Below are positions 1-64,000 of a stretch of DNA of 64,000 nt, piece by piece. The stretch lies in assembly GCA_903878085.1 (NCBI GenBank), contig CAIRGJ010000021.1, positions 1 through 64,000 of the forward strand, in the 5' to 3' direction. The notes under the pieces were generated by a model that saw only the letters and a list, made by a program, of their open reading frames with translations, ran no database searches and was not told the DNA's origin. Source of the DNA: an uncultured Hyphomicrobiales bacterium. Its GTDB lineage: Bacteria; Pseudomonadota; Alphaproteobacteria; Rhizobiales; Xanthobacteraceae. A program made the translations under genes and the position numbers. Positions within the stretch are counted from its first letter, which is position 1; every line of letters starts with the position of its first letter.

Positions 1-59
1 CTTCACCCCACCCCGGCGCGCGTTGCGCGCCGACCCACCCCCACCAGGGGAGGGTGAAG
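1..59. repeat. Palindromic intergenic element upstream of glyS
   Basis: Bases 1-8 (CTTCACCC) are the reverse complement of 52-59 (GGGTGAAG), and inside them 15-21 pairs perfectly with 25-31 (GGCGCGC/GCGCGCC). The element ends nine bases before the glyS start codon. It may lie in the glyQ-glyS gap, but the upstream gene is outside the window. Its left end may be cut by the window edge. Confidence 0.55.
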
Positions 60-67
60 AGAGACCA

Positions 68-2185
68 ATGCCCGATCTTCTGCTCGAACTTTTCTCCGAG
101 GAAATCCCCGCGCGCATGCAGGCGCGGGCGGCCGACGATTTGAAGAAGCTAGTCACCGACGGTCTGGTCGCGGCCGGTCTCGTCTATGAAGGCGCCAAGG
201 CTTTCGCGACGCCGCGCCGTCTGGCGCTCTCGGTGCACGGCATTCCGGCACAGCAACCGGATGTGAAGGAAGAGAAGAAAGGCCCCAAGGTCGGCGCCCC
301 CGAGCAGGCCATTGCCGGATTTCTCCGCGCCGCCGGATTGACTTCGATCGATCAGGCCAAGGTGCAGGCCGACAAGAAGGGCGACTTCTATGTCGCCGTC
401 ACCGACAGGCCGGGCCGTGAGGCCGTCGACGTTATCAAAGATATTCTGCACGCCACGATCGCAACCTTTCCCTGGCCGAAGTCGATGCGTTGGGGCGCGG
501 CTTCGGCAACGCCGGGTTCGCTGTCATGGGTGCGTCCGCTGCATTCCATCGTCGCGACTTTCGGTCCGGAGACGGAAGAGCCGGTCGTCATTGCGCTCGA
601 CATTGCCGGGATCAAAGCCGGTGACGAAACACGCGGCCATCGTTTCATGGCGCCGGGCGCGATCAAGGTGCGCCGTTTCGACGACTACGTCACGAAGCTC
701 GAAGCCGCCAAGGTCGTGCTCGATCCGGCGCGGCGCATGGACATGATCCGCGCCGACGCCAAGAATTTAGCCTTCGCGCAAGGCTACGAACTGGTCGAGG
801 ACGAAGGCCTGCTTGCCGAGGTCGCCGGTCTGGTCGAGTGGCCGGTGACGCTGATGGGCGAGTTCGACACGTCGTTCCTGGCGATCCCGGGCGAGGTGAT
901 CCGCGCCACCATCCGCACCAATCAGAAATGCTTCGTGCTGCGCGATCCGCAGACGGCGAAGCTCGTCAACAAGTTCATCCTGGTCGCCAACATCGAGGCC
1001 AGCGACGGCGGCAAAGCCATCGTCGCCGGCAACGAGCGCGTCATCCGCGCGCGGCTCTCCGACGCCAAGTTCTTCTACGAAACCGATTTGAAGACGCGGC
1101 TGGAAGACCGGCTGCCGAAGTTTTCGCAAATTGTGTTTCACGAGAAGCTGGGCACGCAGGCCGCAAGGATCGCGCGAGTAATAAGTCTTGCAAAAAAAGC
1201 TGCACTTTATGTGAACGCTGATCGCGACAAGGTCGAAAGAGCTGCCAAATTGGCAAAGGCAGACCTTTTGACCGAGGTGGTCGGCGAATTCCCCGAACTG
1301 CAAGGCTTGATGGGGAAATACTACGCCGAGGCGCAGGGCGAGGACGAAGCCGTCGCGCATGCGAGCGAGGACCACTACAAGCCGAAAGGCCCGGACGATC
1401 TGGTGCCTGCCGATCCAGTCTCCATCGCGGTCGCGCTGGCCGACAAGATCGACACGCTGGTCGGCTTCTGGTTTGAAAACGAAAAGCCGACAGGATCCAA
1501 GGACCCATTTGCTCTTCGGCGCGCAGCGTTGGGTGTCATCCGCCTCTTGCTGACGAACGAACTGAGCTTGGCCTTATCTGAGTTGCTTGAATTTAGTTGG
1601 CAGGAGCACGCTCATCGCGGTTCTGGAACTGCTGCTTGGAACAAGAAGGAAGTTCTAATTCCTGAACTTCTCTTCTTCTTCGCCGACCGCCTGAAAGTCC
1701 AATTGCGCGAGCAGGGCGCCCGGCATGACCTCGTCGATGCTGTGTTCGCATTGGAAGGCCAGGACGATCTCTTGATGATCGTCCGCCGCGTCGAGGCGCT
1801 CGGCAAATTCCTTGACACCGACGACGGCAAGAATCTGCTGGCCGGCGTCAAGCGCGCGTCCAACATTCTGCGCATCGAGGAAAAGAAAGACGGCAAGAGC
1901 TACGCCGGTATGCCTGACGCCAAGCTGCTGGCTGAGCCGGAAGAAAAATCACTGGCCGAGGCGGTCGCCACCGCCAAGCAGGAAGCCTCCGCGGCCGTCG
2001 CCAAGGAAGACTTCGCCGCCGCCATGACCGCGATGGCCAAGCTCCGCCCCTTCGTCGATGCCTTCTTCGACAAAGTCACAGTGAACGCCGACGACAAGAC
2101 CTTGCGCGAAAACCGCCTCAAGCTCTTGAACGAAATCCGCGAAGCCACCCGCGCGGTGGCGGATTTCTCCAAGATCGAAGGCTAG
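68..2185 (+). CDS. glyS: Glycine--tRNA ligase, beta subunit
   Basis: Beta subunit of the bacterial alpha2-beta2 glycyl-tRNA synthetase, which charges tRNA-Gly in the cytoplasm; the alpha subunit (glyQ) would be expected just upstream, outside the window. The 705-residue product opens with the family-typical [17 protein letters not shown] and ends in the alpha-helical DALR-like anticodon-binding region, so it is full length. An in-frame TTG at 23 would add 15 residues encoded by repeat DNA; ATG 68 with GAAGAGAG upstream is preferred. Two internal stretches (about 1170-1270 and 1490-1690) use AT-richer codons than the rest of the gene although the protein remains intact there. Confidence 0.96.
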
Positions 2186-2250
2186 CGCGCCCGGCCGTTA
2201 CCGCCGCGGCATCGCTATCTCGCCGCCGCATGTCGAGCTAGACTGCCGCC

Positions 2251-2697
2251 ATGGATATGCTTGAGATCGTCCTTCGGTTGACTGCGGCGACGCTCGCCGG
2301 TGCGGCCATTGGCTTGAACCGCGACCTGCATGCCAAACGGACCGGCGTTCGCACGCTTGGCCTGGTTTCGCTTGGCTCGGCCTTGGGCGTCATGGCTGCG
2401 GCCCATGTCGGCGGACCGGGCGATGCCAGCCGCGCCATGCAAGGCATTCTGACCGGCATCGGCTTTCTCGGCGCCGGCGTCATCATCCGCTCGGCCTCGG
2501 GCACGCGCATTCATGGATTGACGACCGCGGCCGCCACCTGGCTGACGGCCTGTATCGGCATCGCCTGCGCGGTGGCGGATTGGCGGATCGTGGTGCCGGG
2601 GCTGATCCTCGCCTTCATCATCCTGATTTGGGGCGGCGACTTTGAAAAAGCCGTCCGCAGCCGCTTTCTACCCCCCGACGATATCCCGCCTGCATAG
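2251..2697 (+). CDS. MgtC/SapB family inner-membrane protein
   Basis: A 148-residue membrane protein of the MgtC/SapB family. Four hydrophobic segments are visible, with family-type motifs: the R-DLHAKR-GVRT stretch near residues 25-36 and GILTGIGFLGAGVI around residues 68-81. It lacks the C-terminal ACT-like domain of full-length MgtC, so it corresponds to the short SapB/YhiD-like form. MgtC proteins are linked to growth at low magnesium and to inhibition of F1Fo ATPase in pathogens; the role of the short form is not established. It starts 65 bases after glyS and is followed after 15 bases by the ParB-like gene, possibly one transcript. Confidence 0.85.
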   Translation: MDMLEIVLRLTAATLAGAAIGLNRDLHAKRTGVRTLGLVSLGSALGVMAAAHVGGPGDASRAMQGILTGIGFLGAGVIIRSASGTRIHGLTTAAATWLTACIGIACAVADWRIVVPGLILAFIILIWGGDFEKAVRSRFLPPDDIPPA

Positions 2698-2712
2698 ACT
2701 CAGGAGAGTGCG

Positions 2713-3330
2713 ATGCCAGTGGTCCGCGAGCCGATCCTCAAGCCCGTATTGATCGCCGATCTGCGTCCGACGCAGATAACGGTCGGCATGCGTGAGGTGA
2801 AGCAAAAGCGGAAGGAATTGCGCGCCCGCGGCGACAAGAAGATTGGGAAATTTCTCGGCAATCACATGATTCCGGTCATCCTCGGCCCCGGCAAACGCCA
2901 CTACGTGATCGACCATCATCATTTGAGCCTGGCGCTTCATGAGGAGGGCCTCGCGCAGGTTTTGACGACGGTGGTGGCCGATCTCAGCCAGCTTTCGCAG
3001 GACGAGTTCTGGACCTTCATCGACCATCGCAGCTGGGTGCACCCTTACGACGACAAAGGCCGCCGCCGCGATTTTTCGAAGATTCCGAAATCCGTGACCG
3101 ATCTCAAGGACGATCCGTACCGCAGCCTTGCCGGCGAACTTCGGCAGACCGGCGGTTTCGCCAAGGACACGACGCCGTTCAGCGAATTCCTCTGGGCGGA
3201 TTTTTTTCGCCGCCGCATCGGACGCAAATCCGTCGAGCGCGATTTTCCCGCTGCTTTGAAGCAGGCGATCAAGTTAGCCAAGAGCCAGGAGGCTCACTAT
3301 TTGCCCGGCTGGTGCGGTCCGTCCGTTTAG
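2713..3330 (+). CDS. ParB-like nuclease-domain protein (ParBc_2 type)
   Basis: A 205-residue protein matching the putative ParB-like nuclease family PF08857. The N-terminal part has the ParB-type beginning (LIADLRPTQITVGMREV) and the GKRHYVIDHHH segment near residues 60-70, where ParB proteins carry their GERR-like phosphohydrolase motif. There is no recognisable helix-turn-helix or dimer domain, so it is unlikely to be a chromosome-partition ParB. The C-terminal half (FSEFLWADFFRRR) is family-specific. No signal peptide. Function unknown; inferred to be a stand-alone CTPase/nuclease-fold enzyme. Confidence 0.75.
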   Translation: MPVVREPILKPVLIADLRPTQITVGMREVKQKRKELRARGDKKIGKFLGNHMIPVILGPGKRHYVIDHHHLSLALHEEGLAQVLTTVVADLSQLSQDEFWTFIDHRSWVHPYDDKGRRRDFSKIPKSVTDLKDDPYRSLAGELRQTGGFAKDTTPFSEFLWADFFRRRIGRKSVERDFPAALKQAIKLAKSQEAHYLPGWCGPSV

Positions 3331-3459
3331 GCCTCATCGTGAGGGCCGCCGATTGGGATGACGCTGGCGCTGGCGTTGGCTAACGGCCGCCGCTGGCGTA
3401 TGGAACCTTGCAGGCTGCCGCAACGTTCACCACCGCATCAACCCCAAAGGACACCCCCC

Positions 3460-3603
3460 ATGGTCATCGGCGTCACCCATCTCGCCCCCATCGTCGCGCT
3501 CATCGCCGGCATTGCCATTCTGCTGGTGCCGCGCCTGCTCAACTTCATCGTCGCCGCATACTTGATAATCGTTGGCATTATCGGTTTGGGCATTATCCGC
3601 TAA
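3460..3603 (+). CDS. DUF3096 small membrane protein
   Basis: A 47-residue protein made almost entirely of two hydrophobic segments (LAPIVALIAGIAILLVPRLL and FIVAAYLIIVGIIGLGII), matching the small DUF3096 family common in proteobacteria. ATG 3460 is preceded by AAAGGA at a suitable distance; the longer in-frame ORF from 3358 would add a non-hydrophobic, arginine-rich stretch and is rejected. Function unknown. Confidence 0.8.
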   Translation: MVIGVTHLAPIVALIAGIAILLVPRLLNFIVAAYLIIVGIIGLGIIR

Positions 3604-3694
3604 CCCACAGGTCGGGCTTGCTTCGGCGGGGGCGGCAGTGCTTTTAACAGGCTGCAACCCAGCAGCAGTGCTTTGAGCCAAGGCTTGAATCGAC

Positions 3695-6514
3695 ATGGCT
3701 AAACGCAAGACCTCGCGCGCCAGCGCAAAATCCAAGAAGCCCGCAAAAAAGCCGGCTTTAAGCAAGGCCGTCAAAGCCAAACCGGCGGCCAAATCTGCGG
3801 TCAAGCCGAAAGCCCGCGCGGCGCAGGCGCCTGCCAAAGGCAAATGGGTCTACGCCTTCGGCGGCGGCAAGGCCGACGGCAAGCCCAATATGCGCAATCT
3901 CTTGGGTGGTAAGGGCGCAGGGCTTGCCGAAATGGCCAGTCTCGGCCTGCCGGTGCCGCCGGGCTTCACCATCACCACCGAAGTCTGCACCTACTATTAC
4001 GCCAACAAGCAGCAATTCCCGAAGGAGTTGGCCGCCCAGGTCAGCAAGGCGCTGACGGAAGTCGGCCGTATCACTGGCAAGATTTTCGGCGACAAGACCA
4101 ACCCGCTGCTGGTCTCCATTCGTTCCGGCGCCCGCGCCTCGATGCCGGGCATGATGGACACCGTGCTCAATCTCGGCCTCAACGACGAGACCGTCGAGGC
4201 GCTGGCGAAAAAATCCGGCGACCGCCGCTTCGCCTATGACAGCTACCGGCGCTTCATCACGATGTATTCCGATGTCGTGCTCGGCGTCGGCCACGAGCAT
4301 TTCGAGGAATTGCTCGACATCCACAAAGAACGGCAGGGCTACTCGCTCGACACGGATTTGACCGCCGACGACTGGGCCGCGCTGGTCGTGCTGTACAAGA
4401 AGCGCGTCAAGGACGAACTCGGCCAGGATTTTCCGCAGGATCCGGAGCAGCAGCTTTGGGGCGCCATCGGCGCGGTGTTCGGCTCCTGGATGAACGCGCG
4501 CGCCATCACCTATCGCCGCCTTAACAACGTTCCGGAGGGCTGGGGCACCGCGGTCAACGTGCAGGCCATGGTGTTCGGCAATTTGGGCGAGACCTCGGCG
4601 ACCGGCGTGGCCTTCACGCGCAATCCCTCGACCGGCGAGCGAAAACTGTACGGCGAATTCCTCATCAACGCCCAAGGCGAGGACGTGGTTGCCGGCATCC
4701 GCACGCCGCAGGAAATCAGCGAGAAGGCGCGGGCCGAGGCCGGCTCCGACAAGCCGTCGATGGAAGCGACGCTGCCCAAGGCCTATGCCGAGCTCACCCG
4801 CATCTACAATGTGCTCGAGCGTCACTACCGCGACATGCAGGATCTCGAATTCACGGTGGAGCAAGGCAAGCTGTGGATGCTGCAGACCCGCAACGGCAAG
4901 CGCACCGCCAAGGCCGCGCTGCGCATCGCCGTTGAACTGGCTAATGAAGGCCTGATCTCCAAGAACGAAGCCATCCTGCGCATCGAACCGCTGACGCTCG
5001 ACCAGTTGCTGCATCCGACCATCGACCCGCGCGCGCATCGCCGCGTCGTAGCGACCGGTCTGCCGGCGTCGCCCGGCGCGGCCTCCGGCGAGATCGTGTT
5101 TTCGTCCGACGAGGCCGAAAAGCTGAAGTCCGACGGCCGCAAGGTCATCCTGGTGCGCGTCGAAACCTCGCCCGAAGACATTCACGGCATGCATGCTGCC
5201 GAAGGCATCCTCACCACCCGCGGCGGCATGACGTCGCATGCGGCGGTGGTGGCGCGCGGCATGGGCAAGCCTTGCGTCTCCGGCGCAGGCACCCTGCGCG
5301 TCGATTACAACGCCGGCACCATGACCGCCGGCGGCCAATCGTTCAAAAAAGGCGACTTCATCACCGTTGACGGATCCACCGGCCAGGTGCTGGCCGGCAA
5401 GGTCGAGATGATCGAGCCGCAATTGTCCGGCGAGTTTTCCACGCTGATCGGCTGGGCCGACAAGGTGCGCAAGCTCGGCGTGCGCGCCAATGCCGACACG
5501 CCGGCCGACGCCAAAGCCGCGGTGCGGTTCGGCGCCGAAGGCATCGGCCTGTGCCGCACCGAACACATGTTCTTCGACGAGGAGCGCATCCAGGCGGTGC
5601 GCGAGATGATCCTGTCGGACGACGAGAAGTCGCGCCGCGTTGCGCTCGCCAAACTGCTGCCGATGCAGCGCGCCGATTTCGTCGAGCTGTTCGAGATCAT
5701 GGAAGGCCGCCCGGTCACCATCCGTCTGCTCGATCCGCCGCTGCATGAATTCCTGCCGCATGGCGATGAGGAAATCGCCGAAGTCGCCGCCGCCATGGGC
5801 GCCGACCCCAAGAAGCTCGCCGACCGGGCGCGCGAGTTACACGAGTTCAACCCGATGCTCGGCTTCCGCGGCTGCCGCATCGCCATCGCCTACCCGGAAA
5901 TCGCCGAGATGCAGGCCCGCGCCATTTTCGAAGCCGCGGTGGAAGCCGCCAAGCACACCGGCAAACCAGTGAAGCCGGAAGTGATGGTGCCGCTGATCGC
6001 CACCAAGGCCGAGTTCGAGTTGGTCAAGGCGCGCATCGACGCGATGGCGGAAGCGGTGTCCAAGGAGACCGGCGCCAAGCTCGATTACGACGTCGGCACC
6101 ATGATCGAACTGCCACGCGCCTGCCTGATGGCCGGTGAGATCGCGCAGAGCGCTGAATTCTTCTCGTTCGGCACCAACGATCTGACGCAGACCACCTTCG
6201 GCATCTCCCGCGACGACGCGGCGAGCTTCCTCGGCATCTACACGGCGCGCGGGATTCTCGACGCCGATCCGTTCGTATCGATCGATCAGCAGGGCGTCGG
6301 CGAAATGGTGCGCATCGGTGTCGAGCGCGGCCGCAAGGTTCGCCCCAAGCTCAAGGTCGGCATCTGCGGCGAGCATGGCGGCGATCCGGCCTCGGTCGCG
6401 TTCTGCCACGAGGCCAAGCTCGATTACGTGTCGTGCTCGCCGTTCCGCGTGCCGATTGCGCGATTGGCGGCGGCACAGGCCGCGCTTGGGAAAACCGCCG
6501 CCAGCCAGGCGTGA
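3695..6514 (+). CDS. ppdK: Pyruvate, phosphate dikinase
   Basis: Interconverts pyruvate + ATP + phosphate and phosphoenolpyruvate + AMP + pyrophosphate, a reversible PEP/pyruvate node enzyme. The product is 939 residues with the usual order: ATP-grasp nucleotide-binding domain, swivelling phosphohistidine domain with GGMTSHAAVVARGMGKPC (catalytic His 515), and C-terminal PEP-binding TIM barrel with the CGEHGGDP motif (Cys 891). Unusual is an extra N-terminal tail: residues 2-48 are almost only Lys, Ala, Pro, Ser and Arg, like histone H1 or AlgP tails, before the normal start at KWVYAFGGGKADG. Translation from an internal start is not obvious, because no Met lies between residue 1 and residue 64. 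Confidence 0.96.
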   Translation: MAKRKTSRASAKSKKPAKKPALSKAVKAKPAAKSAVKPKARAAQAPAKGKWVYAFGGGKADGKPNMRNLLGGKGAGLAEMASLGLPVPPGFTITTEVCTYYYANKQQFPKELAAQVSKALTEVGRITGKIFGDKTNPLLVSIRSGARASMPGMMDTVLNLGLNDETVEALAKKSGDRRFAYDSYRRFITMYSDVVLGVGHEHFEELLDIHKERQGYSLDTDLTADDWAALVVLYKKRVKDELGQDFPQDPEQQLWGAIGAVFGSWMNARAITYRRLNNVPEGWGTAVNVQAMVFGNLGETSATGVAFTRNPSTGERKLYGEFLINAQGEDVVAGIRTPQEISEKARAEAGSDKPSMEATLPKAYAELTRIYNVLERHYRDMQDLEFTVEQGKLWMLQTRNGKRTAKAALRIAVELANEGLISKNEAILRIEPLTLDQLLHPTIDPRAHRRVVATGLPASPGAASGEIVFSSDEAEKLKSDGRKVILVRVETSPEDIHGMHAAEGILTTRGGMTSHAAVVARGMGKPCVSGAGTLRVDYNAGTMTAGGQSFKKGDFITVDGSTGQVLAGKVEMIEPQLSGEFSTLIGWADKVRKLGVRANADTPADAKAAVRFGAEGIGLCRTEHMFFDEERIQAVREMILSDDEKSRRVALAKLLPMQRADFVELFEIMEGRPVTIRLLDPPLHEFLPHGDEEIAEVAAAMGADPKKLADRARELHEFNPMLGFRGCRIAIAYPEIAEMQARAIFEAAVEAAKHTGKPVKPEVMVPLIATKAEFELVKARIDAMAEAVSKETGAKLDYDVGTMIELPRACLMAGEIAQSAEFFSFGTNDLTQTTFGISRDDAASFLGIYTARGILDADPFVSIDQQGVGEMVRIGVERGRKVRPKLKVGICGEHGGDPASVAFCHEAKLDYVSCSPFRVPIARLAAAQAALGKTAASQA

Positions 6515-6544
6515 TGATAGTCTGACAACTCGCCGGGGGGCTTC

Positions 6545-6823
6545 ATGGACATCGGCCGCATCTTTCTGATCTTCGCGCTGATCGTCGGCCTCGCCGTCGG
6601 CGGCGTCATCGTGCTGGTGCCGCAAAGCCGCGATATCGGCTTGGCGCCGTATTTCTGGGTGCTGATCGCTTTCGCGCTGTTCGAGGGAGTCGTCTTCGCC
6701 CGCCGCGGCAGCGCCGCCGGGCCGCCGGTGACCATGCAGACGCGCATCATCGGCTTCGCCATCGCGCTGGCGCTGATGTTCTTTATTCCGATGGCGGCGG
6801 GAATTCAGACTAAGGTGTTCTGA
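6545..6823 (+). CDS. Small three-helix membrane protein, unknown function
   Basis: A 92-residue protein with three hydrophobic segments (about residues 5-26, 35-52 and 70-86) and no recognised domain. It starts 30 bases downstream of ppdK and may be co-transcribed with it. I do not recognise a family; similar short proteins occur as hypothetical membrane proteins in Bradyrhizobium relatives. Confidence 0.7.
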   Translation: MDIGRIFLIFALIVGLAVGGVIVLVPQSRDIGLAPYFWVLIAFALFEGVVFARRGSAAGPPVTMQTRIIGFAIALALMFFIPMAAGIQTKVF

Positions 6824-6846
6824 CGCGGCTGGCGTCAGATCGCGCG

Positions 6847-8199
6847 CTACACCGCGACTTTGGTCAGGAAGTCCTCGACCTCGAGCCGTAGATTGGCGAC
6901 GGCGGCTTCCACCGTCTCCGACGCATCGCGCACGACTTCCGCCGAGGCGCGGGTTTCGGTCGCGGCGCCCGACACTTCGCCCAGCACCTCGACGACGTGA
7001 CCGGTGCCCTGCGCGGCGCTGGCGACATTGTGCGAGATTTCGCCGGTCGCCGCATTCTGCTGTTCGACCGCGGCCGCGACCGCCGACGTATATTGATTGA
7101 TTTCCTGCATGCGCGCGGCGATCTGGCGGATCGCGTCGACCGCGCCGGCGGTCGAGTCCTGCACGCCCAGAATATGGCTGGCGATGTCTTCCGTCGCCTT
7201 GGCAGTCTGCACCGCCAGCGATTTGACTTCCGACGCCACTACCGCGAAGCCGCGGCCGGCCTCGCCGGCGCGCGCCGCTTCGATGGTGGCATTGAGCGCC
7301 AGCAGATTGGTCTGCCCGGCGATGTCGCGGATCAGCTTGACGACATCGCCGATCTTTTGCGCGCCTTGCGCGAGGCCGGCGATCTCGTTGTCGGTGGCGC
7401 GGGCTTCGCCGGTCGCAAGCTCGACGACGTTGCTGGTGTGGGTGAGTTGGCGGCTGATCTCGGCGATCGAATGCGACAGTTCGTTGGCCGCGACCGCGGC
7501 GGTCTCGACGTTGGCGGACGCTTCGTGGAATGCATGCACCGCGCTCTCGGCGCGTTGCGAGGTCTGCTCCGACGAGCCGAACAAAGCGCCGGCGGTCGAG
7601 CGCATGGCGGTCGCGCTGGCGCTGACGCTGGACAAGAGCTGTTCGACCTGCGGCCGGAACGTGGTGATCGCGGTGTCGATGGCCGCGCGCCGCTCTTCCT
7701 GGCCGCGGATCGCGGCGCGTTCCTGCTCGGCGCTGCGCTGCTCGGTGACGTCTTCGTGGGTCGACACCCAACCGCCGCCCGGCATCGGCTGGTTCTTGGC
7801 CAGCACGATGCGTCCGTCGCTGGCCTGGACGTAGTGCAACAAGGGCTTGTTCTGCGTCGCGTCTTCCATGATCTTGCGGCAATAGGGCTCGACGTCGCCT
7901 TTGAACAGGCCGGTGTCTTTGCGATGCTGAATCAGTTGCTGCAGCGTGCAGCCCGGCTTCACGATCTCGGGCGAGAGCTTGTACATCTCGATATAGCGGC
8001 GATTGAGCAAGGTGATGCGGCCTTGCGAGTCGAAAACGTTGAGACCCTGCGACATGTTGTCGACCGCGCTCGACAGCCGGCTAAATCGCGCGATTTGTCG
8101 ATTGTACAGGAAGCCGGCAAACGCCAGCGCAGCCAAGCAGGCGGCTGCCAGCAGAACCATTTGGCCTGCGGCGGTCGATGGCAACAAAGTTGAAAGCAT
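6847..8199 (-). CDS. PAS-domain methyl-accepting chemotaxis protein
   Basis: Chemoreceptor of 450 residues. A single transmembrane segment (about residues 10-29) is followed by a PAS_7-type domain ([20 protein letters not shown], then [16 protein letters not shown]) and the cytoplasmic signalling domain with the conserved hairpin tip ([20 protein letters not shown]). There is no periplasmic sensor domain and no clear HAMP, so the input is probably sensed in the cytoplasm by the PAS domain. ATG 8199 has GACGAGGCGGG just upstream; an in-frame ATG at 8229 is the alternative. Its PAS domain resembles those of the two GGDEF-EAL proteins in this window. Confidence 0.9.
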
Positions 8200-8477
8200 C
8201 CCGCCTCGTCGGTAATGGTTGACCGTCATGATCGCCGGTCGCGATTGCGATATAGTTAATAGTAGTTTCCTAACAGTTGCCGCCGCGCCGGCCGGCAAGC
8301 GGACGCGGTCCCACGCTGCATCAATTCGCGGCAATGGCCGCGACTGCGGGCAAGGATTGACGAAGCGTTAACGAAATCGGGACTACCGGCGCTGCCGCCG
8401 CCGCGCGGTTAACAGCTTCGCAAGGTTAATCAGACCATAAAAAACAATGTCGCGTTGTCGCCACTTCGGCGGCAGGC

Positions 8478-9839
8478 GTGGGCATTGTTTTGTTGCGGTG
8501 TAGTGTAAGCGTGCGAACGGCTGTTCCACATAAGCGTCGGCGTCGGAGGTTTGTGCGGATCGGTTTCGGTGCGCTCGCTTTCGCGTTGTTGCCCAGCGCC
8601 ATCGGCTTTCAGGATCTAGGCGCGCTGCTGGCGGGCCAGCCGGCGGTTGCCGAGCGCGTCCGCGCCCGTTTGATCGCGTCGCCGTTCGGCACCATTCACG
8701 CCGCGATGTTCAGTCTGCCGCGTCCGGTCGGCACCGCGATCCCGCCGCCGCCGCTTTACGCCCTCGCCAATTTCGATCCGGCCGACATCACCGGCTCGAT
8801 CGGCTCACAGCCGCTCGGCGATCCGGCCGCGCCGCTGCAATTCCCCAAGGTCAACCGCAGGACCAAGGGGGACTCCAAGCTATCGCGGGCGCGCGATCCG
8901 TTGCCGCCTTTGCCGTCGGTCGCCGCTATCGAACCGGCGCCTGAAGCCGCGGGCAAGGCGAAAAGCGATAAAGACGTCGCCCGCTTCGAACCTTATTCCG
9001 AATACGAGTTTCCGGAAATTTCCGATCATGGCGCCGCAGGTGCCGACATCGATCCGCCCAATGTCGATCTGCCGTCCGCCAGTGTCGCCGCCATCGCGCT
9101 GCCCCCCGGCAACGACAACGAATCGGGTAGCGTATTTTTCGGGGCCAACCCGATGGCCGCGACTCCGGAATCGATCGCGCCCTGGGCGCGCGGCGATGCG
9201 CCGGTGATCGGCGCGACGTCCGGCGATTACGATATCAAGCAGCCCGCGCTCGAAGCGCCGCAGCCTAACGAAAATATCGGCGGCGAATCGATCGCCAGCA
9301 AGGGCCAGGTAACCGGCGACGATCAGCGCCCGAAATCGCCGGCCGAGCGGTTGGCGTTGTCCGGCAAGCCCCGCGCCAAGGCCGAGAAGTGTCTCGCCAA
9401 CGCGGTCTATTTCGAATCGCGCGACGAGCCGGTGCGGGCGCAAATTGCCGTGGCCCAAGTCGTCATGAACCGGGTGTTCTCGCCGTTCTATCCGAAGGAC
9501 GTGTGCGGCGTGGTTTACCAAAACGCCCACCGCCATCTGGCCTGTCAGTTCACGTTCGCCTGCGACGGCCACGAAGGGCCGATCACCGAGCCGTATGCCT
9601 GGTCGCGGGCGCAGCGCATCGCGCGCGATGTTTTGGACGGCAAGCTGTGGATGCCGGACGTGGCGAAGTCGACGCACTATCACGACTCGTGGGCGCGTCC
9701 GAACTGGATCGGCGAGATGAAGCGGATGGACCGGCTGGGCGGGCTTATCTTCTATCGCCCGCGCCGCTGGGGCGACGGCGCCGAAGCGCCGAGCTGGGGT
9801 AACGCCAAAGCCACCGAAGCGGAAGCCAAGCGGCTGTAA
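8478..9839 (+). CDS. SleB-type cell wall hydrolase
   Basis: A 453-residue envelope protein. After a basic start (HKRRRRRFVR) and one hydrophobic segment (about residues 28-45), a long Pro/Ala/Asp-rich, probably disordered stretch leads to a C-terminal Hydrolase_2 (SleB/CwlJ) domain from about residue 305: CLANAVYFESRDEP, then VVMNRVFSPFYP and CQFTFACDG. Known members are peptidoglycan lytic enzymes; in alphaproteobacteria they are wall-remodelling enzymes rather than spore germination enzymes. The GTG 8478 start is uncertain; a GTG at 8511 would remove 11 residues. Divergent from the chemoreceptor across 278 bases. Confidence 0.88.
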   Translation: MGIVLLRCSVSVRTAVPHKRRRRRFVRIGFGALAFALLPSAIGFQDLGALLAGQPAVAERVRARLIASPFGTIHAAMFSLPRPVGTAIPPPPLYALANFDPADITGSIGSQPLGDPAAPLQFPKVNRRTKGDSKLSRARDPLPPLPSVAAIEPAPEAAGKAKSDKDVARFEPYSEYEFPEISDHGAAGADIDPPNVDLPSASVAAIALPPGNDNESGSVFFGANPMAATPESIAPWARGDAPVIGATSGDYDIKQPALEAPQPNENIGGESIASKGQVTGDDQRPKSPAERLALSGKPRAKAEKCLANAVYFESRDEPVRAQIAVAQVVMNRVFSPFYPKDVCGVVYQNAHRHLACQFTFACDGHEGPITEPYAWSRAQRIARDVLDGKLWMPDVAKSTHYHDSWARPNWIGEMKRMDRLGGLIFYRPRRWGDGAEAPSWGNAKATEAEAKRL

Positions 9840-9988
9840 CGGCGCGTATTCGCCCGGCCATGCGCCGCCTGAATGCTTTGGATCACGAATATTCGTTTTG
9901 GCATGGCCGGCGAACGCCTTATGTTCCCCGTTCCGTTGCGCCGCCTCGTTGGGCGCAGGCGGCTCAGCCACCATCCGGAGCCTTCACG

Positions 9989-11233
9989 ATGTCGATGCCA
10001 GCAGCAGCGGACAAGTCGGTCATTGCCACATGGCGGACGCCGCTGGTCATCATGGTGTGCGGCTGTCTGATCGCGCTGATCAGCTTCGGGCCGCGCTCCT
10101 CGCTCGGCTTTTTCCTCAACCCGATGTCGCTGACCAACCATTGGGGCCGCGACGTCTTCGCGATGGCGCTGGCGATCCAGAATCTGCTGTGGGGCGTCGG
10201 ACAGCCTTTCGCCGGCGCTATTGCCGACAAATACGGCACCAATCGCGTGCTGGTCTTCGGCGCGATTTTGTACGCGGCCGGCATCGGCCTGATGGGTTAT
10301 TCGACGACGCCGGGGACTCTCGATCTGACCGCCGGCGTGCTGGTCGGCTTCGGGCTTTCCGCGAGTTCGTTCACCATCGTTATCGGCGGTTTTGGCAAAC
10401 TGCTGCCGCAGGAGTGGCGCTCGATCGCCTTCGGCGTCGGCACCGGCGCTGGCTCGTTCGGACAATTTATGTTCTCGCCGCTCAGCGTCGCCTTGATGGA
10501 CGCTTACGGCTGGCAGACCGCGCTTTTGATCTTTAGCGGCGTGTTGTTGCTGATCCTGCCGTTGTCGATGGCGCTGGCGACGCCGCGCCGCCCGGCAGGT
10601 AGCGTGAGCGCTCCGACGCAATCGGTGAAGCAGGCTTTGACCGAAGCCTTCGGCCATCGCTCCTATGTGTTGCTGGTGATCGGCTTCTTCACCTGCGGCT
10701 TCCAGCTTGCCTTCGTCACCGTGCATCTGCCGTCTTATCTGATCGACCGCGGCATCTCGGCCCAGGTCGGCGGCTGGACGCTTGCCGTCATCGGCCTGTT
10801 CAACATCGTCGGCTCGCTGACGTCCGGCTATCTCGGCAACCGGATGCCGAAGCGTTACATCCTGTCGATCATCTATTCGCTCCGCGCGCTGTCGATCGCG
10901 GTGTTCATCCTGACGCCGCCGTCGACCGCGGCGACCTTGATCTTCGGTGCGGTCACCGGGCTGCTGTGGCTGTCGACGGTGCCGCCGACTTCGGGACTGG
11001 TGGCGGTGATGTTCGGCACCCGCTGGCTGACCATGCTGTTCGGCTTTGCCTTCTTCAGCCATCAGGTCGGCGGCTTCCTCGGCGTGCTGCTCGGCGGCCT
11101 CGTGTTCGAACGCTGGGGCTCGTACGACCCGGTGTGGTGGCTGTCGGTGTTCTTCGGCGTGCTGTCGGCGATCGTCAATCTGCCGATCGTCGAGAAGCCG
11201 GTTGTGCGCGCCGCGGAACCGGTGCTGGCCTGA
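9989..11233 (+). CDS. MFS transporter, monocarboxylate/oxalate-type
   Basis: A 414-residue major facilitator with 12 predicted helices and the loop 2-3 signature [12 protein letters not shown]. The overall layout, with a short N-terminus before helix 1 ([20 protein letters not shown]), resembles the monocarboxylate/oxalate-formate carrier branch; the substrate is not evident. ATG 9989 follows CCGGAG by eight bases and is preferred over an upstream in-frame ATG at 9860. A palindromic repeat separates it from the oxidoreductase downstream. Confidence 0.85.
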
Positions 11234-11244
11234 CTTTTTCGTTT

Positions 11245-11293
11245 GCGCATGATCTCGCCCGAAAACCGCTTCACACTTTTCGGGATCATGCGC
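11245..11293. repeat. Dispersed palindromic repeat, copy 1
   Basis: Outer arms GCGCATGATC (11245-11254) and GATCATGCGC (11284-11293) are exact reverse complements; inner arms CCCGAAAA and TTTTCGGG also pair. A second copy lies at 25801-25849 with the same core. This type of intergenic palindrome is familiar from rhizobial genomes. Confidence 0.8.
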
Positions 11294-11355
11294 TTGCGTC
11301 GCGTTGCGTGGCGCGCCAAGAATGCCCAAAAGGTCATAGGGCAGCGGGGCGCGAA

Positions 11356-12342
11356 GTGAGCACATTCAAAGCGATCGTGGTCGAGAAGGCCGAGTCCGGC
11401 ACCAAGGCGTCGCTGACCGATTTCGACGAAGCCAATCTGATGGACGGCGACGTTACCGTCGCGGTCGAGTATTCCACGGTCAATTACAAAGACGGGCTCG
11501 CCATCACCGGCAAAGCGCCGGTGGTGCGCCGGTTTCCGATGATCGCCGGCATCGATTTCGCCGGCACGGTCGAGACCTCCACCAATCCCGCCTGGAAGCC
11601 GGGCGACAAGGTGATCCTCAACGGCTGGGGCACCGGCGAAACCCATCTCGGCGCTTACGCTGAAAAATCCCGTGTCAAAGGCGACTGGCTGGTGGCTTTG
11701 CCTGCGACCATGAGCGCGTGCGAGGCGATGGCGATCGGCACCGCCGGTTACACCGCCATGCTGGCGGTGATGGCGCTCGAGCGCCACGGCCTGACGCCGG
11801 AGCATGGTCCCATTGCCGTCACCGGCGCCGCTGGCGGCGTCGGTTCGGTGGCGATCGCGATCCTGGCCCAGCGCGGCTTTGCCGTCAGCGCGGTCACCGG
11901 GCGGCCAGAGGAGGCCGATTATCTCAAGAGCCTCGGCGCCACCGAAATCGTCGAGCGCAAGGAGCTGTCCGGTCCGGTCAAGATGCTGGCCAAGGAGCGC
12001 TGGGCCGGCGGCATCGATGCAGTCGGCTCGACCGTGCTGGCCAATCTGCTGTCCATGACCCGCTATGGCGGCGCGGTGGCCGCCTGTGGGCTGGCGGGGG
12101 GCATGGATCTGCCGACCTCGGTCGCGCCGTTCATTTTGCGCGGGGTGTGTCTTTACGGCATCGACTCGGTGATGTGCCCGATCGAGAAACGCCGCGAGGC
12201 GTGGAAAAGGCTGGAAACCGGGCTGGACCGCCCCAAACTCGCCGCGATGACGCGCGAAATCGGCCTTTCCGGGGTTGCCGAGGCCGCCGCCGCGATCCTG
12301 GCGGGCCAGGTGCGGGGCCGCATCGTGGTCAAAATCCGGTAA
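11356..12342 (+). CDS. YhdH/AcuI-type quinone oxidoreductase (acryloyl-CoA reductase family)
   Basis: Medium-chain dehydrogenase of 328 residues. The GroES-like part includes [20 protein letters not shown], diagnostic of the YhdH/AcuI branch, and the NADPH-binding fold carries the glycine-rich [13 protein letters not shown]. No zinc-binding cysteines are seen, as is normal for this branch. AcuI reduces acryloyl-CoA to propionyl-CoA; YhdH members are also broad NADPH-dependent reductases, so the substrate here is inferred only. GTG 11356 gives the usual N-terminus ([11 protein letters not shown]); a long upstream in-frame extension overlaps the MFS gene in another frame and is rejected. Confidence 0.88.
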
Positions 12343-12444
12343 AGACGTTCAGGATTTGGCGACGAACGTTAGGCATAATGCGGTCAGGCTTGAAAAACGG
12401 GCCGCGGTTTCGCTTAAATAGTGGCGTCAGTCGGAGTTGAGTAA

Positions 12445-12912
12445 ATGTTGCGTTGGGTTGCGTTGACGGTCGGCCTGTTGGCCGCCGTACCGGCGGTCGC
12501 CGGCGAAATGAGTGCGGAAGAAGCCCGCCGTTTCGTCACCGGCAAGCTGTTCAATTACACTTGCTTCGAAGGCACCCGTGGCCAGGGCCGCGTGCTGTCC
12601 GACGGCTCGGTGATGGGCTCTATTCAGTTCCAGGGCGCCGGCCAGGTGCGCCATGCCGTGCTGCCGCCCGGCACCTTGCAGGTGAAGGGCGACGCGGTTT
12701 GCGCCTCGCTGCGCGGCCTGCCGATGCAGCCCTGCTTCAATGTGGAGCGCGTCGACAACAACACTTTCCGCGGTTCGGTGTCGGGCCTTGGTTTCGCGTC
12801 GTGTGAGTTCACCCGCCACAACGGCCGCAGCGCCGTGATCCGCAGCACGCAGAATACGCATTCGCCGGAGCCGCTGCGGCTGCGGCCGTCGATCACCGCC
12901 ACCAACAACTAG
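12445..12912 (+). CDS. Exported hypothetical protein
   Basis: A 155-residue protein with a clear signal peptide (MLRWVALTVGLLAAVPAVAG, cleavage likely after AVAG). The mature part has four cysteines (CFEG, CASL, CFNV, CEFT) that could form two disulfides in the periplasm. No family recognised. A 7-base-pair hairpin without a T tract (12913-12935) follows the stop codon. Confidence 0.75.
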   Translation: MLRWVALTVGLLAAVPAVAGEMSAEEARRFVTGKLFNYTCFEGTRGQGRVLSDGSVMGSIQFQGAGQVRHAVLPPGTLQVKGDAVCASLRGLPMQPCFNVERVDNNTFRGSVSGLGFASCEFTRHNGRSAVIRSTQNTHSPEPLRLRPSITATNN

Positions 12913-13010
12913 AGTTCCGCGCTCGCCACGGAACTTCGCGGCATTTCCCGTTTGTTAACGCGATTCACGTCCCCTCGCGGCTCCCTCAAAGGAGTGGAGC
13001 GGACTTTGGC

Positions 13011-13658
13011 ATGCGACGACTGCAACGCCTGATAGCGTTTGCGTTTGTATGCGTTGTTTCTCTGACCGTTTCCGCCCAAGCATCCGATTTCGACATGCGC
13101 TGGCGCAATCCGTTGCAGCCGTGCAATGGCGACTGTGCGATCTATGCCTTTGCCGGTTCACCGGTCGCGACCAACGTGCAGGATATCTTTTTCAAGCCGA
13201 TCGGACCGACGGCGTGGCAGTACAGCGGCGGCGGCATTGTCGGCGGCGCCGTGGAGCGCCGCATCGCCACCGTTTTCAACATCATCGACATCGAAGGTGA
13301 ACTGGGAACGGCCAGGCGTTTCGGCGATGAGACTGAAGGCGAATTCTGGGGTGCGTTCTATGTGCGCTGGACCGCGTTCCCGTGGAATAATCTTATTTAT
13401 ACGACGCTCGGTCTATCGACCGGGCTGAATTACGCCACCGGCATATCGGATTTTGAAAAGGCGCGCTCGGAACTCAACCCGCCGGCCGGCACCCATATCC
13501 AACATTATTTCTCGCCAGAGCTGACCTTCGCCTTGCCGGACCACAGGGAACGGCAACTAGTCGTTCGTCTGCACCATCGCTCCGGCGCCTACGGCCTCGT
13601 CAGCGGCGCGATGAGCGGCTCGACTTACATCACGGTCGGCGTTCGCGCCTGGTTCTGA
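13011..13658 (+). CDS. Outer-membrane beta-barrel protein, PagL (lipid A deacylase)-like
   Basis: A 215-residue exported protein: signal peptide (residues 1-24, ending VSAQAS) then alternating strands and a C-terminal aromatic residue (VGVRAWF), as expected for an outer-membrane barrel. Near the C-terminus the strand VVRLHHRSGAYG contains His-x-Ser at the place where PagL 3-O-deacylases carry their catalytic His and Ser, and a following SGAMSGSTY segment. The assignment to the PagL/acyloxyacyl-hydrolase-like group is an inference from this pattern and length. It could instead be a non-enzymatic barrel. Confidence 0.55.
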   Translation: MRRLQRLIAFAFVCVVSLTVSAQASDFDMRWRNPLQPCNGDCAIYAFAGSPVATNVQDIFFKPIGPTAWQYSGGGIVGGAVERRIATVFNIIDIEGELGTARRFGDETEGEFWGAFYVRWTAFPWNNLIYTTLGLSTGLNYATGISDFEKARSELNPPAGTHIQHYFSPELTFALPDHRERQLVVRLHHRSGAYGLVSGAMSGSTYITVGVRAWF

Positions 13659-13669
13659 TCGAAAAGCGA

Positions 13670-14146
13670 TCACGCGCCTGCGGGAAAAATCATGCAGGTC
13701 GTGCTGGCGTGAGCATAGAGCTTGCCGGCGCGATCCTTCAAATCGCCTTCCGACGTCGCTACGGTGCGGCCGTGATGGATGACGCGGCCTTCGGCGCGCA
13801 CCGGGCCGGTATTCTTGTCCATCGCGCGCACGTAATTGATCTTGAGTTCAAGCGTGGTCCAAGTGTCGCCCTTTTTCATGGTGGTGAAGATTGCGCAAGC
13901 CAGCGCGCTGTCGAGCATCGTCGCGGCGAAGCCGCCATGCACGGTGCCGATCGGATTGTAGTGCCGGAACTCCGGCAGGCCTTCGAACGCCGCCATGCCG
14001 TCCGCGGCCTCGGTCAGATGGAAGCCGACCAGTTCGGCAATCGGCGGCTGTGGCAGCGTGCCGTCGATGATGGCTTTGAGGAAGCCGAGGCCGTCATATG
14101 ATTTCAGGATTTCAGGCGTCACCACGCCGTATGTCATGTCATTCAC
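13670..14146 (-). CDS. PaaI-family thioesterase
   Basis: Hotdog-fold acyl-CoA thioesterase of 158 residues. The PaaI/4HBT signature is clear: YNPIGTVHGGFAATMLDSAL around residues 63-82, followed by the TTLELKINYVRAM strand and VRAEGRVIHHGRTVA. Such enzymes hydrolyse aryl- or short acyl-CoA esters, often as salvage of stuck CoA thioesters. Convergent with the barrel gene (11 bases between stops). Substrate not predictable. Confidence 0.9.
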   Translation of the reverse strand: MNDMTYGVVTPEILKSYDGLGFLKAIIDGTLPQPPIAELVGFHLTEAADGMAAFEGLPEFRHYNPIGTVHGGFAATMLDSALACAIFTTMKKGDTWTTLELKINYVRAMDKNTGPVRAEGRVIHHGRTVATSEGDLKDRAGKLYAHASTTCMIFPAGA

Positions 14147-14388
14147 AACGCCACTCCGTTGATTGCGGCCAGTCTACCGTGGAATGCCCGGCCGAATATC
14201 GCTGACGTGGCTTAATTGGCACACCCGCGCACCGAAATGTTCCGTCTGTGGAAAAAGGGCCTCGTTGGAATAGCCGCGCGCCGACGCCCCGATATAGAAA
14301 TTATCGTCGATCCCGTGTCCGTGGGATCGTGACGCATGAAGACTTGGAGTGGTTGTCAGCGTTTTTTTGGGGACAAATTGGGGGATCA

Positions 14389-14637
14389 ATGAACGTTCGG
14401 AAATTCGTGATTGCTCTGTCGGCGGCGGCGTTTTTGGCAGGATCAGTCAGTCAATCGAAGGCATTGCCTGCAGACCCAGTGGTGGTTGGCGGCACGTCGG
14501 TCGGTGCGGGCGTCTGGGTCGCCGGCGGCATTATCGGTGTGGCGGCGGCGCTGTGCGCCTATGACCTCGTTCTCAAATTCCAGGGCGTGAAGAATTGGGA
14601 CGGTACGGCGAAGACGTTGAAGGCTCGGCGTCACTAA
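14389..14637 (+). CDS. Small exported or membrane hypothetical protein
   Basis: An 82-residue protein with an N-terminal signal-like helix (MNVRKFVIALSAAAFLAGS) and a second, glycine-rich hydrophobic segment (VGAGVWVAGGIIGVAAALCA). ATG 14389 follows GGGGGATCA; the longer in-frame ORF from 14248 runs through AT-richer non-coding sequence and is rejected. It is closed by a clear intrinsic terminator. Function unknown. Confidence 0.65.
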   Translation: MNVRKFVIALSAAAFLAGSVSQSKALPADPVVVGGTSVGAGVWVAGGIIGVAAALCAYDLVLKFQGVKNWDGTAKTLKARRH

Positions 14638-14661
14638 GGCTAGCCGCAAGTGAGATTAACA

Positions 14662-14690
14662 GAGGTCGCCTCAATCAGGCGGCCTCTTTT
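14662..14690 (+). terminator. Intrinsic terminator
   Basis: A 10-base-pair stem (GAGGTCGCCT at 14662-14671 with AGGCGGCCTC at 14677-14686, one G-T pair) with a five-base loop, followed by TTTT. It ends the small gene at 14389 and sits between convergent genes. Confidence 0.8.
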
Positions 14691-14706
14691 CGTTTGGCGT
14701 TCGCAC

Positions 14707-15213
14707 TCACGCGATATTGAGGCGGAACGGGATGCCTTCTTCGGCGAATTGCGCCGGGCCGATGGCCTCGACGGCGCGCACCATGCGGCCGTCGCGCTTG
14801 AGCAGTTTGTCGGCGATTGAAACAATGGCCGCATTCGGCTGCGCGGTGCGCGAGGCGTCGCGGATCGCCTGCGCGATCTCCAGTTCGGAACGGTCGGGGT
14901 TGAGCGCGCAGGCGGCGGTGAAAGCTGCGGCGGTAGAGCGGCTGATGCCGGCGAAACAATGCACCACCATCGGCGCCGTCCGATCCCACTGGCCGACAAA
15001 TTCGATCAGTCGCTCGACGTGTCCCTGCGCCGGAACCGTACAGCCGTCGGCAGGCGCTGAGATGTCGTCGACCGCGAGAATGAGGTGGTTTTCGGCGGCG
15101 ATATGGCTCGGCCGCGTCACCCGGTCGGTGAGCCGCAGCAGCGTGACGATATGGCGGGCCTTGGTCTCATCGACCGTGGCGTAAAGGCGTGCGAGCGAGC
15201 AAACGTGAATCAT
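14707..15213 (-). CDS. Tyrosine/dual-specificity protein phosphatase-like protein
   Basis: A 168-residue cytoplasmic protein with the Cys-x5-Arg phosphatase loop VHCFAGISRSTAAA (Cys about residue 105, Arg about residue 111) and a preceding aspartate-containing segment that could supply the general acid (LAVDDISAPADG). It matches the short bacterial protein-tyrosine-phosphatase-like proteins found in Rhizobiales. Substrate unknown. It lies downstream of the HD-domain gene with a 36-base gap and may be the last gene of that operon. Confidence 0.82.
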   Translation of the reverse strand: MIHVCSLARLYATVDETKARHIVTLLRLTDRVTRPSHIAAENHLILAVDDISAPADGCTVPAQGHVERLIEFVGQWDRTAPMVVHCFAGISRSTAAAFTAACALNPDRSELEIAQAIRDASRTAQPNAAIVSIADKLLKRDGRMVRAVEAIGPAQFAEEGIPFRLNIA

Positions 15214-15249
15214 GAAGGCTTTCTAAGACGGCTTCAAGGCGATTGAAAG

Positions 15250-15864
15250 TCAGCTTCGTAGCAATTTCTCAAACCGCTCGCGGTATTTCTGCTCGGCGGT
15301 GCCGGCCGGCCAGGGCGTCAGGTAATCGCGCTCGATAGCGGCGGAGAATTTCGGCGGCGGGCCGAAGAATTTGCGCGCCTCGTCGTCGGCGAAACCGGCC
15401 AGCCGCGTCGCCTCCAGATAGGCCGCGGCGCGGTCGGCCGCCTTGATCATGGCGTGCATCGTCTCGGGTATTTTCGCCGGCAGGCCGAAGCGCAGATGGA
15501 TGGCGGCGAGCAGCCGGTTTTCCACCGCCTTGTAGCTGTCGCCGATCACCGCCTTGAAGGGCGAGATCATGTCGCCAATGACGTATTCCGGCGCGTCGTG
15601 CAGCAGCAGCGCCAAGCGGGCGTTGCGGTCGAGCCGCGGGGTCTTGGCGCGCGCCACCGCCTCGACCAGCAGCGAATGCTGTGCCACTGAAAAAATATGC
15701 GCGCCCTTGGTCTGCCCATTCCAGCGCGCGACGCGCGCCAGGCCATGCGCGATGTCTTCCAATTCGACATCGAGCGGCGAGGGGTCGAGCAGATCGAGCC
15801 TGCGGCCCGACAGCATGCGCTGCCAGGCGCGCTTTGCTTTGCTCGCGGCGGGCGCTTTGCTCAT
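15250..15864 (-). CDS. HD-domain phosphohydrolase (YfbR-like)
   Basis: A 204-residue HD-superfamily protein. Metal-binding residues are visible in VAQHSLLVEAV (His), LALLLHDAPEYVIGDMISP (His-Asp) and a later Asp in MIKAADRAAAYLEA, the pattern of YfbR-type 5'-deoxyribonucleotidases; nucleotide substrate is inferred from family. ATG 15864 overlaps the tag stop codon in an ATGA arrangement, indicating translational coupling. A longer ORF to 15933 would run into tag in another frame and is rejected. Confidence 0.85.
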   Translation of the reverse strand: MSKAPAASKAKRAWQRMLSGRRLDLLDPSPLDVELEDIAHGLARVARWNGQTKGAHIFSVAQHSLLVEAVARAKTPRLDRNARLALLLHDAPEYVIGDMISPFKAVIGDSYKAVENRLLAAIHLRFGLPAKIPETMHAMIKAADRAAAYLEATRLAGFADDEARKFFGPPPKFSAAIERDYLTPWPAGTAEQKYRERFEKLLRS

Positions 15865-16514
15865 GTGCGTTTGGCGGGCTTTTTGCCGGCGAGCTTTGTG
15901 CCGGCAAGCTTTTTCCCCGCAAGCTTGGCGCAAGCATCATGCCGATGGCACGTCACCAGATGATCGTTGACCATGCCGACCGCCTGCATGAAGGCATAGA
16001 CAATGGTCGGGCCGACGAATTTGAAGCCGTGGCCGAGCAGTTCCTTGGACATCGCGCGCGAAATCCCGGAGTCGGTCGGAATCTGTTTGCTGCTGCGGAA
16101 TTTGTGATCGTGCGGCTTGCCGTCGAGATGCGTCCACAACATCGCCGAAAATCCCGGGCCGTTGTCCATGATCTTGAGGAAAGCGCGCGCCGAATTGACC
16201 GCACCTTCGATCTTGGCGCGGTTGCGCACGATGCCAGCGTCCTGCATCAGGCGCTCGACCTTCTTCGGCGTGTAACGCGCGATCTTTTCCGGGTCGAAAT
16301 CGTCGAAGGCGGCGCGGAAATTGTCGCGCTTGCGCAGGATCGTAATCCACGACAGCCCGGCCTGAAAACCATCGAGCATCAGCTTCTCATAGAGCGCGCG
16401 GTCGTCCCATTCGGGCACGCCCCATTCCGCGTCGTGATAGGCGACGTAGAGCGGATCCGTCGTCGCCCAGGTGCAACGCTTGATGCCGTCGGCGTGCAGC
16501 AGCGGACCGCTCAT
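15861..16514 (-). CDS. tag: DNA-3-methyladenine glycosylase I
   Basis: Constitutive base-excision glycosylase that removes 3-methyladenine from alkylated DNA. The 217-residue product has the family N-terminus (RCTWATTDPLYVAYHDAEWG) with the zinc-binding Cys and His, and the C-terminal zinc ligands in NDHLVTCHRH. After the last ligand there is a lysine-rich tail made of KLAGK/KLAGT repeats ending KKPAKRT, not part of the usual Tag fold. Start and stop overlap the neighbouring genes by ATGA on both sides (16511-16514 and 15861-15864), a tight ygfZ-tag-HD operon. Confidence 0.93.
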   Translation of the reverse strand: MSGPLLHADGIKRCTWATTDPLYVAYHDAEWGVPEWDDRALYEKLMLDGFQAGLSWITILRKRDNFRAAFDDFDPEKIARYTPKKVERLMQDAGIVRNRAKIEGAVNSARAFLKIMDNGPGFSAMLWTHLDGKPHDHKFRSSKQIPTDSGISRAMSKELLGHGFKFVGPTIVYAFMQAVGMVNDHLVTCHRHDACAKLAGKKLAGTKLAGKKPAKRT

Positions 16515-17410
16515 GATGCGGCCTTGGTGTCGCCGGGCCACGGGAATGTCGCCCAATCCGGTTTGACCGGACGGATGACGACATTGCCGGCCATGAGTGG
16601 GGTGGCGTTCGCAAGCGCATCGGCGACGCGGTCGAGCCGCAGCAGCGCCAGGCCGCGGCCGTCATGCGCCGAGCCCATCGTGCCGACCGGCTTGTCGCCC
16701 GCCGTCACCGGCAAGCCGGCCAGCGGCGCGACATCGAATTCGATCGGCACCACGCGGTTGCGCGCGCCGTTGCGATGCTCGACCCGCGACACGACCTCCT
16801 GGCCGATGTAGCAGCCCTTGTCGAAATCGACGCCAGCGAGCTGATCCATGTCGGCTTCGTGCGGGAAGGTGTCGCCATAGCTGAAATCGTTGCCGCCGCG
16901 CGGCACGCCGAGCGCGATGCGGTGCGCGTCGTAGGCTTCCGCCGCGACGAGAGCAGCGCCGAGATCGGCGGCAGCTTCACCAGCCTGTTGCGGCGGCAGG
17001 ATGATGCGCTGGCCGAGCGCCGCCAGCCGCGGATCGATGAAACCCAGGCCGTAATCGCTGTTCGCCGGGGCATCGCTCGTGCCGCCCCAGACCGCCATCA
17101 CGCCGAGCACGTCCGACAGGTCCTCGATCGTCACCTTGGCGCGCAATTTGTAGAACTTGAGCTTTTCCACCAGCGCGGCGGCCAGCGCGCGCGGGCAGTC
17201 GAGGAAGAAGCCGCCGCCGTCCTCGGCCGGGGCTTCGGTGGCGATGAAATCCACAATGATCTTGCCCTGCGGCGTCAGCAGCGCGGCAAAGCGCGGCGCG
17301 CTTGGGCCGACCTTGCCGATATCGTTGGTCGCCAGCCCGTTGAGAAAGTGGCGGGAGTCGTCGCCCGCGACCTTGACCACACCTCGTTCGGGAAGCAGCG
17401 CTGCCTGCAT
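16511..17410 (-). CDS. ygfZ: YgfZ folate-binding Fe-S cluster assembly factor
   Basis: Tetrahydrofolate-dependent protein of the GcvT/YgfZ superfamily that supports [4Fe-4S] cluster enzymes. The 299-residue protein contains the family hallmark KGCYIGQEVVSR near residue 200 and a GcvT-like C-terminal barrel. ATG 17410 gives MQAALLPERGVVKVAGDD, the normal N-terminus; an in-frame ATG at 17425 would add five residues. First gene of the operon that continues into tag; divergent from pyrC across 102 bases. Confidence 0.92.
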   Translation of the reverse strand: MQAALLPERGVVKVAGDDSRHFLNGLATNDIGKVGPSAPRFAALLTPQGKIIVDFIATEAPAEDGGGFFLDCPRALAAALVEKLKFYKLRAKVTIEDLSDVLGVMAVWGGTSDAPANSDYGLGFIDPRLAALGQRIILPPQQAGEAAADLGAALVAAEAYDAHRIALGVPRGGNDFSYGDTFPHEADMDQLAGVDFDKGCYIGQEVVSRVEHRNGARNRVVPIEFDVAPLAGLPVTAGDKPVGTMGSAHDGRGLALLRLDRVADALANATPLMAGNVVIRPVKPDWATFPWPGDTKAAS

Positions 17411-17512
17411 GTGAATTCTCTGCATCCTAGGGTCTAGTCTCTTGCCAGAAGTCGCGGCGAAACGTAAGCGCTGTCGGGATAGCCTCAAGGCCCATTTTAG
17501 AGCCGGTTTAAC

Positions 17513-18850
17513 ATGGCCGAGACCTACGACCTGATCCTCAAGGGCGGCACCGTGGTCAACCACGATGGCGAGGGCCTGCGCGATATCGGCATCCGCGACG
17601 GCCGCTTTGCCGCCATCGGCGACCTGTCGCGCGCTTCGGCGGGCGAAGTGGTCGACTGCAAGGGCCTGCATCTGCTGCCCGGCGTGATCGACAGCCATAC
17701 GCATATGCGCGAGCCGGGCCTCACCCACAAGGAAGACCTGGAAAGCGGTTCGCGCGGGGCGGTGCTCGGCGGCGTCACCGCGGTGTTCGAGATGCCGAAC
17801 ACCGATCCCCCGACTATCGATGCTGCTGCCGTCGCTGACAAGGTCAAGCGCGGCCATCGCCGCATGCATTGCGACTTCGCGTTCTATGTCGGCGCCACGC
17901 GCGAGAACACCAAGGACCTCGGCGAGTTGGAAATGCTGCCGGGTGTCGCCGGCGTCAAAGTGTTCATGGGCTCATCGACCGGCTCGCTGCTGATCGAGGA
18001 CGACGACGGCGTGCGCGCCGTGCTCAAGGCGATCCGCCGCCGCGCCGCGTTCCATTCCGAGGACGAATACCGGCTGCGCGAACGCATGGCCGAGCGCATC
18101 GATGGCGATCCGCGCTCGCATCCGATCTGGCGCGACGCGACCGCCGCCCTGATGTGCACGCAGCGGCTGATCGCGCTGGCGCACGAGACGGGCAAACGCG
18201 TCCACGTGCTCCACGTCACCAGCCGCGACGAGATGGAGTTCCTCGCCGGCCACAAGGACGTCGCCTCGGCCGAATGCACGCCGCATCATCTGACCATGGC
18301 GGCGCCCGACTGCTACGACAAACACGGCGTCTACGCCCAGATCAATCCGCCGATCCGCGACGCCGCGCATCGCGAGGGCCTGTGGCGCGGCATCGCCCAG
18401 GGCGTGGTCGATACGCTGGGTTCCGATCACTCGCCGCACACCGTCGCGGAGAAATCGCAGCCTTATCCAAAGAGCCACTCCGGCATCACCGGGGTGCAGA
18501 CTTATGTTCCGATCATGCTCGATCACGTCAACGCCGGCCGTCTGACCTTGCAACGCTTTGTCGATCTCTCCAGCGCCGGCCCGGCGCGCGTGTTCGGCAT
18601 CGCCGCCAAGGGACGTATCGCCGTGGGCTACGACGCCGACCTCACCGTGGTCGACCTCAAGCGGCGCGAGACGATTACCAATGGCTGGATCGCCTCCCGC
18701 GCCGGCTGGACGACCTATGACGGTCTCAGCGTTACCGGCTGGCCGGTCGGCACGGTGGTGCGGGGCCACAAGGCGATGTGGGACGGCAACCTGGTTGCGG
18801 CGGGGCAGGGCGAGCCCGTGCGCTTCCTCGAAAGCCTGGCGGGCCGGTGA
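17513..18850 (+). CDS. pyrC: Dihydroorotase
   Basis: Amidohydrolase of 445 residues. The metal site is visible: DSHTHMREPG (two His), GVAGVKVFMGSS (bridging Lys), HVLHVTS and GSDHSPH (catalytic Asp). Its length and the class I layout fit dihydroorotase, which closes carbamoyl-aspartate to dihydroorotate in pyrimidine synthesis; allantoinase or dihydropyrimidinase are related alternatives. The DPP signature region (MPNTDPPT) favours dihydroorotase. No pyrB neighbour is present, so a salvage or duplicate role cannot be excluded. Confidence 0.87.
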   Translation: MAETYDLILKGGTVVNHDGEGLRDIGIRDGRFAAIGDLSRASAGEVVDCKGLHLLPGVIDSHTHMREPGLTHKEDLESGSRGAVLGGVTAVFEMPNTDPPTIDAAAVADKVKRGHRRMHCDFAFYVGATRENTKDLGELEMLPGVAGVKVFMGSSTGSLLIEDDDGVRAVLKAIRRRAAFHSEDEYRLRERMAERIDGDPRSHPIWRDATAALMCTQRLIALAHETGKRVHVLHVTSRDEMEFLAGHKDVASAECTPHHLTMAAPDCYDKHGVYAQINPPIRDAAHREGLWRGIAQGVVDTLGSDHSPHTVAEKSQPYPKSHSGITGVQTYVPIMLDHVNAGRLTLQRFVDLSSAGPARVFGIAAKGRIAVGYDADLTVVDLKRRETITNGWIASRAGWTTYDGLSVTGWPVGTVVRGHKAMWDGNLVAAGQGEPVRFLESLAGR

Positions 18851-18997
18851 CCCGCAGTTCCATTCGCAAGTTGTCCCCAAGCTTTTCATGCAACTCAGCT
18901 CTGTGGAATTGCAAAGCTGCCACGACCCGCTATCAACGGTACCCGAACACCCCTGTTTCGGCCGGGCTTTGCCGGGCTCAGGGGTCGAGTAACGCGC

Positions 18998-19750
18998 ATG
19001 GCCGGCGACTCCGCTTCGCTTCGCATATTGGTGATCGCGGCCGTCTTGCCGGATCATATTCTGTGGCATCAGGCCGTGGCAAAAGCGTCGATCCAGATCG
19101 AACTGGAAATTCTTGAAGTTGCGCCGGCCGCCACGCTGCTCGCCAGGGCGCGCGTGGATATCTGCCTGCTGGACGCGGACCTATCCGATGCGCAGAAGAC
19201 AATTCTGATCAAAGCCGCGCGCGCGGCCGCATCGGCGCCGTTGATCTTCATCATCGGTCCAAAACACTCGATGCGGCCGGAGGGTGTCGACGGCATTTTG
19301 GCGAAACCGGCCAGCCAGGATGAAGCGCACAAACAGGTTCAACTCTGCATCCGCGCCAAGATCCCGACCCGCGTTCTGATCGTCGACGATTCCGGCACCA
19401 TGCGCAGCATTGTGCGCAAAATTTTGCAGGCCAGTCATTTCGCCTTTGACATCCACGAAGCCGCCGAAGGCAATGCCGCGCTCGAACTGCTGCGCGTCCG
19501 CAAATTCGGTATTGTTTTTCTCGACTACAACATGCCCGGCCTCGACGGCTTCGAGACCTTGTCGGAAATCAAGCGTTTCAATCCGGCGGTAGCGGTGGTG
19601 ATGATGACGTCGACGCTCGACGGCGCCATTGCCGGTCGTGCGCATGCCGCGGGCGCGCTGGCATTTCTCAAGAAGCCGTTTTTTCCGGCCGATGTCGATG
19701 CAACGCTTGAGCGTTATTACGGATTGAACGCGGCGCAGGTCTACTTATAG
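18998..19750 (+). CDS. Tandem-receiver response regulator
   Basis: A 250-residue protein with two receiver-like domains and no output domain. The C-terminal receiver (from about residue 124) is complete: acidic pair Asp130-Asp131 (LIVDDSG), phospho-acceptor Asp176 (FLDYNMPGLDG), Thr near residue 204 and Lys225. The N-terminal half keeps the fold pattern and an Asp at about residue 59 (LLDAD) and Lys103, but lacks the acidic pair, so it is probably a pseudo-receiver. No kinase gene adjoins it. It may act through protein contacts, like CheY-type or PleD-type REC-REC modules. Confidence 0.82.
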   Translation: MAGDSASLRILVIAAVLPDHILWHQAVAKASIQIELEILEVAPAATLLARARVDICLLDADLSDAQKTILIKAARAAASAPLIFIIGPKHSMRPEGVDGILAKPASQDEAHKQVQLCIRAKIPTRVLIVDDSGTMRSIVRKILQASHFAFDIHEAAEGNAALELLRVRKFGIVFLDYNMPGLDGFETLSEIKRFNPAVAVVMMTSTLDGAIAGRAHAAGALAFLKKPFFPADVDATLERYYGLNAAQVYL

Positions 19751-19759
19751 ACGGCGCGC

Positions 19760-20026
19760 TTATTGGCGCTGCTGCTCGATGGAAAATTCGCCGTTGCGGA
19801 TACGCGGCGCCAGGCCTTCGGTGAAAGTGGCGGCGGCTTCTTCGCCATAGGTGGTGACGAATTCGGCCAGCGCAGCGAACAGGCAGGCCTGCGCCAGGCA
19901 GTCGCCGTCGATGCCGTCGAGGCGGGCTTCGGCCCATGCTTCGTGCAGGTAGCCTAGGGCCACGCGCTTCTGCTCGTGATCCGGTACCGGCTCGCGCACT
20001 TCTGTGGATCGCCCCGCTGTCGTCAT
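19760..20026 (-). CDS. Small conserved hypothetical protein
   Basis: An 88-residue, mostly helical soluble protein with no recognised domain (centre: LDGIDGDCLAQACLFAALAE). ATG 20026 is preceded by GAAGGTGAC on the minus strand, a good ribosome-binding site, and is preferred to the upstream in-frame start at 20113. Its stop lies 9 bases from the convergent response-regulator stop. Function unknown. Confidence 0.7.
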   Translation of the reverse strand: MTTAGRSTEVREPVPDHEQKRVALGYLHEAWAEARLDGIDGDCLAQACLFAALAEFVTTYGEEAAATFTEGLAPRIRNGEFSIEQQRQ

Positions 20027-20148
20027 TGTCACCTTCGTCCCCGGGCGCCCGCTTAATGGACACCAGTCCTTAAGTCCCGAAACGGACGTTAGCATGCGGG
20101 GCGGGCGCACCAAGCCGGCACGTAAAGGAAAGGTTAATAACGGGGATA

Positions 20149-20523
20149 CTAGTTGGCGTAACGCGCCGTTATTTCACGGGCTATTTTGGCGCCTTCATCA
20201 AGATAACGCCGGATCGCGATATTGGCCGCCGGGGTGCAGGTGCGATAAGTCTGTTGAAAACCCCGGTAACCACGATTGAAGCTGGCCACGATGGCCTTGC
20301 GGCGTTCGCCATTGGGGGCCTCGGCGTCGATCAGGCTCTGCATCTCATTGCGCCATTTCTGGCCTTCATTGGCGCCGCAGACCCCTCGCAAATATTGCAA
20401 CGAGCCGAGGATTTCGGCGAGCCGTTGCAGATCGGTATCGAACGGCGCCGCGTCGCCTTCCGCTGCGCGCACGGGCAGCGTCAGGCACAGCAGGATCGCG
20501 CCGATGGTGAGAAGGTGTTTCAC
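20149..20523 (-). CDS. TIGR02301 family exported protein
   Basis: A 124-residue secreted protein: signal peptide (HLLTIGAILLCLTLPVRAAE) followed by the conserved LAEILGSLQYLRGVCGANEG segment and FNRGYRGFQQTYRTCTPAA near the C-terminus, the pattern of TIGR02301, a family restricted mainly to Rhizobiales with no known function. Two conserved cysteines may form a disulfide. The start is a GTG at 20523; longer in-frame starts would overlap the NUDIX gene. Confidence 0.83.
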   Translation of the reverse strand: MKHLLTIGAILLCLTLPVRAAEGDAAPFDTDLQRLAEILGSLQYLRGVCGANEGQKWRNEMQSLIDAEAPNGERRKAIVASFNRGYRGFQQTYRTCTPAANIAIRRYLDEGAKIAREITARYAN

Positions 20524-20603
20524 GGTCAAGTCCGGTTTTCGCCGCGGATCATATGCGCCGGCTCGGCGGCATCCGCAAGGCAACCTGAGAGAAGCTTCGC
20601 CGG

Positions 20604-21041
20604 TCAGGCTTTGACCAACAGCGCGGCGGCGGCGACGATCTCGGCCAGCCCGTCGGTAGTGCGTAGAGTTGCGATCTCCGGCGGGTCGAGCCAGCGCGCG
20701 TCGTCGAGCTCCTCGTTGAGCACCGGCTCGCCCGAAATCCAGCGCGCGGCAAAACACATGATGACGAAGTGCCGCTCGACGCGGCCTTGCGCGTCGCGCA
20801 TCACCGCCTCGCGATGGCCGGCCAGCGCCAGCACCTCGATCCGCAAAGAAGTCTCTTCCCGCACTTCGCGCGCGACGGCCTCAGTCAGCGTCTCGCCAGC
20901 TTCAACGACGCCGCCGGGCATAGTGTAGAGATTGAGCGCCGGCTTTCTGGCGCGGCGCACCACCAGCACCTTGCCGTCGCGAAAAATCGCGGCGCTGACG
21001 GCGAGGAACGGGCGGGTTGGATATGTGCGGACGTCGTTCAA
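20604..21041 (-). CDS. NUDIX hydrolase
   Basis: A 145-residue NUDIX protein with an intact box (GGVVEAGETLTEAVAREVRE followed by ETSL), which binds the divalent metal and cleaves a nucleoside diphosphate linked to another group. The N-terminal strand FLAVSAAIFRDGKVLVVRR is typical of ADP-ribose or nucleotide-sanitising members; the substrate is not determinable. Confidence 0.9.
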   Translation of the reverse strand: MNDVRTYPTRPFLAVSAAIFRDGKVLVVRRARKPALNLYTMPGGVVEAGETLTEAVAREVREETSLRIEVLALAGHREAVMRDAQGRVERHFVIMCFAARWISGEPVLNEELDDARWLDPPEIATLRTTDGLAEIVAAAALLVKA

Positions 21042-21123
21042 AGTTTTGTTTTCATCAATCCGTCGACCAGGGTCTGTCGCGTTTCGGCGTCATGCATCAT
21101 GCCCTCGTCGTTTTCGCCGTTGA

Positions 21124-21522
21124 TCAGCGCGCCGGCGCGCGCAACCAGCGGTCTGAGCCAGGCGGCGGCATGTCGGTCTTCATCGCCGCACCGGTCGCCT
21201 GTAACACGGCGATCATCGTGTCGGCCAGCGTGTTAAGGCAATCGCGCAACGCCGGATTGGCGGCGTCATAGGCGGCGATCGCCATGTCGCGGCCCTTGAA
21301 GCGCGAGGCCATGAAATGTTCGCGATAGTTCATCGGCCGCCAGGCCAGAAATTCGTCACGGCACTCGGGGCAATCCGACAGCATTTCAAGCAGCATGATG
21401 GCTTCGTTGAAATGGTTGAGGTAGTCGGTGGCGAGGCCGGTCACCGGATTGATATTGGCGCCGGCAAGCCGCGGCGCGGCTTGCGCCGCTTGCACTATTT
21501 CGGCGCGCTGCTGATATCTCAT
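21124..21522 (-). CDS. Conserved hypothetical protein
   Basis: A 132-residue soluble, mainly helical protein (ATDYLNHFNEAIMLLEMLSD). A CPEC pair near residue 50 could be structural or metal-binding. I do not recognise the family. ATG 21522 has AGAGG three bases upstream; a GTG at 21543 would add seven residues. Confidence 0.7.
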   Translation of the reverse strand: MRYQQRAEIVQAAQAAPRLAGANINPVTGLATDYLNHFNEAIMLLEMLSDCPECRDEFLAWRPMNYREHFMASRFKGRDMAIAAYDAANPALRDCLNTLADTMIAVLQATGAAMKTDMPPPGSDRWLRAPAR

Positions 21523-21609
21523 GGGCCTCTGGCCGAATTCCACCGGGCGGCAGTGTGAATATATCGGGTTAAGGCGTACTTAAGCGCCGACGAAATGGAT
21601 GCTCGAATT

Positions 21610-22368
21610 ATGTGCGGCCGCTACGCTGTCACCGCCACGCCGGAAGTGCTCCGGGCTCTGTTCGGCTATGCCGAGCAGCCGAATTTTCCGCCGCGCTACA
21701 ACGTGGCGCCAACCCAGCCAATCGCCATTGTCAGGCTGGTGAACGGCAAGCGGCAGTTCGCGCTGGTGCGCTGGGGCCTGCTGCCGTCCTGGGTGAAAGA
21801 CCCGAAGGCGTTCTCGCTCTTGATCAATGCGCGCGGCGAAACCCTGGCCGAGAAACCGGCCTTCCGGGCGGCGATGAAACGAAGGCGCTGCCTGATCCCC
21901 GCCGACGGCTTTTACGAGTGGAAGGCGGGCGGCGTCCGCAAGCAGCCCTATTATATCCACGCGAAATCCGGCGCGCCGCTGGCTTTCGCCGGCCTGTGGG
22001 AGACCTGGACCGGGCCGAACGGCGAGGAGTTGGAAACCGCCGCCATCGTCACCACGGCGGCGAACCGGACGCTGGCCGCGATCCATGACCGCATGCCGGT
22101 GATCGTTGCGCCGGAGCAGTTCGACCTCTGGCTCGACAACGCCACCGAAGACACCACGGCTGCAGCGGCCCTGATCCGCCCTGCGTCCGACGATCTGCTG
22201 GAGGCTTATCCGGTTACGACCGACGTCAACCGCGTCGCCAACGACAACGCCAAACTCGTGGAGCCATTCGTTGCGGCTGCTGAGCCCGAGCCGGCGGCGA
22301 CCGAGCCCGCGCGGGGCATCAAGCGCGAGAAAGTGAAGAAAGACAGCGGGCAGGGCGCGTTGTTTTGA
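21610..22368 (+). CDS. SOS response-associated peptidase, HMCES/YedK family
   Basis: Forms a protective covalent DNA-protein crosslink with abasic sites in single-stranded DNA. The 252-residue protein has every signature: N-terminal MCGRYAV with catalytic Cys2 exposed after Met removal, RYNVAPTQP, the INARGE strand, ADGFYEWK (catalytic Glu) and AAIHDRMPV (catalytic His). The start must be ATG 21610 so that Cys is residue 2; the in-frame ATG at 21595 is rejected. The C-terminal ~35 residues are Glu/Lys-rich and variable. Confidence 0.95.
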   Translation: MCGRYAVTATPEVLRALFGYAEQPNFPPRYNVAPTQPIAIVRLVNGKRQFALVRWGLLPSWVKDPKAFSLLINARGETLAEKPAFRAAMKRRRCLIPADGFYEWKAGGVRKQPYYIHAKSGAPLAFAGLWETWTGPNGEELETAAIVTTAANRTLAAIHDRMPVIVAPEQFDLWLDNATEDTTAAAALIRPASDDLLEAYPVTTDVNRVANDNAKLVEPFVAAAEPEPAATEPARGIKREKVKKDSGQGALF

Positions 22369-22394
22369 CAAGCGCAGCCGCTAAGTACCCGGAG

Positions 22395-22778
22395 TCATCT
22401 TGCAACTTCGACCTTGATGTCCGGACTTTTCACGGCGGTATCCCTGCCACCAGTTACCTTGTCCCAGAACGAAGACTCTTTAACTGAGAAGGTCACCGGA
22501 GCGCTCTTATCGATAACGGATTTTACTTTGTATTGGCCAGCCGGAAGATTGTAGACGGACCAAGTTCCATTTTTGTCAGTGATTGCAGTAGTTTGCCCTG
22601 GAGGGCCTTCGATCGTAACCGGCACGCCCGCCTGAGGCTGGTCGGACGGCCCAATCACCTTGCCCTTTGCCGATGCTGCGCCGTCGGTCGTTTGCGCCGT
22701 GCCGACCTTCACCTGCGCCACGATGGCAAGTGCCATCAACAGAACCAACTTGGTAAGAAATCGTGCGATCCTTGCCAT
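22395..22778 (-). CDS. Exported carboxypeptidase-regulatory-like domain protein
   Basis: A 127-residue protein with a signal peptide (residues 1-28, LVLLMALAIVAQVKVGTAQ) and a single small beta-sandwich repeat of the CarboxypepD_reg type (KGKVIGPSDQPQAGVPVTIE, then DKNGTWSVYNLPAGQYKVK). It ends without a sortase or anchor signal. The DNA is visibly AT-richer than its neighbours. It overlaps the start-proximal gene at 22736-22778 by 43 bases, so the two are likely transcribed together. Confidence 0.7.
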   Translation of the reverse strand: MARIARFLTKLVLLMALAIVAQVKVGTAQTTDGAASAKGKVIGPSDQPQAGVPVTIEGPPGQTTAITDKNGTWSVYNLPAGQYKVKSVIDKSAPVTFSVKESSFWDKVTGGRDTAVKSPDIKVEVAR

Positions 22779-23281
22779 GGCTTGATGCTCAGTTTGAATG
22801 TTGGATTATCAAGGCTCGCTCCAATGATCGCCGGGCGTGTTTTTGCGCTGCCAATGGCGAAGGCGAAGGCGGTGTAGGACGGCCAAGAGTTTGGCACCGA
22901 AATCTTGACTGGCACACTTGCCGTCGCGCCATTGGTCGTCGTCGGCTGGATCCAGGAGCCAGATGTGATTCCAACCATCACCACGTCAACACCGGTATTG
23001 CTGGTCTGATCAACGCTGATCTCGCCGTCAAAATGCGCGAGCTGCGCACTACGGCCCCGCATGAGATCGTAGGCAAAGTAACCGAAGATCGCACCAACGA
23101 AGCAAAGCGCAATTGCCGGCGTGTTGGTTTTGAGCTTGCCAAAAATAGGCACTTCGATTTCGGTCACGGCTCCTGTGCTGCGGTCGATATAAGCTTTTTG
23201 TCCAAAGGCGAAGATTGCCGCGACGCCGATCGCGCACAGTCCCAAGACGCATAAGATGCCAGCAATAATGGCGTCCTGCAT
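22736..23281 (-). CDS. Membrane-anchored hypothetical protein
   Basis: A 181-residue protein with two hydrophobic segments (about residues 5-27 and 55-73) and a C-terminal soluble part probably outside the membrane (about residues 80-181). No domain recognised. Base composition is AT-richer than the flanking core genes, as for its overlapping partner at 22395. Together they look like a small acquired pair inserted between the YedK-like gene and the FAD dehydrogenase. Confidence 0.65.
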   Translation of the reverse strand: MQDAIIAGILCVLGLCAIGVAAIFAFGQKAYIDRSTGAVTEIEVPIFGKLKTNTPAIALCFVGAIFGYFAYDLMRGRSAQLAHFDGEISVDQTSNTGVDVVMVGITSGSWIQPTTTNGATASVPVKISVPNSWPSYTAFAFAIGSAKTRPAIIGASLDNPTFKLSIKPWQGSHDFLPSWFC

Positions 23282-23362
23282 ACGAGTACCCTCAACTCTA
23301 ACTTTCAGCCGAGGATATGCTAGCGCTGCTTCGGCTGCAACCAGGGCGCGAAAAGCAATACT

Positions 23363-24799
23363 TTACAGCACCTTGCCCGGATTGAGAATGCCGTTCGGAT
23401 CGAGCATCCGCTTGATGCCGTGCATCAGGTCGATTGCCACCGGATCTTTATAATCCGCCAGAATGTCGCGCTTCATGACGCCGACGCCGTGCTCGGCCGA
23501 GATCGAGCCGCCATATTTCTTCACCACGCCGAACACCACGGCGTTGACCTCGTCCCAGCGGTTGAGGAAATCCTGCTTGGCCATGCCCTCGGGCTGCATC
23601 ACGTTGTAGTGGATGTTGCCGTCGCCGACATGACCGAAGGGCAGGGTGCGGCTGCCCGGAATAAATTTCATGACGGCGGCATCCGCCTCTTCAATGAACT
23701 CCGGAATGCGTGCGATCGGCACGGAGATATCGTGCTTGATCGACGCGCCGATGTAGCGCTGCACTTCGCCGAACAGTTCGCGAATGCGCCAGAACGCCTT
23801 GGCCTGTTCCAGGCTTTCGGCAAAGGTAGCGTCGAGCACCAGGCCTTTCTCGTGGCCTTCCGCGAGGATTTCCTCGAGCGCCTCGCGCAGACCGCTGCGT
23901 TGCTGCGACGACACTTCGATCAGCACGTACCAGGGATAGGGCTTGGCCAGCGGATCGCGGCTCACCGAGTCGTGCGTGATCACCGCCTCGATGCCGGCGC
24001 GCACCATCATCTCGAACGAGGTGACGCCGCCGGATAGCCGGTTGGTGGCGATGCCGAGCAGATCGACCGCGGCCTGCGGCGACGGCACGCCGGCATAGGC
24101 CGTCTCAATCGAGCGCGGCCGTGGCACCAGCTTCAGCACCGCTGCGGTGATAATGCCGAGCGTGCCTTCGGCGCCGATGAACAGGTTCTTGAGGTCGTAG
24201 CCGGTATTGTCCTTCTTGAGCTTGTTGAGATTGTTCAAGATGCGGCCGTCGGCCAGCACCACTTCGAGCCCCATCGCGTGCTGGCGCGAGATGCCGTGCA
24301 CCAGCGCGGCGATGCCGCCGGCATTGGTCGAGAGATTGCCGCCGATGGTGCAGGTGCCTTCCGACGGCAGCAGTTGCGGATAGAGCCGGTCGGCATCGGC
24401 CGCGGCCTCGCGGGCGCGCTGCAGCGTGACGCCGGCCTCGACGGTCATGGTGTTCGACACCGGATCGATCTCGCGGATCTTGTCGAGCCGCGTCAGCGAC
24501 AGAATGATTTCGCCACAGTGCGGAATCTGACCGCCGACCAGACCGGTATTGCCGCCCTGCGGCACGATCGCGGTCTTGGTTTCGTTGGCGAGCTTGAGAA
24601 TGGCCGCGACTTCCGCGACCGAGCCCGGCCGCAGCACCACCGGCGTGATGCCGTGGAACAGATCGCGCATCTCGATTAGATAGGGCTCCTGCGCGACGGG
24701 GTCGATCACCGCATATTTCTGGCCGACGATGTCGATGAAGCGCGCCAGCAGTTCGGGCGCCGGCGGCGGGATCAACACGGGCTTGGACATAAGATTCAT
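23363..24799 (-). CDS. FAD-linked 2-hydroxyacid dehydrogenase (GlcD/D-2-hydroxyglutarate type)
   Basis: A 478-residue flavoprotein of the FAD_binding_4/FAD-oxidase C family. The PP-loop region (VPQGGNTGLVGGQIP), the GTCTIGGNLSTNAGG segment and the C-terminal HVGDGNIHYN and SAEHGVGVMKR motifs are diagnostic. Relatives oxidise D-2-hydroxyglutarate, D-lactate or glycolate, passing electrons to the respiratory chain; the substrate cannot be fixed from sequence. ATG 24799 is preceded by AAAGGAAA. It lies 14 bases downstream of tsaC in the same direction. Confidence 0.9.
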   Translation of the reverse strand: MNLMSKPVLIPPPAPELLARFIDIVGQKYAVIDPVAQEPYLIEMRDLFHGITPVVLRPGSVAEVAAILKLANETKTAIVPQGGNTGLVGGQIPHCGEIILSLTRLDKIREIDPVSNTMTVEAGVTLQRAREAAADADRLYPQLLPSEGTCTIGGNLSTNAGGIAALVHGISRQHAMGLEVVLADGRILNNLNKLKKDNTGYDLKNLFIGAEGTLGIITAAVLKLVPRPRSIETAYAGVPSPQAAVDLLGIATNRLSGGVTSFEMMVRAGIEAVITHDSVSRDPLAKPYPWYVLIEVSSQQRSGLREALEEILAEGHEKGLVLDATFAESLEQAKAFWRIRELFGEVQRYIGASIKHDISVPIARIPEFIEEADAAVMKFIPGSRTLPFGHVGDGNIHYNVMQPEGMAKQDFLNRWDEVNAVVFGVVKKYGGSISAEHGVGVMKRDILADYKDPVAIDLMHGIKRMLDPNGILNPGKVL

Positions 24800-24813
24800 G
24801 GCGTTTCCTTTTC

Positions 24814-25785
24814 TTATCTTTGCCGCGGCGCGGCGGCGCGCGCCAGCCGGTCGTTGATCGCTTCGCCTAAGCCCTCATGCGGCACGCTCATGACGGCGAT
24901 GGTCTTGGCACCCGAGGTATCGAGTGCACGCAAATGCGAAAAAAGATTGGCGGCGGCTTCGATCAGATCGCCGCGCGGCGACAGATTGAAGGTGGTGCCG
25001 GCAAACTCCGGCGCTGGTCCGAAGGCCAACAGCGCTTCGCCGTCGCGCGGCGCGTCAGCGTCCAGTCGTAGTTGCGCCTTCGGCGCGTAATGCGACGCCA
25101 GCATGCCGGGTGCAAGTGGGGTTTCCTCGGCAGCAACGACAGCGGCGAGCGGATGGCCGAGCACGCGCTCGATCGCCTCGCGCGCCAGACCGCCGGGGCG
25201 CAGCAAAGTCGGCTCCCCAAGACAGGACACGATGGTGGATTCGACGCCGACCTCGCAGAGGCCGCCGTCGATCACCAGATCGATGAGACCGCGCAGGTCG
25301 GCCAGCACGTGCGCGGCGCTGGTCGGCGACACGTGGCCGGAGCGGTTGGCCGACGGCGCGACCACCGGGCCGCCGAAGGCCTTGAGCAGCGTCAATGCCA
25401 CCGGATGGTCGGGAACCCGTACCGCGACCGTATCGAGCCCCGCCAGCGCCAGATCGGCGACACCACAGTCCGGCCGTTTCGGCAGCACCAGCGTCAGCGG
25501 CCCGGGCCAGAACGCCGCGGCCAGCCTTTCGGCATCATGGTCGAAAATTGCGATGCGCCTTGCCGCTACGACGTCGGAAACGTGTGCGATCAGCGGATTG
25601 AAGGCCGGGCGGCCCTTGGCGGCGTAGAGCCTCGCAATCGCCTCGCCATTGCCGGCGTCGGCGCCGAGCCCATAGACGGTCTCGGTCGGGAAGGCGACCA
25701 GCCCACCCTGGCGCAAGGCCACGGCGGCAGCCTCGATCGACTGCTTTTCGGCCCTTTGGACCCGCGTTCCCGGTTCGGCGTTCAT
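24814..25785 (-). CDS. tsaC: L-threonylcarbamoyladenylate synthase
   Basis: Makes threonylcarbamoyl-AMP from threonine, bicarbonate and ATP for t6A37 modification of tRNAs reading ANN codons. The 323-residue product is the long Sua5 form: a YrdC domain (GLVAFPTETVYGLGADA, SANRSGHVSPT, STIVSCLG) followed by a C-terminal Sua5 domain (PGMLASHYAPKAQL). Upstream lie a palindromic repeat and, divergently, tRNA-Pro. Confidence 0.94.
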   Translation of the reverse strand: MNAEPGTRVQRAEKQSIEAAAVALRQGGLVAFPTETVYGLGADAGNGEAIARLYAAKGRPAFNPLIAHVSDVVAARRIAIFDHDAERLAAAFWPGPLTLVLPKRPDCGVADLALAGLDTVAVRVPDHPVALTLLKAFGGPVVAPSANRSGHVSPTSAAHVLADLRGLIDLVIDGGLCEVGVESTIVSCLGEPTLLRPGGLAREAIERVLGHPLAAVVAAEETPLAPGMLASHYAPKAQLRLDADAPRDGEALLAFGPAPEFAGTTFNLSPRGDLIEAAANLFSHLRALDTSGAKTIAVMSVPHEGLGEAINDRLARAAAPRQR

Positions 25786-25800
25786 TTTGTCTCACTTATT

Positions 25801-25849
25801 GAGCATGATCCTACCCGAAAACCGGTTCCCACTTTTCGGGATCATGCTC
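25801..25849. repeat. Dispersed palindromic repeat, copy 2
   Basis: Arms GAGCATGATC (25801-25810) and GATCATGCTC (25840-25849) are exact reverse complements, and the inner CCCGAAAACCGG...TTTTCGGG core matches copy 1 at 11245. The outer arms differ from copy 1 by a paired change (GCGC/GCGC against GAGC/GCTC) that preserves pairing. Confidence 0.85.
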
Positions 25850-25893
25850 GCTTGCGGTTTTACGGATGCGGGGGTTATAAGTCCGCCGACAGT

Positions 25894-25970
25894 CGGAGTG
25901 TAGCGCAGTCTGGTAGCGCACCTCGTTCGGGACGAGGGGGTCGCAGGTTCAAATCCTGCCACTCCGACCA
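25894..25970 (+). tRNA. tRNA-Pro (anticodon CGG)
   Basis: A 77-base tRNA with CCA encoded. Acceptor stem CGGAGTG pairs with CACTCCG; anticodon stem CCTCG/CGAGG encloses the loop TTCGGGA with anticodon CGG; the T arm GCAGG-TTCAAAT-CCTGC is intact, and the D arm GCGC/GCGC is present. It decodes CCG, an abundant codon in this GC-rich genome. No integrase gene or duplicated 3' end is visible nearby. Confidence 0.97.
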
Positions 25971-26126
25971 ATTTTCCCGACAATTTGCCCCGTTTTCCTG
26001 CAAAAGTGGGCCAGTTGGGCGCGATTTCCGATTGCCTCCGCGCTGCCGCCACCTCCATGATCGTTTGACCCAAAAGAGCAGCCGCTCGTCCCAGCGGCAT
26101 GCCGGGAACGTCAGGGAGGACGTCTC

Positions 26127-27119
26127 TTGTCCCTATTCTTGCGCCTGGACTTGCACCCGATTTCGAAGCTGTTCGCAGCGATGCTCTTGGGCCTTGCCGC
26201 GATAGGGCCGGCATCCGCGCAAACGCCTTACCCCTCCAAGCCCGTCCGGGTGGTCATTCCCTTCGGCCCTGGCGGCTTTGCCGACATCACCATGCGGCTC
26301 GTCGGCCAGAAGCTATCCGAGCGACTGGGCCAGCAGGTGGTGATCGAGAACCGGCCGAGCGCCGGCGGCATCATCGCGGGCAACGTCGTGACCTCCGCGC
26401 AGCCGGACGGCTACACTTTGTTTGTGATGTCGAGCGGCATCGCGCTCAGCAAGGCGCTGCTCAAGAGCATGCCGTTCGATCCGGGCACGGCCTTCGCGCC
26501 GGTGTCGACGCTGGCGCTGTTCGATCTGCTCCTGCTGGTGCGGGCCGATTCCCCGATGCATACGGTCAAGGATGCGCTCGCCTTGGCGCGCACCGATCCG
26601 GCCAAATTCAATATCGCCACGATCAGTCCGGGCAGCACGCAGAACGTCACCGCCGAACTGTTCCGGGCCACGACCGGCGTTGCGATGACGATTGTGCCCC
26701 ATCGCACCACGCCCGAAGTCTTGACGTCGCTGCTGCGCGGCGACACGCAGCTCGCGATCGATTCCTACGCCGCGCTGAAATCGCCGATCGACCTCGGTAC
26801 GATCCGGGCGATCGCGGCGAGCGGCGACAAGCGCTCGCCGATGCAGCCGAAGGTGCCGACGCTCAAGGAGGGCGGCATCGATGCCGTCGTCGTCGGCTGG
26901 AATGCGCTGGTCGCGCCGGCCGGTACGCCGAAAGAGGTGATCGCGCTCCTCAACGGTCACGTCCGCGCCGTCATCGAAAGCCCGGATTTCAAGCAGCGCA
27001 TGTTCGATCTCGGCGGCGAGCCTGTGGCGAGCACGCCTGAAGAACTCGACACGCGGCTCAAGGCCGACATCGACATGTGGGCCGCCGTGGTCAAAAAAGC
27101 CGGCCTGGAGGCGCACTGA
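26127..27119 (+). CDS. Bug/TctC-family periplasmic substrate-binding protein
   Basis: Solute-binding component of tripartite tricarboxylate transporter type, 330 residues. Signal peptide (about residues 1-31, ending GPASAQ), then the family hallmarks YPSKPVRVVIPFGPGGFADI, IENRPSAGG and the loop AQPDGYTL. TTG 26127 is chosen because GGGAGGAC lies seven bases upstream. No TctA/TctB membrane genes are nearby. The amidohydrolase gene follows after five bases, so the pair probably takes up and hydrolyses an aromatic-lactone-like or carboxylate compound; that is inference. Confidence 0.9.
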   Translation: MSLFLRLDLHPISKLFAAMLLGLAAIGPASAQTPYPSKPVRVVIPFGPGGFADITMRLVGQKLSERLGQQVVIENRPSAGGIIAGNVVTSAQPDGYTLFVMSSGIALSKALLKSMPFDPGTAFAPVSTLALFDLLLLVRADSPMHTVKDALALARTDPAKFNIATISPGSTQNVTAELFRATTGVAMTIVPHRTTPEVLTSLLRGDTQLAIDSYAALKSPIDLGTIRAIAASGDKRSPMQPKVPTLKEGGIDAVVVGWNALVAPAGTPKEVIALLNGHVRAVIESPDFKQRMFDLGGEPVASTPEELDTRLKADIDMWAAVVKKAGLEAH

Positions 27120-27124
27120 CCGTC

Positions 27125-27928
27125 ATGCCGGACAATCTCAAGATCGACGCGCACGTGCATGTCTTCACCACCGACATGCCGCTGATCGACAACCCGCGCC
27201 ACGCCCCGACATACAGCTTCACCCACGAACAGCTGATCGCGACCCTCGATGCGAACGGCGTCGCGCGCGCGGTCATCGCGGCGGCAAGCCCGTGGGGCGA
27301 CTACAACGACTACATGCTTGCGGCGTTGCGCGCCCATCCGAAACGGCTGCGTGCCACGGCCATCGTCAAGCCGACCGTCGATCGCTTTGCGCTTGAGGCC
27401 ATGAGCCGCGAAGGCTTCATCGGCATCCGGCTGCCGTTCATCGGGCTGCCACAGCTGCCCGACATCACGACCTTCGACTATCGCGCGCTGTTCCGCCGGC
27501 TGGCCGACCTCGACTGGCACGTCCACCCCCATGTGAATGGCGACGACCTGCCCAAAATCCTGCCGACGCTGGAAGCCGCGGGCGTCAAGATCGTGGTCGA
27601 TCACCTCGGCCGGCCCAATCCGCAGACCGGCATCAACAGCGACGGCTTCAAGGCGCTGCTGCGTTCGATCGACAAGGGCCGCACCTGGGTGAAGGTGTCC
27701 GGCGGCTACCGGCTCGGCCCCGCATCGATGGACACTGCGCGCGAACTGTTGCGCGTCGCCGGACCCGATCGCCTGGTGTGGGCCAGCGATTGTCCCTTCG
27801 TCGGTCACGAGAACCAGTTCCCGTATCAAGCCACCATCGATTGGCTCAATGAATGCGTGCCGGATGCGTCGGCGCGCGCCAAGATTTTCGGCGAAACGGC
27901 GCTGAAGCTTTATTTCGGTGGCGCTTGA
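27125..27928 (+). CDS. TIM-barrel amidohydrolase (2-pyrone-4,6-dicarboxylate lactonase-like)
   Basis: A 267-residue amidohydrolase_2 family enzyme. The first metal motif DAHVHVF lies near the N-terminus; later residues include WHVHPHVNG, IVVDHLGRP and the catalytic WASDCPF near the C-terminus. This order matches PDC lactonase/LigI and related sugar-lactone hydrolases. ATG 27125 is chosen; the upstream in-frame start overlaps the binding-protein gene. Its 3' end overlaps the convergent MFS gene by 19 bases. Confidence 0.87.
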   Translation: MPDNLKIDAHVHVFTTDMPLIDNPRHAPTYSFTHEQLIATLDANGVARAVIAAASPWGDYNDYMLAALRAHPKRLRATAIVKPTVDRFALEAMSREGFIGIRLPFIGLPQLPDITTFDYRALFRRLADLDWHVHPHVNGDDLPKILPTLEAAGVKIVVDHLGRPNPQTGINSDGFKALLRSIDKGRTWVKVSGGYRLGPASMDTARELLRVAGPDRLVWASDCPFVGHENQFPYQATIDWLNECVPDASARAKIFGETALKLYFGGA

Positions 27929-29367
27929 GCACGGCTGCCAACCGCGATGGCGAGCGCGACGACGATCAGAACGCCTGCGACCGTGAACGTGACCCGCATG
28001 CCGGTGACAACGGCGTTAGGGTCCGCCGTTGTGATGTCGGTCGCAGCCGTTGCGAGCGCGAACACGGCGCCCATGACCGACGCACCGGTGATGAGCCCGA
28101 GATTGCGCGATAGGTTGAGCATGCCGGAAATGACGCCGCGCTGGTCCGGGCGGATATCCGTCATGACGGCGGTGTTGTTGGCCGTCTGGAACAGCGCATA
28201 GCCGACGGTGATGACGACGATGGGGGCGATGTAGCCGGGGACGCCGAGTGTCGCCGGCAGCATGGCTAGCATGAAGGAACCGGCCGCTATGCCGATGAGC
28301 CCGACGACGGTCATGCGCTGCGCGCCAAAACGGTCGGCGATGCGGCCGGCGGGCACGCCGGTCAGCGCGACGACAATCGGACCGACCGACAAGACTATCC
28401 CGACCAAAGCCGTGTCGAGCCCGAGCGCACGCGAGAGATAGAACGGCCCGACCACCAGCGTCGCCATCATCACCGTCGAGACGAGCGCACTCGTGGCGAG
28501 ACTCGCACTTAAGCTTGGGTCGCGGAACATCGCCAATCGGATCAAAGGCGATGCCACTCTCGCCTCGGTGCGCACGAAGAGGCCTGCGCCGAAGACAGCA
28601 GCCAACAGCAGCGCCATGTTGAGCGGACCGAAACTGCCGCGCCCCATCGTCATGGCAAGGGCATAAGCCGCGAGCGTCAGCGCCAGCAGCAGCGTGCCCA
28701 TGGTGTCGAAGCCGGCCCGCTCCGTTTTCGGTTCAGTCTTGGGTCCAGTCTTCGCCTTTTGGCAATCGACGGGCAGGGCGCGATACGCGAGAACAAACGT
28801 CAGGACACCCAGCGGCACGTTGACGAGGAAGATGGCCCGCCAACCGGGTCCGGCGATCAGAACGCCGCCGAGCGATGGACCGAGAGCGGTGCCAATCGCG
28901 GACATCGCCCCTAACAGCCCCATGGCGCTGCCGGTCTTTGCCTTCGGCACCGTCTCACCGACAAAGGCCATAGCGAGACTCATCATGATGGCCGCGCCGA
29001 GGCCCTGCGCCGCGCGGGCGGCAATCAGCAGCCAGAGCGTGGGCGCGACGCCGCACAAGACTGAAGCCACCGTGAACAGGAAGATTCCGGCGAGTAACAG
29101 CCGCCGGCGGTCGGTGATGTCGCCGAGCCGTCCGACGCTGACGATCAAAGTGGTGATGGCGAGGAGATAAGCCAGCACGATCCACTGCACTTCCTGGAAC
29201 GAGGCGTTGAACGCCTGGGCAAACGTCGGCAAGCCGACATTGGCGATGCTGGTGCCGAGCGAGGACAGCAACATGGAGAGCGAAAGACTGGCGAGCGCAC
29301 AGCGAACCGAAGGTTCCGCACTTCCAGTGACTGCCTCGTCTCGTCCTACAATGATTGGCTTCAACAT
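27910..29367 (-). CDS. DHA2-type MFS drug exporter
   Basis: A 485-residue membrane protein with about 14 helices, as in the EmrB/QacA (DHA2) family. Motif A is seen as GRLGDITDRRRLLLAG and motif C-like GTALGPSLGGVLI follows helix 5. Likely a proton-driven efflux pump of unknown substrate. Divergent from a LysR regulator with a 139-base gap containing a palindrome, the standard arrangement for a LysR-controlled exporter. Confidence 0.9.
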   Translation of the reverse strand: MLKPIIVGRDEAVTGSAEPSVRCALASLSLSMLLSSLGTSIANVGLPTFAQAFNASFQEVQWIVLAYLLAITTLIVSVGRLGDITDRRRLLLAGIFLFTVASVLCGVAPTLWLLIAARAAQGLGAAIMMSLAMAFVGETVPKAKTGSAMGLLGAMSAIGTALGPSLGGVLIAGPGWRAIFLVNVPLGVLTFVLAYRALPVDCQKAKTGPKTEPKTERAGFDTMGTLLLALTLAAYALAMTMGRGSFGPLNMALLLAAVFGAGLFVRTEARVASPLIRLAMFRDPSLSASLATSALVSTVMMATLVVGPFYLSRALGLDTALVGIVLSVGPIVVALTGVPAGRIADRFGAQRMTVVGLIGIAAGSFMLAMLPATLGVPGYIAPIVVITVGYALFQTANNTAVMTDIRPDQRGVISGMLNLSRNLGLITGASVMGAVFALATAATDITTADPNAVVTGMRVTFTVAGVLIVVALAIAVGSRAQAPPK

Positions 29368-29449
29368 GAACTGCGCCTTCTAACCACCCCTGAAGCGGGG
29401 CTGTCAGAAACGTAGCCCTTCGCCTGACATGGCGGAATGCGCATCATTT

Positions 29450-29464
29450 GCACTGTATTAGTGC
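29450..29464. promoter_or_regulatory. Candidate LysR-type operator
   Basis: GCACT-GTATT-AGTGC is a perfect 5-base-pair inverted repeat embedded in a T-N11-A pattern, in the gap between the divergent MFS and LysR genes, 42 bases before the LysR start. LysR proteins commonly autoregulate from such a site and activate the divergent gene. Confidence 0.5.
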
Positions 29465-29506
29465 GTTTAACGCCACATCACGATTAAGCCGTGCTACGGT
29501 CGACGC

Positions 29507-30397
29507 ATGTCGACACCCGATCTCAACCTGCTTGTCACCCTCGATGTCCTGCTCGCGGAAGGCAGCGTGGTCCGCGCCGCGAAGCGGTTGCGGCTGAGCC
29601 CGTCGGCAATGAGCCGGGCGCTGGCGCGATTGCGTGCGACGACGGGCGATCCGCTGCTGGTCAGGGCCGGACGCGGTCTTGTTCCCACACCCCGTGCGCT
29701 CGAACTCCGTGAGCGGGTCGGTCAGCTCGTGCAGGACGGAAAAACGGTGCTGCGCCCCGCCGAGACGCTCGACCTCAAACATCTGGTCCGAACATTCACG
29801 CTGCGGACCGGCGATGGTTTCGTGGAGAACTTTGGACCGGACCTCATGGTTCGCGTGGCTAAGGAAGCTCCCGGCGTGCGGCTGCGCTTCGTGCAGAAGC
29901 CAGACAAAGACAGCGCGCCGCTTCGCGACGGAACCGTCGATCTGGAAACCGGCGTTGTGGTGAAGACGACGGGTCCGGAGGTGCGGGCGCAGGCTTTGTT
30001 CCGCGACCGTTTCATTGGCGTCGTGCGAAAGGGACACCCGCTCAGCCGGGGCAAGATCACGCCCTCCCGCTATGCGGGCGGCAGGCACGTCTACGTCTCG
30101 CGGCACGGTCTCGACAAGGGACCAATCGATGAAGCCTTGGAGCCGTTCGGGCTGCAACGGGAAATCGTCACGATCGTCGATGGTTTTTCGACCGCGCTGG
30201 CTCTCGCGCGCGCCTCCGACCTGATCGCCAGCGTTCCCGAACGGCACACCGGAAACCTGCGCGCCGGAATGCATAGTTTTCCGCTTCCGGTCGCCATGCC
30301 GGAGGTCACGGTTTCATTGCTCTGGCACCCGCGGCTGGATGCCGACCCGGCACATCGCTGGCTGCGCAGCTGCGTCCGGGACGTTTGTGGGAAGTAA
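29507..30397 (+). CDS. LysR-family transcriptional regulator
   Basis: A 296-residue regulator with an N-terminal winged helix-turn-helix (LLAEGSVVRAAKRLRLSPSA then MSRALARLR) and a PBP2-type effector-binding domain from about residue 90. Sequence features of the NodD/LinR-like branch are present (TGDPLLVRAGRGLVPTPRA). It probably controls the divergent DHA2 exporter at 29367; the effector is unknown. Confidence 0.9.
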   Translation: MSTPDLNLLVTLDVLLAEGSVVRAAKRLRLSPSAMSRALARLRATTGDPLLVRAGRGLVPTPRALELRERVGQLVQDGKTVLRPAETLDLKHLVRTFTLRTGDGFVENFGPDLMVRVAKEAPGVRLRFVQKPDKDSAPLRDGTVDLETGVVVKTTGPEVRAQALFRDRFIGVVRKGHPLSRGKITPSRYAGGRHVYVSRHGLDKGPIDEALEPFGLQREIVTIVDGFSTALALARASDLIASVPERHTGNLRAGMHSFPLPVAMPEVTVSLLWHPRLDADPAHRWLRSCVRDVCGK

Positions 30398-30530
30398 CAG
30401 CCCGGCCAGCGGGGCGACGGTCCCCTAGAACCCTCCCAAAGGCCCCTTGTGCGAGGGCGGTTGCGCCGCGTAGCTTTGCCGCTGGAAAACAAAGCCGGCG
30501 GCTAACGACCGGCAACTGGGGAGGATTGTC

Positions 30531-31535
30531 ATGCGACGGCTTAGGCACCGGATTTCCGTTTTGGCATCGCGCGCGGCTGTCGCGCTCGTCGGCGGCATGC
30601 TTTTCATGGCGTCGGCCGCCACGAACGGCGCGCTGGCGCTCGATTATCCGAACAGGCCGGTGCACATCATCGTCGGCTATCCGGCGGGCGGTTCGACCGA
30701 CATCGTCGCGCGGCTGATCGGCAACTGGCTGAGCGAACGGCTGAAGCAGACCTTCATCGTCGAGAACCGGCCCGGCGCCGGCAACAACATTGGCACCGAA
30801 GCGGTCGTCAAGGCTGCGCCCGACGGCTACACGATGCTGCTCATCAATCCGGCCAACACCGTCAACGCTTCGCTCTACAAGAAGCTCAATTTCGTGTTCC
30901 TGCGCGACATCGATCCGGTGGCCAATGTCATTCAGGTGCCGAACGTGATGGAGGTCAGTCCATCGGTTCCGGTCCACACCGTCGCCGAATTCATCGCTTA
31001 TGTGAAAGCCAATCCCGACAAGATCAACATTGCGTCCTCCGGCAACGGCACCTCGATTCATCTGACCGGCGAATTGTTCAAGATGATGACCGGCCTGAAG
31101 ATCACGCATATCCCTTACAAAGGCTCGGCGCCGATGCTGACCGATCTGCTCGGCGGCCAGGTGCAGGTCACCTTCGACAACTTGCCGTCGTCCATCGCCC
31201 ATATCCGCGCCGGTAAATTGCGGGCGCTGGCGGTGTCCACCACGAAACGCTCGCCCGAACTGCCGGACGTGCCGACCGTCGCCGAGACCATTCCGGGCTT
31301 TGAAGCGGTCGCGTTCTTCGGCTTCGGCGTGCCGCATGGCACACCGAAAGAGATCGTCGATCTCTTGAACAAGGAGATCAATCTGGCGCTCAAGGATGCC
31401 AGTCTGCTGGCCAAGCTCAAGGATCTCGGCGGCGTTGCGGACCCGGGCACACCGGCCGATTACGCCAAGTTCCTCGCCGCAGAAACCGCCAAATGGGAAA
31501 AGGTGGTGCACGCCGCCAACCTTTCGGTCGAGTAG
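30531..31535 (+). CDS. Bug/TctC-family periplasmic substrate-binding protein
   Basis: A 334-residue exported binding protein: long signal peptide ending about residue 36, then YPNRPVHIIVGYPAGGSTDI, VENRPGAGNNIG and AAPDGYTM. It precedes the IlvD/Edd-type dehydratase by 53 bases, which suggests uptake of a sugar acid that the dehydratase then processes. No TctA/TctB partner is present, so it must share membrane components encoded elsewhere or act as a sensor ligand-binder. Confidence 0.9.
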   Translation: MRRLRHRISVLASRAAVALVGGMLFMASAATNGALALDYPNRPVHIIVGYPAGGSTDIVARLIGNWLSERLKQTFIVENRPGAGNNIGTEAVVKAAPDGYTMLLINPANTVNASLYKKLNFVFLRDIDPVANVIQVPNVMEVSPSVPVHTVAEFIAYVKANPDKINIASSGNGTSIHLTGELFKMMTGLKITHIPYKGSAPMLTDLLGGQVQVTFDNLPSSIAHIRAGKLRALAVSTTKRSPELPDVPTVAETIPGFEAVAFFGFGVPHGTPKEIVDLLNKEINLALKDASLLAKLKDLGGVADPGTPADYAKFLAAETAKWEKVVHAANLSVE

Positions 31536-31588
31536 ACGCGCGGCCCGCGCTGACACGATCCCAATTAAAGACAGCGTGAGGCTTTGCA

Positions 31589-33316
31589 ATGCCGGTGAAG
31601 AAACGTCCCGAAGATCTGCGCAGCCATCGCTGGCTCGGCGTCAACGACATGCGCTCGTTCGGCCATCGCTCGCGGCTGCGCCAGATCGGCTATGACGGCG
31701 AAGACTGGGACGGCAAACCCGTCATCGGCATCATCAATACCTGGAGCGAGATCAATCCGTGCCACGTGCATCTGCGGGCACGCGCGGAGAACGTCAAACG
31801 CGGCGTGCTGCAGGCCGGTGGCTTCCCGATCGAACTGCCGGCGATGTCGTTGTCGGAAACCTTCGTCAAGCCGACCACCATGCTCTACCGCAACATGCTG
31901 GCGATGGAGACCGAGGAACTGCTGCGCAGCCATCCGCTCGACGGCGCCGTGCTGATGGGCGGCTGCGACAAGACCACGCCCGGCCTGATCATGGGCGCGA
32001 TCAGCATGGGCATTCCGGCGATCTATATTCCGGCGGGCCCGATGCTGCGCGGCAATTGGAACGGGCAGCAGCTCGGCTCCGGCTCCGACGTGTGGAAATA
32101 CTGGACCGAGAAGCGCGCCGGCAACATCACCGAGCAGGAATGGAACGAGATCGAAGGCGGCATCGCCCGCTCGTTTGGCACCTGCATGGTGATGGGCACC
32201 GCGGCCACCATGATGGCGATCGCCGAGGCGCTCGGCCTGTCGCTGCCCGGCGCGTCGTCGATCCCGGCAGCGGATTCCAATCACCCGCGCATGTGCGGCC
32301 AGGCCGGCCGCCGCATCGTCGACATGGTGTGGGAGGATTTGACGCCGAAGAAGATTCTCACCGCCGCCGCCTTCGACAACGCTATCAAGGTGCACATGGC
32401 GATGGGCGGTTCGACCAACGCCATCATCCACGTGGTGGCCATGGCGCGGCGCGCCGGCATCCCGATGGACATGGAGCGCTTCGACCAGTTGTCGCGCGAA
32501 GTTCCGGTGCTCGCCAATGTGCGGCCGTCGGGAAAATATCTGATGGAAGACTTCTTCTACGCCGGCGGCCTGCGCGGACTGATGATGCAGATGAAGGACA
32601 GACTGGATTTGTCCTGCATCACTGTCACCGGCAAGAGCATCGGCGAGAACATCGAAGGCGCCAAGGTGCACATTCCCGACGTGATCCATTCGCTCGACGA
32701 TCCGGTCTATGCCGAAGGCGCCACCGCCGTGCTACGCGGCAATTTGGCGCCGGACGGCTGCGTCATCAAGCCGGCGGCGGCCGACAAGCGCTTCCTCAAA
32801 CATCGCGGCAAGGCCATCGCCTTCGAGGACTACAACCACATGATGGTCGAGATCGAACGCGACGATCTCGATGTCACGCCTGACCATATCCTGGTGCTCA
32901 AGAACGCCGGCCCGAAAGGCGGTCCCGGCATGCCGGAGTGGGGCATGCTGCCGATCCCGAAGCGGCTGCTGGCGCAGGGCGTGCGCGACATGGTGCGGAT
33001 TTCCGACGGCCGCATGAGCGGCACCAGCTACGGCGCCTGCATCCTGCACGTCGCGCCGGAAAGCTTTGTCGGCGGCCCGCTCGCTTTCGTGCAGACCGGT
33101 GACGAGATCGAGATCGACGTCGAGGCGCGCCGCATCCATTTGCATGTCAGCGACGAGGAATTGACGCGCCGCCGCGCCGCTTGGAAGCAGCCGGCGAAGA
33201 AATATCCGCGCGGCTACGGCGCGCTCTATTCGGAACACATCGGTCAGGCCGATACCGGGTGCGATTTCGACTTCCTGGCGCCGCTCGGGCCGGTCCCCGA
33301 GCCGGAGATTCATTAA
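31589..33316 (+). CDS. IlvD/Edd-family sugar-acid dehydratase (L-arabonate dehydratase-like)
   Basis: A 575-residue Fe-S dehydratase. Three cysteines at 58 (NPCHVH), 126 (GGCDKTTPG) and 199 (GTCMVMGTA) match the [2Fe-2S] ligands of L-arabonate/D-xylonate-type dehydratases; the catalytic serine loop SDGRMSGTSYG is near residue 475. The length is closer to pentonate dehydratases than to phosphogluconate dehydratase, and the absence of ilv neighbours argues against a role in branched-chain synthesis. Linked to a Bug binding protein. A decayed copy of its last ~40 codons lies at 36521-36639. Confidence 0.88.
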   Translation: MPVKKRPEDLRSHRWLGVNDMRSFGHRSRLRQIGYDGEDWDGKPVIGIINTWSEINPCHVHLRARAENVKRGVLQAGGFPIELPAMSLSETFVKPTTMLYRNMLAMETEELLRSHPLDGAVLMGGCDKTTPGLIMGAISMGIPAIYIPAGPMLRGNWNGQQLGSGSDVWKYWTEKRAGNITEQEWNEIEGGIARSFGTCMVMGTAATMMAIAEALGLSLPGASSIPAADSNHPRMCGQAGRRIVDMVWEDLTPKKILTAAAFDNAIKVHMAMGGSTNAIIHVVAMARRAGIPMDMERFDQLSREVPVLANVRPSGKYLMEDFFYAGGLRGLMMQMKDRLDLSCITVTGKSIGENIEGAKVHIPDVIHSLDDPVYAEGATAVLRGNLAPDGCVIKPAAADKRFLKHRGKAIAFEDYNHMMVEIERDDLDVTPDHILVLKNAGPKGGPGMPEWGMLPIPKRLLAQGVRDMVRISDGRMSGTSYGACILHVAPESFVGGPLAFVQTGDEIEIDVEARRIHLHVSDEELTRRRAAWKQPAKKYPRGYGALYSEHIGQADTGCDFDFLAPLGPVPEPEIH

Positions 33317-33456
33317 CGCTGCCACAATGCGGTGGTGTTTCATTCACCATTTCTAGCGAAGTGCGCGGTTGTGAAAAGATACTTCGGCCCGTCTAAATAA
33401 TATTTCACAATATTCATGCGTATTATAATCCTGGTTCGATTGCCGGGAGGTATCCC

Positions 33457-34275
33457 ATGCGTGCTTCAAACTTGAAGCTAACATTAGCGGTATTATTTTC
33501 TTGCCCGCTGTTGGCGATAAACGGCGCGTTCGCCGAGCCGCTTAGACTCGGCGGCACCGGCACGGCGACCGAGATGCTCAGCCAGGTTGGCGCGCAATTC
33601 ACGGCCGCGTCGGAAGTCAAAGTCGATGTGGTTCACAGCCTCGGCAGCACGGGCGCCATTCGCGCCTTGGCCGACGGTAAGCTCGACATTGCGGTTTCCG
33701 CCCGGCCGCTCAAAGCGGATGAATCCGCTGAAGACTTGCGTCAAGTCTCCATTCTGCGAACCGTCTTCGTGCTGGCGACGTCGCATCGCGAGCCCAAGGG
33801 GTTGAAGGCCGGCGATCTTCCTAAGATCTTCGCCGCCGAAAAGCCGACTTGGGCCGACGGCACGCCAATCCGCGTCATTCTTCGGCCCCGCAGCGAAACT
33901 GACAACGCACTGCTCGGAAAGCTATTCGCCGGCATGGATCAAGCGATCGAAACCGCGCGACGGCACGCCGAGATTCCGATTGCGGCGACCGATCAGGATA
34001 ACGTCGCCTTGGCCGAGCGCACGCCGGGCGCCTTGATCGGAACCACGCTGACCCAGCTCAAGACTGAAAAGAGCATGCTGGTCACGGTTTCGCTCGATGG
34101 CATCGAGCCCACGCTGGCGAATTTCGAACGCGGCGTCTATCCGTTTGCGAAAAATCTGTATTTCATCGCGCGGACCAATAGCTCGCCCGAAACGCAACGC
34201 TTTGTGGATTTCCTGCGCTCGCCGCAGGGCGTGAAAGCGCTGCGCGATGCGGCGGTTCTACCGGGTGGTGAATGA
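33457..34275 (+). CDS. Periplasmic PBP-type solute-binding protein (phosphate-binding-like)
   Basis: A 272-residue exported protein with a signal peptide (residues 1-26, ending GAFAEP) and a type II periplasmic-binding fold resembling PstS/phosphate-binding-like domains (LGGTGTATEMLSQVGAQFTA, then HSLGSTGAIRALADGKLDIA). The last bases overlap the GGDEF-EAL start (ATGATG at 34272), so the two are translationally coupled, and no ABC permease or ATPase follows. A TATAAT hexamer lies at 33424-33429. The context suggests a ligand-binding sensor partner for the downstream protein rather than an uptake protein. Confidence 0.85.
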   Translation: MRASNLKLTLAVLFSCPLLAINGAFAEPLRLGGTGTATEMLSQVGAQFTAASEVKVDVVHSLGSTGAIRALADGKLDIAVSARPLKADESAEDLRQVSILRTVFVLATSHREPKGLKAGDLPKIFAAEKPTWADGTPIRVILRPRSETDNALLGKLFAGMDQAIETARRHAEIPIAATDQDNVALAERTPGALIGTTLTQLKTEKSMLVTVSLDGIEPTLANFERGVYPFAKNLYFIARTNSSPETQRFVDFLRSPQGVKALRDAAVLPGGE

Positions 34276-36485
34276 TGCAGACGGTCCCGCTTCGAAGACT
34301 GGTGAGTGTGATCGGGCTTGCAGTCTCGATCATAACGGCCGTTGTGCTGCCATGCGGATATTTCGCCGTAGGCTACGTCAATATATCGGAGACATTGACA
34401 TTCAAGTCTCGATTGAATGCCGCGCGGGTCGCGCAGTACATCTATTCTCATAGTGAGATGTGGCAGTATCAGCGGCTGCGGCTCGACGAGTTGATCCAAT
34501 TGCCCGAGGCTTTCGAACAGCCCATTCAACAGAGGATCTACGACCAGGCCGGCCGTCTCGTGCTCGATCATGGTCTGCCAATGGCTGGCCCGATCATGGC
34601 GCGGCGCGTTCCGATTGTTGTTGCCGGAGCGGCCGTCGGTTCGCTGGTCGCCGAGACCAGCCTGCGGAAATTGGCGGCCGAGACTGGATTCGCCGCCGTG
34701 CTGAGCACATTGCTTGGGCTTTTCATGTATTTCGGCTTACGCATCCTGCCGCTGCGGGTGCTCGACCAAACGCTCGGCGAGCTAAACGAGACCCAACGCA
34801 GCCTGTTGACGCAGAACGAGCGTTTCGACGCTGCGCTGACGAACATGTCGCAAGGCATAGGCATGTTCGATGCCGACCATAAGCTTGTCATTTCCAATCG
34901 ACGCTTTGCGGAGATCTACCGCTTGCCGCCGGAAGAGGTCCTGACAGGTATGACGTCGAGAGATTTGATGGCGCTCGCGTTTAGAACAAGCAACCTGACG
35001 GATATTGACGCCGCGGGCACGCTTGCTATGCAGACGCGTATTGTTAGGGAAGGGCGGAATGGATCGTTCGTAGAACAACTGAGCGATGGCCGCAGCATCT
35101 CTATTACATATCGGCCGATGCCGGGCGGGGGTGTGGTTGGCACCTTCGAGGACATCAGCGAACGGCTTTCCAACGAGGAAAGAATCAGGCACCTGGCGCA
35201 CTACGACGCGCTTACAGACCTGCCCAACCGCGTGACGTTCTATGAGCGGATGGAAGCGGTCTTAAGTCGCCTGCGGCGCTCCGAATCCATCGCGGTTCTC
35301 AGTCTCGACCTCGACCATTTCAAGAGCGTCAACGATACGCTCGGACACCCCGTCGGCGACCTCTTGCTCAAGGAGGTGGCCGACCGCATGCGGAGCTGCG
35401 TGCGTGGCGAGGACATCGTGGCTAGGCTTGGCGGCGACGAGTTCGCCATCGTGCAGGTTCCATCGGAACAATCGCAGGATGTCAGTGCGCTCGCGGCGCG
35501 TCTGATCGAGATCGTTGGCGCTCCCTACGAACTGGACAAGCAGCAAGTGATCGTCGGCGCCAGTGTTGGTATCGCGATCGCGTCGAGCAATATCGACAAG
35601 CCGGATTCCCTCATGAAGAACGCGGATCTGGCGCTTTACCGCGCCAAGGCCGACGGCGGGAATGTTTATCGCTTTTTCGAACTCGAAATGGACGCCCGCA
35701 TGCAAGCGCGCCGCCTTCTCGAGCTGGATCTTCGCAAAGCGATCGTGAATAGCGAGTTCGAGCTTTACTATCAGCCGATTATCGACGTTAAATCCGGGCA
35801 GGTCACCAGCTGTGAGGCGCTCGTGCGCTGGCATCATCCCGAACGGGGGATGGTTGCGCCACTCGACTTCATCCCGGTTGCGGAAGAAACCGGCCTCATC
35901 GTGCCGTTGGGCGAATGGATCCTGCGGCAGGCTTGCACCGAAGCGGCGCGCTGGCCAAAGCAAGTGACAATTGCCGTGAACGTTTCGCCGGCCCAGTTCA
36001 AAAGCCGCAACCTGGTGCCAACGGTCATCAACGCGCTTGCCACATCCGGGCTATCGCCGGATCGGTTGGAGCTGGAGATCACTGAAATGGTGCTGATGCA
36101 GGATAATGAAGGAGCGTTCGCGACGCTTCATCAACTCCGCAATCTCGGGCTCAAGATCGCGATGGATGACTTTGGCACCGGCTATTCGTCGCTTGGCTAT
36201 CTGCGCAGTTTCCCATTCGACAAGATCAAAATCGACCAGTCGTTCATCCGCGATCTGCCGACGAAAGAAGACAGTGTTGCGATCGTTCGCGCCGTGGTTG
36301 GATTGAGCAGCAGCCTTGGCATAACGACCACCGCCGAGGGCGTGGAGACGAAGGAGCAACTCGCCAGCCTGACGGCGGAGGGCTGTACCGAATTCCAGGG
36401 TTTTCTCTTCAGCCGGCCGCAATCGGCGGCCGATACGCGGCGAATGCTCGGTCAGCTAAGCCCTAAGGCCGAGGCCGTCGCCTGA
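34272..36485 (+). CDS. Membrane-bound PAS-GGDEF-EAL protein
   Basis: A 737-residue c-di-GMP enzyme. An N-terminal membrane helix (about residues 10-36), a periplasmic segment and a second helix (about residues 135-158) are followed by a PAS_7-type domain (NMSQGIGMFDADHKLVISNR), a GGDEF domain with intact GGDEF at 387-391 and an RGED I-site at 378-381, and an EAL domain with CEALVRWHHP (EAL at 515-517) and DDFGTGYSSLGYL. Both cyclase and phosphodiesterase motifs look intact. It starts four bases inside the periplasmic-binding gene, so the binding protein probably feeds a signal to its periplasmic loop, as NspS does for MbaA in Vibrio. Confidence 0.93.
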   Translation: MMQTVPLRRLVSVIGLAVSIITAVVLPCGYFAVGYVNISETLTFKSRLNAARVAQYIYSHSEMWQYQRLRLDELIQLPEAFEQPIQQRIYDQAGRLVLDHGLPMAGPIMARRVPIVVAGAAVGSLVAETSLRKLAAETGFAAVLSTLLGLFMYFGLRILPLRVLDQTLGELNETQRSLLTQNERFDAALTNMSQGIGMFDADHKLVISNRRFAEIYRLPPEEVLTGMTSRDLMALAFRTSNLTDIDAAGTLAMQTRIVREGRNGSFVEQLSDGRSISITYRPMPGGGVVGTFEDISERLSNEERIRHLAHYDALTDLPNRVTFYERMEAVLSRLRRSESIAVLSLDLDHFKSVNDTLGHPVGDLLLKEVADRMRSCVRGEDIVARLGGDEFAIVQVPSEQSQDVSALAARLIEIVGAPYELDKQQVIVGASVGIAIASSNIDKPDSLMKNADLALYRAKADGGNVYRFFELEMDARMQARRLLELDLRKAIVNSEFELYYQPIIDVKSGQVTSCEALVRWHHPERGMVAPLDFIPVAEETGLIVPLGEWILRQACTEAARWPKQVTIAVNVSPAQFKSRNLVPTVINALATSGLSPDRLELEITEMVLMQDNEGAFATLHQLRNLGLKIAMDDFGTGYSSLGYLRSFPFDKIKIDQSFIRDLPTKEDSVAIVRAVVGLSSSLGITTTAEGVETKEQLASLTAEGCTEFQGFLFSRPQSAADTRRMLGQLSPKAEAVA

Positions 36486-36520
36486 CGCAATCGCACTCTA
36501 TAATGCTATAGTCCGGCGCC

Positions 36521-36639
36521 GGAATATCCGCGCCGGCTACGGCGCATTGTTTTCGGAGCCCATCGGCGGGGCTTGCGCCGGCTGCGATTTCGACGTCCTG
36601 GCGCCGCTCGGGCCGATCCCCGAGCCGGAGATTCTCTAG
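36521..36639 (+). pseudogene. Decayed 3' end of a second IlvD/Edd-type dehydratase
   Basis: Translated in frame to a stop at 36637-36639, this stretch reads GYGALFSEPIGGACAGCDFD followed by VLAPLGPIPEPEIL and matches the last 38 or so residues of the dehydratase ending at 33316 (GYGALYSEHIGQADTGCDFD, then FLAPLGPVPEPEIH). No start or upstream part remains. Nearby bases 36500-36530 show no relation to the gene body. It sits 32 bases before another Bug binding protein, the same neighbour type as the intact dehydratase has. Confidence 0.75.
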
Positions 36640-36670
36640 CTCATAAAATTCGACCAACCGGAGAACGATC

Positions 36671-37639
36671 ATGGTGCGAACGATGCCGCGGATGCTTTTG
36701 GCTGCCGCAATCTGCCTCGCGGCGCTCCCGGCGCTGGCGCAAACTTACCCCAGTGGGCCCATCCACATGATCGTGGCCTACGCGCCCGGCGGCACCGGCG
36801 ACGTGGTGGCCCGCATCGTCGCCCAGCCGCTGTCGATCGCGCTCGGGCAATCGGTCATCGTCGAGAACCGCGCCGGCGCCAGCGGCGCCATCGGCGCGCG
36901 CAGCGTCTCGACCGCGACGCCGGACGGCCTGACGCTGCTGGTCGGCCAGACCGCGGAAGTCTCGATCAACCAGCATTGGGTCAAGGACCTCAATTACGAC
37001 CCGGACAAGGACCTGATGCCAGTGGCGCTGCTCGCGGTGGTGCCGCTGGCGCTGGTGGTGCCGGCCAAGACGCCGGCCAACAACATGGCGGAGTTCTTGA
37101 CGTCGTTGCGCAAGGACAAGCTGACCTTCGCCTCGGCCGGCAAGGGCACGCCGGGCCATTTCGCCGGCGAAATGCTCAAGGCCAAGACCAAAGGCAATCT
37201 CACCCACGTGCCCTACAAGGGCGCTGGTCCAGCGCTGAACGACCTGATCGGCGCCCATGTCGACATGTATTTCCCCGGCATGCCGGCGGCGCTGCCGCTG
37301 GTGAAGTCGGGCCTGGTGAAAGTGTTCGGCGTGTCGTCTGCGAAACGCTCCGGCATCGCGCCGGACGTGCCGACCATTGCCGAGACCACCGGCATGAAGG
37401 ATTTCGATTTCACACTGTGGGCCGGCGTGTTCGCACCGCGCGGCACGCCGCCGGCCATCGTCGCCAAGCTCAACACCGAGATCAACAAGGTGCTCAACGA
37501 TCCCGAGACCCGCAAGAAGCTCACCGAAGGTGGCACCGATGTCGACCCAATGTCGGTCGCCCAGTTCCACGGTTTCGTCCAGCGCGAGAGCGGCAAGTAT
37601 AACGCCATCATCAAAGAGACTGGCGTGATGAACGAGTAG
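36671..37639 (+). CDS. Bug/TctC-family periplasmic substrate-binding protein
   Basis: A 322-residue exported binding protein with signal peptide ending ALPALAQ, then YPSGPIHMIVAYAPGGTGDV, IVENRAGASGA and ATPDGLTL, all hallmarks of the Bug family. It is preceded by the decayed dehydratase end and followed after 56 bases by the metallo-beta-lactamase-fold gene. A third such protein within 11 kb, without transporter membrane genes. Confidence 0.9.
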   Translation: MVRTMPRMLLAAAICLAALPALAQTYPSGPIHMIVAYAPGGTGDVVARIVAQPLSIALGQSVIVENRAGASGAIGARSVSTATPDGLTLLVGQTAEVSINQHWVKDLNYDPDKDLMPVALLAVVPLALVVPAKTPANNMAEFLTSLRKDKLTFASAGKGTPGHFAGEMLKAKTKGNLTHVPYKGAGPALNDLIGAHVDMYFPGMPAALPLVKSGLVKVFGVSSAKRSGIAPDVPTIAETTGMKDFDFTLWAGVFAPRGTPPAIVAKLNTEINKVLNDPETRKKLTEGGTDVDPMSVAQFHGFVQRESGKYNAIIKETGVMNE

Positions 37640-37695
37640 GGTTTGTTGCAAGTTCGGCGCGCGTGACCTAAGTACGCGCCAGGAACCAACGCAAC

Positions 37696-38613
37696 ATGGC
37701 CGACGATATCCCTTTCGACAAAAGCCTCGACCTCGCGCCCGACGTTGTGGACGAGGTCATGCCCGGCGTGCGCCGCGTCATGGCCGACAATCCGGGGCCG
37801 TTCACCTTCAAGGGTACGATGAGCTACATCATCGGCCGCGGCAAAGTGGCGATCGTCGATCCCGGTCCGGCCGACGACAAGCACATCGCCGCGCTGCTCG
37901 ACGCCGTGCGCAACGAGACCGTGACCCACATTTTCGTCACCCACACTCATCGCGATCACTCGCCGGCGGTGCCGGCGATCAAGGCCGCCACCGGCGCGAC
38001 CGTCTATGCCGAAGGCCCGCACCGCGCGGCGCGGCCGTTGCGCATCGGCGAGCAGAAGCGGCTCGATTCCAGCGGCGATCTCGATTTCCGGCCCGACGTG
38101 ATGCTCAAGGACGGCGAGGTGGTCGAAGGCGACGGCTGGCGCGTCGAAGCGATTACCACGCCCGGCCACTGCGCCAACCACATGGTCTATGCGCTCAAGG
38201 GTACCGACACGTTATTCGCCGGCGATCATGTCATGGGCTGGGCCACCACCATCGTGGCGCCGCCCGACGGCGCGATGAGCGACTACATGGCCTCGCTCAA
38301 TAAGCTCGCCAAGCGCCCGGAGCAGATCTATTTTCCCGGCCACGGCCCGGCGGTGAAAGAGGCGACGCGGTTCGTGAATTATCTGATCCTGCACCGCCGC
38401 GCGCGCGAGGACTCCATTCTGCACCGGCTCGGCAAAGGCGAGACCGACATCCCGACCATCGTGCGCGCCAGCTACATCGGCATCGATCCGCGCCTCGTTG
38501 GCGCCGCCGGCATGTCGGTCTTGGCGCATCTGGAAGATCTGGTGACGCGCGGCGTCGTCGCCACCGACGGCGAACTGGCCATCGATAGCGTCTACCGCTT
38601 GGCGAACGGTTAA
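37696..38613 (+). CDS. Metallo-beta-lactamase-fold hydrolase (LACTB2/glyoxalase II-like)
   Basis: A 305-residue cytoplasmic hydrolase with the motif HTHRDHSP (zinc ligands), a second ligand in TTPGHCANH, DHVMGW and PGHGP near the C-terminus. A C-terminal helical extension of about 70 residues resembles the LACTB2 subgroup. Substrate unknown. It ends four bases before a repeat that lies between convergent genes. Confidence 0.88.
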   Translation: MADDIPFDKSLDLAPDVVDEVMPGVRRVMADNPGPFTFKGTMSYIIGRGKVAIVDPGPADDKHIAALLDAVRNETVTHIFVTHTHRDHSPAVPAIKAATGATVYAEGPHRAARPLRIGEQKRLDSSGDLDFRPDVMLKDGEVVEGDGWRVEAITTPGHCANHMVYALKGTDTLFAGDHVMGWATTIVAPPDGAMSDYMASLNKLAKRPEQIYFPGHGPAVKEATRFVNYLILHRRAREDSILHRLGKGETDIPTIVRASYIGIDPRLVGAAGMSVLAHLEDLVTRGVVATDGELAIDSVYRLANG

Positions 38614-38617
38614 TCTC

Positions 38618-38711
38618 CGTTCGTCCCCGCGAAAGCGGGGACCCAGTTCTTCAAAAAAGCTAAAGTTTGGCTGGGACTCTGGATTCCCGCTTGCGCGGGA
38701 ATGAGCGGAGA
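38618..38711. repeat. Double-hairpin repeat at a convergent junction
   Basis: Two hairpins: TCCCCGC-GAAA-GCGGGGA (38624-38641) and ATTCCCGC-TTGC-GCGGGAAT (38683-38702), bracketed by CTCCG and CGGAG. It fills the 103-base gap between the convergent MBL and DUF1499 genes. A single-hairpin relative is at 48996-49029. Confidence 0.75.
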
Positions 38712-38716
38712 CAGAG

Positions 38717-39568
38717 CTACCGCTTCTTCTCCGGCTGCTTCTTTTCTGCCGGCTTCTTTGCCTTCTTGTCGTCCGGCTCGGGCTTGGGCTCTTTCACGTT
38801 GCCCGCGGCATCGTCGATATCCTCGAGCAAGGCGCGCACCCGCGAGGCATTGGCGCCGAAATCGTGCGAGCCGTAGCGCGACGCCGAGCGAACGTCGACG
38901 CGCGCGCCGTCGCCGCCTTGCGGGCTGATGCGGATCACGACGTCGTCGCGAAAGCCCATGATCGGCGTGCGCGCCACGGCTTCGATCGTGCCGCCGGGGC
39001 GGCCGGGTCCGGGTGCTTTGGTGTCGACCAGCAGCCATTTGCGCTTGGTGGCGACGGCCAGCGCGGCGTCATAGGCGATCTTGGCCGGCACGCCGAGTTG
39101 CAGCGGCACGATGTCGGCATAGGCCTGCCGCTGCAGGGCCGCGGTGGCCTGGCCGGGATAATCGCTGCGGCCGCGCGGGCGCAGCCGCACCAGCACGTCG
39201 TAGCGCGGCGGATTGGAAGGATCGGTGGTGATGTCGGTGATCGCCGGCAATACGGTGGCGCGATAGCCGAGATAACCGGGGTAGGCGAGCAGCGCCAGGC
39301 CGAGAAACAGCCCGAGGATGGCGTAGCCCAGGCCCGCCAGACCCTGCCGCCAGATCACGATAAAGGCCGCCAAGGCGAACAGAATGGCCAATCCGGCAAA
39401 GACCAAGGCGGCGCCGAAGGTCGCCAGCGCCGGCACGATCTCCAAGAGCCCCGACCGCAGCACGATGACCGACAGCACCGCCACCGCCAGCGCGAACAGC
39501 GCGAAACGGCGCGACCACGCCGCCAGCCGCGAGGTCGGTTCATCGCCAAATGTCGGTCGCCGCGCCAT
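38717..39568 (-). CDS. DUF1499 membrane protein
   Basis: A 283-residue protein with three to four N-terminal helices (about residues 20-115) followed by a soluble DUF1499 domain (YADIVPLQLGVPAKIAYDAA, then TPIMGFRDDVVIRISPQG and VDVRSASRYGSHDFGANASR). The domain is a small periplasmic/lipocalin-like fold of unknown function, common in alphaproteobacteria. A Lys/Pro/Glu-rich tail (KKPAEKKQPEKKR) closes it. It is the last gene of the yjgN-like, M48, DUF1499 operon (14-base gap). Confidence 0.9.
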   Translation of the reverse strand: MARRPTFGDEPTSRLAAWSRRFALFALAVAVLSVIVLRSGLLEIVPALATFGAALVFAGLAILFALAAFIVIWRQGLAGLGYAILGLFLGLALLAYPGYLGYRATVLPAITDITTDPSNPPRYDVLVRLRPRGRSDYPGQATAALQRQAYADIVPLQLGVPAKIAYDAALAVATKRKWLLVDTKAPGPGRPGGTIEAVARTPIMGFRDDVVIRISPQGGDGARVDVRSASRYGSHDFGANASRVRALLEDIDDAAGNVKEPKPEPDDKKAKKPAEKKQPEKKR

Positions 39569-39582
39569 GCTCTTCTATCCTG

Positions 39583-40686
39583 CTATCCTGCGCAGATTCG
39601 CTTCAACGCCGCCCATTCTTTGGCATCGAGAAAGGGCGTTGTCGACTTTGCCCCAGCGACGCTGTTGATCGCGGCGACGCGGGCCTTGGTCTCGGGGTGA
39701 TCGAGCAGGATTGTCATGCCCGGCTCGGTGGCGCCGCCGATCTTGCCGAGCATGGTGGCGAGCGCATGCACATTGCCGCCGGCTCTGTTCATCAGCGCCG
39801 CGCCATAGGCGTCGGCGGCCGCCTCCGCCTCGCGGCTATAGGACGATTGCAGCACGGTCTTGGCCGCGATCACCACCGCGCCGCCGCCGACGAAATCGCC
39901 GAGCAGCATGCCGAACAGAAACGACAGGCCGCCGGCCTGCAGCACCGCCTTGGTGCCGTCGCGGTGCGCCACGTGGCCGATTTCGTGCGCGATCACGCCG
40001 GCCACCTCGTCGGCAGTGTCGGCTTTGTCGATCAGGCCGCGGAATACGTAGACCTGCCCGCCCGGCAGCGCCATGGCGTTGGCCTCGGTCCGGCGCACCA
40101 CGAAAGTCCGCAGCGTTTCCGGCAACGCCGCCGAGGCTTCCAGCCGCCGCACGATCTTGTCCAGCGCGGTACGCCCGGCTTTCTCGCTGTCGGCGCTGCC
40201 GCATTCGAACGCCGTGCCGCTGTTGCGGGGATCGAGCATGCCGCGCATCTGGATGTCGACCGCGTCGCCCAGCTTGCGGTCCACCGCCACCGGCAGCAGC
40301 GGCGCGATGCGCGCGGCCAGCGCCGGCACGCCGAACCAGGCCACCAGCAGCAGCGACGCCGTCGCCGCCACGCTCCAGCCGATGACGCTGCCACGCTGTC
40401 GCCGTTGTCTGGTTCCGGTGCGGTCGATATTGACGGCGCGCGCAACGACGGCGGCGGCGAATTCCGCGTCGAAGATTTCCAGCCGTTCCAGCACCGCGTT
40501 GCCGCGCCGGCCGAGCCGCAGCACATTGGCGGGCGCGGCCATTTCCTCAAGTTCGTCGTAAGTCCATGCGGCGAGCCACCGTCCGTCGCCGCCGGCGATC
40601 TGCAGCGCGTCCGGCGACAGCACCACAGCCACGTCGTGGCGCGCGCTGGTCATGCCGTCGAAATAGATTCCGGCGCCCGAAGTCAT
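39583..40686 (-). CDS. M48-family zinc metalloprotease
   Basis: A 367-residue membrane-associated protease. A soluble N-terminal segment, a transmembrane helix (about residues 102-125) and the M48 peptidase domain with His234-Glu235-x2-His238 (GVIAHEIGHVAHRDG) and a later Glu in AEAAADAYG are visible. It resembles HtpX/Ste24-like peptidases fused to a preceding regulatory part. It starts two bases after the YjgN-like gene stop, so the two are coupled; role in envelope quality control is inferred. Confidence 0.9.
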   Translation of the reverse strand: MTSGAGIYFDGMTSARHDVAVVLSPDALQIAGGDGRWLAAWTYDELEEMAAPANVLRLGRRGNAVLERLEIFDAEFAAAVVARAVNIDRTGTRQRRQRGSVIGWSVAATASLLLVAWFGVPALAARIAPLLPVAVDRKLGDAVDIQMRGMLDPRNSGTAFECGSADSEKAGRTALDKIVRRLEASAALPETLRTFVVRRTEANAMALPGGQVYVFRGLIDKADTADEVAGVIAHEIGHVAHRDGTKAVLQAGGLSFLFGMLLGDFVGGGAVVIAAKTVLQSSYSREAEAAADAYGAALMNRAGGNVHALATMLGKIGGATEPGMTILLDHPETKARVAAINSVAGAKSTTPFLDAKEWAALKRICAG

Positions 40687-40688
40687 TT

Positions 40689-41942
40689 TTAGTACCCGCC
40701 CACATTGAGCGCGTCGGCCAGGCCCTCGCCCACCGCCGAGCTAGCGCGTCCGGACGCTTTAACCTGGTCGAGCGCCGACAGGCCGGATAATTGCAGCGAT
40801 TCCATGCCCAACTGCCAGAGCGATAGCAGCGCCGTTGCGCGATACACCGTCGAGAAGCCGAGCGCGACGATCACATAGCCGCCGAGCAGAATGGCGGTCG
40901 CGGCGATTTCGCCGCCGACGCCAGTCTTGTCGCCGCCGGTCAGGAGCCCCATGGCGACCAGCGCCACGACGGCGAAAATCGCAGCAATGATGCAGAACAA
41001 AATCGAATAGCCGAGGAAGCGCATATAGGCGCCGTAAACTTGGCGCGTGCGCAGCGTCGAGCGCATCTCGATGTCGCCGAACCGCAAGCCCGACGACCAC
41101 CAGCGCAGCATCAGCGCCTGGAACGCCGGATAAAGCACGGCGGCAAGGAACAAAGCGGTGCTGCCCATCAGCATGGCGAACACCACGACGCCGCCGATGG
41201 CCGGATTGCTGCCTTCGATCTTGCTCATGACGTCGTCGCCGCCGGCGGCGGCTGCGTCGGCCAGCGCCTGCCAGTCCACCACCTCGATGAAGGCGCCAGC
41301 GGCGAAGGCCAGCGGTGCGACGACGGCGATCCACATCGGCAGGCCGCGCAGGAACAGCCGCCAGCCGGCGCCGTCGAAACGGCCGGCGAGGTCGCCGTAG
41401 TAAGTGTGGCGCATCTTGAAGCGTTCCAGGCTGGCGATCTGGAACGGATAGGCCAGGCCGAGCGTCAGGAAGGTGGCGAGCCACCACAGGCTGGCGCGCA
41501 ACGCATAGAGCCAGGCCGAACCGTCCTGGTGAAAGCGCAGGCCGCGATAGATCGTGCGCGTCAACCGGTAGCGCCGCGCGCGATAGACTGCGTATTGCCC
41601 GAGCACGCCGAGCGCCAGAAACGCGATCAGGCCGGACATCTGGCCGATGCTGCCTAGATCAAGCGCGGCCAGGAAAAACCCGGCATAGACCGGCACCAGA
41701 ATGGCGACCGCGACCAGGAAGCCGAGCAGCAGCTCCAGCGGCGTGCCGGTATATTCCAGCGTCTCGCCGGCGATTTCGGTGTTGGCCCACAAATAGCGGC
41801 GCACGTCGGTGGCCAGCCAGAACCGGTAGATGCCGAGTGTCACCATCAAGAGCAACGCGCCGCGCACCAGCAGCCGCCAGTAGGCCCGGCGGTTACCCAG
41901 AAATCTCACGCCGCCGATCTGCGTCGCCCCTGCGTCGGTCAT
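40689..41942 (-). CDS. YjgN family (DUF898) membrane protein
   Basis: A 417-residue polytopic membrane protein with the DUF898 features: an initial GGVRFLGNRRAYWRLL, TLGIYRFWLATDVRRYLW and, later, LTLGLAYPFQIASLERFKMR, with a repeat of the helical unit. YjgN-family proteins have no known function. ATG 41942 is chosen; the upstream TTG would add 12 residues rich in proline. Paired with the M48 gene downstream. Confidence 0.88.
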   Translation of the reverse strand: MTDAGATQIGGVRFLGNRRAYWRLLVRGALLLMVTLGIYRFWLATDVRRYLWANTEIAGETLEYTGTPLELLLGFLVAVAILVPVYAGFFLAALDLGSIGQMSGLIAFLALGVLGQYAVYRARRYRLTRTIYRGLRFHQDGSAWLYALRASLWWLATFLTLGLAYPFQIASLERFKMRHTYYGDLAGRFDGAGWRLFLRGLPMWIAVVAPLAFAAGAFIEVVDWQALADAAAAGGDDVMSKIEGSNPAIGGVVVFAMLMGSTALFLAAVLYPAFQALMLRWWSSGLRFGDIEMRSTLRTRQVYGAYMRFLGYSILFCIIAAIFAVVALVAMGLLTGGDKTGVGGEIAATAILLGGYVIVALGFSTVYRATALLSLWQLGMESLQLSGLSALDQVKASGRASSAVGEGLADALNVGGY

Positions 41943-41990
41943 GGCACGAGGGATAAAGGGAAGGGGCCGGGGAGGCAATCGCCGGCGGTG

Positions 41991-44321
41991 TTACGCGACC
42001 TTCTGCACTGGCGGCCCTTGGGCTTCGAGCCGGGCGTGCACATCGGCCGCGGTCATCGGTCGGCCGAACAGATAGCCCTGGCCTTCGTGGCAGCCTTGCG
42101 TCAGCACCAGGTTGCGCTGCTCTTCGGTCTCGATGCCTTCGGCAACCACGGTCTTGCCGAGGTTGGCGCCGAGCGTGGCAATGGCGCCGATGATCGCGCA
42201 GGCGTCGCGGCCGTCGCCAAGATCCGTGAGGAACGACTGGTCGATCTTGATCTTGTGGAACGGGAACTTGCGCAGGTAATTGAGCGACGAGTAGCCGGTG
42301 CCGAAATCGTCGAGCGACAATTTGACGCCCAGCGTGTTGAGCTGCTGCATGGTCGCCAGCGTGTTGTCGTTGTCCTCGAGCAGCAGACGCTCGGTGACTT
42401 CGAGTTCAAGTCGCGCCGGCTGCAGCCCGGACTTCGCCAGCGCCGCGACCACCTGGAGAGCCAGGCCCCGCTCCCTGAACTGAATCGGCGACAGGTTGAC
42501 GGCGACCTTGACGCCGTATGGCCAGTTATTGGCCTCGGTGCAGGCGCGGTTCAGCGCCCATTCGCCGAGCGCGACGATCAAGCCGGTCTCTTCGGCGATT
42601 GGGATGAACACTGAGGGCGGCACGTCGCCGCGCAGCGGATGCGTCCAGCGCATCAGCGCCTCGCAGGTCGTGATCTTGCCGGTGTGCAGGTCGATCAGCG
42701 GCTGATATTTAAGGTGCAACTGATCGAGCGCGAGCGCTTCGCGCAGGTCGATCTCGATGTTGCGGCGATCTTGCGCCGAATCTTCCATCTCGATGGCAAA
42801 GAAGCGGTGGTTGCCGCCGCCGCCGTTCTTGGCGGCATACAGCGCCATGTCGGCTTTCTTCAACAGGTCGTCGGGATCGACGCTGTCGTGCGGCGACATG
42901 GCGATGCCGATCGAGGCGCCGATGTCGATGCGATGGCCCTCGATCTCGAACGGCTCGTTGAGCGCGCGCGCCAGCCGTTGCGCCAGCGTCTTGGCGTCCT
43001 GTTGGCGCTCGGTGCCGATCTGCAGCACGACGAACTCGTCGCCGCCGAAGCGGGTGATCATGTCGGCCGGGCCGATCACGGCGGTGAGGCGGGCCGCGAC
43101 TTGCTTGAGCAGCTTGTCGCCGATCGGGTGGCCGAGCGTGTCGTTGATTGCCTTGAACCGATCGAGGTCGATCAAATGGATCGTGACATTGTTTTCGCGA
43201 CTTTTCCCGTCACCGAGCATGGCGGTGATTCGCTCGCGGAACTGGGTGCGGTTGGCAAGCCCGGTGAGTTCGTCGAACCTGGCGAGATGCGCGATGCGCT
43301 CTTGCGCGCGTTTGCGGTCGGTGACGTCCTCGAGAATGACGACCGAGCCGCCGCCCGGCATCATGCGGCGCGACACCGCGATGGTACGGTCGCCGTCGGG
43401 CGAGGTCAGGAACTGGTCGAGCGTTTGCGACCGCAGCCCGGCGAGCAGGTCGTTGATCACCTGCTTCGCGCTTTTTGATTTGTGGTTACCGGCGCGGATG
43501 CTGTGGCGCACCAGCTGCGCGATCCGCATGCCGACGCGCACCGGCGCGTGCTGCAGATGCAGCAGTTCGAGGAAGCGTTCGTTCCAGACCTGCAGACGGT
43601 CCTGCGGATCGAGCATGCACAGACCGTGCGACATGTTGTTGAGCGCGACGTCGAAGCGGTTGGCCTGTTCCTCGAAGCGCGCCGCCAGCGTCGCCTCCTT
43701 GCGCGTCATGGTCAGTGCTTGAACGATGATGTTACGGGTGCTGAGCGTGATATCGGTTATGCCATACATGAACAGCAGCACCACGACGCCGAGCGCGTTG
43801 TGCACCCACTCGGGATATATGAGCAGCGCCACGACCATTGGCAGCGTGCTGAAAGTCAATTGGCCGAACGCGATCAGGGGCCGCCCCGCGTTGCGGCCCG
43901 AAATTGCCGCCGCGTAACCGGCCGTGGAGGTCGTGACGGCCATCTGCAACGAAGCATCCACGGCGGGGTTGAGCGTCATCCAGCACAGCAGCCCGAGAAG
44001 AGCGGCGAACGCCCAGGCGCCATATTCGTAGACGTGTTCCCACAGCTTGGTGGCCGTGAGCCTCTGGCTCTGCTTGCTCTTCTTGTAGAGCAGCGCGGAC
44101 GCGACGCGCAGCATGCCGGTTGCCAGGATGGCGATCGAAACGGCCATGATCCAGGAGTCGCCGACGCGCAGCGCGACCGCCACGCCGATGATCGAGCAGG
44201 CGACGGCGCCCACGACCAGCGACGCGATCGGCGCGAACAAAGACTCAATCAGTGCGGCGCGGATTTCCGTTGGAAGCCCAGCGTCAGCTTTGCGAGTCTG
44301 CAATAGCTTCTTGATCAGCAT
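41991..44321 (-). CDS. Membrane PAS-GGDEF-EAL protein
   Basis: A 776-residue c-di-GMP enzyme. The N-terminal ~190 residues hold six hydrophobic segments (a multi-helix membrane sensor), followed by a PAS domain (NMSHGLCMLDPQDRLQVWNE), a GGDEF domain with motif at 426-430 and an EAL domain with CEALMRWTHP (EAL at 554-556). The I-site position reads GPAD, so feedback inhibition is probably absent, unlike the relative at 34272. Both catalytic motifs look intact. ATG 44321 is preferred to the TTG at 44369. It is divergent from the RpfF-like gene across 386 bases. Confidence 0.93.
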   Translation of the reverse strand: MLIKKLLQTRKADAGLPTEIRAALIESLFAPIASLVVGAVACSIIGVAVALRVGDSWIMAVSIAILATGMLRVASALLYKKSKQSQRLTATKLWEHVYEYGAWAFAALLGLLCWMTLNPAVDASLQMAVTTSTAGYAAAISGRNAGRPLIAFGQLTFSTLPMVVALLIYPEWVHNALGVVVLLFMYGITDITLSTRNIIVQALTMTRKEATLAARFEEQANRFDVALNNMSHGLCMLDPQDRLQVWNERFLELLHLQHAPVRVGMRIAQLVRHSIRAGNHKSKSAKQVINDLLAGLRSQTLDQFLTSPDGDRTIAVSRRMMPGGGSVVILEDVTDRKRAQERIAHLARFDELTGLANRTQFRERITAMLGDGKSRENNVTIHLIDLDRFKAINDTLGHPIGDKLLKQVAARLTAVIGPADMITRFGGDEFVVLQIGTERQQDAKTLAQRLARALNEPFEIEGHRIDIGASIGIAMSPHDSVDPDDLLKKADMALYAAKNGGGGNHRFFAIEMEDSAQDRRNIEIDLREALALDQLHLKYQPLIDLHTGKITTCEALMRWTHPLRGDVPPSVFIPIAEETGLIVALGEWALNRACTEANNWPYGVKVAVNLSPIQFRERGLALQVVAALAKSGLQPARLELEVTERLLLEDNDNTLATMQQLNTLGVKLSLDDFGTGYSSLNYLRKFPFHKIKIDQSFLTDLGDGRDACAIIGAIATLGANLGKTVVAEGIETEEQRNLVLTQGCHEGQGYLFGRPMTAADVHARLEAQGPPVQKVA

Positions 44322-44707
44322 CGGTGCCCCGGTCCCCTGATGCTGACGAAGGTATTGGAGGAAGTTCAACAGGTCGCAAACGGATCGGCCTATCGCGGGG
44401 CTTGATTAATTAGTCCCGAACGTCGCGTGACACTTTTGCTAAAATTCGCGGGACTGCGTTCAGGGGGCGATAACCATAAGCGTTAGTCATCATCACGATC
44501 CGTTATCTCGGAACTCCTGTTCTCACATAGCGCGTGCCGGCAGCATTTCGTTGTCGTGGTTAATTCACGCACGATGCGCATTTTATCCGATGCCATAAGG
44601 AGATTCCGTACGTCGCGCCGTGCCGCACGCGTTTGGCGCATGGGTGTCAGCGCACCTCTTTCGTTGAAAAATCGTCAACACTCTGTTAAGGTAAAATAAT
44701 AGTTAAT
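44322..44707. other. Divergent intergenic control region
   Basis: No gene seen in these 386 bases. It is AT-richer than its surroundings toward the right end (44640-44707). TAAAAT at 44692-44697 would serve as a -10 element for the RpfF-like gene, giving almost no leader before GTG 44708; TTGAAA at 44664 is too far for a standard spacer. No palindromic repeat was identified. Confidence 0.4.
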
Positions 44708-45739
44708 GTGAGTACAGAAATGTCGATGTATGCGTATGCAGACGTTTCTTTCCCCGTGAAGCGCGGGGCCTTCGCGGTGCCACTGGCGCCGATGATTACG
44801 CAGCGGCCGCTTGTTGATCTCAAAGTGCTCGACCGCAAAGCGGCCGAGCCCAAGGTCATCGATCTCAAGAAAATTACAGACGCGCGCCGGTTATTCGAGC
44901 TGGAGCAGCTCGAAGTCAATTTCGAGCAGGAACTCGGCGCGCTGTGGACCTTCATGCGGCCGCGCGGGCGGGCGAGCTACAATCCCGACTTGCTGGAAGA
45001 CTTCCATGCCTGGCAACGCGGCATCGTCGCGTCCTTCGCGGACCGCGCCAGCGAGCTGAAATATCTGCTGCTCGGCTCGCGCACCCCCGGCGTGTTCAAT
45101 CTCGGCGGCGACCTCAATCTGTTCGCCGACAGAATCCGCGAGCGTGACCGCGCCGCGCTGATCGCCTACGGCGAGTCCTGCGTGCGCATCCTCGACCGCA
45201 ACATGGCAACGCTCGGCCTGCCGATGATCACCATCGGGCTGGCGCAAGGCGACGCGCTCGGCGGCGGCTTCGAGTCGCTGCTGTCGTTCAACATCATCAT
45301 TGCCGAGAAGCAGGCCAAGTTCGGCTTCCCGGAAGTCATGTTCGGCCTGTTCCCGGGCATGGGCGCCTACAGTCTGGTGTCGCGGCGCTGCGGCGCGGCC
45401 TTCGCCGAGGAAATGATGCTCAGCGGCCAAACCTACAGCGCCGACGAGATGAAGGAAGCCGGTCTGATCCACATGGTGGTCGAGCCGGGGCAGGGCATCG
45501 AAGCGGCGCGCGACTACATGGTGCGCAACAAGCGCCGCCATAACGGCAACCGCGCCGTGTTCCAAGCGGGCCATGTCGTCAATCCGGTGCCGCTCGCCGA
45601 ACTCGACCGCGTCGTGCAGATCTGGGCCGCTGCCTGCCTGCAACTGAGCGATCGCGATCTCAAGGTGATGCAGCGTCTGGTCGCGGCGCAGGACCGCCTC
45701 AACGGCACCGCGCAAGGCGGCCTGCAAGCCGCGGAATAG
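44708..45739 (+). CDS. RpfF-like crotonase, candidate DSF-family signal synthase
   Basis: A 343-residue enoyl-CoA hydratase/isomerase-fold protein. It matches the RpfF subgroup rather than beta-oxidation hydratases: FNLGGDLNLF near residue 130, GDALGGGFES (Glu189), FGFPE (Glu209) and LFPGMGAYS. The two glutamates are exactly 20 residues apart, as are Glu141/Glu161 of Xanthomonas RpfF. RpfF dehydrates 3-hydroxyacyl-ACP and releases cis-2-unsaturated fatty acids used as diffusible signals; that activity here is inferred. About 55 residues precede the usual start. GTG 44708 is chosen; ATG 44720 and 44726 are alternatives. Divergent from a PAS-GGDEF-EAL gene and followed by a response regulator. 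Confidence 0.85.
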   Translation: MSTEMSMYAYADVSFPVKRGAFAVPLAPMITQRPLVDLKVLDRKAAEPKVIDLKKITDARRLFELEQLEVNFEQELGALWTFMRPRGRASYNPDLLEDFHAWQRGIVASFADRASELKYLLLGSRTPGVFNLGGDLNLFADRIRERDRAALIAYGESCVRILDRNMATLGLPMITIGLAQGDALGGGFESLLSFNIIIAEKQAKFGFPEVMFGLFPGMGAYSLVSRRCGAAFAEEMMLSGQTYSADEMKEAGLIHMVVEPGQGIEAARDYMVRNKRRHNGNRAVFQAGHVVNPVPLAELDRVVQIWAAACLQLSDRDLKVMQRLVAAQDRLNGTAQGGLQAAE

Positions 45740-45908
45740 CGAAAACCACAGCGCGGCAGCCATCGCGACGAACCTCGCGATGGCATTGAACTGCCCAAAT
45801 ATGGGGAGTGCGCCATGCCGGGCTCCTTTGCCCGGTGCATCGGCCGATTGCTGGCGGCCGCGAACGCAAGCGTGATAGCTTGGCCTGCCGCAACACCCCG
45901 AGGATTTC

Positions 45909-46580
45909 GTGCCCAGCGCCAAGTCCAAGAAGCCCGTCCGCATTGCGATCGTTGAAGACGACCTGGCTTCGCGCAAGCTGTTGGTCTCGACGTTGCAAGC
46001 CGATCCGGACTACCTGGTGGTCGCGGAATTCTCCGAAGGCAAGGCCGCGGTCGCCGCCATTCCCCATCTGGCGCCCGACATAGTGCTGGTCGATCTGGGG
46101 CTTCCGGATATTTCCGGCATCGACGTGATCCGCAAGCTGAAGGCGCTGGATTCCGAATGCAACGTGCTGGTCGTCACAACCTTTGGCGACGAGGCGACGG
46201 TGACCTCGGCTTTGGAAGCCGGCGCCGACGGCTATCTGCTGAAGGGCACTGTGCTCGAGGAACTGCGGCGCGACATCCGCTTTTTGCAGAGCGGCGGATC
46301 GCCGCTGTCGCCGATGGTCGCGCGCAAGCTGTTGAACAAGCTGCAATCGAACGCGACCGCCGCCAAACCGGACGCCACTGGCGATACCACATTAACGCGG
46401 CGCGAGCAGGATATCCTGGAGATGATCGCCAAGGGCTTCTCCTACACGGAGACCTCAAAGATCTGCGGCATCGCCGCGGCGACCGTGCACAGCCACCTTA
46501 AAAGCATTTACCGCAAGCTCGAGGTCCATTCGAAGACCGAAGCGGTCTATGAGGCGCGCCGCCGCAGCCTCATCTACTAG
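45909..46580 (+). CDS. NarL/FixJ-family response regulator
   Basis: A 223-residue two-component regulator: receiver with acidic pair at 17-18 (VEDD), phospho-acceptor Asp62 (VDLGLPDISG) and Lys112, then a LuxR-type helix-turn-helix (LTRREQDILEMIAKGFSYTE, then IAAATVHSHLKSIYRKL). GTG 45909 follows CGAGGA. It ends tail-to-tail with the histidine kinase at 46577; the two stop codons share CTAG. It is very probably the partner of that kinase, and 169 bases downstream of the RpfF-like gene. Confidence 0.92.
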   Translation: MPSAKSKKPVRIAIVEDDLASRKLLVSTLQADPDYLVVAEFSEGKAAVAAIPHLAPDIVLVDLGLPDISGIDVIRKLKALDSECNVLVVTTFGDEATVTSALEAGADGYLLKGTVLEELRRDIRFLQSGGSPLSPMVARKLLNKLQSNATAAKPDATGDTTLTRREQDILEMIAKGFSYTETSKICGIAAATVHSHLKSIYRKLEVHSKTEAVYEARRRSLIY

Positions 46581-48199
46581 GGCGCCGCGGCGCCATTCGG
46601 CACCGTCAGTTCGATGCGCACCGCCGTACCCTGTCCCGGCGACGAGTCGATCGAAAGCGTGCCGCCGATCGAAATCGTGCGGACGCGTTTGCGCATGTTC
46701 GACAGACCGCGCCCCTCGGAGGTTGCATCAGCCGCATTGAAGCCGCAGCCGTCGTCCCTGACGGTAATGACGACCTGCGATTCTGGCTCGCCGTAATCCG
46801 CCGTTACCGTGACAGTCGTCGCTTTCGAATGATGCAGCACGTTGCTGAGCGCTTCCATCAGGATCAGCTTGATCGACAGTGCGTCGCGCGCCGTCAATCC
46901 CGCGATCTTTGGCAGCTCGCTGACATGCCACAGCAGCTCGATGCCGCTCAGTTCGATGCCGCTGCCCATACGATGCCGGACATTGCCCAGCACCAGGTTG
47001 AGATCGCCGTCCACCGGTTCGGCGCTGTCGACCAGGAAGCGAAGCTCCATCAGGATTTCGCCGATCCGGCGTTTGACGTCGGTGACATTGACGTTCGTGA
47101 TGGTGAACTGCGCAAGCAAAGTTGCGAGGCTCGCGCCGATGCTGTCATGCATATCGGCCGACAGCTTTTGCCGCTCGTCGATCGCGGCATTGATCACCGC
47201 GAGCTGGTTCTGCTGGCCGGCCTGTTCGAGCCTGTGCACGAAGGCCACCGCCGCGATCATCGCCGCCGTCAGCACAAACCAGCACAGCCCGAGGACATAG
47301 AAGAATCCGATATAGCGCGCGCGAAGATAGTCGAGGTCGTAGCCGACGCTGGCGTAGAACGGGGTCGTTGGCGATACCATGAAAGTGCCGATGCGCGTGA
47401 CCTCGTCGAGGTTGCTGCGGCCATAGAAGGTGCCTTTCTTTTCGCCCGCGAGAACGCGCTCGTAGACCAGCGGGATTTTCGGCACCGCCGCGCCGTAACC
47501 GATCTCGCCGCTCAGCGAGCGGATTCGCACGATACCGTCTTTACCGGTCAGACCCGCCATGCCGTGGTCGCTGAGTTTGAGTTTTTCATAAAGCTCGATG
47601 AAATGCGAAAGCCGGTATGACGCCAATACCACGCCGTAGAACGTGCCGGTTTCATCGCGTAGCGGCCGCGAAAACTGGATCGACCATTCGTTGGTCAAGA
47701 GCCCCTGCATCGGCGCGCTGATGTAGAGTTTGGATTCGTCCGGGTTCTCGGCATGAATTAGAAACGTATTGCGGTCCTTCATCGAAATCTTGGGGACGGA
47801 ATCGGTGCGGGCGCTGGCGATCAGGATGCCGTTTCGGTCGATGATAGCCGGCCCGATCATCGACGTGTTCAGCGCATAACGTGTCAGTAGCCGATGCAAT
47901 TCCGGCTCTCGCGCGGCGGAGACGTCCTGTTCCGGGATTTGCGCGGCTAGCCGCGTGAGGATAGCGTCGACATTGGCCGCGACGTCGTCGAAGGTCGTCA
48001 TCAGGATTTGCGCGGTATTCTCGGTCTCGCGGTAGAGCTCCTGTTCGGCGCCGCGTTTGAAATGGGCGCCGCCGAGCAGACACAACGCCAGCACGAAAGC
48101 GGAAAACCCCGCGCAGACCAGCGCCATCGAGGCGCGTGAAAACCGGCCGAAAAAGCGTCTCACTTCGGTTACCCGTCGTCTTTGAGGTGACATACCCAT
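46577..48199 (-). CDS. Membrane sensor histidine kinase (HisKA_3 type)
   Basis: A 540-residue kinase: transmembrane helix about residues 25-45, a large periplasmic PDC/Cache-like sensor of about 250 residues, a second helix (298-320), and a cytoplasmic HisKA_3 dimerisation domain with phospho-acceptor His351 (KLSADMHDSIGAS), then an ATPase domain (EALSNVLHHSKA, DDGCGFN). HisKA_3 kinases partner with NarL-type regulators, exactly the adjacent convergent gene. The sensor probably binds a small extracellular molecule. ATG 48199 is chosen; ATG 48193 would be two codons later. Confidence 0.9.
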   Translation of the reverse strand: MGMSPQRRRVTEVRRFFGRFSRASMALVCAGFSAFVLALCLLGGAHFKRGAEQELYRETENTAQILMTTFDDVAANVDAILTRLAAQIPEQDVSAAREPELHRLLTRYALNTSMIGPAIIDRNGILIASARTDSVPKISMKDRNTFLIHAENPDESKLYISAPMQGLLTNEWSIQFSRPLRDETGTFYGVVLASYRLSHFIELYEKLKLSDHGMAGLTGKDGIVRIRSLSGEIGYGAAVPKIPLVYERVLAGEKKGTFYGRSNLDEVTRIGTFMVSPTTPFYASVGYDLDYLRARYIGFFYVLGLCWFVLTAAMIAAVAFVHRLEQAGQQNQLAVINAAIDERQKLSADMHDSIGASLATLLAQFTITNVNVTDVKRRIGEILMELRFLVDSAEPVDGDLNLVLGNVRHRMGSGIELSGIELLWHVSELPKIAGLTARDALSIKLILMEALSNVLHHSKATTVTVTADYGEPESQVVITVRDDGCGFNAADATSEGRGLSNMRKRVRTISIGGTLSIDSSPGQGTAVRIELTVPNGAAAP

Positions 48200-48302
48200 A
48201 ATTGGGGAGGGCTAAAAATCACAACTAGTTTATGCCCATTTCAGGCGGTTGGTCGATCTCACCGCTTGATCCACGTTGCGCCGCGTAAACGGGAAACGCT
48301 CA

Positions 48303-48986
48303 ATGAATCTAAACATCCAGGCCAGCGATCGGCGTGCAGGAACGAAAATGGAACTGGCCTCCAAAGAAATGTTCATGCTGTTCCCGAGCCCGCTGTTCAC
48401 GGGAAAGCTGGTCGACATCAGCGCCTGCAACCGGATCGAGAAGAGCTTGCGCGACATGCAAAAGCTTGGGGCCGGTATGAAGTCGCCGGCGAAGGCTGCG
48501 GCCTACATGACCCCCGACAACATCCAAGATCATCCGGACATGAAGGAACTCGTCGATCTGGTGCTGGCGGAATCCAGCCAAGTGCTCGACGCCTTCAAGA
48601 TCAAACGCGACTCGCACTACATCACCAATATGTGGGGCAACATCACCCACCCCAATCACCGCCATCACATGCATATTCATCCGAACTGCCTGTTGAGCGG
48701 CATCATCTATATCAAGACGCCGGTGAACTGCGGGCCGACGATGTTCGCGTCGCCGCGGCAGTTGTCGCGCATGATCGAGCCGACTTTCACCGCCAAGAAC
48801 GAGATCAATTCCGACGCGTTCGTCTTCCCGGCCGAGAAGGGCCGCATGCTGATGTGGCCGAGCTACCTGCCGCACGCGGTCGAGCATGGCACCGCGAACG
48901 AAGACGAGGACCGCATCGTGGTCGCCTTCAACGTCATGATCCGCGGGCTGGTCGACCAGCTCACCATGCGGATGGATTTCAAGTAG
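48303..48986 (+). CDS. TIGR02466 family Fe(II)/2-oxoglutarate oxygenase-like protein
   Basis: A 227-residue cupin-type oxygenase of the 2OG-FeII_Oxy_5 group. The HHMHIHPN stretch and the later LPHAVEHG supply candidate iron ligands, with DRIVVAFNVMI after them where the 2-oxoglutarate-binding Arg is expected. Substrate unknown. An internal ATG at 48348 has AGGA six bases upstream and may be the true start (212 residues). Divergent from the kinase across 103 bases. Confidence 0.8.
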   Translation: MNLNIQASDRRAGTKMELASKEMFMLFPSPLFTGKLVDISACNRIEKSLRDMQKLGAGMKSPAKAAAYMTPDNIQDHPDMKELVDLVLAESSQVLDAFKIKRDSHYITNMWGNITHPNHRHHMHIHPNCLLSGIIYIKTPVNCGPTMFASPRQLSRMIEPTFTAKNEINSDAFVFPAEKGRMLMWPSYLPHAVEHGTANEDEDRIVVAFNVMIRGLVDQLTMRMDFK

Positions 48987-48995
48987 GGCAGCGGC

Positions 48996-49029
48996 TCCGC
49001 TCATCCCCGCGAAAGCGGGAATGAGCGGA
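48996..49029. terminator. Single-hairpin repeat acting as bidirectional terminator-like element
   Basis: A 15-base-pair stem with one mismatch: TCCGCTCATCCCCGC (48996-49010), GAAA loop, GCGGGAATGAGCGGA (49015-49029). It lies between the convergent oxygenase and FKBP genes. There is no T tract, so termination is inferred from location. Relative of the element at 38618. Confidence 0.6.
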
Positions 49030-49041
49030 TAGCGGCAGAGC

Positions 49042-49500
49042 CTATTTCACGTCCAGCAATTCGACATCGAACATCAGCACGGCGTTCGGCGGGATGACGC
49101 CGCCGGCGCCGCTGGCGCCATAGCCGAGCGCGGGCGGAATGATCAGCGTGCGCTTGCCGCCGACCTTCATCGACGCCACGCCTTCATCCCAGCCGCGGAT
49201 CACCCGGCCCGTGCCGATCGGAAATTCGAACGGCTCGCCGCGGTCGACCGACGAGTCGAATTTCTTGCCCTTGATGCCGTTGGTGTAGAGCCAGCCGGTG
49301 TAGTGCATGACGCAAGTCTGCCCGGTCTTGGGCGTGGCGCCGGTGCCGACGACGGTGTCGGTGATTTGCAGTCCTGATGCTGTGGTCATTTTCTTTCCGG
49401 CGGTTTGGGCTGTTGCGATGGTGGGTGACAGGATGCCGGCGCTCAGTCCGGCAATCAGTGCCAATGCTGCAAGAGCCTTGGCACGGGGAAAAGCTCGCAT
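49042..49500 (-). CDS. FKBP-type peptidyl-prolyl cis-trans isomerase, exported
   Basis: A 152-residue protein with a signal peptide (residues 1-32, ending TIATAQ) and a single FKBP domain (VMHYTGWLYTNGIKGKKFDS, then GTGRVIRGWDEG, ALGYGASGAGGVIPPN and MFDVELLDV). It is a periplasmic proline isomerase and folding helper. Upstream, a 17-base tandem duplication lies at 49577-49610. Confidence 0.94.
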   Translation of the reverse strand: MRAFPRAKALAALALIAGLSAGILSPTIATAQTAGKKMTTASGLQITDTVVGTGATPKTGQTCVMHYTGWLYTNGIKGKKFDSSVDRGEPFEFPIGTGRVIRGWDEGVASMKVGGKRTLIIPPALGYGASGAGGVIPPNAVLMFDVELLDVK

Positions 49501-49576
49501 TCCGATCTCCTTGATAAGCCGCGGTGAGGCGAGCGGGAAGGTCTAACCTAAAGCAGCTTTCGGTCCCAATTGCATT

Positions 49577-49610
49577 TTTTGCAAGGTCCAAGCTTTTGCA
49601 AGGTCCAAGT
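49577..49610. repeat. 17-base tandem duplication
   Basis: TTTTGCAAGGTCCAAGC (49577-49593) is repeated with one change as TTTTGCAAGGTCCAAGT (49594-49610). It lies between the FKBP and the exported protein at 49698 and does not overlap a coding region. Confidence 0.7.
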
Positions 49611-49697
49611 CTCGACAGCGGGAGGAACTTTGACTACCAAAGCCCGCTTTTCTCCGTCCCGCCATGCCGGCCACCCCACGACAGGATATTTTAAGTC

Positions 49698-50405
49698 ATG
49701 ATGACGAGGTCGCTCGCGCCGGTGTTGATTGGTGCACTCTTGCTCACGGCCTCGCCCGCCATGGCGCAAAGCGCCGCGGAAAAGGCCCAGGGCGGCATCG
49801 GCGGCTATCTGGCGATCATGGCCATCGGCCAATTGTGCAAATTCGAGCTCGACAAGGCGGCCACCGAGGTCATCGTCGGCAACATCAACGCCCTGCAGCC
49901 GAAAGCCAAGCTCAGCGACGCCGACCTCGACGCCGCGCTCAAAGGCCTGATCGACAGCTTCGGCATGCGCAAGGACTCGCCCTGCGCCGCGGGCCAGGCC
50001 GAATATTTCAATATGGCCGTCGCCATGTCGAAAGGCGCCGAAAAGGAAGCCGAGGGCAGCGGCGTGACGCTGAAAGCTGTGCCGGCCCGCCCGGCAACGG
50101 CTGCGGTGAAAAGCGCGCCGCCGGCCGCCGACAAGGCGAAAGAAGCCGCCAAGAACCTGCTGATCGCCGCGCACATGATCGAGGCGGTCGCCGACGAATG
50201 CAAGATCGAGATCAGCAGCAAGGACAGCCTCGACCTCGATCGCGTGCAGTATTACTTCCGCGGCAAAGCCGATTTGTCCGTCAAGGAAGTCAAGCAGATC
50301 GTCGACGCGGTCGAAGAGGAAGCCAAGAACAGCCACAAGACGGTGTGCGCGCCGGAGTGGGGCTTCAAGTCGACGCTCAAGACCATGATCGACATGATCA
50401 AGTAG
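49698..50405 (+). CDS. Exported hypothetical protein
   Basis: A 235-residue protein with a signal peptide (residues 1-24, ending PAMAQS). The mature part is helical with a long Lys/Ala-rich middle (about residues 115-155) and three cysteines. No family recognised. Convergent with the Bug-family gene (15 bases between stops). Confidence 0.75.
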   Translation: MMTRSLAPVLIGALLLTASPAMAQSAAEKAQGGIGGYLAIMAIGQLCKFELDKAATEVIVGNINALQPKAKLSDADLDAALKGLIDSFGMRKDSPCAAGQAEYFNMAVAMSKGAEKEAEGSGVTLKAVPARPATAAVKSAPPAADKAKEAAKNLLIAAHMIEAVADECKIEISSKDSLDLDRVQYYFRGKADLSVKEVKQIVDAVEEEAKNSHKTVCAPEWGFKSTLKTMIDMIK

Positions 50406-50420
50406 CGCGGGGCCCGCGCT

Positions 50421-51428
50421 TTACTGCGCGGTCACGCCCGCCTTCTTGATGATCGGCACCCACTTGTCGATTTCCGATTTCAGAAATGCGCGCAGGGCCG
50501 CCGGCGTGGCGCGGTCCTGCGCCACGGTCTGCGCGCCGGAGCCGGCGAAGCGCGATTTCACGTCGGGGTCGTTGATCGCCTGCTGCAAGGCCTTTGACAA
50601 TTTATCGATGATCGGCTTCGGCGTGCCCTTGGGCGCATACAACGCGAACCAGACCGTGATCTCGAAGCCGGGGAGGCCCGCCTCCGACGCCGTCGGCAAA
50701 TCCGGGAACGCCGCGAGCCGCTCCTTGGTGGTCACGGCATAGGCCTTGAGGCTGCCCGCCTTGACCGATTGCCCGACATTCAAGGTCTGGTCGCACATGA
50801 AATCGAATTGCCCGCCGATCAGGTCGCTCAGCGCCGGTCCCGTGCCCTTGTACGGAATGCTGGTCACCGTGGTGCCGAGCGCGTCGAACAGCAGCAGGCC
50901 GCACAGATGCGAGGCCGAGCCGATGCCGGCGAAGCCGTAGCTCAGTTTGTCCTTGTGCGCCTTCACGTAGGCGACGAACTCTTTGAGGTTGTTGGCGGGA
51001 AAATCCTTGCGCGCCACGAAGGCCATCGGCGACTCGGCGACGATGCCGATCGGCTCGAAGTCCTTGACCGCGTCGTAGCGCAGGTTCGGATAGAGCGCGG
51101 TGTTGGCGGCGTGGCCGAAATGCATGACCAGCAGCGAATGCCCGTCGGGCTCCGACGCCGCCACCTTGGCGGTGCCGATGGTGCCGCCGGCGCCGGCGAC
51201 ATTCTCGACGAGGATCGTGCCGCCCAGCACCTTGCTCATGGCGGCCGCGGTGATGCGCGTGATGACGTCGCCGGGTCCGCCGGCGGCATAGGGCATCATC
51301 ATCATGACCTGCCGGGAGCCGGGATAATCTTCGGCGCGTAAATCTTTGTTGGAAACATCGGCGGCGGTGACGAGAATGCAGGCGGCAAGTGCCGTCGCGG
51401 CGCGAAACGCGCTGGCTCTCTTGGACAT
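50421..51428 (-). CDS. Bug/TctC-family periplasmic substrate-binding protein
   Basis: A 335-residue exported protein (signal peptide ending about residue 31) with YPGSRQVMMMMPYAAGGPGD, VENVAGAGGTIG and SEPDGHSL. The alanine-glycine loop and the binding-loop motif are less typical than in the three others, so the ligand probably differs. No neighbour with related function. Confidence 0.88.
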   Translation of the reverse strand: MSKRASAFRAATALAACILVTAADVSNKDLRAEDYPGSRQVMMMMPYAAGGPGDVITRITAAAMSKVLGGTILVENVAGAGGTIGTAKVAASEPDGHSLLVMHFGHAANTALYPNLRYDAVKDFEPIGIVAESPMAFVARKDFPANNLKEFVAYVKAHKDKLSYGFAGIGSASHLCGLLLFDALGTTVTSIPYKGTGPALSDLIGGQFDFMCDQTLNVGQSVKAGSLKAYAVTTKERLAAFPDLPTASEAGLPGFEITVWFALYAPKGTPKPIIDKLSKALQQAINDPDVKSRFAGSGAQTVAQDRATPAALRAFLKSEIDKWVPIIKKAGVTAQ

Positions 51429-51535
51429 TGGTTCCTCCCCAGGACGGCGGCCGTTCGTGTTCTGGGATGCCGAACGTGGCGCCGGTGTCGGCGGCCACTG
51501 TAGCCCACGGTTTTGCAGGCGGCTACGGCGGCGCG

Positions 51536-51595
51536 CCTCGAAGGGCGGCGGCCCCGTGGCCTTTCATCCTTCGAGGGGCGCAGCTCAGGACGACG
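51536..51595. repeat. Dispersed repeat overlapping the 3' end of the ABM gene
   Basis: CCTCGAAGG (left) and CCTTCGAGG (right) pair around a short GC-rich middle; the right end (CTCAGGAC) contains the stop codon of the ABM-family gene. The left CCTCGAAGGGC and the right ATCCTTCGAGG match the element at 52036-52141. Confidence 0.6.
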
Positions 51596-51899
51596 GATTG
51601 GCGGTGAATTTCGATTCCCGCACCACTTCGCAAACCTGCAGGTGATAGGCCGAGTAGAATTTCTCGCGCCCCAGCTTCTTGGTCGGAACGTGCTCGGGAT
51701 GATGGGCCCAGGCGCGCAGCGTCTCGGCCGATTCCCATTCGAACAGCGACAGCCGCTCGCCGTCCTCGGCGACGTAGCCTTTGTGCGAAATATAGCCGGG
51801 CATTTTCGTCGCGATCTCGCTCATACGCTTGAACCAGTATTGATATTCGTCGCCGAGCCCCTCGGGCGTGCGACGGGCGCGAAATACGACAACCATCAT
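51585..51899 (-). CDS. Antibiotic-biosynthesis-monooxygenase (ABM) domain protein
   Basis: A 104-residue ferredoxin-like-fold protein of the ABM family, with MVVVFRARRTPEGLGDEYQY at the N-terminus and LFEWESAETLRAWAHHPEH as the core motif. Such proteins are small monooxygenases or heme/quinone-related isomerases; function unknown here. The last few codons and the stop lie in a repeat element, so its natural C-terminus may have been altered. Confidence 0.85.
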   Translation of the reverse strand: MMVVVFRARRTPEGLGDEYQYWFKRMSEIATKMPGYISHKGYVAEDGERLSLFEWESAETLRAWAHHPEHVPTKKLGREKFYSAYHLQVCEVVRESKFTANPSS

Positions 51900-51970
51900 G
51901 TGAAATTTCCTTACTATATTTCGGTTAGTCTAAAGCAGTTCTCGAAAAAGCGAAGAGGGACGCCCCGGTG

Positions 51971-52003
51971 CCGTCATGCCCGGGACAAGCCCGGCCATGA
52001 CGG
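51971..52003. repeat. Short palindromic repeat
   Basis: CCGTCATG (51971-51978) and CATGACGG (51996-52003) are exact reverse complements around CCCGGG-ACAAG-CCCGG. Part of the 281-base gap between the ABM gene and the hypothetical gene at 52181; no coding seen there. Confidence 0.65.
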
Positions 52004-52035
52004 AGAAAAAAGAGTCACGTGGAATTTCTACTCCG

Positions 52036-52141
52036 TCACCCTGAGGTGCGAGCGCAGCGAGCCTCGAAGGGCGACGGCCCAAGTCTCACGCATATTGCCC
52101 GCTCATCCTTCGAGGCGCGCCTTCGGCGCGCACCTCAGGAT
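52036..52141. repeat. Dispersed palindromic repeat (Bradyrhizobium type)
   Basis: CCTGAGGTGCG near the left end is the reverse complement of CGCACCTCAGG near the right end (52129-52140 approx.), with an internal CCTCGAAGG/CCTTCGAGG pair and a GGCGCGCCTTCGGCGCGC hairpin. Shares its core with 51536-51595. Confidence 0.7.
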
Positions 52142-52180
52142 ACGGCGATGCAGGAAAATATGTGATGATAGGCGCAAGGC

Positions 52181-52669
52181 TCACCTGCATTGTATTAAAT
52201 ACGATGATCCCTTTATTCCGAGCATTCCTTGCCCCGTATACGAAACAACCGCTTTCCAAGTCTTAACATCTAGAATTACGGCTGTTTTACCAAGAAGCTG
52301 TTGGCCGGCGGCGACGATGTAACTTGTCGTTTTGGAATGAACCGTGAGTGGAATTGGTTCGGTTGCGCCGTTGCCAACGTCGTATGCATACAAAATAGAC
52401 AACGTCTTCGCATCGCTAGATAGCTTGAGTGCTAATTTTTCGGTTCCTATCCCGGCGTGTGCATTTGCACTGGGTCCATCGAGGCGATCTTCAAAGGCGG
52501 ATCCTTCTGTTATTACTGAACAGCCAAGGTCAAACGTGGAAGGAGAATAGCTTAAATCTGGAAAAGCGATCTTGGTGTCGAAGCTTTTTGAAGCGGTTAA
52601 TTCGCGACTGAAATAACCGCCTGCCGCTGCTCCGGCTATCAACAAAGCCGCGATGAAATAGCGCATCAT
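52181..52669 (-). CDS. Hypothetical protein with N-terminal anchor
   Basis: A 162-residue protein with one N-terminal hydrophobic segment (MMRYFIAALLIAGAAAGG) and a probably exported soluble part with two cysteines. Codon use is AT-richer than the adjoining acyl-CoA ligase. It starts 17 bases after that gene's stop, so it may be co-transcribed. ATG 52669 is chosen from two adjacent ATGs; the long in-frame ORF to 53191 is antisense-like and rejected. No family recognised. Confidence 0.65.
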   Translation of the reverse strand: MMRYFIAALLIAGAAAGGYFSRELTASKSFDTKIAFPDLSYSPSTFDLGCSVITEGSAFEDRLDGPSANAHAGIGTEKLALKLSSDAKTLSILYAYDVGNGATEPIPLTVHSKTTSYIVAAGQQLLGKTAVILDVKTWKAVVSYTGQGMLGIKGSSYLIQCR

Positions 52670-52686
52670 GCCCCGCACAATATCCC

Positions 52687-54327
52687 TCACTCCGCCGCCT
52701 GCACCCCCGGTAGCCGATAATCCTTGAACCGCTGCCGCAACGTGATCTTCTGAATCTTGCCCGTCGCGGTGTGCGGAATTTCCTCGACGAACACCACGTC
52801 GTCCGGCATCCACCACTTCGCCACCTTGTCCTGCATGAAGCCGAGGATGTCCTCGCGCGTCGCGGTCTCGCCTTTCTTTAAGACGATCACCAACAGCGGC
52901 CGCTCGTCCCATTTCGGATGCGCGACGCCGATGGCGGCGGCTTCCGCCACCTTGGGGTGGCCGACCGCCAGGTTCTCCAGATCGATGGTGGAAATCCATT
53001 CGCCGCCGGACTTGATCACGTCCTTGGCGCGGTCGGTGATCTGCATGTAGCCGTGCTGATCCATGGTGGCGACGTCGCCGGTGTCGAACCAGCCGTCCGT
53101 CTCGAACACCGGGTCGCTGTCGACCTTGTAATAGGCCTTTGCCACCGCCGGTCCGCGCACCTTCAGCCGGCCGAAGGCCTTGCCGTCCCACGGCACGTCG
53201 CGGCCGGCGTCGTCGGTGATTTTCATTTCCACGCCGAACGGCGCATGGCCCTGCTTGGTCTTGAGGTCAAGCCGCGCCTCGCCGGTGAGGCCGGCGACTT
53301 CCGGCTTCATGGTGCACAGCGAGCCGAGCGGGCTCATCTCGGTCATGCCCCAGGCGTGCACCACTTCGACGCCGTAGATTTCCTCGAATTTCTGCGTCAT
53401 GGCGCGCGGGCAGGCCGAGCCGCCGATGGTGACGCGCTTTAGGTGCGGCAGCTTGCCGCCGGTCTTCTCCAGGTCCTGCAGCAGCATCAGCCAGACCGTC
53501 GGCACAGCGGCGGTGAAGGAGACTTTGTAGGTGTCGAGCAATTCGTAGATCGAGGCGCCGTCCATCTTGGCGCCGGGCATCACCAGCGTGGCGCCGACCA
53601 TCGGCGCGGTGAGCGCCAGCCCCCAGCAATTGGCGTGGAACATCGGAACGACCGGCAGGATAACGTCGCGCGACGATGCCGCCATGGCATCGGGCGTCGC
53701 CGCGATCATCGAATGCAGCACGTTGGAGCGGTGCGAATACAGCACGCCCTTCGGGTGCCCGGTGGTACCGGAGGTGTAGCACATGCCGGCGGCGGTGTTC
53801 TCGTCGAACTCCGCCCAGGCGAAATCGCCGTCGACTTGCGCAATCCAGTCTTCGTAGGCCACCGCGTTCTTCAACGTCGTCGCCGGCATATGCGCGGCGT
53901 CGGTGAGCACGATGTAGCGCTCGATGCTCGGCAACTGGTCGGCGATCTTTTCCAACAGCGGCACGAAGGTCAGGTCGACGAACATCATGCGGTCTTGCGC
54001 ATGATTGACGATCCAGACGATCTGCTCGGGGAACAGCCGCGGGTTCACGGTGTGATAGATCGCGCCGATGCCGGTGATGCCGTACCAGCACTCCAGATGC
54101 CGCCAGGTGTTCCAGGCCAGCGTGGCGACGCGGTCGCCGAGCTTGATGCCGTCTTTGTCGAGCCGCTGCGACACCTTCAGCGCGCGGGCGCGGATCGTGC
54201 GGTAATCGGTCTCGACGATCGGCCCCTCGATCGATCGCGTGATGACTTTGCGGCCGCCGTGAAATTTGGCGGCGTGGTCGATGATGCGGTGAAGCAGCAT
54301 CGGCCAGTCCTGCATCAGGCCCAGCAT
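52687..54327 (-). CDS. Fatty-acid/long-chain acyl-CoA ligase
   Basis: A 546-residue adenylate-forming enzyme with the AMP-binding motif [11 protein letters not shown] (about residue 177), the [10 protein letters not shown] motif, GWFDTGDVA and the C-terminal lysine region [11 protein letters not shown]. It activates a carboxylic acid to acyl-CoA via acyl-AMP; the close relatives (fatty-acyl-CoA synthetase, FadD3-like or medium-chain ligase) share these motifs. ATG 54327 has AGAGGGA upstream and is preferred to ATG 54354. Confidence 0.92.
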
Positions 54328-54598
54328 GGCGTTCCCTCTCTTCTCGGGGCGCATGATGCCCCTCGCGGGGATCCTGCGCCGGTCGCGTTCTTGGTCTTTT
54401 GGGCCAGCCCCTCGCTGGCCGGGGTTAAGGTTAGCGGCCGCATTGGGCGGCGCAATGGTTTCGTGAGGAGATACGAGGCGAGGCGGGATTTGGCTTCACT
54501 GGCGGCCCCGTATAAACCGCAATTTGGCCCGACATCGCCGTCAACCGACGGCAAAAGACTGGCAAGAAGACGGGCAAGCAGACTGACATGAGTGTGGA

Positions 54599-55456
54599 AT
54601 GAGGCTGGGGATCGCGATTCTGGTGTTGCTGGGCGTGTGCGGCGGTGCAATTGCCGACGAAGTCATCCCCAATCCCGTGCCCTTGCCGCGCCCGCGCCCG
54701 CCGATGCGGCCGGTCTGGGCCGAGCCGCTGTCGTTCCGCGAGGCGGCCGGTCCGGATTTTAACTCCGACGCCGTCACCAGCGAGCCGTCGGCCTGCCGCC
54801 AGCGGCTGGAGAAGCTCGCCGTCATTTCAGCCATGCCGCGCCTGATCGGGCCGGGTTCCTGCGGCGGCGGCGACATGGTCGAGCTGAGCGCGGTGCTGAT
54901 GCCCGGCAATACGCAGGTCGCGGTCAAGCCGGCGCCGGTGCTGCGTTGCGCCATGGCGGAGCAGGTGGCGACCTGGGTGCGCGACGAGGCGGCGCCGCGC
55001 GTCGCCAAGACCGGCGCGGTGTTGCGTCAGCTCGATACTTACGACGACTACAATTGCCGCGGCCGCAACCGCATCATCGGCGCGCAGATGAGCGAGCACG
55101 GCAAGGGCAATGCGGTCGATGTGCGCTCGTTCACCTTCGCCGACGGCAAGGTCATGCAGTTGACCGACATGCACGCGTCGAAGGATCTACGGGTGAACCT
55201 GCGCGACAGTGTCTGCAGCCGCTTCTCGACGGTGCTGGGGCCGGGCTCGGACGGCTATCACGAAGAGCACATCCATCTCGATCTGGCCGACCGCCGCAAC
55301 GGCTTTCGCATCTGCCAATGGGACGTGCGCGAGCCGCCGCCGCCGCCCTTGCCGAAAGCCGAGGAAGAAGCCGCCGCCGCGGAGATGGCCGGAAAGCCGA
55401 CGCCCATGGCGCTGCCGCTAACGGGCGGCATCGGCGCGGCCCGGCGGAAGCTGTGA
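54599..55456 (+). CDS. Extensin-like family protein
   Basis: A 285-residue exported protein: signal peptide (MRLGIAILVLLGVCGGAIAD), a proline-rich segment (PNPVPLPRPRPP), and an extensin-like C-terminal domain with CAMAEQVATW, YNCRGRNRIIGAQMSEHGKG and YHEEHIHLDL; the His and Asp residues resemble the D,D-peptidase/MepA-like metal site. Probably a cell-wall modifying peptidase-like protein; activity unproven. The C-terminus is Pro/Ala/Glu-rich. Confidence 0.87.
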   Translation: MRLGIAILVLLGVCGGAIADEVIPNPVPLPRPRPPMRPVWAEPLSFREAAGPDFNSDAVTSEPSACRQRLEKLAVISAMPRLIGPGSCGGGDMVELSAVLMPGNTQVAVKPAPVLRCAMAEQVATWVRDEAAPRVAKTGAVLRQLDTYDDYNCRGRNRIIGAQMSEHGKGNAVDVRSFTFADGKVMQLTDMHASKDLRVNLRDSVCSRFSTVLGPGSDGYHEEHIHLDLADRRNGFRICQWDVREPPPPPLPKAEEEAAAAEMAGKPTPMALPLTGGIGAARRKL

Positions 55457-55511
55457 AACTGCAATGTCGCGTCCACCTTCCGTTCATAGTTTCCGGGCTA
55501 GCTAGCGCCCC

Positions 55512-56432
55512 ATGACCATCGTCAACCCACGGGTGCTGAGCCAGCCGCCGCGACAGGTCACCCGCCGCGGCCTGCTGACGCGTGGCTTGGCGCTGACCGG
55601 CGCCGCCGGCCTGATCGGGTCCGGCACCGCCGCCTATGCCGCGGTCGACGCCGCCAACGGGCTGGTCGTCACGGATTATGCTCCGGTGCCGCGCAACTGG
55701 CCGGCGCGCCAGCGCCTCACCATCACCGTCATCGCTGACATCCACGCCGGCGGCCCCAACATGGGCATCGCGCGCGTGCGCGACGTGGTCGATACCGCGA
55801 TCTCGCTCAACTCCGACCTGGTCGTGATCCTCGGCGATTATTTCGCCACCCATCGTTTCATCACCGAGCACGTGCCGCACGCCGCCTGGGCGGCCGAACT
55901 GGCGCGGCTCAAGGCGCGGTTCGGCGTCTACGCCATCCTCGGCAATCACGACTGGTGGCACGACGTCGAGGGCGTGCGCGCAGCGCTGCGCCATGTCCAC
56001 ATTCCGCTGATGGCGAACGACGCCGTTCTGCTCGGCGACCGCGGCGCCAAATTCTGGCTGGCGGGCGTCGACGACCAGCTCGCGCATATCATTGGCCGCT
56101 ATCAATTCAAGGGTGAGGACGACTTGCCGGGCACGCTCGCCAAGGTGAAGACCGACGATCCGGTGATCCTGCTGGTGCACGAGCCCGACATCTTCACGAA
56201 GGTGCCGCCGCGCGTCGCCCTGACGCTGGCCGGGCACACCCACGGCGGCCAGATCGTGTTGCCCTACGTGCCGCCGATCTGGACGCCGTCGGAATATGGC
56301 GCGCGCTTCGCCTATGGCCACATCGTCGAGCAGGACCGCCACATGATCGTGTCGGGGGGGCTCGGCACCAGCAAGGTGCCGCTGCGCTTTGGCGTCACGC
56401 CGGAAATCGTGCGCGTCACGCTCGGCGCCTGA
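55512..56432 (+). CDS. Tat-exported metallophosphoesterase
   Basis: A 306-residue calcineurin-like phosphoesterase. The N-terminus has a twin-arginine signal (TRRGLLTRGLALTGAAG) followed by a hydrophobic core and AYAAV. Metal motifs are DIHAGG, GDYFATH, GNHDWWH, and GHTHGGQ near the C-terminus. YkuE/LpxG-type membrane or periplasmic phosphoesterases are the closest comparison. Stop is followed by a bidirectional terminator. Confidence 0.92.
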   Translation: MTIVNPRVLSQPPRQVTRRGLLTRGLALTGAAGLIGSGTAAYAAVDAANGLVVTDYAPVPRNWPARQRLTITVIADIHAGGPNMGIARVRDVVDTAISLNSDLVVILGDYFATHRFITEHVPHAAWAAELARLKARFGVYAILGNHDWWHDVEGVRAALRHVHIPLMANDAVLLGDRGAKFWLAGVDDQLAHIIGRYQFKGEDDLPGTLAKVKTDDPVILLVHEPDIFTKVPPRVALTLAGHTHGGQIVLPYVPPIWTPSEYGARFAYGHIVEQDRHMIVSGGLGTSKVPLRFGVTPEIVRVTLGA

Positions 56433-56443
56433 GCGCACAAACA

Positions 56444-56469
56444 AAAACGGCGCCCGAAGGCGCCGTTTT
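56444..56469. terminator. Bidirectional intrinsic terminator
   Basis: A perfect 11-base-pair stem AAAACGGCGCC (56444-56454), loop CGAA, GGCGCCGTTTT (56459-56469). T and A runs flank the GC stem on both sides, so it serves the phosphoesterase (+) and the L,D-transpeptidase (-), which converge here. Confidence 0.9.
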
Positions 56470-56490
56470 CAAATCAAATCGTGTGGCCGT

Positions 56491-57159
56491 TTAGCGAGCG
56501 AGGCTGGCGCTCGAGGCCATGCGCGGGCTGAACGGCGAGTCGCCCTGGTGCGGCGCCAGCACGACCACGACGGTGCCGGTCTTGACCCGCTTGTAAAGGT
56601 CGATGACGTCTTCGTTGGTCATGCGGATGCAGCCCGAAGAGATCGCCTGACCGATATATTCCGGCTGGTTGGTGCCGTGAATGCGATACATCGTGTCCTT
56701 GTTGCCGTCGAACAGATAAAGCGCGCGCGCGCCCATCGGGTTCTGCGGGCCGGAACCGACGAAGTCGGGCACGTCCATGCGTTTCTTGATCTCGGCTGTC
56801 GGTGTCCAGGTCGGCCACTCCGTGAGGCGGCCGACTTTGGCGACGCCGGACCAGGAGAGCGCTTCGTCGCCGACGGTGACGCCGTAGCGGATCGCCTTGC
56901 CGCCATCCATGACGTAATAGAGATAGCGCGCGTCGGAATCGACCACGATCGTGCCGGGCATTTCCTTGCGGTGATATTCGACGATATGGCGCTTGTAGGG
57001 CTCGGCGATGTCGGCCTTTTCATACGGCGCCGCCGCCAGCAACTTCTTGTCGCGCGGCGTCAAATTCGCTTCCGAAGCCGGCTCCATGGTGGACTGCATG
57101 CAGCCGCCCAAAACCAGCCCGGCGCCCACCAACACCGCCCACAAACCCTTGATCGCCAT
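56491..57159 (-). CDS. L,D-transpeptidase lipoprotein
   Basis: A 222-residue YkuD-domain lipoprotein. A lipobox-like VLGGC (Cys20) suggests membrane anchoring. The catalytic motif is HGTNQPEYIG (His161) followed by SSGCIRM (Cys177, Arg179). These enzymes crosslink peptidoglycan or attach proteins to it in a beta-lactam-resistant manner. The upstream 406 bases hold no other gene on this strand. Confidence 0.93.
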   Translation of the reverse strand: MAIKGLWAVLVGAGLVLGGCMQSTMEPASEANLTPRDKKLLAAAPYEKADIAEPYKRHIVEYHRKEMPGTIVVDSDARYLYYVMDGGKAIRYGVTVGDEALSWSGVAKVGRLTEWPTWTPTAEIKKRMDVPDFVGSGPQNPMGARALYLFDGNKDTMYRIHGTNQPEYIGQAISSGCIRMTNEDVIDLYKRVKTGTVVVVLAPHQGDSPFSPRMASSASLAR

Positions 57160-57565
57160 TTCTAATCCTCTATCCCGGTCGCTCGAATCGGCGCCCTGCT
57201 ATGCAGAATATTGAGAGCGCAATTAACCGGAACGCTCCAGCAATAGCTACGTTTTCGGCCCATCCACGGCGCGCTTCCTGTGAACCTGTTGCAGGAATGC
57301 CGCACCGACTTTAGGCGGTTTCCGGTCCCCGAAAGGTCCTGCAACCGCACCAAAATTCAGTTTACCGCCAAGGCGTTAAGAGATGGTTCACCATGAAAGG
57401 CTGTAAATGCGGGGAATTAACTTAAAGGCTGTCGGCTTTCTCGAATTGCCACGATAGGACACCAATGCCCGCGCAATTTGGCCCCAGTTGGCGGCCAGAT
57501 TCACGGTCGAGGACATCCCAAGGAAACCTCACTCGAAACCCCAAAAGACGGATCGGAGAAGTAAC
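57160..57565. other. Intergenic region, no gene
   Basis: 406 bases between the divergent L,D-transpeptidase and the small gene at 57566. The part around 57330-57430 is AT-richer and could hold promoters for either gene. An in-frame extension of the small gene to 57488 exists but lacks a ribosome-binding site. I saw no repeat or convincing regulatory site. Confidence 0.5.
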
Positions 57566-57751
57566 GTGACAAGGCAAGCGACCAAGGCTTCGGAGCAGCA
57601 CGAGACCAAGCAGCAAGACTCCCAGCCCCAGCAGAACCAGCTCGACAACCGCTACGGCAAGATCGGCATTTCGGCGGTGGCCGCCGCCGTGCGCTGCACA
57701 GGCGACCGCAAGACCGTTTCCGAATACCGGATTCCCTACGATCGCGACTAA
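57566..57751 (+). CDS. Small hydrophilic hypothetical protein
   Basis: A 61-residue protein rich in Gln, Lys and Thr at its start (HETKQQDSQPQQNQLDNRYG), then IGISAVAAAVRC and a basic C-terminus. GTG 57566 is preceded by GGAGAAGTAAC, a good ribosome-binding site. No family recognised. A GC hairpin without T tract (about 57827-57857) follows. Confidence 0.65.
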   Translation: MTRQATKASEQHETKQQDSQPQQNQLDNRYGKIGISAVAAAVRCTGDRKTVSEYRIPYDRD

Positions 57752-57931
57752 GCGATCGGGCGTTTGATCCTGCCGGCCGCGGTATCCGCGGACCGGCGCT
57801 CCCGACACTCATGTTCGAGATGACGACGCGCGCGGCTGTGTTCAGCCGCGGCGCGCGGCATTTATGGCTTGCGCGAGGCCGCCCGATAAGGTCATTGGGA
57901 GCAGGGACCTCAAGACACGCAGCGTCAGCCC

Positions 57932-58906
57932 ATGCTCTCCGCCTACACTCCCAACGGCACATCGCTTGAGCGAACCGCGGTCGAACCCGGTGAGGCGCCG
58001 CCGCACGCGGCGGTCTGGATCGATCTGGTCTCGCCGACGGTCCAGGAAGACAAGATCACCGAACAGTTCCTCGGCATCGCGGTTCCGACCCGCGAGGAAA
58101 TGCAGGAGATCGAAGTCTCCAGTAGGCTTTATATCGAGAATGGCGGGCGCTACATGACCGCGACGCTGATGTGCGCGTCGGACTCGCCGACGCCGAAGAC
58201 CACGCCGGTCACCTTCATTTTGTCGAGCCATCGGTTGTGCACCGTGCGCTACGACGAACCGCGGCCTTTCGCCATCGTCGAGCACAAGTTGGCGCGCGCC
58301 TGCTCGCCCAAAGTGTCGGGCGAAACCGTGCTGATGGATCTGCTCGACGCCGTGATCGACCGCTCCGCCGACATTCTCGAGCGCATCGGCGCCGAGGTCG
58401 ACCAGGTGTCGCATTCGATCTTCGAGCCGGACGATGAGGCCGCGCCGCCGTCCTATAACGACGTGCTCAAGGCGCTCGGCCGCAAGGGCGATCTCACCTC
58501 GAAGGTGCGCGAGAGCCAGGTCTCGGTCGGCCGCCTGCTGTCGTTCCTGGCGCACGAGGCCGAGGTCATGAAGTGGACCAAGGACATGCGCGCGCAATTG
58601 CAGTCGATGCAGCGCGACGTGGTGTCGCTCACCGATCACGCCAGCTACCTGTCCAACAAGGTCACCTTCCTGCTCGACGCCATGCTCGGCGTCGTCAACA
58701 TCCAGCAGAACGCCATCATCAAGATCTTCTCGATCATGGCGGTGGTGTTCATGCCGCCGACTCTGGTGGCCTCGATCTACGGCATGAATTTCAAGGGCGG
58801 CATGATCGAGCTCGAATGGGAATTCGGCTATCCTTGGGCGTTGTTCCTGATGGTGGTGGTCGCCGTGGTGCCGCTGCTGGTCTTCAAGTGGAAGAAGTGG
58901 CTGTAG
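57932..58906 (+). CDS. corA: CorA-family divalent metal transporter
   Basis: A 324-residue CorA channel: a long cytoplasmic N-terminal domain of alpha/beta and coiled-coil type, then two C-terminal helices with the YGMNF signature (the GMN selectivity motif) between them and a positively charged end (KWKKWL). It imports Mg2+ (Co2+/Ni2+ also possible). The stalk helix region (about residues 200-270) is normal. Confidence 0.93.
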   Translation: MLSAYTPNGTSLERTAVEPGEAPPHAAVWIDLVSPTVQEDKITEQFLGIAVPTREEMQEIEVSSRLYIENGGRYMTATLMCASDSPTPKTTPVTFILSSHRLCTVRYDEPRPFAIVEHKLARACSPKVSGETVLMDLLDAVIDRSADILERIGAEVDQVSHSIFEPDDEAAPPSYNDVLKALGRKGDLTSKVRESQVSVGRLLSFLAHEAEVMKWTKDMRAQLQSMQRDVVSLTDHASYLSNKVTFLLDAMLGVVNIQQNAIIKIFSIMAVVFMPPTLVASIYGMNFKGGMIELEWEFGYPWALFLMVVVAVVPLLVFKWKKWL

Positions 58907-58940
58907 CCGGGCGATGCCGTGCCCGCGAGGACGGTGCCGG

Positions 58941-59222
58941 CTAGCGCTGACGTGACGCCTGCCAAGCGGTCGACAAACCGATGATCGCGTAGATGACCTT
59001 CGCCGCGGTGGCCGGCACGAAGTTGTCAAGCCTGAACTCGAATAAGCCTTGCGCGCAAACTAAGACGCCGCCGACTATCAAGAACAATAAAGTCAGACCG
59101 TCGGTCATGGGCATCGGCCGATTCAGCCGGAAAGCCGATTGCAAAGTTGGCAAGAAATTGACCGCAAACACGATCAAAACCAAGGCAGTGAAGGCGACTT
59201 GTTCGAAATTCGGCGCGCCCAT
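58941..59222 (-). CDS. Small three-helix membrane protein
   Basis: A 93-residue protein with three hydrophobic segments (about residues 9-27, 42-58 and 71-87). DNA is AT-richer than its surroundings. No family recognised; function unknown. Its start lies 200 bases or more from the next promoter-like element at 59438, on the opposite strand. Confidence 0.65.
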   Translation of the reverse strand: MGAPNFEQVAFTALVLIVFAVNFLPTLQSAFRLNRPMPMTDGLTLLFLIVGGVLVCAQGLFEFRLDNFVPATAAKVIYAIIGLSTAWQASRQR

Positions 59223-59437
59223 AGGATTTCTCCCATAGGTTGAATATACACAGACGCGGACTTTTGACCATCGCTTGGTGGCGTCGCAGCATTTTCGAAT
59301 TTTAATGACTGAACGCGCCGGACCAAGATCAAGATTTGCGCAGCCGTGCCTGAGCGTCGGGCGCGTTGCTCAGAAATGCGCAATCCGCCGCCGGCGCAGG
59401 TCAGGGCACTATTGGTTTATTTTCCGCTGCAGGTCTC

Positions 59438-59467
59438 TTGACTTAAATCCTTATTATGGACTATATT
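59438..59467 (+). promoter_or_regulatory. Sigma-70-like promoter upstream of a hairpin-rich region
   Basis: TTGACT at 59438-59443 and TATATT at 59462-59467 are 18 bases apart, close to consensus for both hexamers. Predicted start is near 59474. No protein gene follows on this strand; the hairpin-rich segment begins right after. Confidence 0.6.
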
Positions 59468-59474
59468 CTATTCC

Positions 59475-59860
59475 GCTTGGCTCATTGAGGGCGTCTTCGC
59501 GAGGCGTCATGAAGATGGAGCCGGGCGCGGCGCCCGCGGGCGGAGGCAAACGCAGCCTTCGCGCTCGGGCGGCGCCAGACCCCGCCCGGGCACACTAGGG
59601 TGCCCCGCGAGGAGCTCGCTGACGGCGTGTCCTTCGGGAGACTGGCCGAAAGCGCGGACCGGACGCCGTAAGACGCCGCGATGGAGCGCCGAGAGGCGCC
59701 CGCATCCTTCAAAAAAGGATGCGGCTAGACGGAAGACTGGTGCGCCGCTCGGTGCTCCATCCCCTCGTTTTTTACGAGGGGGAAACGGAAAGGGGACTAC
59801 GGCGTACCCGGCGCCGCTCAACAATACGGGGCGCACAAGTGCGCCCTGTTGGAATACGGG
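59475..59860 (+). ncRNA. Hairpin-rich segment: candidate structured RNA or dispersed repeat
   Basis: About 386 bases carry several strong stems: a three-part arm at 59683-59758 (GGAGCGCCGAG with CTCGGTGCTCC, GGCGC with GCGCC, and a perfect CCGCATCCTT-CAAAA-AAGGATGCGG hairpin), CCCCTCGT-TTTTT-ACGAGGGG (59761-59781) and GGGCGCAC-AA-GTGCGCCC (59829-59846), the last wrapped by CAACA/TGTTG. A promoter sits just upstream. The open reading frames across it are Arg/Pro-rich and unlike real genes. I have the impression that similar sequences recur in related genomes, which would make it a repeat family, but I cannot check this. The right boundary is approximate. Confidence 0.4.
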
Positions 59861-59922
59861 CGGCGCAGCGTTGGCTAATGTTGTTTGAAAATTAAATTGG
59901 GAAGGCGAGCGCTGAGCAGCAC

Positions 59923-60675
59923 TCACACATGCTGGCCGCCGTTGATGTGAATCTCGGCGCCGTTCACATAGGAACTAGTTTCGGTGCACAGCACGTAGAT
60001 GATCTTGGCGACTTCGTCGGGCGTGCCGAGGCGCTGCAACGGAATCTGCTCGACGATCTTCTCGGTGCCGGGCGACAGAATCGCGGTGTCGATCTCGCCC
60101 GGCGCTATGGCGTTGACGCGGATGCCGAGCCGGCCGAAGTCGCTCGCCATTTCCCGCGTCAGCGACGCCAGCGCGGCTTTCGACGTCGCATAGGCAGCAC
60201 CTGCGAACGGATGCACGCGCGAGCCGGCGATGGAAGTGACGTTCACCACCGCGCCCTTGGCGGCCTTGAGTTCGTCGACCAGGCCGCGCGCCAGCATGAT
60301 CGGCGCGAAGAAATTCACCCGGAACACCTGGCGCCAGACTTCGGTCGCGGTATCGAGCGAGCCGAGCCGTTTGCCGCCGTCGCCTTTGGGCGAGATCGCC
60401 GCGTTGTTCACCAGCGCGTGCAGTTCGCCGCTGTTGAGCCGGCGCTTGATCTCGGCGATGGCTTCGATGGTGCTGCCTTCATCGGAAAGGTCGACCTGGA
60501 TGTGATCTTCCGGCCCCGCGCCCCACGGGCAATTTTCCGGGAACGGATGGCGCGAGCAGGTGATGACGCGCCAGCCGGCCGCCGAGAAGCGCTTGACGGT
60601 CGCGTGCCCGATGCCGCGGCTGGCTCCCGTGAGCAGAAGCGTGCGGGGCGGCTGGTTCGATTGCGAATTCGGCAT
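59923..60675 (-). CDS. SDR-family oxidoreductase
   Basis: A 250-residue short-chain dehydrogenase with TGASRGIGHAT (NAD(P)-binding), NNAAISP, the catalytic serine in VTSIAGSRV and the Tyr-x3-Lys motif in AAYATSKAALA. The substrate is unknown; 3-oxoacyl-ACP-reductase-like proteins have the same layout. It follows pdxH by 21 bases in the same operon. Confidence 0.92.
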   Translation of the reverse strand: MPNSQSNQPPRTLLLTGASRGIGHATVKRFSAAGWRVITCSRHPFPENCPWGAGPEDHIQVDLSDEGSTIEAIAEIKRRLNSGELHALVNNAAISPKGDGGKRLGSLDTATEVWRQVFRVNFFAPIMLARGLVDELKAAKGAVVNVTSIAGSRVHPFAGAAYATSKAALASLTREMASDFGRLGIRVNAIAPGEIDTAILSPGTEKIVEQIPLQRLGTPDEVAKIIYVLCTETSSYVNGAEIHINGGQHV

Positions 60676-60696
60676 GCGAAAAGCGATCCTTGGAAT

Positions 60697-61338
60697 TTAC
60701 GGATAAAGCCGTGTCTTGCTCCACGGCGTGCTGGCCGTGTCGCGTTTGAAGACGATGCGGTCATGCAGCCGGAACGGCCGGTCGTGCCAGAACTCGAAAG
60801 TCGTCGGCACCAGGCGATAGCCCGACCATTGCGGCGGCCGCGGCACGGTGCCGAGCGCGTATTTAGCGGCGTAAAACGCCACGGCTTTTTCGAAGGCGAG
60901 GCGGCTTTCCAGTGGCTGCGACTGTTTGCTCGCCCAGGCGCCGATCTGGGCCTGCTTCGGCCGCGTGGCGAAATAGGCGTCGGCCTCGGCGTCGGTGACG
61001 TGCTCGATGGTGCCGCGCAGCCGGACCTGGCGGTTCAGGGATTTCCAATGGAACACCAGCGCGGCCTTGGCCTGGGCGTTCAGTTCCTGGCCCTTTTGGC
61101 TGTCTTTGTTGGTGTAGAACACGAAACCCTGCTCGTCGGCGCCCTTGAGCAGCACCATGCGGGCGTTGGGCATGCCGTCGGCGTCGACGGTCGCCAGCGT
61201 CATGGCGGTCGGATCGCGCGGCTCCGAGGCGGCAGCGTCCTTCAGCCATGCGGCAAATAGCCGAAAAGGCTCATCGGCGGCGGTGAAATCACCAGTCGTT
61301 AACCAATTTGGCTGTTCTATTGACGCCGTATCGGACAT
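60697..61338 (-). CDS. pdxH: Pyridoxamine 5'-phosphate oxidase
   Basis: Oxidises pyridoxine or pyridoxamine 5'-phosphate to pyridoxal 5'-phosphate using FMN. The 213-residue product has the family motifs [29 protein letters not shown]-type [10 protein letters not shown], the RQVRLRG strand and the C-terminal [17 protein letters not shown]. The start is ATG 61338; a longer in-frame start to 61413 would overlap the divergent gene. Confidence 0.95.
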
Positions 61339-61352
61339 TTTGGGGTGCTCGC

Positions 61353-61868
61353 GTGGTCGTCTGTAAGACCCGTCGGATTTATCCGGGCCTTTATAGTGGA
61401 AGTGGGGCGGCAAGCCTATGGCGCGGCTTGGCCGCCGTTGCGGCTGTGGCGCTCGCGTTCGGCTGTGCCGGCTGCAGCGTCGGCCAGCTCGATTCGATCT
61501 ATGCCTCCGCCGACAAATCCGACCTGACCGGTTCGATCGCGCCGCCGGCCGGCGCCAAACCGCTCGGCGCCAAGCCAGTCAGCGATCTGCCGCCGGAATC
61601 CGATCTGGTATTCACCAAGGCCGCGGTCACCCAGGTGCTCAGCCGGTCTGGCAACGGCGCCAGCGAGCCGTGGGAAAATCCGCGCTCCGGCGCGCGCGGC
61701 ACGGTGACACCGATCACATCGGCCTATAGCCAGGCCGGTCAAACCTGCCGCGATTTCCTGGCGAGCTATGTCAACGGCAGCTCGCAAGCCTGGCTGCAGG
61801 GCGCCGCCTGCAAGCAGCAGAAGGGCGCCTGGGAAGTCCGCACGTTGAAGCCCTGGAAGCGATCGTAA
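61353..61868 (+). CDS. Lipoprotein-like surface protein
   Basis: A 171-residue protein whose N-terminal hydrophobic segment ([16 protein letters not shown]) has cysteines at a possible lipobox, though the motif is weak. The C-terminus ([35 protein letters not shown]) resembles the RT0821/Lpp0805 surface-protein family. GTG 61353 is the in-frame start that leaves a signal segment; starts are only 14 bases from the divergent pdxH start, so promoters overlap coding DNA. Confidence 0.7.
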
Positions 61869-61973
61869 GACCGCAACCTCGGCCGGAAACATTGCATCCA
61901 GCCCGCTGGAACCCCACATTATCGAACGAGTCGCCGGCGGCCGCTGGCAGGATTTTCACGGGAGTTTTGACGG

Positions 61974-62945
61974 ATGCGCGACCCCTACGAAATTTTGGGG
62001 GTTTCCAAGGGTGCGAACGAGGCCGAGATCAAGAGCGCCTATCGCAAGCTTGCCAAGAAGCTTCATCCTGACGCCAACAAGCACGACCCCAAGGCGGCCT
62101 CGCGCTTTTCCGAGCTCAACGCCGCCTATGAAATCGCTGGCGACAGCGACAAGCGCAAGGCGTTCGACCGCGGCGAGATCGACGCCGAGGGCAAGCCGCG
62201 CTTTCAGGGCTTTGAAGGCGCGCAGTCGCGCGGCGGCGCCGGCGGTGTCCATCCGGGCGGCGCCGGTTTTGAAACCTTCAGCTTCGGCCAGGACGGTTTT
62301 CAGCGCCGGGCCGGCGGCGGACCTGCCGGTGGCGGCTTCGAGGATATTCTGCGCGGCATGTTCGGCGGTGGCGGGCGCGCGCGGCCGCAATTCGAACAGG
62401 AAGAATTCGGCGCCAGCTCAGGCCAAGACTTGCAGGCGAGCCTCACCATCTCGCTGGAGGATGCGGCAAAAGGCACCAAGACCCGCGTGCATCTGCCGAC
62501 CGGCAAGGACATCGACGTCAAGATCCCGGCAGGGATTACGAGTGGCCAGAGCATCCGGCTCAAGGGTCAGGGCTATCCGGGCATGGCTGGTCGCGCAGGT
62601 GACGCGATCATCACCATCACCATCGCGCCGCATCCGGTGTTCACCCCCGACGGCGCCGATCTGCGGCTCGATCTGCCGATCACGATTTACGAGGCGGTGC
62701 TCGGCGGCAAAGTCCGCGTGCCGACGCTCGATGGTGCGGTCGAACTGGCGATCCCCCCCGGCACCGATTCAGGCCGCACGTTCCGGCTGAAGGGCAAAGG
62801 CCTCAAATCCAAGACGGCGACCGGCGATCTGCTCGCCACCGCGCGCATCGTGCTGCCGGAAATAGCCGACGACGAGCTTAAAGGCCTGATGAAAAAGCTG
62901 CGCGACTCCGCGCCTTACGATCCGCGCAAGGATTTGGAGTCCTAA
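61974..62945 (+). CDS. DnaJ-type co-chaperone (CbpA-like, no zinc finger)
   Basis: A 323-residue J-protein with an N-terminal J domain (DPYEILGVSKGANEAEIKSA, HPD at 31-33), a Gly/Phe-rich linker (about residues 70-145) and two C-terminal substrate-binding repeats (VHLPTGKDIDVKIPAGITSG, then LGGKVRVPTLDG). The cysteine-rich zinc region of DnaJ is absent, so it belongs to the CbpA/type II group that stimulates DnaK. Convergent with the anti-sigma gene (4-base overlap, 62942-62945). Confidence 0.93.
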   Translation: MRDPYEILGVSKGANEAEIKSAYRKLAKKLHPDANKHDPKAASRFSELNAAYEIAGDSDKRKAFDRGEIDAEGKPRFQGFEGAQSRGGAGGVHPGGAGFETFSFGQDGFQRRAGGGPAGGGFEDILRGMFGGGGRARPQFEQEEFGASSGQDLQASLTISLEDAAKGTKTRVHLPTGKDIDVKIPAGITSGQSIRLKGQGYPGMAGRAGDAIITITIAPHPVFTPDGADLRLDLPITIYEAVLGGKVRVPTLDGAVELAIPPGTDSGRTFRLKGKGLKSKTATGDLLATARIVLPEIADDELKGLMKKLRDSAPYDPRKDLES

Positions 62946-63739
62946 GACTTCTTCGCTCCGCTCTTGTCGATCTGCTCGTAGACCGACTTGGTGACGTTCT
63001 CGAGCTGGTCGCGGTTGGACGGGCCGCTCACCACATAGGCGACCTTGTCGTCGACCCAATAAAACGCCGCCGAACTGTCGCCGTCCTTGAAGCGAAGCGC
63101 GGTCTGCGGCGCTTCCGCCTTGGCGCAGTAGATGGTGAAGCGTTCGCCCGACGGACCTTCATACATATAGAATGCCGCAGCAGCGCCCGTCGGTCCCGGC
63201 AGCAGCCTGCCGCCGACCAGCTTCAAATTGATCGACTGCAGATCGGGCACGCGCAGTTCGGCGCCGAGCCGCTTCGACAGCCATTGCGTCAGATGCGCGC
63301 GTTCGCTGCCCGGCACTTCGACCGGGTGGCGGACTTCGACCACGTAGAGCCGGTAAGCGTCGAGTGCCTCGGCGGTGAAGGTATCGAAATCGTTCGGCCC
63401 GGCGGCTGCGGCGCCACGCGCAAACCAGCCGGCGCCGCCGCCGATCACGAAGGCGATCAGCGCGGCGGCGGAGGCGAGCGCCGCCCACGAGCGCCCGCTG
63501 GCGCGGTCGCGTTTCAGCGCCTGGTCAAGCTGCAGCCGTTCCGGCACCGGTTCGCCGGCGACCGCGCCGTAACGCGCGCGAATGCTGTCGGCCTGCGCGC
63601 GCCATGCGGCGACCAGTGCGGCCTGATCGGCATTTGCCGCCAGCCAGGCGGTGACGGCTTCGAGGCGGTCGGCCGGCAATTCGCCGTCGACGTAAGCGTG
63701 AAGCTCTTCCTCGGTCACAGGTGAATTGCGATCGACCAT
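62942..63739 (-). CDS. Anti-sigma factor (transmembrane)
   Basis: A 265-residue protein: an N-terminal zinc-less anti-sigma-like domain (EEELHAYVDGELPADRLEAV), one membrane helix (about residues 86-106) and a periplasmic part of ~150 residues. This order matches ECF anti-sigma regulators. It starts 16 bases after the stop of the sigma-factor gene, which is the normal sigma/anti-sigma arrangement. Confidence 0.85.
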   Translation of the reverse strand: MVDRNSPVTEEELHAYVDGELPADRLEAVTAWLAANADQAALVAAWRAQADSIRARYGAVAGEPVPERLQLDQALKRDRASGRSWAALASAAALIAFVIGGGAGWFARGAAAAGPNDFDTFTAEALDAYRLYVVEVRHPVEVPGSERAHLTQWLSKRLGAELRVPDLQSINLKLVGGRLLPGPTGAAAAFYMYEGPSGERFTIYCAKAEAPQTALRFKDGDSSAAFYWVDDKVAYVVSGPSNRDQLENVTKSVYEQIDKSGAKKS

Positions 63740-63755
63740 GGCACTTCCTTCTCCG

Positions 63756-64000
63756 TCATTTCACGCGGCGCAGCGCCGGGCGCCCGCCGTCGAGATAAGT
63801 TTTGATTTGCACGCGCGCACGCGCCAGACGCGACATCACGGTTCCGATCGGCACGCCTTGCACTTCCGCGACTTCGCGGTAGCTGAGGCCCTCCAGCACC
63901 ACGAGCAGCAAGGCCTGGCGCTGATCCTCGACCAGCGTGGCCAGCGCGCGTTCGATATCGCGGCCGCCGGCTTCGGGGCCGGCGAGATCCGGCGCGTCGT
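63756..64000 (-). CDS. ECF sigma factor, C-terminal part (cut by window edge)
   Basis: The last ~81 codons of a sigma-70-family (ECF) gene whose start lies beyond 64000. The visible protein is sigma region 4: LATLVEDQRQALLLVVLEGL, then SYREVAEVQGVPIGTVMSRL (the -35-binding helix-turn-helix) and a Gly/Arg-rich end (GGRPALRRVK). The anti-sigma gene follows. Absence of a start is due to the window edge, not truncation. Confidence 0.85.
   Translation of the reverse strand, partial: DAPDLAGPEAGGRDIERALATLVEDQRQALLLVVLEGLSYREVAEVQGVPIGTVMSRLARARVQIKTYLDGGRPALRRVK

Follow-up and report, generated by a model that had tools for sequence, protein, structure and literature searches.

An RpfF-family crotonase beside a membrane PAS-GGDEF-EAL protein: a putative DSF-type signalling pair in Alphaproteobacteria

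Does a crotonase gene that lies next to a gene for a PAS-GGDEF-EAL protein in an alphaproteobacterial genome encode the synthase of a DSF-type signalling system, and which of its neighbours would then belong to that system? The window analyzed here, a stretch of 64,000 nucleotides from an uncultured Hyphomicrobiales bacterium, contains such a pair together with a two-component pair, and the original prediction had joined the four genes into one module. Throughout, crotonase loci and genomes with a membrane PAS-GGDEF-EAL partner are called type A; the others of the order are RpfC-type or have neither partner. The features of the region are the following.

41991..44321, minus strand: membrane PAS-GGDEF-EAL protein, putative DSF receptor and c-di-GMP enzyme (776 aa; Pfam, adjacency, co-occurrence)
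43683..44321, minus strand: six-helix membrane domain with an invariant RNAxRP motif (helix prediction, alignment of relatives)
43299..43643, minus strand: PAS_7 domain (Pfam, shifted to the 776-aa numbering)
42816..43280, minus strand: GGDEF domain, active-site motif intact (Pfam, alignment)
42057..42749, minus strand: EAL domain, catalytic motifs present (Pfam, alignment)
44322..44719, no strand: divergent intergenic region between receptor gene and crotonase (alignment with relatives)
44720..45739, plus strand: RpfF-family crotonase, putative DSF-type synthase (339 aa; PRK08788, match to solved RpfF, tree, conserved start)
45272..45274, plus strand: catalytic glutamate E189 (GGGFE) of the crotonase (alignment to RpfF chain 3m6m)
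45332..45334, plus strand: catalytic glutamate E209 (PEV) of the crotonase (alignment to RpfF chain 3m6m)
45909..46580, plus strand: NarL/MadR-type response regulator, accessory or unrelated neighbour (domain matches)
46577..48199, minus strand: dCache-HisKA_3-type sensor kinase, accessory or unrelated neighbour (Pfam)

The crotonase and the RpfF family

The crotonase ORF spans 44708-45739 on the plus strand (343 aa from GTG 44708). Its likeliest start is the ATG at 44720, kept in 6/6 aligned sequences (the window and five relatives), the alternative GTG lying four codons upstream. The block 44683-44707, directly upstream, is conserved in relatives and may be promoter-like.

The protein scored 356.6 bits against PRK08788 (cut-off 177) and 183 and 165 bits against the two chains named RpfF, 3m6m and 6dgn. 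Two generically named chains, 7zq7 (184 bits) and 5fus (165 bits), are presumably RpfF proteins as well. Ordinary enoyl-CoA hydratases (PaaF, mitochondrial ECH, AtuE-type) share the crotonase fold, and the two glutamates also occur in most of the own-genome hydratase copies aligned, but the best crotonase chain outside the RpfF-like top four reached 64 bits, against 165-184 bits for those four. In the tree the window crotonase groups with RpfF and is split from five hydratases of its own genome (SH-aLRT 99), and not, as an ordinary enoyl-CoA hydratase would be, placed on their side. Of the 57 columns conserved to 90% among 20 RpfF-like rows from other classes, it matches 47; 33 of the 57 are common to at most one of the five own-genome hydratases, and 25 of those 33 match. 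The RpfF equivalog cut-off of NCBIfam NF053515 (550 bits) was not reached by the crotonase (211.9 bits); this cut-off is narrow, since only 3 of 398 genomes of the phylum reach it and crotonases adjoining RpfR-like genes (L246, L247, L249) score 181-188 bits against the same model. Judged by its sequence, the crotonase at 44.7 kb is an RpfF-family protein, as the original prediction had proposed.

The two glutamates 20 residues apart that had been singled out as RpfF-like, E189 and E209 in the 343-aa numbering, do line up with the glutamates of the GGGFE and PEV motifs in the solved RpfF chain 3m6m, which we take to be E141 and E161 of Xanthomonas RpfF. Among 136 RpfF-like rows, which include some loci entered twice, position 189 carries E 134 times and D twice, and position 209 carries E 133 times and D three times; the type-A rows L179 and L180 have D instead of E189. 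An AlphaFold model of the crotonase that drew on 17 closely related sequences had a mean pLDDT of 54.6 and was too weak for use.

The membrane protein and its linkage to the synthase

The best start of the divergent receptor gene is 44321, where the N-terminus is conserved in relatives, and not TTG 44369. Pfam gives the domain order PAS_7-GGDEF-EAL, and six long helices, which probably cross the membrane, are predicted ahead of the PAS domain, in agreement with what was originally described. The GGDEF, EAL and DDFGTGYS motifs are intact, and the I-site arginine of the GGDEF domain is lost (GPAD). A search of the region for inverted repeats gave one pair, which lies within this gene. The six-helix domain has no Pfam match, and its model no PDB fold match at E 0.001 or better, the receptor model used having a mean pLDDT of 65.5 and a poor PAS part. 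Kinase, receiver and Hpt domains are absent from the protein according to Pfam.

An RpfF-family synthase also adjoins a PAS-GGDEF-EAL protein in the RpfF-RpfR systems of Burkholderia and Cronobacter (PMC4504480), and RpfR-like neighbours stand beside the crotonases of L246, L247 and L249. RpfR is described as a soluble protein whose FI domain binds RpfF (PMC6361424), whereas the window protein lacks FI, carries the six-helix membrane domain at its N-terminus in its place and is encoded divergently from the synthase. Searched with its PAS segment, the PDB returned no RpfR chain among matches at E up to 1. The pocket residues given for the RpfR PAS domain (S169, N172, Y183, R187, N202; PMC6361424) form a pattern that is visible by eye in L246; in the window PAS_7 no equivalent was seen, remote PAS alignments being unreliable.

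We then asked how widely the pairing is kept. The two genes are adjacent and divergent in 22/22 distinct Pseudolabrys-type loci and adjacent in 17 of the 18 other order-level type-A genomes, where they are convergent (8), receptor-first (5) or synthase-first (4); in the 18th the contig ends 612 bp beyond the crotonase. Single-sequence scanning of the genome contigs gave Pseudolabrys-type loci only (n=17). With 19 EAL matches in its own genome and an assumed ~4,200 genes, we estimate a single chance crotonase-EAL adjacency to be a ~1% event. Since 39 distinct type-A loci show the adjacency, with all four possible relative orientations, the pairing exceeds chance, and the synteny expected between the synthase and its membrane partner is borne out in related genomes.

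Presence and absence follow the same line. All six same-genus genomes without the crotonase also lack the membrane domain, even at E 1e-6, and the 18 genomes of the order with a membrane domain of at least 221 bits all have the crotonase, the next genome scoring 173 bits; this gap is inflated, since linked proteins served to build the A1 membrane-domain profile. The 35 rows of linked receptors group in a single clade (SH-aLRT 80), separate from 12 unlinked paralogues, which are those with the highest scores among 93 genomes. In those 93 further genomes of the order, among them nine RpfC genomes and most without a crotonase, a more divergent membrane domain is found, often in proteins of ~780 aa, so the membrane domain alone is not DSF-specific.

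RpfC-type sensors in the order

Among 397 genomes sampled from the window's order, 55 have the crotonase, and an RpfC homologue is present in the genomes of 35 of the 54 order-level crotonase loci other than the window's. The suggestion of an alphaproteobacterial version with this gene order is too narrow: RpfF there is not a single odd arrangement. Out of 66 crotonase genomes, the RpfC sensor is present in 35, the membrane protein in 30 (in one of them only part of it was seen) and neither in one (G273); RpfC sensor and ortholog-level membrane protein occur together in 0/66, and the RpfC sensor domain occurs in 0/60 genomes without the crotonase. None of the 35 RpfC genomes has a membrane domain above 143 bits, and in one RpfC-type genome of the family (G047) the match reaches 148 bits.

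In a profile comparison, RpfC sensors from the window's class and from other classes match with probability 100 (E 1.3e-60). An R-x-D-x-E pattern, which surrounds the DSF-binding residues described for Xanthomonas RpfC (PMC5391125), is kept in 49/60 sensors of the window's class and 9/13 of other classes; all five published contact residues are present in only 14/60 of the former, the last one, Q22, often being M. Between the window's membrane domain and the RpfC sensor no homology was detected (hhalign probability 0.3-1.6%, and 0.5-0.7% with sets split by class). On the RpfF tree the receptor label changes three times, at least two changes being forced by starred branches. The membrane protein seems to stand in for RpfC and not to be related to RpfR.

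With the Xanthomonas RpfF-RpfC-RpfG system the window shares the synthase superclade, a c-di-GMP-type output and a membrane sensor beside the synthase, but it has no kinase, receiver or HD-GYP domain, and no homology of its membrane domain with the RpfC sensor is detectable (probability <2%). Nearer by is an RpfF-RpfC-(REC-PAS-GGDEF-EAL) cassette, present in 12/12 other-genus family loci and in 29/54 order-level loci except the window's, whose synthases belong in the tree to the nearest non-type-A ones. This cassette and the window's pair both end in GGDEF-EAL, reached in the cassette by a phosphorelay via RpfC and in the window through a putative single receptor-enzyme.

A putative two-gene module and its alternatives

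We think it fairly probable that the RpfF-family synthase and the membrane PAS-GGDEF-EAL receptor form a two-gene DSF-type signalling module. Family membership, linkage, co-occurrence, mutual exclusion and intact catalytic motifs are all seen at the sequence level; a signal, its binding site, a direction of c-di-GMP change and a regulated behaviour are what we infer. The crotonase would dehydrate 3-hydroxyacyl-ACP and release a cis-2-enoic fatty acid, which would enter or bind the six-helix RNAxRP domain, or the PAS_7 domain; the ligand-bound receptor would then switch its GGDEF/EAL domains, and c-di-GMP would change in a single step. In relatives, this synthase family would act with a true RpfC hybrid kinase and with a regulator of either REC-PAS-GGDEF-EAL or REC-PAS-kinase type, one kind of receptor replacing the other beside one synthase family. 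This replacement beside the same maker gene suggests a receptor type undescribed so far. It speaks against the reading that the window protein has neither known DSF-binding element: it shows no RpfC sensor homology, no FI domain and, judged by eye, no counterpart of the RpfR PAS pocket pattern. Whether it constitutes a further DSF receptor class, a six-helix RNAxRP sensor on GGDEF-EAL swapped with RpfC more than once in Alphaproteobacteria, we regard as evenly balanced.

Could the enzyme instead serve lipid homeostasis, acting on acyl-ACP or acyl-CoA, with the PAS-GGDEF-EAL protein reading the membrane or acyl-chain state of the same cell? RpfF enzymes are reported to cleave acyl-ACP promiscuously as well (PMC6361424) and the receptor is predicted to lie in the membrane. 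We nevertheless judge this unlikely: the commoner partners of the synthase family in the order are RpfC homologues, mostly with the DSF-contact pattern, and RpfC was not found in any of the 60 genomes without the synthase. It is less probable still that a DSF system exists in which the PAS-GGDEF-EAL protein is output only and the acid is sensed by an unlinked protein. That the membrane-domain family also exists without RpfF would fit, but RpfC genomes are without an ortholog-level copy and the copy-bearing genomes searched are without RpfC, a mutual exclusion that fits replacement of the receptor itself; moreover, no third gene was seen in all type-A neighbourhoods.

The NarL-type regulator and PDC/dCache kinase genes do exist where they were first placed; the HisKA_3 match of the kinase is below its cut-off. 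They are convergent and form no operon. A four-gene module in which they carry the DSF signal draws on their position beside the synthase in the window and near it in L040, L041 and L058. These are, however, only 4 of the 22 Pseudolabrys-type loci; the pair was not found near the synthase in the remaining 18 nor in any of 17 other type-A loci, in flanks mostly of 8-10 kb (short on one side in L067, L068, L129 and L160). We therefore rejected the two-component pair as module core; synteny largely refutes the four-gene arrangement that was originally drawn, and we hold it to be very improbable. Equally hard to credit is chance or inherited gene order without function. Synteny alone would suffice within one genus and the genome offers many EAL partners, but adjacency is kept across all four relative gene orders and both genes are missing together in 6/6 genomes; recurring adjacency refutes this explanation in its strong form.

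In the open-access literature, a scope that makes this weak evidence, we found no alphaproteobacterial rpfF system described; a survey of acidophiles that includes Acidiphilium places DSF in Leptospirillum and Acidithiobacillus in the text available (PMC9040811). If the two-gene module is real, a sizeable share of the window's order (the 55/397 genomes above) would carry DSF-type synthases, and a phosphorelay receptor would have been exchanged in evolution for a single membrane protein that acts as a c-di-GMP enzyme. The type-A pair is present in a named strain, Pseudolabrys sp. Root1462 (L061), and the exchange would then offer a natural experiment on membrane sensing of a fatty-acid ligand.

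The locus and its RpfF-type crotonase

The genome carrying the locus (G000) has a size of 4.4 Mb, and its closest named relatives are Pseudolabrys, together with unnamed Hyphomicrobiales/Rhizobiales MAGs. Judging by these names, the order and the class surveyed below are probably Hyphomicrobiales and Alphaproteobacteria. The region 41991-48199 contains four genes:

41991-44321 (-): PAS_7-GGDEF-EAL protein, the putative receptor
44720-45739 (+): RpfF-type crotonase, the putative DSF-type synthase
within 41991-48199 (+): NarL-type response regulator
within 41991-48199 (-): dCache histidine kinase

The preferred starts of the two divergent genes, 44321 and 44720, leave a 398-bp intergenic region between them. 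Directly upstream of the crotonase start, block 44683-44707 is conserved in six aligned Pseudolabrys-type sequences (the window and five relatives) and may be promoter-like. A 737-aa open frame some 6 kb away from the receptor gene contains a second EAL-domain protein (35727-36419, +). Genes for an M48 peptidase and a DUF898 protein (39583-41978) adjoin the receptor, as they do in L040, L041, L058, L059, L067 and L068; these neighbours mark one subset of Pseudolabrys-type loci and were not seen in the other such loci.

The crotonase scored 356.6 bits against NCBIfam PRK08788 (cut-off 177) and 211.9 bits against the NCBIfam RpfF equivalog, without reaching the cut-off of 550. The latter cut-off is narrow, because it is passed by 3 of 398 phylum genomes and crotonases adjoining RpfR-like genes reach 181-188 bits. 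The four best PDB sequence matches were 7zq7 (184 bits, named crotonase/enoyl-CoA hydratase family protein), 3m6m (183 bits, RpfF), 6dgn (165 bits, RpfF) and 5fus (165 bits, putative enoyl CoA hydratase); 7zq7 and 5fus we take to be RpfF proteins. Below these, the best PDB crotonase reached 64 bits and 5wyb, presumably DspI, 60, while PaaF (4fzw) matched at 56 bits and isohexenylglutaconyl-CoA hydratase (4zu2) at 43. In the window's own genome, the other 16 matches stayed at 61 bits or less. In a tree of 135 rows, built by a quick method from part of the fetched loci and with a long root branch, 130 RpfF-like rows split from five hydratases of the window's own genome (SH-aLRT 99). Eight rows had been left out of this tree. 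Two were the hydratases L007 and L008, whose aligned sequences lack the catalytic glutamates; the other six were L204-L209, five of them duplicates of other rows. Out of 57 columns conserved to at least 90% among 20 RpfF-like rows taken from other classes, 47 are matched by the window crotonase. With a search threshold of E 1e-30 the crotonase was found in 18 of 149 family, 55 of 397 order and 24 of 385 class genomes, G000 and G273 being counted in both the order and the class sets.

The putative membrane receptor and its linkage to the crotonase

The predicted model of the receptor places six long helices (pLDDT mostly 70-92) ahead of a poorly modelled PAS domain. This predicted membrane domain has 11 invariant columns across 16 diverse members, RNAxRP among them. 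It gave no Pfam family at E 0.001, no fold match in the PDB and no detectable similarity to RpfC. The GGDEF and EAL motifs are intact and the I-site arginine is absent. The FI domain of RpfR is absent from this protein, and the RpfR PAS pocket pattern was not seen in its PAS domain when judged by eye. Domains of the six-helix RNAxRP type, which have no Pfam family, are widespread N-terminal sensors in genomes of the order, mostly rpfF-free, where they head GGDEF-EAL proteins of about 780 aa and open frames of about 400 aa (L273-L284 and further matches).

Neighbourhoods were surveyed with domain profiles made for this analysis, run over fetched flanks of about 8-10 kb (shorter at contig ends), with heuristic gene calls throughout. 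The membrane PAS-GGDEF-EAL protein adjoins the crotonase, an arrangement we call type A, in all 22 distinct Pseudolabrys-type loci (the 29 fetched less 7 duplicates by contig) and in 17 further order genomes. The gene order is divergent in 22 cases, convergent in 8, and co-directional in the rest, with the receptor first in 5 and the synthase first in 4. In L129 (G376) a contig end breaks off the receptor ahead of its membrane domain, and in L131 (G335) the contig stops 612 bp beyond the crotonase and the membrane domain was found on another contig. The NarL/kinase pair neighbours the synthase in 4 of the 22 Pseudolabrys-type loci; the 17 other type-A loci do not have it nearby.

RpfC cassettes and the proposed exchange of receptors

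All 12 family loci from other genera carry an RpfC-like hybrid kinase and a REC-PAS-GGDEF-EAL gene. Besides the window's, 35 of 54 order genomes have RpfC, which lies within 3.4 kb of the crotonase in 31 (29 with REC-PAS-GGDEF-EAL, 2 with REC-PAS-kinase) and elsewhere in the genome in four (L139, L143, L144 and L146). Among 23 class loci outside the order, RpfC is nearby in 16, a contig edge intervenes in 3 and none is visible in 4. RpfC sensors of the window's class and of other classes of the phylum (60 versus 13 sequences) align with probability 100 and E 1.3e-60. Arg15, Asp17, Ser18, Glu19 and Gln22 of Xanthomonas RpfC are essential for DSF sensing (PMC5391125). The R-x-D-x-E element around these residues was found by pattern in 49/60 sensors of the class and 9/13 others, and all five residues in 14/60 and 7/13, the last position often being M.

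In the rpfF-rpfC cassettes of L044-L055 and of 29 order loci between L134 and L174, REC-PAS-GGDEF-EAL occupies the position that REC-HD-GYP has in loci such as L236, L241, L242 and L252. A REC-PAS-histidine kinase replaces the c-di-GMP enzyme in L172, L175, L183, L185-L193, L195, L196, L198 and L199, mostly from outside the order. In L198 (G559) a single rpfF-like gene is flanked by two RpfC-like hybrid kinases, and in L147 (G524) the RpfC sensor match is spread over two frames, possibly through a frameshift or an assembly error.

Of 66 crotonase genomes (12 Pseudolabrys-type including the window's and 54 order genomes), 35 gave a match to the RpfC sensor profile, a positive control for the profile's failure to match any of 60 order genomes without crotonase, hand-picked from the draw. 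The 31 crotonase genomes without RpfC comprise the 12 Pseudolabrys-type genomes, 17 with a membrane domain of at least 221 bits, G376 and G273; the last has an rpfF-like gene (L178), yet neither RpfC nor the membrane receptor was found in the genome search. An EAL gene lies 6 kb from the rpfF-like gene of L178. Within the 35 RpfC genomes no membrane domain scored above 143 bits, with weaker matches in nine, and two of the 12 family RpfC-type genomes gave matches, of 148 and 53 bits. Among the order genomes scanned, 18 including the window's reach at least 221 bits, all 18 with the crotonase, and the next genome scores 173. Since the profile was derived from linked proteins, part of this gap is a product of its construction. 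Co-absence gives a fairer comparison: at E 1e-6 the membrane domain had no match in any of six same-genus genomes without crotonase, three of them only 83-86% complete.

Three changes of the type-A label are needed on the crotonase tree, at least two of them forced by starred branches. In the receptor tree, which has long branches, the 35 linked receptors group as a single clade, separate from 12 unlinked paralogues that score best among 93 (SH-aLRT 80).

Proposed signalling and its place among DSF systems

The formation of cis-2-enoic acid by the RpfF family is established chemistry (PMC4504480, PMC6361424). Judging from sequence, the crotonase most likely makes such an acid, which would partition into the membrane and act on the six-helix or the PAS domain of the PAS-GGDEF-EAL protein, most likely changing c-di-GMP turnover. 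Such a system would work like RpfF-RpfR, through one receptor-enzyme, yet its receptor is not an RpfR member, and it occupies the place held by RpfC in sister genomes.
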